From a virus, in the IMG/VR virus record IMGVR_UViG_3300047550_001512, positions 1-23,162 of that record: a stretch of 23,162 nucleotides of DNA. One strand, given 5' to 3'. Both the position numbers and the translations under genes were made by a program. A model generated the notes under the pieces. The model was not told the origin of the DNA. It made no database searches and worked only from the letters and a program-made list of their open reading frames with translations. Positions 1-23,162 of this stretch are shown here, piece after piece (within the stretch, counting starts at the first letter, position 1; each line of letters begins with the position of its first letter).

Positions 1-489
1 CATCTACATATGCCAGATATGACTTATGGAATGAGTAAGTTAGTTGGAGAATATCTAGCATCCTTTGTGGATAATGTGCATATCTTCAGACCATTCAGCG
101 GATATGGAACTGACCAAGACTTGAGTTATCCATTCCCAATGTATGTCAAGAGAGCCTTAGATAAGGCAGATCCATTTGAGGTTTGGGGTCCAGGTACGCA
201 GACCAGAGACTTCATACATATCAGAGATATTGTTGAAGCTGTAATGATAGCCATTGAAGGTGCGCCACTAGGCCCAATCAATCTTGGCACTGGCAGGTCT
301 ACATCATTTCTTGAACTAGCACAGATGTGTATGGATGCAGTGGGTTATCAAGGAGATATCATCACCAGACCAGATAAACCAGTCGGATGTATGCACAGAG
401 TTTCCAATAATAATTTATTGACATCTTTCTATCAGCCAAAGATTACCTTGGAAGAGGGTATTGAGATGGCGGTGAAGGGCATTGTCTAG
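1..489 (+). CDS. NAD-dependent sugar-nucleotide epimerase/dehydratase, C-terminal part (5' end outside window)
   Basis: This is the C-terminal part of an extended short-chain dehydrogenase that acts on nucleotide sugars. The frame is open from base 1, so the N-terminal Rossmann motif lies upstream of the window. Visible features are the YxxxK catalytic pair (YGMSK, soon after the start of the visible part), a typical RPFSGYG substrate loop, a TRDFIHIRDIVEAV segment and the NLGTG motif. In this family these enzymes make GDP- or dTDP-deoxysugars and UDP-sugar epimers. The late segment around KPVGCMHRVSN recalls GDP-fucose synthase or 4,6-dehydratase relatives, but the substrate cannot be fixed. 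In a phage it would be an auxiliary gene for host-surface or virion glycosylation. Its end overlaps the next gene by 8 bases. Confidence 0.88.
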   Translation, partial: HLHMPDMTYGMSKLVGEYLASFVDNVHIFRPFSGYGTDQDLSYPFPMYVKRALDKADPFEVWGPGTQTRDFIHIRDIVEAVMIAIEGAPLGPINLGTGRSTSFLELAQMCMDAVGYQGDIITRPDKPVGCMHRVSNNNLLTSFYQPKITLEEGIEMAVKGIV

Positions 490-853
490 TTACAACAAGG
501 CTAAGGGTTCCAAGTTTGAGACTGATGTAATGAAATGGTTGCGTAGTCTAGGCCACTTCTGTGAGCGCCTTGCTAAAGCTGGCGCCAAAGATGAAGGCGA
601 TCTGGTAACCATCATCGCTGGTGAGACGTACATCTTAGAATGTAAGAACCGTAAGAAGATAGATTTACCTGCCTTCTGGGACGAGGCGCAGGTAGAAGCA
701 AGAAACTATGCGAAAGCTAGAGGGCTTAATCTTTCACCTCTGGCTTTCGTTATAGTCAAGCGTCGTAATCACGGCGTCGAGAAGGCTTGGGTAATTCAGC
801 CACTAGAGGAATGGGTCAATGGCGTCAGTAATAAGACCAGTAAGACAGTATAG
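482..853 (+). CDS. PD-(D/E)XK nuclease, Holliday-junction-resolvase-like
   Basis: A 123-residue protein with the layout of small archaeal- or phage-type resolvases and VRR-like nucleases: an early glutamate (GSKFETD, E13), an aspartate in DEGDLV (D40) and the E-x-K pair in ILECKN (E53, K55). Together these form a PD-(D/E)XK metal site. The likely role is cleaving branched DNA during recombination, replication or pre-packaging clean-up. The start is TTG, the only reasonable start in this frame after the upstream gene; an AAGGG lies just upstream and the gene overlaps the epimerase by 8 bases. Fold class is fairly sure; resolvase rather than another nuclease is inference. Confidence 0.8.
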   Translation: MSSYNKAKGSKFETDVMKWLRSLGHFCERLAKAGAKDEGDLVTIIAGETYILECKNRKKIDLPAFWDEAQVEARNYAKARGLNLSPLAFVIVKRRNHGVEKAWVIQPLEEWVNGVSNKTSKTV

Positions 854-1037
854 AAAGACAGCTTGGAGAAAGAAATATCTAACACAATCCCAGAGATGGG
901 GAAAGGTAGTAATAACAATGCCAGTACCACAAGGTGATATCACTAGCAGTGAAATCAATAAGCCACAACCAGTAGATGTAGAACTACCAGAGGAACCAAC
1001 TGAAATAGAGCAGAAGGAAGAAGAGCGCGAAGAATGA
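819..1037 (+). CDS. small hypothetical phage protein with basic N-terminus and acidic tail
   Basis: A 72-residue protein of unknown function. The first half is strongly basic (RPVRQYRKTAWRKKY) and the last 20 residues are almost all acidic (PEEPTEIEQKEEEREE), a charge split seen in small DNA-binding or partner-binding phage proteins. The ATG at 819 has an AGAGGA eight bases upstream inside the previous gene, which it overlaps by 35 bases. The stop overlaps the next start as ATGA, indicating translational coupling. I do not recognise a family. Confidence 0.6.
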   Translation: MASVIRPVRQYRKTAWRKKYLTQSQRWGKVVITMPVPQGDITSSEINKPQPVDVELPEEPTEIEQKEEEREE

Positions 1038-1210
1038 TTTGCAGCGAATGTAAGATTGCTGCTACATACAACTCTAATCAGAAGTATGTCTTTGCAGAGA
1101 ACTTTCATAAGAACTGTATAGGAGATTGCGGATGCCAGCACAAGACTGGTCCAGGGTGGTTCGTAAGACGAAACGAAAAGGCACCACTGATTCAAGTGCA
1201 ATCTCCATAG
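1034..1210 (+). CDS. 58-residue cysteine-rich (zinc-ribbon-like) protein
   Basis: A short gene whose ATG overlaps the preceding stop as ATGA. The product begins MICSECK and later has CIGDCGC, giving a CxxC pair (C3, C6) and a second cluster (C28, C32, C34) typical of a small zinc-binding knuckle. The C-terminal part (GPGWFVRRNEKAP) is basic and aromatic. It overlaps the primase Zn-domain gene by 79 bases in another frame. Function is unknown; such proteins often bind nucleic acid or polymerase. Support is the ATGA junction and the cysteine spacing; no family match can be claimed. Confidence 0.6.
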   Translation: MICSECKIAATYNSNQKYVFAENFHKNCIGDCGCQHKTGPGWFVRRNEKAPLIQVQSP

Positions 1211-1509
1211 AAGAGATCGTCAGGTTTTATGGAGGAGAGGTAAAGCAAGGGCGTAACGTATCTGTTCGCTGTTGTATCCACGACGATAGTCGCAGGTCAG
1301 CAGTGATAGATACCTATAACAACCTTTACTTTTGTCATACCTGTGGTAAAGGTGGCTCAGCTTTAGATGTAATTATGGAGAAGGAAGGGATAGGTTTCAA
1401 AGATGCAGTCGAAAGAGCAGATGAAATCCTTACTGGAAGCGGCAACGAGGTACGCGGGAAATCTAAGCGACGAGGCAGAGCGTTACCTCGCAGGACGTGG
1501 GATATCTAG
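1132..1509 (+). CDS. DNA primase, CHC2 zinc-binding domain (split primase, part 1)
   Basis: A 125-residue protein carrying the DnaG-type CHC2 zinc finger: C47-x2-H50 (CCIH) and C68-x2-C71 (CHTC), followed by GKGGSALDVIMEKEGIGFKDA, which matches the segment after the finger in DnaG primases. It would recognise the template and help start RNA primers. I chose the ATG at 1132 because a GGAG lies seven bases upstream; the TTG at 1126 is too close to that site. The tail after about residue 100 is basic (RGKSKRRGRALPRR). The catalytic TOPRIM part is encoded by the next, overlapping gene in the +1 frame, so the primase is split into two polypeptides or joined by frameshifting. Confidence 0.87.
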   Translation: MPAQDWSRVVRKTKRKGTTDSSAISIEEIVRFYGGEVKQGRNVSVRCCIHDDSRRSAVIDTYNNLYFCHTCGKGGSALDVIMEKEGIGFKDAVERADEILTGSGNEVRGKSKRRGRALPRRTWDI

Positions 1510-2047
1510 GGATGTAGCTGAGCAGTTCTCGCTGGGAACTATCGTAGAACCTCACAACGGACACGAGATGTATGAGGGTTGGCTATCCATACCTTACATC
1601 ACGGTGTTAGGTTTGTGTGTAGGTTTCAAGTTTAGAAGATTAGATGATGGTAAGCCTAAGTATGGATCCCCGCTGGGACAGAAGGCTCATCTCTATAACG
1701 TCTCTGATGTGACACTCGATGCGCCAAGCATCGTCATCTGTGAAGGTGAACTAGATGCAGTTGTTTTATCTGGACTATGTAATATCCCAGCAGTAGGTGT
1801 GCCAGGGGTGGCTGCGTGGAAGCCACACTTTGCACGATTATTTACTGGCTTTGATACTGTCTATGTCATCGGAGATAATGATGTGAAAGAAGATGGCTCC
1901 AATCCTGGAGCTGAGTTTGCCAAGCGTGTCGTGAGTGAACTAACAAACGGACAAATAGTACAATTACCGCCAGGTATGGATATCAATGAGCTGTATCTGG
2001 CAGAAGGCCCTGATGCGATAAACCACCTAGTAGGAGGAGTGCGATGA
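1403..2047 (+). CDS. DNA primase, TOPRIM catalytic part (split primase, part 2)
   Basis: A 214-residue protein with the DnaG TOPRIM core: the conserved glutamate in CEGELDA (E114) and the DxD in GDND (D158, D160). Upstream of it is the YLAGRGISRDVAEQFSLG segment typical of DnaG relatives. It would catalyse primer synthesis at the replication fork. It starts inside the zinc-domain gene in the +1 frame with a 107-base overlap and only a weak ribosome site; a second ATG lies at 1421. No helicase domain is attached. Its stop overlaps the next ATG. Whether it is made separately or as a frameshift fusion is not visible from sequence. Confidence 0.87.
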   Translation: MQSKEQMKSLLEAATRYAGNLSDEAERYLAGRGISRDVAEQFSLGTIVEPHNGHEMYEGWLSIPYITVLGLCVGFKFRRLDDGKPKYGSPLGQKAHLYNVSDVTLDAPSIVICEGELDAVVLSGLCNIPAVGVPGVAAWKPHFARLFTGFDTVYVIGDNDVKEDGSNPGAEFAKRVVSELTNGQIVQLPPGMDINELYLAEGPDAINHLVGGVR

Positions 2048-2460
2048 ATGAGCAAGAAAAAGGAATTGCAAGAGGCAGCCAGATTATTGATGGATATGGG
2101 GATGATAATAGTCTCGATAGATTACAAGGCTGGGACGATAACCTGCAAACTTATACCAACGCGAGAATAGATGATGAGTTCATCGCAGATGTCTGGCGAG
2201 TCCTCGATGGGGCAGGCAATCTCCTCATCCGTAAGCACAAAGATTACGGGCCGAAGAATATCGCTCACAGTCCAGGTGGAGCACTCAACGGATTACGGGT
2301 GCGAATGCACGATAAAATTGCCAGGATCAATCATCTCGTTGATTCACGAGTTGCACCAAGCAACGAATCCTTGAGAGATTCCTTCGTAGATCTGCTGAAC
2401 TATTCTGCTATTGCAATCCTAGTACTTGAGAATAAGTGGCCTGAACTGCCCAATGACTAA
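2044..2460 (+). CDS. DUF1599 / nucleotide-modification-associated domain 1 protein
   Basis: A 138-residue protein with the signature blocks of PF07659 (DUF1599, also called nucleotide modification associated domain 1): RKHKDYGPKNI at about 63-73, RMHDKIARI at about 87-95 and ESLRDSFVDLLNYSAIA at about 108-124. Literature on this family, from comparative genomics, associates it with phage DNA base modification and nucleotide metabolism; the biochemical activity is not established. AGGAGG lies just upstream of the ATG, which overlaps the primase stop. With two methyltransferases nearby, a role in altered DNA bases is plausible but inferred. Confidence 0.82.
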   Translation: MNEQEKGIARGSQIIDGYGDDNSLDRLQGWDDNLQTYTNARIDDEFIADVWRVLDGAGNLLIRKHKDYGPKNIAHSPGGALNGLRVRMHDKIARINHLVDSRVAPSNESLRDSFVDLLNYSAIAILVLENKWPELPND

Positions 2461-3085
2461 CCTGCATCCTGCCTTCTATGATTTAGTTCCATCAGTAGCC
2501 AACAGTATCTATCGTCGCTATCGTCAATGGACTGAGCGCGAAGATATCATCCAAGAATGCTACGCCTGGGCTATGAGTAGGTCGGATCACTTCACAGATT
2601 TACTCAATGAAGAGAACGCTATCCAGCGGGTTATCAACGAGAAGCGTATTGCGTGGCAGATGCGTAGACACGCAGAGCGTTATGCTCGCAAGGAGAAGGC
2701 TAAGAAGTCTGGCTATCAGATAGGCGATGAATCCTTCTATGACACAGTAGTACTCGGTCAATTACTGCCGCACGTTATTGCATCGGTAGTAGATGGCACA
2801 GTATTGGAAGCAGCACAGAACCTTATCAATGATGGACAACCACGCAGGCAGTCAGCTCCAGCAGAAGGTGGCAACCTTTTGGCTATCCTCATCGACATCA
2901 AGAAGGCTTATCTCAAACTTGATGTAGCTGATAAAGATATTCTCATCAAGAGATACCACGAGAGTGCAACCCTAGAAGAACTGGGTGTCTATCTAGGCTG
3001 TGCTACCTCTACTGCCGATCGTAAAGTCCAGAACGTTATGCGTAGACTGCAGAACCTACTCGGCGGGGAGAGTCCCTACCAGTGA
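2453..3085 (+). CDS. sigma-70-family-like protein (region 2 and region 4 helix-turn-helix)
   Basis: A 210-residue protein. The early segment RQWTEREDIIQECYAWAM resembles sigma region 2. The C-terminal segment, from LDVADKDILIKRYHE to VYLGCATSTADRKVQNVMRR, resembles a sigma region 4 helix-turn-helix. The middle is basic (RRHAERYARKEKAKK). It could redirect host RNA polymerase to phage promoters or simply bind DNA. The start at ATG 2453 overlaps the upstream stop by eight bases; a TTG at 2426 is possible but has no better ribosome site. No clear Shine-Dalgarno sequence is present, so translation is probably coupled. The sigma assignment rests on pattern, not alignment. Confidence 0.68.
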   Translation: MTNLHPAFYDLVPSVANSIYRRYRQWTEREDIIQECYAWAMSRSDHFTDLLNEENAIQRVINEKRIAWQMRRHAERYARKEKAKKSGYQIGDESFYDTVVLGQLLPHVIASVVDGTVLEAAQNLINDGQPRRQSAPAEGGNLLAILIDIKKAYLKLDVADKDILIKRYHESATLEELGVYLGCATSTADRKVQNVMRRLQNLLGGESPYQ

Positions 3086-3459
3086 AAGAACAGGAACTCT
3101 TCGATTATCTCAAGGCTAGTCACTTCCCCGACTTAGAAAAGAGTGAAGGGGCCTACGATTCTTTTGATTGTGTGGCACACAATAAAGGGTTATATATTGA
3201 ACTCAAGTGTAGGCATACCCACTACGCTGACCTACTTATTGAAGAGATGAAATACCGCAGGCTTATCAACCAAGCTGGCACTCTGACTCCGTATTACATA
3301 AACTCCACACCGAAAGGTGTCTATGCTTTCGACCTCTCTCGCATTCCAGAACCAGCGTGGGAAGAGCGTCGTATGCCAGCGACCACAGAGTTCTCTGATA
3401 CTCGTAAGATTATGAAGCTCGTCGGCTTCCTCCACTTGGATTATGCTTTCGCACTATGA
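3082..3459 (+). CDS. PD-(D/E)XK nuclease-like protein
   Basis: A 125-residue protein with YDSFDCVAHNKGLYIELKCR at about 25-44, which fits the PD-(D/E)XK core (D29, E40, K42). The second half (TPYYINSTPKGVYAFDLSRI) fits the strands after the active site in small restriction-like nucleases. The GTG start overlaps the previous stop as GTGA and has a GGGGAG a little far upstream. The gene runs directly, with an ATGA overlap, into an adenine methyltransferase. The pair could be a small restriction-modification-like unit or an independent repair nuclease. The nuclease fold is likely; the target is unknown. Confidence 0.65.
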   Translation: MKEQELFDYLKASHFPDLEKSEGAYDSFDCVAHNKGLYIELKCRHTHYADLLIEEMKYRRLINQAGTLTPYYINSTPKGVYAFDLSRIPEPAWEERRMPATTEFSDTRKIMKLVGFLHLDYAFAL

Positions 3460-3920
3460 CTGAAGGATTCTATAAGACCGACACATACAAAACTTCTAAC
3501 GATGATACTTGGAGTACGCCTAGGGCTTTCTTTGAGAAGTTAGATGATGAGTTTCACTTTGGATTAGACGCAGCAGCTCTGGCTTCCTCTACTCTCGTGC
3601 CTGATAATTGGTATGGACCAGATCATCCGCAGTTGATACGCAGAGATGCTTTCCAACGTCTCTGGACTATTGATGCTGGTAATAAACCCATCTGGCTCAA
3701 CCCTCCATACGGAAGAACTATCGGTGACTGGATGAAGAAAGCAAATGTTGAAGCACAAGCGGGGGGGGTAGTCGTGTGCCTTGTTCCTGCTCGAACTGAT
3801 ACGAATTGGTGGCACTCATACTGTATCCAACACGAGGTTAGATTTATCAAGGGTCGTCTCAAGTTTGGCAATCAAAAGAACTCCGCACCTTTTCCGTCTG
3901 CTGTGGTGATAGTAAAATGA
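3456..3920 (+). CDS. dam: phage DNA N6-adenine methyltransferase (Dam, PF05869 type)
   Basis: A 154-residue protein matching the phage Dam family: WSTPRAFFEKLDDEF near the start, LDAAA at 37-41, the catalytic NPPYG at 82-86 and LVPARTDTNWWH at about 109-120. It would transfer methyl groups from S-adenosylmethionine to adenine, probably to protect phage DNA or mark it. The length is normal for the family. A run of eight G (3761-3768) encodes Gly103-Gly104 and is in frame; a change of one base there would destroy the gene. It overlaps the nuclease-like gene upstream and the FmdB-like gene downstream by ATGA junctions. Confidence 0.88.
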   Translation: MTEGFYKTDTYKTSNDDTWSTPRAFFEKLDDEFHFGLDAAALASSTLVPDNWYGPDHPQLIRRDAFQRLWTIDAGNKPIWLNPPYGRTIGDWMKKANVEAQAGGVVVCLVPARTDTNWWHSYCIQHEVRFIKGRLKFGNQKNSAPFPSAVVIVK

Positions 3921-4093
3921 TCTATGAATATAAATGTCCTGACTGCTCGGTTACCTCTTTCACCGAGCGATCTATCCACGCCGAAGCTAGCACTCCCTCC
4001 TGTGCTGACTGCGGTAGCCTAATGAATAGGGTCTGGTCCTCTCCCTCCGTCACCTTCAGGGGATCAGGCTTCTATTCAACCGACAAGGGTTAG
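3917..4093 (+). CDS. FmdB-family zinc ribbon protein
   Basis: A 58-residue protein that closely follows the FmdB/CxxC_CXXC_SSSS family: it opens MIYEYKCPDC, has a second pair CADC at 29-32 and ends with SSPSVTFRGSGFYSTD, the hallmark tail. Two CxxC pairs should hold one zinc. The family is widespread and often regulatory in annotation, but its biochemical job is unknown. The ATG overlaps the Dam stop as ATGA. It is the last gene of the left + strand operon, and its TAG overlaps the stop of the opposing - strand gene. Confidence 0.88.
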   Translation: MIYEYKCPDCSVTSFTERSIHAEASTPSCADCGSLMNRVWSSPSVTFRGSGFYSTDKG

Positions 4094-4212
4094 GCTTTTT
4101 CTAGCCTTTCTTTCTCAATATCACATTCATATCCCGCAAACTCTGGGTCATACCCATAGCAACGGTGACAGAAACAGTATCTCTTATTCCATTTATGATT
4201 ACAGCACTCCAT
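4090..4212 (-). CDS. 40-residue cysteine-rich micro-protein
   Basis: The product starts MECCNHKWNKRYCFCHRCYG, with cysteines at 3, 4, 13, 15, 18 and 30 and histidines at 6 and 16, a dense zinc-binding pattern. A clear ribosome site (GAAGGGA, about six bases from ATG) precedes it. It lies beyond the terminator of the long - strand operon, so it probably has its own promoter (see 4227-4294). Its stop overlaps the stop of the FmdB-like gene on the other strand. No family is recognised. The ribosome site and tight packing are the main evidence that it is real. Confidence 0.62.
   Translation of the reverse strand: MECCNHKWNKRYCFCHRCYGYDPEFAGYECDIEKERLEKA
4092..4113 (+). terminator. weak hairpin with T-rich tail at end of left + operon
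   Basis: AGGCT (4092-4096) can pair with AGCCT (4103-4107) across a six-base loop, followed by TTCTTTCT. The stem is short, so this is a possible rather than clear rho-independent terminator for the + strand genes ending at 4093. Confidence 0.35.
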
Positions 4213-4226
4213 AGTTATCCCTTCGA

Positions 4227-4294
4227 CCACAAACTTTGTGGCTCGGGAACTATTTTACTCAACCGACTTTTTGACTTACCGATTTTTGACTTAC
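4227..4294 (-). promoter_or_regulatory. candidate promoter and operator of the 4090-4212 gene
   Basis: Reading on the - strand, a TAAAAT -10-like hexamer lies at 4252-4257. A perfect palindrome CCACAAA-C-TTTGTGG (4227-4241) falls just after the expected transcription start, and two 12-base direct copies of TTTTTGACTTAC (4268-4279 and 4283-4294 in + orientation) cover the -35 region. No good -35 hexamer is visible, which fits a promoter needing an activator, but this is inference. Confidence 0.4.
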
Positions 4295-4361
4295 TCCAAA
4301 CGGCGACACTCCCGAAAAGCAAGACGACTTGACAAAGTAAATCACTAACAATTTGACATCA

Positions 4362-4391
4362 CAAAATAAGAAAGCCCCGCCGAAGCGGGGC
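4362..4391 (-). terminator. rho-independent terminator of the long - strand operon
   Basis: On the - strand a perfect seven-pair stem, GCCCCGC/GCGGGGC (4374-4391), closes on a TTCG tetraloop with a C-G closing pair, the most stable RNA tetraloop. It is followed by a T-rich run (TTTCTTATTTTG). It lies about 40 bases after the stop of the cytosine methyltransferase gene and is the clearest terminator in the window. Confidence 0.9.
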
Positions 4392-4429
4392 CACTTACGC
4401 TGAGCGAAAGGATAAATAACTCTCGGCAG

Positions 4430-4792
4430 TTATAGTGTATCAACAATACCTTCAATAATCCAATCGACTACAGGTACAGCAACTGCGTTGCCCATCTGTT
4501 TGTATCTGTTGGTATCAGTCTGTCCCTCTGTCCAATTATCAGGGAACCCCTGTAGTCTTTCACATTCTAATGGTGTAAGCCTGCGTACTTGAGTCTCAGC
4601 AACCATTGGCATATTGTTTCCTCCTGTTCCCATACGAGCTTGTAAAGTATTTACTACATCACCTTGCATACGTATATCATTGACTCTATTACCATAGAAT
4701 ACAAATAACGTTTGATCATTAGCTGTTGCCAAAGTTAGACTCCTATCTTCACTCATCAATGGTCCTTTGCCCCCCCCCTGGCTTGCCTTCAC
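4430..4792 (-). CDS. DNA C5-cytosine methyltransferase, C-terminal fragment
   Basis: This frame holds the end of a C5-cytosine methyltransferase: LATANDQTLF, then motif IX (RRLTPLECERLQGFPDNW, about residues 70-87 of the frame) and motif X (QMGNAVAVPVVDW). It lacks the catalytic motifs, which are in the separate N-terminal frame at 4908-5630. The nominal GTG start at 4792 is only where the frame opens. The family sequence continues upstream in another frame (VPTLNAFDNGDIRATT, about 4814-4859) and is rejoined if the nine-G run at 4770-4778 (C on the + strand) loses one base. Unless frameshifted or corrected, this piece is not made as part of an active enzyme. Confidence 0.82.
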   Translation of the reverse strand: MKASQGGGKGPLMSEDRSLTLATANDQTLFVFYGNRVNDIRMQGDVVNTLQARMGTGGNNMPMVAETQVRRLTPLECERLQGFPDNWTEGQTDTNRYKQMGNAVAVPVVDWIIEGIVDTL

Positions 4793-4907
4793 GCATCCGC
4801 ACTACGATAACTGTAGTAGCACGGATATCTCCATTATCAAATGCGTTCAAGGTTGGCACTACCCCCCCTCAATCCACGTCTCATAGTCATCAACATTCTG
4901 CGCCCTC

Positions 4908-5630
4908 CTACTTTTGGTGAACCACAACATTATCTTCAGGCCTTTTGTATGCGGTAGCAGTAAGAGTGGTCACTCCTTCGGAGTATTTTGCGAAGCCTGT
5001 CTGACCAAAGCTTCGTGTAGTGCTGGTGGCAGAGTCTTCTCTCTGCGGTTGGCTCTGCGCAGGATTCCTTCGCACGCTGTCGCGCTCAAATAATACTTTG
5101 GCAGGATCTGATTCGTTTCCAGTACGTCTGCCAACGATGAAGACACGCTTCCTGCGTTGGGGTACTCCGAAGTATTGAGCATCAAGCACGCGCCAGGCAA
5201 CAGAGTACCCGAGTTCGGCCATCGTCCCGATGACGAGTCCAAAGTCTGCTCCTTTGTTACTGGATAGCAAACCAGGGACGTTTTCGAGGACGAAGTATTC
5301 TGTTTGCGTTTCTTCCACAAGTCGGGCAATGTGCCAGAATAACCCGCTTCTTTCGCCAGCCAAACCAGCACGCTTGCCAGCGACGCTGAGGTCTTGGCAG
5401 GGAAATCCTCCTGTAATAATTCCTCTGCTTGGTTCAAATCCTGCTTCAATTAGATCACTGCCTTTCACTTGGGTTACATCAGAAAATATCTTGGACTCAG
5501 GGAAGTGACGAGCAAGGACAGACTGACAGTTCTTATCTATCTCTACGCTTGCCACCACCTTTACATTATGGTTCTTCATAGCAATCTCAAAGCCACCCAC
5601 TCCAGCAAAGAGTGATACTCCTGTAATCAC
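4908..5630 (-). CDS. DNA C5-cytosine methyltransferase, N-terminal catalytic part (interrupted gene)
   Basis: The 240-residue product carries motif I (FAGVGGFEIA, 8-17), motif IV with the catalytic cysteine (GGFPCQDLS, Cys78), motif VI (ENVPG, 116-120) and motif VIII (QRRKRVFIVG, 158-167), as in Dcm/M.HhaI-type enzymes that methylate cytosine C5. The start is GTG with GAGGAGGG just upstream. The frame stops at a TAG right after NVVVHQK, before the target-recognition end and motifs IX-X. Those follow in other frames: SRRAQNVDDYETWIEG (about 4869-4912), then VPTLNAFDNGD, then 4430-4792. Losing one A at the A4 run, gaining one G at the G7 run and losing one G at the G9 run would restore a protein of about 400 residues. 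Confidence 0.88.
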   Translation of the reverse strand: MITGVSLFAGVGGFEIAMKNHNVKVVASVEIDKNCQSVLARHFPESKIFSDVTQVKGSDLIEAGFEPSRGIITGGFPCQDLSVAGKRAGLAGERSGLFWHIARLVEETQTEYFVLENVPGLLSSNKGADFGLVIGTMAELGYSVAWRVLDAQYFGVPQRRKRVFIVGRRTGNESDPAKVLFERDSVRRNPAQSQPQREDSATSTTRSFGQTGFAKYSEGVTTLTATAYKRPEDNVVVHQK

Positions 5631-5917
5631 TTGCCCTCCTCAGTAATGGTTGTTGCGTTGGTGAAAACGGAAAGCCTGACAAGGGCTTCCGTAACGCTCA
5701 GAAATGTATCGAAGACCTCTAAGTATTTGGATTCTAGGATCTCGACTTTCTTCTCCAAGCATCTGAGCGATTCCAAAAGCTGAACTTCCTTGCTGGTTAC
5801 TTGCGAGGTGGTCAAACCTGCTTTCACGGGTCCATAAATCGTGGAGGCAGAGCCACTCTCTCCCTCTCCAACCAAACGCAACCCAAGCGTATTGCTTCGC
5901 CAATTTTCTGTTCTCAT
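5627..5917 (-). CDS. possible coiled-coil protein overlapping the lysozyme gene in another frame
   Basis: A 96-residue frame. It has a strong ribosome site (GGGAGG, about seven bases from ATG), an ATGA overlap with the upstream gene and a GTGA overlap with the methyltransferase start, exactly the junction style used throughout this operon. Residues about 44-80 (LLESLRCLEKKVEILESKY) have a heptad-like coiled-coil pattern; no family is recognised. Most of it lies over the lysozyme-like gene, which is clearly real by homology, so this frame is either a genuine overprinted gene or a lucky shadow. The start and stop context make me keep it at moderate confidence. Confidence 0.45.
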   Translation of the reverse strand: MRTENWRSNTLGLRLVGEGESGSASTIYGPVKAGLTTSQVTSKEVQLLESLRCLEKKVEILESKYLEVFDTFLSVTEALVRLSVFTNATTITEEGK

Positions 5918-6059
5918 TCTTCTCCTCCCACGTTGCCTTCGCCCTCACTATCGCTACGTCTTTCGGATACTTCACTTCTCCCGTCGGGTGTGCCAGCACT
6001 ATCCATAGTGCGCTTAGTCCTACCACTAAGATCAAGCCACGCTTTACCTTCTGCCTCAT
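5640..6059 (-). CDS. membrane-anchored lysozyme/lytic-transglycosylase-like protein
   Basis: A 139-residue protein with a basic N-terminus and a hydrophobic segment (about 8-23, LILVVGLSALWIVLA) that can be a signal peptide or signal anchor. It then has a lysozyme-like domain: WLCLHDLWTRESRFDHLASN (69-88, likely catalytic E79), GSSAFGIAQML (91-101) and QILRGLRYISERYGSPC (111-127). These blocks are typical of actinobacterial and phage transglycosylase-type domains that cleave peptidoglycan. The ATG at 6059 is chosen because GAGGG lies six bases upstream and it puts the hydrophobic segment near the N-terminus; a TTG at 6116 is worse. It overlaps 5914-6210 by 146 bases and 5627-5917 almost fully. 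It probably serves host lysis. Confidence 0.85.
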   Translation of the reverse strand: MRQKVKRGLILVVGLSALWIVLAHPTGEVKYPKDVAIVRAKATWEEKNENRKLAKQYAWVAFGWRGREWLCLHDLWTRESRFDHLASNQQGSSAFGIAQMLGEESRDPRIQILRGLRYISERYGSPCQAFRFHQRNNHY

Positions 6060-6210
6060 CTCTTGCCCTCTCTTCCTCCAAAAGTTCTTGGTATCGGTCA
6101 GGGTTCTCTTGGGCAAGCCTTGTAAGAACTCGCCCCCTCACCCGTTGGTAATTGCGTAGCCATAGGGCATAGTTCTGCCCATACTCTTTGCGTTTAGCTT
6201 CTCGGTTCAT
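5914..6210 (-). CDS. small charged hypothetical phage protein
   Basis: A 98-residue protein. The first two thirds (NYQRVRGRVLTRLAQENPDRY, ELLEEERARDEAEGKAWLDL) is a charged helical segment like small proteins I recall in actinophage genomes; the function is unknown. The last 35 residues are low-complexity (Ser, Gly, Glu, Arg) and lie over the signal and linker part of the lysozyme gene in another frame. The ATG at 6210 has GGAGG about nine bases upstream. The stop overlaps the ATG at 5917. Confidence 0.68.
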   Translation of the reverse strand: MNREAKRKEYGQNYALWLRNYQRVRGRVLTRLAQENPDRYQELLEEERARDEAEGKAWLDLSGRTKRTMDSAGTPDGRSEVSERRSDSEGEGNVGGEE

Positions 6211-6280
6211 TGAGCTTATCCTCCCACACTATGAGCAGGTAGGCAAGAATAGTCGCCATTATTACGCCGAGAAATATCAC
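6194..6280 (-). CDS. 28-residue single-membrane-segment micro-protein
   Basis: The product begins VIFLGVIMATILAYLLIVWE and ends DKLNEPRS, so almost the whole chain is one membrane helix with a charged C-terminus. The GTG start overlaps the previous stop as GTGA, with GGAG six bases upstream. It overlaps the next gene by 17 bases. A membrane micro-protein two genes before a lysozyme could assist holin-like membrane damage, but that is inference and the length is below that of known holins. Confidence 0.55.
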   Translation of the reverse strand: MIFLGVIMATILAYLLIVWEDKLNEPRS

Positions 6281-6504
6281 CCTCTACTCCTCTCGCTTGT
6301 AATAGTAGCCAGCACGAGAGTTGTGACTTCTATCTTGTCGGTGACTAGGGTCGGATCCTCGCCGTCGTCCTCGTCCCATACGGAGACAAAGATAGAGTTA
6401 TCTAGCCCTCGTCTGAACCATTCAACGGCTTCACTTGGACTTGCTCCACCCCACGCAATATCTCCCTTGCGATCCATTACCTCATAGAAATTGACGAGTT
6501 TCAT
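6277..6504 (-). CDS. hypothetical phage protein (75 aa)
   Basis: The product starts MKLVNFYEVMDRKGDIAWGG and contains SPSEAVEWFRR and SIFVSVWDEDDGED. This strand-helix-strand layout resembles short proteins common in actinophage early regions, none with known function. GAGGG lies about seven bases before the ATG. The ATG overlaps the preceding stop as ATGA and its own stop overlaps the following GTG. Confidence 0.72.
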   Translation of the reverse strand: MKLVNFYEVMDRKGDIAWGGASPSEAVEWFRRGLDNSIFVSVWDEDDGEDPTLVTDKIEVTTLVLATITSERSRG

Positions 6505-6617
6505 ACGCTCACCCTCTCACTTTCTCCTGAGATTACACATAGGTCACAGAAAATAACATCATCTTCTTCGCTAACCCACTCTCCCTTACACGACTTACAG
6601 GTTATTTGATACAACAT
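6501..6617 (-). CDS. 38-residue zinc-ribbon micro-protein
   Basis: The product MLYQITCKSCKGEWVSEEDD is followed by VIFCDLC, giving two CxxC pairs (7, 10 and 24, 27) 13 residues apart, a minimal zinc ribbon. A strong ribosome site (GGAGGAGAAGG) precedes ATG 6617, and the stop overlaps the next ATG as ATGA. Its function is unknown; it could bind nucleic acid or a host polymerase subunit. Confidence 0.65.
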   Translation of the reverse strand: MLYQITCKSCKGEWVSEEDDVIFCDLCVISGESERVSV

Positions 6618-6777
6618 TATCCTTCTCCTCCTTGTAGTTGATTAGTTGTAGTTCATTCAAGGCATTCACCATACGGATAAGGTTCGCCCCTGCCTCCTTG
6701 CTATCTCCCTCTACCATCTGCTTGATTGCTAGGTCACGGCATAAATCTGCCTTTGCTTGATAGTATTCTTTATTCAT
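6595..6777 (-). CDS. 60-residue helical hypothetical protein
   Basis: The start ATG at 6777 (MNKEYYQAKADLCRDLAIKQ) has GAGGAGG about eight bases upstream; an upstream open extension to 6918 has no such site and runs over another gene. The product is mostly helical, with KEAGANLIRMVNALNELQ in the middle. It overlaps its neighbours by 8 and 23 bases. No family is recognised. Confidence 0.68.
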   Translation of the reverse strand: MNKEYYQAKADLCRDLAIKQMVEGDSKEAGANLIRMVNALNELQLINYKEEKDNVVSNNL

Positions 6778-6931
6778 TGTCTTGCTCCTCCTCATTAGTA
6801 GTTGATCCGCATAAATCACAAGTAATTCCACCAGGTAAATCCTGCTTGAATATTGGGCTTCCAAACACTCCCGTCCAGCAGGTCGGGCAGATAATCTCGT
6901 CCTCCCATATGTACCCAATAGGGCTAGGCAT
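6770..6931 (-). CDS. 53-residue zinc-ribbon protein
   Basis: The product starts MPSPIGYIWEDEIICPTCW and has ITCDLCGS later, so two CxxC pairs (15, 18 and 38, 41) fit a zinc ribbon; the tail is acidic (NEEEQDNE). GAGGAGGAGAGC lies directly before ATG 6931. It overlaps both neighbours by eight bases. Function is unknown. Confidence 0.7.
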   Translation of the reverse strand: MPSPIGYIWEDEIICPTCWTGVFGSPIFKQDLPGGITCDLCGSTTNEEEQDNE

Positions 6932-7082
6932 TGCTCTCCTCCTCCATCTTGATTAGGTCGTCAATCTCAGGGGCATACGGCATACGCCCAGCCTTCTCGC
7001 TCTCCTCCCCGCAAGGGGTTTCAGCGTGCTTCATCAGCGTTCTATCTGAGAAAGACCAGCCACAGACTCCACACTTAGGCAT
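6924..7082 (-). CDS. 52-residue zinc-finger protein (CxxC...HxxxxC)
   Basis: The product begins MPKCGVCGWSFSDRTLMKHA and continues ETPC, a C-x2-C-x12-H-x4-C finger pattern (C4, C7, H20, C25). ATG 7082 has GAGGGA four to five bases upstream, which is why the longer frame to 7118 was not used. The acidic C-terminus (PEIDDLIKMEEE) could contact a protein partner. Function is unknown. Confidence 0.7.
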   Translation of the reverse strand: MPKCGVCGWSFSDRTLMKHAETPCGEESEKAGRMPYAPEIDDLIKMEEESNA

Positions 7083-7251
7083 CAGCTCCCTCTTTCTCCC
7101 AGTCTTGTAACTCTCCACTCACATAACAGACATCTACCTCAACAGTCCAGGCGTAAGAGTTGTCCATCTGATCGAGTTTCTCCCTCGCCTCCTCTGATGA
7201 GTTGGCTCTGATGTAATAGATTTCTGTCTTGCGTAGTCCGTACTCTCTCAC
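7075..7251 (-). CDS. 58-residue hypothetical protein
   Basis: The true start is probably GTG 7251, which overlaps the upstream stop as GTGA and has a perfect AGGAGG about seven bases away; the ATG at 7317 lies inside the upstream gene with no such site. The product (REYGLRKTEIYYIRANSSEE, then YAWTVEVDVCYVSGELQDWE) has a strand-helix-strand pattern typical of small phage early proteins. Its family is unknown. Confidence 0.68.
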   Translation of the reverse strand: MREYGLRKTEIYYIRANSSEEAREKLDQMDNSYAWTVEVDVCYVSGELQDWEKEGADA

Positions 7252-7400
7252 TTGCTTACCTCCTCTAACTCGTAGCCTGTAATCTCCCACGCACTTCCGA
7301 GAATAGCCTCCTGCCATTCCCCACAGTGTTCGCAGGAATAATCAGCATTAGCGGTGGATAACACCAGCCCACGCAACCCACAAAAACGACACTTATCCAT
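7248..7400 (-). CDS. 50-residue zinc-ribbon protein
   Basis: The product starts MDKCRFCGLRGLVLSTANAD and continues YSCEHCGEWQEAI: two CxxC pairs (4, 7 and 23, 26). GAGAGGG lies about seven bases before ATG 7400, directly after the stop of the upstream gene. The stop overlaps the next GTG. It is one of a run of such micro-proteins in this operon. Function is unknown. Confidence 0.7.
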   Translation of the reverse strand: MDKCRFCGLRGLVLSTANADYSCEHCGEWQEAILGSAWEITGYELEEVSK

Positions 7401-7514
7401 TTACTTGCCCTCTCTTCCTATCTTGCTCATTAGGTAAAGCCCTAGCCCTATCGCCAGGCAATAGACCAGCACTTGCCCTAGTCCGTTGGTCCAGCTCGTT
7501 GATACCTCGAACAT
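7401..7514 (-). CDS. 37-residue single-membrane-segment micro-protein
   Basis: The product MFEVSTSWTNGLGQVLVYCL continues AIGLGLYLMSK and ends in a short basic tail (IGREGK), so it has one membrane helix with the C-terminus likely inside. The ATG overlaps the upstream stop as TAATG, and GGGGG lies about nine bases upstream. It is a second membrane micro-protein in the same operon as the lysozyme, so it too could act in lysis or superinfection exclusion. That is inference. Confidence 0.58.
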   Translation of the reverse strand: MFEVSTSWTNGLGQVLVYCLAIGLGLYLMSKIGREGK

Positions 7515-7885
7515 TATTTTGCCCCCTTCTGACTATCTAAAGATCCAAAATCGGGATATGACTTGTAACAAGAGGCATAGTAGGCAACCTCTCCCACTTG
7601 ATCGCAGAATACGCCCTCCATTCTGCCTAGCACCTTGCTCACTTTCGCACTTTGCCCTTTGGGTCTGCGGCGTAACACTCTTTCAACAGTATAAGTGTCA
7701 TTCCAACCGAGAGTAATTCTCACAAGGTAGCCGCTACTAACGGGAAGCTCTACCTCCACAGTTTTGCCCTGCGGTTTCCATACACCTACCCTTCCGCCAC
7801 TTATAGCGAGGACATTCATTCGCCCGATCTGATCTAGTAATACATCTTCATTAAAAGGTCTGCCATAGTCGGTTGCGGTTTCCAT
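7514..7885 (-). CDS. conserved actinophage-type hypothetical protein (123 aa)
   Basis: The product contains LLDQIGRMNVLAISGGRVGV, then ELPVSSGYLVRITLGWNDTY with TVERV, and a GEVAYYASC end. I recall this layout as a recurrent hypothetical family in actinobacterial phages and plasmids. It is probably a small beta-rich protein; no enzymatic motif is evident. ATG 7885 directly follows the stop of the upstream gene. A role in host takeover is possible but unsupported. Confidence 0.75.
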   Translation of the reverse strand: METATDYGRPFNEDVLLDQIGRMNVLAISGGRVGVWKPQGKTVEVELPVSSGYLVRITLGWNDTYTVERVLRRRPKGQSAKVSKVLGRMEGVFCDQVGEVAYYASCYKSYPDFGSLDSQKGAK

Positions 7886-8236
7886 TTATGCCGCCTCCTT
7901 CTGACATTCTCTCGCGTTCTCTTTCCCTGCCGCTAATAGCTCGGCAACAATAGGCGCGGCTACCTCTAGCCCTCTAGCGTGTTGATCCTCTAACACCTTG
8001 AAAGAGTAACGGGATACGCTTTCACTTAATAGGTTAGCGCTGTAATCGCTAAATACTCTATGGGTTTCCATAGTGTAACCGCGCTCAAATCGGGCGATAC
8101 ATTCTGAGATCATCGTGCGGATACTCTTAGAGTTTGAGTAATGATAAGTCGCCACTCTCACGCGGTAGCCATTATCTAGCGTGTAAGTAGTAACGATCTT
8201 TCGCCCTGCGGCGTTGATAGTTTTCTCCTCTTTCAC
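7886..8236 (-). CDS. conserved hypothetical protein (116 aa), partner of 7514-7885
   Basis: The GTG start has GAAAGGA about eight bases upstream. The product begins KEEKTINAAGRKIVTTYTLD, continues NGYRVRVATYHYSN and has IRTMISECIARFERGY, then a helical end (APIVAELLAAGKENA). I recall similar proteins next to the NDTYTVERV family in actinophages, which suggests linked function, but nothing is known. It is preceded by an 86-base gap holding a perfect inverted repeat. Confidence 0.73.
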   Translation of the reverse strand: MKEEKTINAAGRKIVTTYTLDNGYRVRVATYHYSNSKSIRTMISECIARFERGYTMETHRVFSDYSANLLSESVSRYSFKVLEDQHARGLEVAAPIVAELLAAGKENARECQKEAA

Positions 8237-8286
8237 TTTCTTATCCTTTCTCCTTAGCTCCCTCTTGTTAGGTGAGCTACCTCCCC

Positions 8287-8307
8287 GCTAGGTTAGAGTA
8301 ACCTAGC
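8287..8307. repeat. perfect inverted repeat, nine-base arms
   Basis: GCTAGGTTA (8287-8295) and TAACCTAGC (8299-8307) are perfect arms around GAG. It sits in the only sizeable gap of the - strand operon, between 8236 and 8323, and is not followed by a T run on either strand. It is more like an operator or an RNA processing/attenuation hairpin than a terminator. Confidence 0.7.
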
Positions 8308-8322
8308 AGGAAAGTAAAGCAC

Positions 8323-8529
8323 CTACGCCAGCGATCCTCTAAATATCCCTAGCCCTCCCTCTTGCTTTACTGTATCTCTTGCGTCCGCTATTGCTTGCGC
8401 TTTAGTATGGTAGAGATAAGTCTCCGCGCCTAAGTATTGAAGCCCACGCCACGCGGTTATACGCCACGATCCCGCCAGCTCCCCGCGTGTTACTCTCTCC
8501 GCGTTTAGCTCTACTTTATTAGTCATCAT
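8323..8529 (-). CDS. hypothetical phage protein (68 aa)
   Basis: The product contains GSWRITAWRGLQYLGAETYL, then YHTKAQAIADARDTVK and GGLGIFRG, a layout I associate with short actinophage proteins of unknown role. The ATG at 8529 directly follows the upstream stop; a second ATG at 8526 is equally possible. A GAGAGAG lies upstream. Codons are GC-richer here than in the structural genes. Confidence 0.7.
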   Translation of the reverse strand: MMTNKVELNAERVTRGELAGSWRITAWRGLQYLGAETYLYHTKAQAIADARDTVKQEGGLGIFRGSLA

Positions 8530-8682
8530 TTACGCACTCTCTCTTTCATCATTGAAGCCTATCCCGCGCTTCTCTAGCTCTTTCCACGCGGCTAAGATCC
8601 GCTTCTGTTGCGTGAGTGTTAGCTCCGCGTTTATGATCTCCTCGCCTTGCTTCACTATCTTGACGAGCGTAGCTTTAGCCAT
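8530..8682 (-). CDS. 50-residue helical hypothetical protein
   Basis: The product MAKATLVKIVKQGEEIINAE continues with LTLTQQKRILAAWKELEKRG and ends FNDERESA. It looks like two helices, with no family recognised. AAGGTGAG lies about eight bases before ATG 8682, which overlaps the upstream stop as TAATG. The stop abuts the next ATG. Confidence 0.68.
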   Translation of the reverse strand: MAKATLVKIVKQGEEIINAELTLTQQKRILAAWKELEKRGIGFNDERESA

Positions 8683-8801
8683 TACGCACTCACCTTTCCA
8701 AATTTGATCGCCCTGCGTTGCGCTCTGTTCATTTTCTTAGGAGGGTTACAAATAAAGCAATTCCTACCTATGAGACATTCGCCGTATCTTTTATGTAGCA
8801 T
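8682..8801 (-). CDS. 39-residue cysteine-containing basic micro-protein, first gene of the - operon
   Basis: The product MLHKRYGECLIGRNCFICNP continues PKKMNRAQRRAIKFGKVSA. Three cysteines (9, 15, 18) in a knuckle-like cluster and a basic C-terminus suggest a nucleic-acid-binding micro-protein. CGAAAGGATAAAG precedes ATG 8801. As the first gene after the promoter at about 8847-8876 it should be among the first products of this operon. Confidence 0.65.
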   Translation of the reverse strand: MLHKRYGECLIGRNCFICNPPKKMNRAQRRAIKFGKVSA

Positions 8802-8846
8802 TTCTTTATCCTTTCGCGGTGAGCTATCTGCTAACCGATAGGGAGA

Positions 8847-8876
8847 ATGTTAGATTAGGCTAGTCTATCCTGTCAA
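8847..8876 (-). promoter_or_regulatory. promoter of the - strand early-type operon
   Basis: On the - strand a perfect TTGACA (8871-8876) is followed after 18 bases by TAACAT (8847-8852). The predicted start is near 8840, about 40 bases before the first gene (ATG 8801). The 10-base motif TGAGCTATCT (8820-8829), related to copies at 8273 and 8974, lies just downstream and could be an operator. Confidence 0.6.
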
Positions 8877-9244
8877 TAGATAGCAGAAAATAAATCTAGG
8901 GCGTGTCGGGTTAGGTGATAGATAGGCGATCCGATAGCTGGAAAGGGTAAGTCTCAAGGATAGGTCTAGGGTTAGGTAGCTCATAACCTATCGCCGCGAT
9001 CTAGCGGCGGCGTGAATTGTTTAATCGGTAGGGCGAAAGATATTAAATAATAGGGCGCGAGGGTGCCGAGGTTGGTGTCACCCTCTCGCGCTATCCTTAC
9101 AGCTACGCGATCGGTGCCCCCTGCCCTATCGTCACGCCGAAAGCGTGACCCTAGGGTGCTTAAACGCAGATAACCGCGTACTGTATACCCTCACAAAATT
9201 TCTCGACTAAAGTCGATCCCTTTTGCTTCGTCCGTATTGTCCGT

Positions 9245-9250
9245 ATTATA
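9245..9250 (-). promoter_or_regulatory. candidate -10 element (TATAAT) facing the - strand operon
   Basis: A perfect TATAAT reads on the - strand. The -35 position is poor (GTGACT, 19 bases away) and falls in the CRP-like palindrome. A transcript from here would have a leader of about 440 bases before the first - strand gene, passing the nearer promoter at 8847-8876. Confidence 0.4.
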
Positions 9251-9260
9251 CCGCTATATC

Positions 9261-9276
9261 TGTGACGTTAGTCACA
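9261..9276. promoter_or_regulatory. CRP/GlxR-type operator palindrome
   Basis: TGTGACGTTAGTCACA matches TGTGA-N6-TCACA exactly, the consensus of the CRP family including the GlxR and Crp regulators of Actinobacteria. It lies between a - strand TATAAT (9245-9250) and a + strand extended -10 (9292-9300), about 38 bases before the expected + start. Host cAMP-responsive control is inferred from the motif only. Confidence 0.55.
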
Positions 9277-9291
9277 TCTATAAAGATTTTT

Positions 9292-9300
9292 TGCTATTAT
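9292..9300 (+). promoter_or_regulatory. extended -10 promoter element for the terminase/head operon
   Basis: TGCTATTAT is an extended -10 (TG-n-TATTAT). There is no good -35, as is common for extended or activator-dependent promoters, and the CRP-like palindrome covers that zone. The predicted start near 9307 would give a leader of about 200 bases before terminase. Confidence 0.45.
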
Positions 9301-9325
9301 GCGGGAAATGACTTTTTTTTCCCGC
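9301..9325. repeat. inverted repeat GCGGGAAA/TTTCCCGC around a T run
   Basis: Eight-base perfect arms (9301-9308 and 9318-9325) enclose a loop ending in a T run; the T8 run itself spans 9313-9320 and forms part of the right arm. It starts directly after the + strand -10 element, so it would overlap the transcription start. It could be an operator rather than a terminator, since the T run is not after the stem. Confidence 0.5.
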
Positions 9326-9342
9326 CTAATATACAGTAGGGA

Positions 9343-9495
9343 GCAAATGCGACCAGCAGTCCAGCATTTGCGACCGTACGGAGGGCTGCGCTCACGCTAC
9401 GCCCTTTAGGGTGTAGGGGGAAGCAGACCTACCTCGCGTTGGCCTGTAGGCTGAACGCGAGAGCCTGCGCCGCGATAGCGTAGCGCAAGCGGCGC
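9343..9495 (+). ncRNA. candidate structured leader RNA upstream of terminase
   Basis: Four consecutive stems are possible on the + strand transcript: GCAAATGC/GCATTTGC (9343-9371); AGGGC/GCCCT with inner GCG/CGC (9382-9405); CTCGCGTT/AACGCGAG (9433-9461) with an inner GCCT-GT-AGGC; and GCGCCGC/GCGGCGC (9467-9495). TGCGACC occurs twice (9348-9354, 9369-9375). No reading frame with a ribosome site was found in this stretch. It could be a regulatory leader, a packaging-related RNA or simply DNA-level palindromes; I do not recognise a known RNA family. Confidence 0.4.
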
Positions 9496-9504
9496 TACAT
9501 TTTA

Positions 9505-11400
9505 GTGGGGATAGTTCTATCTCCCGATGGGAGAGTTACTGTGGCTGAGAATACCGCTGAGATAGCAAAGCGGGTCATCCTTACAGCAGTAGCTGAAGGA
9601 ATGACCGTAGAACAAGCGGTAGCCTCTGCAGGACGTTCTATGAAGTCCTACGAGTACTACCGCCGTACAGATCCTGCCTTCAAAGATAAGATGGATAGAA
9701 CGAGGCTAGGCCTACGTTCCAAGAACTTTGCAGATACTGAAGCACACGAATTAGACTTTGCTGGCTTTCGCCAGCGCTATCTCCACCAGAAGACCTTTGC
9801 CCACCAGCAGAACCTGGTGGATGTGATAGAAGGACGCAGTCCTTCCTGGCACCACCCCTCTATGAAGTACGAGAAGGGTACCGCTGATAACCGTATCCTA
9901 ATCAATATCCCGCCGAACCACGCCAAGTCCATCACTATCACCGTTGACTATGTCACCTGGAAAGTAGCGGCAAACCCTAACTTTAGAGTCTTGATAGTAT
10001 CCCAGACTCAACAGCTTGCAGCAGACTTCCTCTACGCCATCAAGCAAAGACTTACCCACCCGATGTATGAAGACCTGCAGAGCGCTTACGCGGCAGGCGT
10101 CGGCTTTAACTCCAAGTCTGCATCGTGGCAAGCCACCCGCGTAGTCTTTGGAGATGAACTCCGTGAGTCATCAGAAAAAGACCCCAACATTGAAGCTGTA
10201 GGTATCGGCGGTCAGATTTACGGTAAGCGTGCCGATATGATCATCGTAGATGATGCTGTCACATTAAAGAACGCTAACGAGTTTGAGAAGCAAATCAGAT
10301 GGCTTACCCAAGATGTACGCTCCCGTCTTAACCCGACGGGTAAGTTGGTTGTCATTGGTACCCGCGTTGCTTCGGTAGATTTATATAAAGAACTACGAAA
10401 CCCCGACAGATATCCAGGCGGTTTAGTTCCTTGGACATATCTGGCAATGCCAGCTCTACTTGAGACAGATGAAGACCCCAATAAGTGGGTTACCCTCTGG
10501 CCTTACTCAGATCAACCCTTTGATGGACAAAAAGAAGAAGACAAGACAGAAGAAGACCTCTATCCCCGCTGGCACGGACCGCATCTTTACAACGAACGTC
10601 AAGCGATGGATGCAAGTACCTGGGCTTTGATTTACCAACAGCAGGATGTTTCTGATGATGCCATCTTTGACCCAGTCTGTGTGAAAGGTTCTATTGATGG
10701 AATGCGAAAAGCAGGACGTCTGGTACCTGGCAATCCTGGTCACCCCAAAGACCTCACGGGTTTTAGTTTCGTCTGTGGCCTCGACCCAGCGATGGTCGGA
10801 GATACAGCAGCGGTATGTTACGCAGTTGATCGTCACTCTCATAAAAGGTACATTGTTGACGCTACTAAGATATCGCGTCCTACCCCTGCTCAAATCAGGA
10901 CGCTTATACTCGATTGGACTAATCTTTACAATCCTGCCGAATGGATTGTTGAACGTAATGCTTTTCAGTCCTTCCTTACTCAAGATGAGGGAATTAGATC
11001 CTTCCTTGCTACCAAAGGTGTGATTCTGCGTGAACACCACACAGGAAATAACAAATGGGACTCTGGATTCGGAGTTGCCAGTATGTCCACATTGTTTGGA
11101 ACGAAGCAGCCTGATGGTAAACACCATCGAGATAATCTTATCCATCTTCCTAGCGACCAAACAGAGAATATCAAAGCTCTAATGGAGCAACTTATTACCT
11201 GGTCTCCGACTACCAAAGGTAAGACCGATATGGTAATGGCCCTCTGGTTCTGTGAAATCAGAGCACGTGAGTGGCTCAATCAAGGTTTACATCAGACCCA
11301 CCATATGAAAAACCCATTCTTATCACGCTCAGAACAAAGAAAACGTATGGTTGTCAATATCGACACTCTATTAGCAGAACAGAACAGGACCTTCGTGTGA
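9505..11400 (+). CDS. terL: terminase large subunit
   Basis: A 631-residue packaging motor. The N-terminus (about 32-59, GMTVEQAVASAGRSMKSYEY) looks like a DNA-binding helix-turn-helix. The ATPase has a variant Walker A PPNHAKS (136-142), Walker B MIIVDD (245-250) and the coupling motif VVIGTR (282-287). The nuclease has GLDPA (D427), VERN (E483) and KTDMVMALW (D575). It translocates DNA into the procapsid and cuts it. The start is uncertain: GTG 9505 has no ribosome site, while GTG 9541 has GGGAG seven bases upstream. No small subunit gene is visible next to it; the helix-turn-helix part may partly cover that role. The end overlaps the next gene as GTGA. Confidence 0.93.
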   Translation: MGIVLSPDGRVTVAENTAEIAKRVILTAVAEGMTVEQAVASAGRSMKSYEYYRRTDPAFKDKMDRTRLGLRSKNFADTEAHELDFAGFRQRYLHQKTFAHQQNLVDVIEGRSPSWHHPSMKYEKGTADNRILINIPPNHAKSITITVDYVTWKVAANPNFRVLIVSQTQQLAADFLYAIKQRLTHPMYEDLQSAYAAGVGFNSKSASWQATRVVFGDELRESSEKDPNIEAVGIGGQIYGKRADMIIVDDAVTLKNANEFEKQIRWLTQDVRSRLNPTGKLVVIGTRVASVDLYKELRNPDRYPGGLVPWTYLAMPALLETDEDPNKWVTLWPYSDQPFDGQKEEDKTEEDLYPRWHGPHLYNERQAMDASTWALIYQQQDVSDDAIFDPVCVKGSIDGMRKAGRLVPGNPGHPKDLTGFSFVCGLDPAMVGDTAAVCYAVDRHSHKRYIVDATKISRPTPAQIRTLILDWTNLYNPAEWIVERNAFQSFLTQDEGIRSFLATKGVILREHHTGNNKWDSGFGVASMSTLFGTKQPDGKHHRDNLIHLPSDQTENIKALMEQLITWSPTTKGKTDMVMALWFCEIRAREWLNQGLHQTHHMKNPFLSRSEQRKRMVVNIDTLLAEQNRTFV

Positions 11401-11543
11401 TTAAGAAAGAGAAGCCTGTTAAGACTGCCGAGCAGAAACGTATGGACAAGTTAGTCAAACAGTACATCCCAAAGAATAGAGAAACATTAGCACCAAGAAT
11501 TATTGCTCAGGGTCAACCTGGACCTGGAATGAAGTGGAAGTAG
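11397..11543 (+). CDS. 48-residue basic hypothetical protein
   Basis: The GTG start overlaps the terminase stop as GTGA, with AGGA about six bases upstream, so the longer frame opening at 11271 was not used. The product is lysine-rich (KKEKPVKTAEQKRMDKLVKQ) and ends QGQPGPGMKWK. It sits between terminase and portal, where small head-assembly or packaging helpers are often found. No family is recognised. Confidence 0.62.
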   Translation: MIKKEKPVKTAEQKRMDKLVKQYIPKNRETLAPRIIAQGQPGPGMKWK

Positions 11544-11551
11544 GAGTATAA

Positions 11552-13273
11552 ATGCTCAGCACGAAAGAAGTAATAGCGAAGGTAACACGCCTTCAGACTA
11601 AGTACGCCAAACGCGACCAGCGTATGCGTGACGTTCTTTCCGTGCGTCAGGGCGATATTGCACGAGTATTTCCTGCAATGTTCTCAGAAGACTACCCCAA
11701 GCCTCTCGTTGCTAACTTTATCGACGTAGCTGCAAAAGACTTAGCAGAAGCAATGGCACCTATGCCATCGTTTAACTGCTCTGCTACCAATATGGTCTCT
11801 GACTCTGCACGCAAAGCAGCAGATACAAGAACCCGTATTGCAGGCCATTACGTCTCTTCATCAGAGTTACAGATTCAAATGTATGCTGGAGCAGACTGGT
11901 TTAACACCTACGGAATGCTACCTGCCATCGTTGAGATGGATTATGAGACCAATAACCCGAAGATCAGATTGCTTAACCCCTTCGGTGTCTATCCAGAAAT
12001 CGATAGATTCGGCAGAACTATCTCATTAACACAGATTGTACAGACCGACGCAGAGTCTTTAGCAGCGCAATATCCAGAGTTCTTCAATCAAATCGTAGGT
12101 AATAACTACGCACAAGGCTCACCGCTGCTATCGTTGGTTCGTTATCACGACAAAGACCAAGACTTAATCTTCCTACCAGAGCGTCAGAACCTTGTCCTTG
12201 CTAATACTCCTAACCCAACAGGTCGTTGCCTAGCATCTGTTGCAGTTCGTCCATCTATCGATGGGGAAGCACGTGGTCAATTCGATGATGTGCTAGCAGT
12301 ACAGCTCGCTAGAGCACGCTTTGCAGTATTGCAGATTCAAGCAGCAGAGAAATCCATCCAAGCACCGATTGCTATTCCGCAAGATGTGCAAGAACTTGCC
12401 CTTGGTCCCGATTCAATTATGCGCTCTGCTAACCCACAGGCTATCCGCCGTGTACCACTAGAGCTTCCTAATGGTGTATTTACCGAATCTGGCGTACTAG
12501 AGCGCGAACTTCGTATGGGTTCACGCTATCCAGAGACCCGCAGTGGTGATATCTCAGCATCAGTCATTACAGGACGAGGCGTACAAGCCTTGCAAGCAGG
12601 CTTTGATACCCAGATCCGTGCAGCACAAGCGCAGTTTGCTCGTCTCTTTACTGAACTTGTATCAATGTGCTTTGAGGTAGACGAGAAAATCTTTGGCAAT
12701 ATGACCAAAGAAATCAAGGGTATCGATGACGGTACTCCGTTTAATATGAAGTATGTACCATCTAAAGCCATCAATGGCGAATATGGTGTAGATGTCCGTT
12801 ACGGCATTATGTCTGGTATGGATCCTAACCGCGCCATCATTGCATTGCTACAGATGCGAAGCGATAAGTTGGTATCACGTGACTATGTACGACGCGAAAT
12901 CCCGATGGAGCTCAATGTTACCCAAGAAGAACAACGTATTGACATTGAAGAGATGCGCGATTCTCTTCGTGTTGCTGTTGCTCAGTACGCTCAGGCCATT
13001 CCAGCACTTGCAGCCCAAGGTCAAAATCCTTCTGAGATTATTGGAAGAATTGCTGCAGTCATACAAGGTCGTCAAAAGGGTCTCCAACTCGAAACGATAG
13101 TTGAAAAGGCTTTTGCTCCAGAACCACAACCTGAAATTCCAGCGGCAGGTATGGCCCCCGTTCCTGCCTCGCAGCCAACTCCAGAACAAATGGGTGCGGC
13201 CCCTGCTGCTGGACCACAAGTTCCGCAAGGAAGACCCGATATCGCAACGTTGCTTGCGTCTATTGCAGGCTAA
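11552..13273 (+). CDS. portal protein
   Basis: A 573-residue protein directly after terminase, in the usual portal position. It opens with a helical segment, then PLVANFIDVAAKDLAEAMAP; the middle has beta-rich stem and wing parts (PKIRLLNPFGVYPEIDRFGR). The helical C-terminal half (SVITGRGVQALQAGFDTQIR) fits the portal crown and stem helices. The last 60 residues are Pro, Ala and Gln rich. It would form the dodecameric ring through which DNA enters. TAGGAG lies eight bases before the ATG. Assignment rests on position, length and pattern. Confidence 0.82.
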   Translation: MLSTKEVIAKVTRLQTKYAKRDQRMRDVLSVRQGDIARVFPAMFSEDYPKPLVANFIDVAAKDLAEAMAPMPSFNCSATNMVSDSARKAADTRTRIAGHYVSSSELQIQMYAGADWFNTYGMLPAIVEMDYETNNPKIRLLNPFGVYPEIDRFGRTISLTQIVQTDAESLAAQYPEFFNQIVGNNYAQGSPLLSLVRYHDKDQDLIFLPERQNLVLANTPNPTGRCLASVAVRPSIDGEARGQFDDVLAVQLARARFAVLQIQAAEKSIQAPIAIPQDVQELALGPDSIMRSANPQAIRRVPLELPNGVFTESGVLERELRMGSRYPETRSGDISASVITGRGVQALQAGFDTQIRAAQAQFARLFTELVSMCFEVDEKIFGNMTKEIKGIDDGTPFNMKYVPSKAINGEYGVDVRYGIMSGMDPNRAIIALLQMRSDKLVSRDYVRREIPMELNVTQEEQRIDIEEMRDSLRVAVAQYAQAIPALAAQGQNPSEIIGRIAAVIQGRQKGLQLETIVEKAFAPEPQPEIPAAGMAPVPASQPTPEQMGAAPAAGPQVPQGRPDIATLLASIAG

Positions 13274-13285
13274 GGAGGTGCAACA

Positions 13286-13426
13286 ATGAAACCAAAGGCA
13301 GCAAAGCCAGCAAAGGCTGTAGCAGCAAAACCACTTATGGGAAAGAAGGATACTTCTAAGCCAGCAGGACCAGGCAAAGTAGTATTCCCTTACACCCCAG
13401 CAGGTCGTAAAGGCAAGAAGAAGTAG
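13286..13426 (+). CDS. 46-residue lysine/alanine-rich protein
   Basis: AAGGAGG lies about nine bases before the ATG. The product is almost only Lys, Ala, Pro and Gly (MKPKAAKPAKAVAAKPLMGK, ending GRKGKKK) with a short VVFPYTPAG patch. Such highly basic short proteins in head operons may bind DNA or neutralise charge in the capsid. Function is unknown. Confidence 0.62.
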   Translation: MKPKAAKPAKAVAAKPLMGKKDTSKPAGPGKVVFPYTPAGRKGKKK

Positions 13427-13447
13427 TTTTAATCGAGAGGACAGAGC

Positions 13448-13666
13448 GTGCAACAAGATCCTGATTATGTACCACGCTCTGTTCGTCTCGCTGACATTTT
13501 AGTAGTATTTGCAGGATTCTTTCACAACTTAGTGGCAGCACTTCACACATTCGCTGAAGAAATACTTGATGTAGCCACATATAACGCAATTAGAAATGCT
13601 CAAGTTAATAAGGCTTGGGAACAGTTCGCACAAGATTTAGAAACGATGGAGGATAACAATGGCTAG
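13448..13666 (+). CDS. hypothetical protein (72 aa) with a hydrophobic helix
   Basis: The GTG start has GAGAGGA about eight bases upstream. Residues 12-38 (VRLADILVVFAGFFHNLVAA) form a hydrophobic, possibly membrane-associated or buried helix. The rest is helical and polar (AIRNAQVNKAWEQFAQDLET). It overlaps the next gene by eight bases. No family is recognised. Confidence 0.65.
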   Translation: MQQDPDYVPRSVRLADILVVFAGFFHNLVAALHTFAEEILDVATYNAIRNAQVNKAWEQFAQDLETMEDNNG

Positions 13667-14090
13667 AGGCCCACTTGCAGGTGCATCAGGCCCAGGCAAG
13701 TTCTCCAAGAGAACCGATATGAGATTACCTTCTGAAAGTTATGGCGAAGGTGTTGAGACGGCTGCATTGCAGTCTAGTGCTCCACTTGCTAAAACTCCCA
13801 ACGTGCAACCAATGTCACGCTCTGCTATGGGTATGGCCCCTTCACAAACACCTGTGACGCCACTATATGCACCAACTCAGCGCCCCGATGAACCCATTAC
13901 TGCTGGTATCGCAATGGGCGAAGGCCCAGGACCAGAGGTCCTTGGTATGAATAACATTCAACCAGAAGATGACACTAACTTCCGAGCTACTATGCTGGAG
14001 TATATGCCAGTATTAAATTACATTGCTGGCCTACCTAGCACATCGCCTGAAACACGCAAAGCTCTTAGACAGCTAAGGGATAATCTGTGA
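13659..14090 (+). CDS. hypothetical virion-operon protein (143 aa), low-complexity
   Basis: GGAGG lies six bases before the ATG. The N-terminus is Gly/Ala/Pro rich (MARGPLAGASGPGKFSKRTD), the middle is Pro/Ser/Thr rich, and only the end (ATMLEYMPVLNYIAGLPSTS, ETRKALRQLRDNL) looks folded. It sits between portal and the giant protein and is coupled to the latter by a GTGA overlap. It may be a head or connector accessory protein; function is unknown. Confidence 0.68.
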   Translation: MARGPLAGASGPGKFSKRTDMRLPSESYGEGVETAALQSSAPLAKTPNVQPMSRSAMGMAPSQTPVTPLYAPTQRPDEPITAGIAMGEGPGPEVLGMNNIQPEDDTNFRATMLEYMPVLNYIAGLPSTSPETRKALRQLRDNL

Positions 14091-17000
14091 GTATATGGAA
14101 CAGAATTGGTGATGTAGCTACAACTGCAGCAAAGAATGCTGTTAAGTTTGGCGGAGAGATAGTTGGATCAGCCAAAGGTGTAGCACGTTTTGCGTGGGAT
14201 GTAGGCACAGCGCCATTTAATGATGCTGACCAATACAACGGTTTTGTACAGCCATTCAAGACTGCTGCCGCAAAAGAGGGTAAGAACATAGTTAAACCAT
14301 ACGCTTCGGCGGGTGGAGCTGTAATGAAGGTTCCTGGTGTTCAACCAGCCCTTGAGCGTATCAATAACATTAACCGCGAGTATATCCGTGAGCCATTGAC
14401 TACATTTGCCCTAGTTCAAGGCGATCTAAACTCAGGTCGTATTGATGCTATGGATTATTTTGATCCTAATGTCTGGCGTAAAGCCTATACAGGAGCACAA
14501 GATATTTCTTTTGGACAAGCATTTGTCGGTTCTTTCCGTAGTGCCTATGATCCAAAGTTCAACATTTATGACCCACGTGAGCGTGAAGCAGCTTTCAAGA
14601 AGAGCGCTTGGGGTAAAGCCCTATCAGGTGGAACAGACCTTGTAACACAATTCTTCGGAGATGTGACTCTTGTTGGCGCAAAAGTAGGCGCAGCGGTCAA
14701 AGCAAGCAAATTAGGCGTTGGTAAGTTAAACAATGCAGATACCGTAGCAAAAGCAGCAGAAGAGATTACTAAGGCTCAATACGGTGAAATAAATAGATTT
14801 TCTAAGGTAATTGATGACTTTACCGCTAATGATTCAGTCTATGCGCTTAATCATCCTATGGTTAAGTCCTCATCACAGCCAGGATTGCTAGCACACCTAC
14901 TTGGAGACTCAGTAGACAAGGACGAGACAGCCCTTATTCTACGTAGTGCCCTAGGTGATCCTGCAGCTATGGATGAACTTAAGCTACAAAGAGCCTACAT
15001 CACTGATGCTTTAGAGACTGCTCGTGGTGAATTAGGTGCAGTAGAAGAATATAAATTATTTGCAGCACCAGACGGCTCTGGGATGATTCCATTCCTTAAC
15101 GAATCCAAGCCAGTTATTGATGAAGCTAAAGCAAACTACGCTTCATTGGCTGAGAGCGATAAGTATTTCGCTAAACTTATGCAACTTGGTGAGTCTGGCG
15201 GTACGTTAACTCGTACAACTGGTGTTCTATCTCGTGGTATTGAGAACTTTGTTGCTGAATCTCGTGCGGTTAAGTTCTATGATCGCAAGGTTGGTAGCGC
15301 AAAGGTAGAGGTTTTTCAACCTACTCCATTCCATCGGCTGTATCAGAAAATATCGTGGGCAGCAGGAGAGCGTCCAGCAGGTATTGTGGACTTTAATGAC
15401 CCAGATTCCTACAAAGAAATCATTGCTAACGTAAGCAGACTTGAGAAAATTCTTGATCTTACTCCAGAACAGAGTAAAGGTTTGCTGGATAACTACATCG
15501 CAGCGGCAACTCCAGAGTCGCGCTCTATCGCTACGCTCAATTTAGAGAACTTTGCAGTCCGTGAGATTTCAAAGAAGTACCCAGGTATTGATGAAAAAAT
15601 CGCAACCAGAATCTACAATAACTACAAGAGAGCTCGTACCTCAGCACTGAAGTCAATTCAGGACAATGGATTTATGGTTGACCTCGATGGTTCAATCATT
15701 AAGGTGCAGCAACTTGAATCACAGAGTGCGAACTACTTGCCTCTAATGGATTTTGATTTATTTAATAACCTACTTAAGCGTAATTCATCCACAGTTCGCG
15801 CTGTTGCTGGAGCAACTGTAGATACAACCCTATCTACTCTTGACACTTTACAGGATATGTTCAAGGCTGGTGCTTTGCTTCGCCTTGGTTACACTCAGCG
15901 TAACGCGATTGACTCACAACTTCGCATCGCTGCAGCCGTCGGAGCATTTGCCACCCTGCGTCACGTAGGTCCTGGCATTAAAAACTTTATCAACAACACT
16001 GTTGCAGTTCCATCGCGTTTTGTAGATCGCTATCGCCCAGTAGAAGCAGGTCTAACTGTAGCCCGTTTGCGTCAGGCAAACGAAGGTGTTGTTAATGAAC
16101 TCAATGTTCTCAAGAAGCAGATTAGCGAACTAGAGGCTAAGGCTTCCCTTAACGCAGATGATTTAGATTTAGCTGGTGAATTAAGTACAGCCAAGATGCT
16201 GTATGACGAGAAGATTGCCGTCTATAATCATTACTCAGATGTTCTAAACCGTAACCAGAATCTTAAACCAAAGCAACGCATCGGAACTGGAGCCTATGAG
16301 GTAGTAACCTCAGATGGTCAGAAGTATATTCTTGATGATGCTTTCGGTGGTCCTCTTGGCGATATGTTCCGCCGTATTGCCTCATCTGGTAACTCATTTG
16401 AGCGTATGGTTGATACTAATACCGATATGTACATCCGCAAGATGGCATCTAAAGGTATCGGAGCTATCCGTCCAACAGACCCAGCATACTTTGAACAGTG
16501 GGCTCAAACGTTACGTCAACAGTTTGGCAACTCAAAGGTAGTCCAGAAACTTGCTGCTGGTGAGACAATTGATGATATTGCTAAATGGTTACGCAGTTCA
16601 ACAGATGGACGCGACCTACGTCGTAGAATATCGCTAGAGTCAGACCAGTCTGTTGAATACGTAACTCGTATTAGCAACTTCTTTGACCAATACCTACCTG
16701 TGACATCAGGACTTCGTCCTAAACTCAAAGAGATTACTCCCGAAGACCTACGGTCTACCTTCAAAGACCCAACTGATTTGCCAATTATCCACGGTCACGT
16801 ACTTGAAGAAACATTCTTTAATGCTTCCGATGGTAAAGCGAAGAAGGTTATCAACGGTTTATTCAAACTTCTTGGTACCTTGCCTGAAGATACTTGGGCT
16901 CGTAATCCACTGTATATCTATTTCTACCGCGAAGAGGCTCGTCGTCGCCTAGATATTATGGCTGGTCTTAAGAAAGACCGCTTGACTACAGCAGAACAAG

Positions 17001-18694
17001 AAGCCTTAATGATGGCATCTCACAAGATGGCAGTTCGTCAGATGAAAGGCGTGCTGTTTAATATCGAGCGCAAGACAAACCTTGCCGCTGCTATGAAGTT
17101 TATTAGCCCATTCTTCTCAGCACAAGAGAACTCCTATAAGACTTGGCTAAAACTAGCAGCAGCAAACCCCGCTATTGTTAATCGTGGTTACCTTGTATGG
17201 AACGCTCCTAACCAAGCAGGCCTTGTCACAGACTTTGAAGGTAATCAGATACCAGCAGGAGAAACATCTGGTAATGATATTATCTGGGTAAGCCTACCTA
17301 AAGGTATTACAAAGATTCCTGGACTCAACTCTTTGACTGAAATGGGTATTCCAAAGGGATCGCTAGATATCCTGTTCCAAGGTGGCTTAGATGTTCTGTA
17401 TATGAAGGGCAACCCCAATGTATTTAGCGATATCTTCCCCGTTGGTCCATATGTTGCTATTCCAGCTTCAGAGATTGTCAAGCGTCAACCTTCATTAGAA
17501 GAAGCATTTAGATGGTCTCTACCATTTGGTCCAGCAAAGAACGCTGCAGAAGCATTGCTTCCTACTTGGTTCAAGAGACTTCAGACCCGTCAGGCTGGTC
17601 AAGATGATCCTCAGTTTGCTAGAACCTATCAGTTGATTTGGACTACAGAACAACAAAGAGCAAAGCGTAACGGCAGACCGCCAGTATCTCCAGAGAAGAT
17701 TCTTAAGATGACAAAGGATTACTGGAGTATGCGTACTGCAGCTAACCTGATTATGCCGTTTGCTCCGCAATTTAATAGCCCTTACAAGTATTACCTTGAT
17801 AAGGCTAGAGAATATCGCAGACTGTATGGCATCAATGCCGATGCTCAATTTCTTAAAGATTATCCAGACTTCTTTGACTTTACTACTACGTTGTCTTTTA
17901 ACCCAACAGGTGTTCAATCATCCGTTGCTGCGGTAGACAATATCAAGAAGTACCCAGAACTTATCAGTAAACTGGCTAAAATTGAGCCAAAGTTGGTAGG
18001 AACTGTAGCCAATGACTTCTCAGGATATGAGTTTTCTCAAGCCTCTTATGACTATCTGTATGGCAAAAGAATTTCACCAGACTCGCCACAGAAGTTTTTA
18101 TCAGCACAAAGCCCTGCAGAGGCTCAGAAGAAAACAGATGCTGAAAAGGGATGGATTATCTATAACCAAGTTATGGATGCTATTGATAATGAACTTCAGG
18201 ATAGAGGACTTACCTCAACACAACAGACAGGTGCTGAGGATTTGGCTGCTATCAAAGCTGCAGTTATTACAAAACTGTCTCGGCAGACCGACGAGGATGG
18301 TAATCCAATCCTAGATCCTAAGTCTGGGCAATTTATTCAGACCGCTTGGAGTGATGACTATCTAGATTCAGACGGATCCAAGACTAACCGAGTAATCCTT
18401 GGTCTATCAACTATAACAAGTGATGAAAAGTTTATGAAGGCTAATAAGAAGAATCCTACTTGGAAAACTATTTCGGCCTACCTTGACTTTCGAAAGATTA
18501 TGGCTCAAGAACTTATTGCTAGAGATGTAAAGTCAATCACAGCAAAATCTAATTTAGACCTTAAAATCATATACGACACTGTAGTAAATAAGTTCAAACA
18601 AGATGACAAACTTGGATTTGCTTATGTCTATGACAGATTCCTGTCACAGGATTTGGTTATAGATAAGTACCTAACTCCGAAGGAGAGTAAGTAA
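14087..18694 (+). CDS. giant virion-associated protein (1535 aa), possible internal/ejection protein
   Basis: The longest gene in the window. The GTG start overlaps the previous stop and has AAGGG upstream. The protein is largely helical. Segments worth noting are LLRLGYTQRNAIDSQLRIAA at about 600-620, a charged coiled-coil-like stretch at about 665-720 (NELNVLKKQISELEAKASLN), and KFISPFFSAQENSYKTWLKL at about 1005-1025, which is amphipathic. No catalytic motif stands out. A protein this long between portal and scaffold is unusual and suggests an internal virion protein ejected with DNA. It ends coupled (TAATG) to the next gene. Function is inferred from place and size only. Confidence 0.78.
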   Translation: MSIWNRIGDVATTAAKNAVKFGGEIVGSAKGVARFAWDVGTAPFNDADQYNGFVQPFKTAAAKEGKNIVKPYASAGGAVMKVPGVQPALERINNINREYIREPLTTFALVQGDLNSGRIDAMDYFDPNVWRKAYTGAQDISFGQAFVGSFRSAYDPKFNIYDPREREAAFKKSAWGKALSGGTDLVTQFFGDVTLVGAKVGAAVKASKLGVGKLNNADTVAKAAEEITKAQYGEINRFSKVIDDFTANDSVYALNHPMVKSSSQPGLLAHLLGDSVDKDETALILRSALGDPAAMDELKLQRAYITDALETARGELGAVEEYKLFAAPDGSGMIPFLNESKPVIDEAKANYASLAESDKYFAKLMQLGESGGTLTRTTGVLSRGIENFVAESRAVKFYDRKVGSAKVEVFQPTPFHRLYQKISWAAGERPAGIVDFNDPDSYKEIIANVSRLEKILDLTPEQSKGLLDNYIAAATPESRSIATLNLENFAVREISKKYPGIDEKIATRIYNNYKRARTSALKSIQDNGFMVDLDGSIIKVQQLESQSANYLPLMDFDLFNNLLKRNSSTVRAVAGATVDTTLSTLDTLQDMFKAGALLRLGYTQRNAIDSQLRIAAAVGAFATLRHVGPGIKNFINNTVAVPSRFVDRYRPVEAGLTVARLRQANEGVVNELNVLKKQISELEAKASLNADDLDLAGELSTAKMLYDEKIAVYNHYSDVLNRNQNLKPKQRIGTGAYEVVTSDGQKYILDDAFGGPLGDMFRRIASSGNSFERMVDTNTDMYIRKMASKGIGAIRPTDPAYFEQWAQTLRQQFGNSKVVQKLAAGETIDDIAKWLRSSTDGRDLRRRISLESDQSVEYVTRISNFFDQYLPVTSGLRPKLKEITPEDLRSTFKDPTDLPIIHGHVLEETFFNASDGKAKKVINGLFKLLGTLPEDTWARNPLYIYFYREEARRRLDIMAGLKKDRLTTAEQEALMMASHKMAVRQMKGVLFNIERKTNLAAAMKFISPFFSAQENSYKTWLKLAAANPAIVNRGYLVWNAPNQAGLVTDFEGNQIPAGETSGNDIIWVSLPKGITKIPGLNSLTEMGIPKGSLDILFQGGLDVLYMKGNPNVFSDIFPVGPYVAIPASEIVKRQPSLEEAFRWSLPFGPAKNAAEALLPTWFKRLQTRQAGQDDPQFARTYQLIWTTEQQRAKRNGRPPVSPEKILKMTKDYWSMRTAANLIMPFAPQFNSPYKYYLDKAREYRRLYGINADAQFLKDYPDFFDFTTTLSFNPTGVQSSVAAVDNIKKYPELISKLAKIEPKLVGTVANDFSGYEFSQASYDYLYGKRISPDSPQKFLSAQSPAEAQKKTDAEKGWIIYNQVMDAIDNELQDRGLTSTQQTGAEDLAAIKAAVITKLSRQTDEDGNPILDPKSGQFIQTAWSDDYLDSDGSKTNRVILGLSTITSDEKFMKANKKNPTWKTISAYLDFRKIMAQELIARDVKSITAKSNLDLKIIYDTVVNKFKQDDKLGFAYVYDRFLSQDLVIDKYLTPKESK

Positions 18695-19884
18695 TGGCAG
18701 GCGAGAAAACCCAAACGACGAAAACATCGTCTAATCTTGACTCGGTTTTGTCTGGTATATTAACTCCTGAAGATATTGCTTCTATTCGTGCTCAAGTTGC
18801 TGCTGCTACAGCCAAGAAAACTACCTCCAAGAAACCAGGAACCGTTCTTCGCCCTACAATCTACAGTAAGACCAAGGCTGACTCCACAATTACAGCGCAG
18901 TTCCAAAGTATACTTAAAAGAAAACCAACAAAGACTGAGTTAAAGCTCTGGCGTCAAAGACTTGAAACTGCCCAGAAAAACAATCCATCGGTTCAAACCT
19001 ATAAGGTTGTCGGTGGCAAGGCGGTTCAATCAACTAAAACTGGCTTAGATGTAAAGCAATGGTTAACACAGAACATCCTATCTGATGCAACATATGCTCC
19101 AGAAATTGCTGAACTTACTACTGTTGATGAGGGTGTACTTAAGCGTCAGGCTGATAAAGAAATCTATGATGCAGCAATTACTGCAGCCAAGGGTGACCCA
19201 ATAAAGATTGCTAAAATCAATAGTACGACTTCCTATGGTCTTGCCCTTGGTGGTATCAAGGCTCGTATTAAGAACGCAGCAGATAAAGCTGGTGCTGTAG
19301 TAGATGAAGCAACACTTGCTCAATACGCACAAGAGGCATATGACACAAACCAAGATACTGATGCTTATACCTTGCAGCAGTTTATTGATAGCAAGTTAAC
19401 TTTTGGTCCAGATAAAGCAGGTTTCTATAAAGGAGCCGCTGGTAAAGCTATATCAGAATTGCAAGATGTTGCACGTGCTAATGGATTGGATCTCAATAAG
19501 GCGTTTGGCTCAAGTCTTCCATCGTGGGTTCAAGCCATCAATAAGGGTGAAGATATTGAAACCTACAAGCGACTCATTAGAGGCGTTGCTAAACTTGGAT
19601 TACCAGACAAGGTTGGAGCTTTACTAGATCAAGGTGCAGACCTTGAAACTATTTATTCGCCTTATCGTCGTCAGATGGCAGCGCTACTTGAAACAACAGA
19701 AGATTCTATTTCACTAGATGACCCACTGCTTCGTGCAGCCTATGGCCCAGATAAAGAAATGTCTATCTATGATTTTCAGCGAGCAGTCCGTAAGGACCCA
19801 CGCTGGCAGTACACAGACAATGCTCGTGATGAAATGGCTGGAACAGCAATGGAATTGTTACGTAACTTCGGATTTATGGGGTAA
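18694..19884 (+). CDS. putative virion structural protein (396 aa)
   Basis: AAGGAG lies about nine bases before the ATG, which overlaps the previous stop as TAATG. The product has a Lys/Thr/Ser-rich N-terminus, then helical segments (TELKLWRQRLETAQKNNPSV) and a C-terminus (YSPYRRQMAALLETTEDSIS, then KDPRWQYTDNARDEM) that I recall from structural proteins of actinophages. Two copies of a similar layout, here and in the next gene, suggest partners in the same virion layer. The exact role is unknown. Confidence 0.72.
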   Translation: MAGEKTQTTKTSSNLDSVLSGILTPEDIASIRAQVAAATAKKTTSKKPGTVLRPTIYSKTKADSTITAQFQSILKRKPTKTELKLWRQRLETAQKNNPSVQTYKVVGGKAVQSTKTGLDVKQWLTQNILSDATYAPEIAELTTVDEGVLKRQADKEIYDAAITAAKGDPIKIAKINSTTSYGLALGGIKARIKNAADKAGAVVDEATLAQYAQEAYDTNQDTDAYTLQQFIDSKLTFGPDKAGFYKGAAGKAISELQDVARANGLDLNKAFGSSLPSWVQAINKGEDIETYKRLIRGVAKLGLPDKVGALLDQGADLETIYSPYRRQMAALLETTEDSISLDDPLLRAAYGPDKEMSIYDFQRAVRKDPRWQYTDNARDEMAGTAMELLRNFGFMG

Positions 19885-19886
19885 TA

Positions 19887-21155
19887 ATGGCTAAACAATA
19901 TACTCAAGCAGAATGGGCTAGGTTACAACGCCGTCTTCCTGAAGAAGACCGCGTTCCATATTCAGAGTCCCCTGACAGATTCCTTACTTCTACAGATTAT
20001 ACTGCGAGAACAGCACGATTTGGTGAGGTAATTGAACCTGGCGTTACACCAGATATGTTCCCAGAGACTGTTACTGGCGTTAAGGCATCTGTACCAAATA
20101 CAATAATGCCTACATTAACAGCAACTGGCACACAACCTGGCACACAACTAGGAACTCAGATAGGTACACAGATAGGTACACAATCTCAAGGTGTAAGTAA
20201 AACTGTAGTTAATACCATTACCGACCCAATTACTGGCGATATATACGCTGTATGGTCGGACGGCTCCAGAACATTGTTAGCATCTGGTGGTAATAAACAA
20301 AAAAGTGAAAGCGCTTTTGAACTATTCAGAGGTTACCTATCACAGTTTGGTTTAGAAGGTCTTGCTGCTGATGTAGAAAAATACAAGCAAGATGGACTTT
20401 CTGATGCAGAGTTATTACTTAAACTTCGTACAGAATCTACAGCCTACAAGAATAGATTTAAGGCTAATGAGGCTCGAATTTCTAAAGGACTTCGTGCCTT
20501 ATCTGAGGCTGAGTATATTCTTATGGAAGATAAATACCAAGATGTTATGCGTCGTTATGGACTTCCAGAGTCTTATTACACACGTGGAGCGATGGGTCGT
20601 CAAGAAGGATTTGAGAAGTTTATTGCTGGAGATGTCTCTCCTGTAGAGTTAGAAGATAGAATTCAGACTGCACAGAACCGCGTTATCAACGCTGCTCCAG
20701 AAGTGGGACGAGCGCTACGTGAGTTCTATCCTGACATTACCAATGGCGACATCCTTGCCTACGCTTTAGACCCAGACAAGGCTATTGAGAACATCAAGCG
20801 TAAGGTTACTGCCGCTGAAATTGGCGGAGCAGCAATGGGACAAGGACTTGCAACAGGAGTATCTAGAGCAGAAGAACTTGCTCGCTTTGGAGTTACTGGA
20901 GCGCAAGCTCGTGAAGGATTCCAAACAGTAGCAGGAGTTCTACCGAGAGCACAAATGCTTGGCAATATCTACGCTAAGCAAGGTCTTGGAGAATATACCC
21001 AGACAACAGCCGAACAAGAAGTCTTTGGACTCACAGGCTCTGCAGAAGCAGAGCGTAAGCGCCGTAAATTATCTGAACTAGAGCAAGCACAATTTGCTGG
21101 CTCATCAGGTGCAGCACAAGGCGCACTAGCCCGCGAACGCGCTGGCTCATTCTAA
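19887..21155 (+). CDS. putative virion structural protein (422 aa) with GTQ repeats
   Basis: The gene follows the previous one by two bases. The N-terminal 80 residues are polar, residues 81-100 are five GTQ-x repeats encoded by a 12-base tandem repeat, and the rest is helical (QSESAF-like start of the fold, YKQDGLSDAELLLKLRTEST, VINAAPEVGRALREFYPD, AEIGGAAMGQGLATGVSRAE). The C-terminus is Ala/Gly rich. No enzymatic motif is seen. The repeat looks like a flexible linker. It lies before the scaffold-like gene, so a head or internal protein is likely. Confidence 0.7.
   Translation: MAKQYTQAEWARLQRRLPEEDRVPYSESPDRFLTSTDYTARTARFGEVIEPGVTPDMFPETVTGVKASVPNTIMPTLTATGTQPGTQLGTQIGTQIGTQSQGVSKTVVNTITDPITGDIYAVWSDGSRTLLASGGNKQKSESAFELFRGYLSQFGLEGLAADVEKYKQDGLSDAELLLKLRTESTAYKNRFKANEARISKGLRALSEAEYILMEDKYQDVMRRYGLPESYYTRGAMGRQEGFEKFIAGDVSPVELEDRIQTAQNRVINAAPEVGRALREFYPDITNGDILAYALDPDKAIENIKRKVTAAEIGGAAMGQGLATGVSRAEELARFGVTGAQAREGFQTVAGVLPRAQMLGNIYAKQGLGEYTQTTAEQEVFGLTGSAEAERKRRKLSELEQAQFAGSSGAAQGALARERAGSF
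20127..20186 (+). repeat. tandem 12-base repeat (five copies) encoding GTQ-x
   Basis: Five in-frame, imperfect 12-base units of the form GGN-ACN-CAR-NNN run without a break and code for GTQP, GTQL, GTQI, GTQI and GTQS. Units three and four differ by only two bases. In-frame repeats of this kind can change copy number without breaking the gene. Confidence 0.9.
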
Positions 21156-21278
21156 GCCTGCTGTCAGAACGACTGGCCTGACAGAGAGATATCAAGACCA
21201 GTAGTAGGAGCCATATAGAAAATCCCCACGTCTATATGAGGCCTACGTAATCTAACAAAGAATGGGAGAAACGGACCT
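21156..21278 (+). other. gap between virion genes with two perfect hairpins
   Basis: CTGTCAG/CTGACAG (21161-21167, 21178-21184, ten-base loop) and CATATAG/CTATATG (21212-21218, 21232-21238, 13-base loop) are perfect seven-base arms. Neither is followed by a T run. They could be partial terminators, RNA processing sites or a promoter boundary before the scaffold and capsid genes, which need high expression. Confidence 0.5.
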
Positions 21279-21743
21279 ATGTCCAATTATGACCTAGAGG
21301 ACGACGATGATCTATCGGATCTATCCAATGACCTCGTCAAACAACTGCGTAAAGCAAACAAGCAGAAGGAAAAGGAACTAGCTGACCTTAAGGCTCAGTT
21401 TGAGAACCTATCCAAAGCACAAAGAGAACGAGCAATTAAGGACGCCCTCGAACGTCGCGGGGTAAATCAGAAGATTGCTTCATTTATCCCACAGGATATA
21501 GACCCAACTGAGGAGTCTGTATCAACCTGGCTAAACAACTATGCCGATGTATTCGGTATTGATGCAGGCCAAAACCAGGCAGCACCGAATGTCAATCCAG
21601 CTCAAGCACAGCAGTATCAGCGTATGACTCAGACTGTGGAACAGGCTCAAACACCTGCTCCATTAGATGACGTCTACCGTCGTTTGATGAACGCTAATAC
21701 TCGTGAAGAGTTGGATGCGATTATTAAAGAGTCTGGTATCTAA
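21279..21743 (+). CDS. scaffold-like protein (154 aa)
   Basis: A short, very acidic start (DLEDDDDLSDLSNDL) precedes a coiled coil (KQLRKANKQKEKELADLKAQ, then ERAIKDALERRG), a Gln/Pro/Ala-rich region, and a helical end (YRRLMNANTREELDAIIKES). It lies directly before the capsid gene. Length, composition and place fit a capsid scaffolding protein that guides procapsid assembly. GGGAGA lies about ten bases before the ATG. Confidence 0.78.
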   Translation: MSNYDLEDDDDLSDLSNDLVKQLRKANKQKEKELADLKAQFENLSKAQRERAIKDALERRGVNQKIASFIPQDIDPTEESVSTWLNNYADVFGIDAGQNQAAPNVNPAQAQQYQRMTQTVEQAQTPAPLDDVYRRLMNANTREELDAIIKESGI

Positions 21744-21777
21744 AGACTAAGAACCTATCCGAAAGGCTGAACCCTAA

Positions 21778-22707
21778 ATGGCACTACCCGCTGGTACGTT
21801 AACACCTACCACTACGGTCAGCAACCTCGTCCAGACAGCGTATGACCAATACGTCCGTATGGCACTTCGCTCCATTCCTGTAATGCGTGCGATTGCTGAC
21901 GTAAAGCCAGTTCAACAGGCAATGCCAGGATCGTCAGTTGTATTCTCCATCTATTCAGACCTCAGCACCGCTACAAGCACGCTGACTGAAACATCTGACG
22001 TTTCCTCCACTGCCCTTGGTAACCCATCACAAGTAACCGTTACTCTCAACGAGTATGGCTCTGCTGTGACCACAACAAAGAAGTTGAACCTCACATCGTT
22101 CAACGACGTAGATGCAGCTCTTGCTGACATCATCGCTTACAACGCTGCCGATTCTATCGACTCAGTTGTAGCATCCGTTCTCACTGGTGGTTCAAATGCG
22201 ATTTTCGCAGGAACCGCTACAAACCGCAACGGAATCACATCCTCAATGACAATCAGCGTTGCTGATATCCGTGAGGCTGTAACACAACTTCGCTCCAACA
22301 AGGCTTTGCCTCGTATTGGCGAACTCTATGCTGCATACCTACACCCACGTCAGTCTGCAGACCTCCGTGCCGAATCAGGCACTGGCGGTTTCCAGGAACT
22401 CACCAAGTACGTCGAGCGCACACCGTTCGTCGCTGGTGCAGTTGGCGTTATCGAAGGTGCATTCGTAGTTGAAACACCTCGCGTCCCATCAGTTGTCAAC
22501 ACTGGAACAGTTACTGTTTACCAGGCAGTTGTCGCTGGTCGTGAAGCCCTTGCAGAAGCAATGGGCCAGGACATCACCACCGTTATCGGTCCAGAAATCG
22601 ACACACTCCGTCGTTTCCGCACCATCGGTTGGTACTACTTCGGAGGCTTCGCTCGCCTTCGTGAAGCGGCTCTCTATCGTATTGAGTCTGCTACATCTAT
22701 CAACTAG
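21778..22707 (+). CDS. major capsid protein (HK97-fold type)
   Basis: A 309-residue protein in the capsid position after the scaffold-like gene. The N-terminal part has ALRSIPVMRAIADVKPVQQA and SSVVFSIYSDLSTATSTLTE, the middle a helix with AADSIDSVVASVLTGG and a long domain with RIGELYAAYLHPRQSADLRA, and the end RRFRTIGWYYFGGFARLREA. This follows short HK97-fold capsid proteins of the N4-gp56-like group. Codons here are more GC-ending than in the rest of the window, as expected for a highly expressed gene. The ribosome site is weak (AAAGG about 12 bases away). Confidence 0.83.
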   Translation: MALPAGTLTPTTTVSNLVQTAYDQYVRMALRSIPVMRAIADVKPVQQAMPGSSVVFSIYSDLSTATSTLTETSDVSSTALGNPSQVTVTLNEYGSAVTTTKKLNLTSFNDVDAALADIIAYNAADSIDSVVASVLTGGSNAIFAGTATNRNGITSSMTISVADIREAVTQLRSNKALPRIGELYAAYLHPRQSADLRAESGTGGFQELTKYVERTPFVAGAVGVIEGAFVVETPRVPSVVNTGTVTVYQAVVAGREALAEAMGQDITTVIGPEIDTLRRFRTIGWYYFGGFARLREAALYRIESATSIN

Positions 22708-22722
22708 GTTGATTGACTGCTG

Positions 22723-22740
22723 GGCAGGAGCAATCCTGCC
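22723..22740 (+). terminator. hairpin after the capsid gene
   Basis: GGCAGGA/TCCTGCC is a perfect seven-base stem with a GCAA (GNRA-type) loop, 16 bases after the capsid stop. No T run follows, so it is more likely an RNA-stabilising or partial-termination hairpin that keeps capsid mRNA abundant than a full terminator. Confidence 0.5.
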
Positions 22741-22768
22741 TAGTGGTAAGTTCACCTAAAGGAGAACA

Positions 22769-23080
22769 ATGGCTGATTACCACCTCATAACACCTTGGCA
22801 AGCCGAGACGTGGCTACCTGATGGAGACTTAAACACTCCATATGCCCGCCTTGCTGGTCGTCCTAATGCCAACGGTATTGGTCGTATTACAGATATCGGT
22901 AGAGGTGTAACGCTATTGATTAACGGTTCTACGGTGACAGAGAATAGAACTCCTAGCCAAGATGACTTGGCTGCAGCAGACCAGTACTTTCTAGGTGGTC
23001 ACGAATACACCGTAGATCAAGCTACCGCTGATATCCTTATCGCTGCAGGCTATAGTGAATATCTAACGGTGATTCCATAA
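22769..23080 (+). CDS. small head-operon protein after capsid (103 aa)
   Basis: AAAGGAG lies six bases before the ATG. The product starts MADYHLITPWQAETWLPDGD and is mostly beta-rich (GIGRITDIGRGVTLLINGST) with a helical end (YTVDQATADILIAAGYSEYL). The end of such proteins after the capsid gene often is a head-completion or head-tail connector factor; no motif proves this. The stop overlaps the next ATG as TAATG. Confidence 0.7.
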   Translation: MADYHLITPWQAETWLPDGDLNTPYARLAGRPNANGIGRITDIGRGVTLLINGSTVTENRTPSQDDLAAADQYFLGGHEYTVDQATADILIAAGYSEYLTVIP

Positions 23081-23162
23081 TGAGTAATTGCACTTCATCT
23101 TGTAAGACTAAAGACCACGCATCCTACGGCGACTGCATAGCAGAGAATATGCCAATGATTGC
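23080..23162 (+). CDS. start of a cysteine-rich small protein (3' end outside window)
   Basis: Only 27 codons are visible: MSNCTSSCKTKDHASYGDCI followed by AENMPMI. Cysteines at 4, 8 and 19 plus KTKDH and YGDC recall a short cysteine-containing protein found after capsid genes in some actinophages. The ATG overlaps the previous stop. The rest and the function are unknown. Confidence 0.65.
   Translation, partial: MSNCTSSCKTKDHASYGDCIAENMPMI

Follow-up and report, generated by a model that had tools for sequence, protein, structure and literature searches.

What purpose might a palindrome matching a host regulator's binding site serve between two divergent gene blocks of an uncultured virus, and which protein would read it? 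Our window is the whole stretch of DNA analysed, all 23,162 bases (positions 1-23,162) of IMG/VR virus record IMGVR_UViG_3300047550_001512. A first-pass annotation made from the sequence alone had described a perfect TGTGA-N6-TCACA palindrome at 9261-9276, and TGTGACGTTAGTCACA stands at exactly those positions. It is the sole exact match in 23,162 bases, where about 0.02 would be expected, and it also fits the S. coelicolor Crp consensus GTG(N)6GNCAC (PMC10033298). The divergent layout described in that annotation likewise holds, with - strand ORFs reaching 8529 on the left and, on the + strand from 9505, terL, then portal, then a 1,535-residue giant protein. Farther left, at 4430-5630 on the - strand, two ORFs correspond to two parts of Pfam PF00145, a cytosine DNA methylase that appears to be split by frameshift or decay. 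No close DNA match to the window was found in phage records, no prophage or host match in a TerL search of genome contigs, and no match in Rfam. The features discussed below are collected in Table 1.

Table 1. Features around the palindrome, in window coordinates.
Feature	Position	Strand	Basis or remark
Terminus element ACCCTAGGGTGCTTAA	9148-9163	+	Pattern ACCC-N-TGNTTAA or close to it
Predicted inner end of direct terminal repeat	9184-9188		Homology with Beephvirinae isolates
Degenerate 'site 1' position CTAAAGTCGATCCC	9207-9220		CTAAAGTGAACCAGATCACT in relatives, 46 bp before site 2
TATAAT	9245-9250	-	Named in first-pass annotation; not conserved
CRP/GlxR-type dyad TGTGACGTTAGTCACA (TGTGA-N6-TCACA)	9261-9276		Homologue of Beephvirinae 'site 2'; consensus match and conservation
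TG-C-TATTAT	9292-9300	+	Named in first-pass annotation; not conserved
Inverted repeat GCGGGAAA-N9-TTTCCCGC	9301-9325		Between CRP site and -10-like block
-10-like block TAATATACAGTAGGG	9327-9341	+	Conserved in relatives; predicted promoter element
Large terminase subunit (TerL), N-terminal helix-turn-helix-like segment	9505-11400	+	First gene of rightward late operon

Conservation of the half-sites among relatives had been named as the check on the palindrome, and it was borne out. We counted every 5-mer dyad with a spacer of 0-14 (15,360 possible), without prior choice of motif, in the regions upstream of terL in 77 dereplicated representatives, and TGTGA-N6-TCACA ranked first. The exact form occurred in 41 of the 77 regions against a maximum of 3 in shuffled sequences, where TGTGA-N6 itself gave 0-1; the representatives belong to one phage group, so these occurrences are not independent events. 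In most IMG/VR relatives, the dyad precedes terL by about 210-340 bp, with half-sites varying among TGTGA, AGTGA and CGTGA on one side and TCACA, CCACA and ACACA on the other. GTG/CAC is mostly spared by sequence changes, which are seen at the outer base, at the A/T step and in the N6 spacer, and the half-sites are better kept than the spacer. In nearly all records scanned, the genome has just a single site or a single pair, located in the terminus region. Judged by sequence comparison, TGTGACGTTAGTCACA is a true, conserved CRP-type site, above chance.

Soil relatives have the same site pair or one of the two, and some lack site 2 or have it replaced. In L215, L227, L230, L231, L242, L245 and L246, TTACCAAA-type repeats stand upstream of terL instead of site 2, as if another regulator had taken over its place. 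The spacing between sites 1 and 2 varies from 46 to 69 bp overall, and their helical phasing is suggestive only. A scan of viral contigs for tandem sites returned 106 stretches, only some of which are contigs already known from this phage group. In 16 of the 77 representatives, the 1 kb preceding terL also contains DnaA-box-like copies of TTATCCACA; such copies lie upstream of terL in L007, L009, L036, L065, L075, L320 and L323.

We used cultivated relatives to place the site on the phage genome. The nearest by TerL are Planktophila phages E7 and F5 (PMC10202952), at 46% identity, followed at approximately 42-43% by Streptomyces phages of the subfamily Beephvirinae, one of which, Abafar, is podoviral and predicted to be virulent (PMC11536984). 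Within the phage collection, the giant protein matches Streptomyces phages only, at about 25%. Six Beephvirinae isolates have recorded terminal repeats of 253-276 bp ending 28-30 bp before site 1, which reads TGTGAN6TCACA (with one mismatch in FlowerPower); their site 2 has one mismatch and lies 46-57 bp beyond site 1. The Abafar record has a 396 bp repeat spanning both sites. In the Beephvirinae isolates, the repeat end is preceded at about 23 bp by a terminus element. Searching with a pattern (ACCC-N-TGNTTAA or close to it) that was picked after inspecting the sequences placed this element at the corresponding position in 22 of the 31 freshwater-type representatives and in 26 of the 30 of soil type, compared with about one expected from shuffles. 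When the soil terminus block was run as a profile against freshwater upstream regions, no significant match emerged (E 0.25 and 0.71), so the genome-end prediction depends on the pattern-derived element. Its presence in the window places the predicted genome end near 9186, with site 2 farther from the predicted cut than site 1. With that end, the leftward operon of the linear genome would lie at its opposite extremity, leaving the site on the TerL side.

This proximity raises the alternative that the phage terminase reads the dyad through the N-terminal helix-turn-helix of TerL, as at the R-sites of lambda cosB, to mark the concatemer cut. The 28-30 bp between site 1 and the repeat end in six isolates fits such a role, as do a terminus element conserved in its own right and a TerL N-terminus that resembles a helix-turn-helix (for the Immanuel3 homologue, HTH_23 fell below the Pfam cut-off, with E 0.017). 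However, the recognition segment of that helix-turn-helix varies by group (SMKSYEYYRR, TEAQYKYLRQ, NDVTFRQWSM) while the dyad is constant in the first two, and this speaks against reading by terminase. The terminus element also persists where no exact dyad adjoins the terminus, in L267 and in E7 and F5 (L183 and L198; OX376640 and OX376641). The exact sites of E7 and F5 lie about 350-430 bp further out in the same intergenic stretch, near the leftward genes. Moreover, a match to the CRP consensus would not be expected of a site read by terminase. We consider a packaging site unlikely on this balance. It is somewhat less likely still that host CRP, a protein that bends DNA, acts in late transcription and also in processing of the genome end, where its role would be that of IHF at lambda cos; packaging would then be tied to the host regulator along with late expression.

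The identity of the reader can be approached from the host side. Of 30 related records, 24 encode WhiB, among them G001, the long record nearest to the window (98% TerL identity), and for this reason the hosts of these phages are most likely Actinobacteria. We found no WhiB in the window record, which is a fragment whose nearest relative has one. Of the 148 Actinomycetes genomes sampled, 143 had a CRP homologue, and its recognition helix, GASRETVNKAL, was identical in all 17 read. Across 60 Actinomycetes genomes, the exact motif gave 187 matches against 13 for the control. A search of 30 phage records turned up no phage-encoded CRP-type helix-turn-helix. Spacer letters of the phage sites track host preferences. 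The overlap between soil-phage and host N6 sequences is close to what common base preferences would give: the 7 overlaps compare with 0.8 expected under uniform N6 and with 5.8 from those preferences. Separately, WGTGAN6TCACW was depleted in 15 small actinobacterial genomes (1.0-1.5 Mb; 10 matches versus 45 for the reversed control) though CRP is present.

A different phage or host protein with a similar dyad, such as a phage sigma factor, a WhiB partner or a BldD-like protein, is an improbable reader. The window has a sigma-factor-like gene, relatives have WhiB, and we counted in favor of such a protein the AGTGA-N6-TCACT variants, which resemble the BldD half-site. Against it, the most frequent form is TGTGA-N6-TCACA, a motif enriched in Actinomycetes genomes, nearly all of which bear CRP, and we know of no sigma or WhiB protein that binds such dyads. 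The sigma-factor-like protein is encoded at 2426-3085 on the + strand (PHROG sigma-K), and its counterpart in Immanuel3, of the Beephvirinae, is annotated as sigma-K.

If host CRP is the reader, the distance from site to promoter becomes informative. We predicted the start 7 bp past the -10-like hexamer and compared site centres with class I positions, near -61.5, -71.5/-72.5 or -82.5 from the start. Thirteen soil/Streptomyces representatives have a strong -10-like hexamer, and in 12 of them the TerL-nearest site is centred 60.5-62.5 bp upstream of the predicted start, the single-site phages L224 and L226 among them. The distance from site to -10-like block is nearly constant in these Streptomyces and soil relatives, and, on the predicted starts, their site-to-start layout would be the class I (lac-like) CRP geometry. 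Nine freshwater representatives, in one clade, have the site centre 59.5 bp upstream of the predicted start, and the window's own clade has it at approximately 70.5-75.5 bp. In the window, the late start is predicted at about 9339-9344, some 70-75 bp downstream of the TGTGACGTTAGTCACA centre. In many freshwater relatives, the inverted repeat within this interval has 8-10 bp arms; in others it is weaker or absent, and arm sequences differ among relatives (GGCAGGAAA/TTTCCTGCC).

We return to the host regulator. The palindrome is probably a host CRP/GlxR site serving the promoter of the rightward late operon, with class I activation the most likely mode. In this virulent-type phage, the host's own CRP/GlxR would bind TGTGACGTTAGTCACA a short way in from the left genome end and, once bound, would bring RNA polymerase to the late promoter as at class I sites, so that the long rightward operon beginning with terL is switched on. 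From these sequences we infer CRP binding in vivo, activation and not repression, the start site, and cAMP dependence. The link to host carbon status suggested in the first-pass annotation is conjectural, and cAMP is no simple carbon signal in Actinobacteria. Counted against the CRP reading were the distance of about 70-75 bp in the window's clade (with -10 and start predicted), the soil phages without site 2 or with a replacement for it, the arrangement in E7 and F5, the motif depletion in the 15 small genomes, and the absence of WhiB from the window record.

The two -10 elements that the first-pass annotation had placed on either side of the palindrome are there as letters, at 9245-9250 and 9292-9300, but their conservation fails. 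Relatives L002-L005, whose terminase is 98% identical, read CATTAT in place of TATTAT, so TG-C-TATTAT is not conserved, and the TATAAT is missing from L006, L009 and L043. The model built on these elements, in which one protein toggles between the leftward early and the rightward late operon, is very unlikely: both hexamers exist and the site does lie between divergent genes, but neither hexamer is conserved and the predicted genome end near 9186 parts the two operons in linear DNA, so that, if the terminus prediction is right, the switch could work only on joined ends.

Our search of the open-access literature for phages with CRP/GlxR returned nothing relevant, and a CRP-site arrangement beside a phage terminus seems undescribed in the literature searched. 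Because the site is kept in many distant lake and soil relatives, these results suggest that viruses of Actinobacteria have long made use of host CRP, probably to activate late genes. If true, the dependence of the late operon on one host regulator would have been kept across deep divergence (TerL ~43%) between phages of soil Streptomyces and of freshwater Actinobacteria. This would constitute a conserved virus-host regulatory link open to test in laboratory phages, and it would help account for the dependence of infection on host physiology. The arrangement would also allow genome ends to be marked from sequence in many uncultured actinophages.

When placed in context of known systems, the locus combines familiar parts. 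Class I CRP promoters of the lac type (-61.5) have the same dyad, a similarly poor -35, and the distance found in Streptomyces and soil relatives (60.5-62.5 bp to predicted starts). They differ from the window's clade, where the distance is 70-75 bp, an inverted repeat lies between the site and the -10-like block, and the site heads the late operon of a virulent-type phage. Regulon sites of M. tuberculosis CRP, C. glutamicum GlxR and S. coelicolor Crp follow the same consensus as the window site, which differs in being on a phage genome beside a predicted terminus. Lambda cosB and the T7/T3 concatemer junction also bring short binding sites and a promoter together near a genome end, upstream of the terminase genes. 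In contrast to these, the dyad here matches a host regulator and no terminase site, and it is dispensable in some relatives. Closest are the Beephvirinae (Immanuel3, WRightOn, FlowerPower, Manuel, Stella, Dennebes and Abafar). Although their TerL is only ~43% identical, their genomes are GC-rich, and their terminal repeats are recorded where ours is predicted, they have in common with the window phage a giant protein homologue and the order of terminal-repeat end, site pair, -10-like block and TerL.
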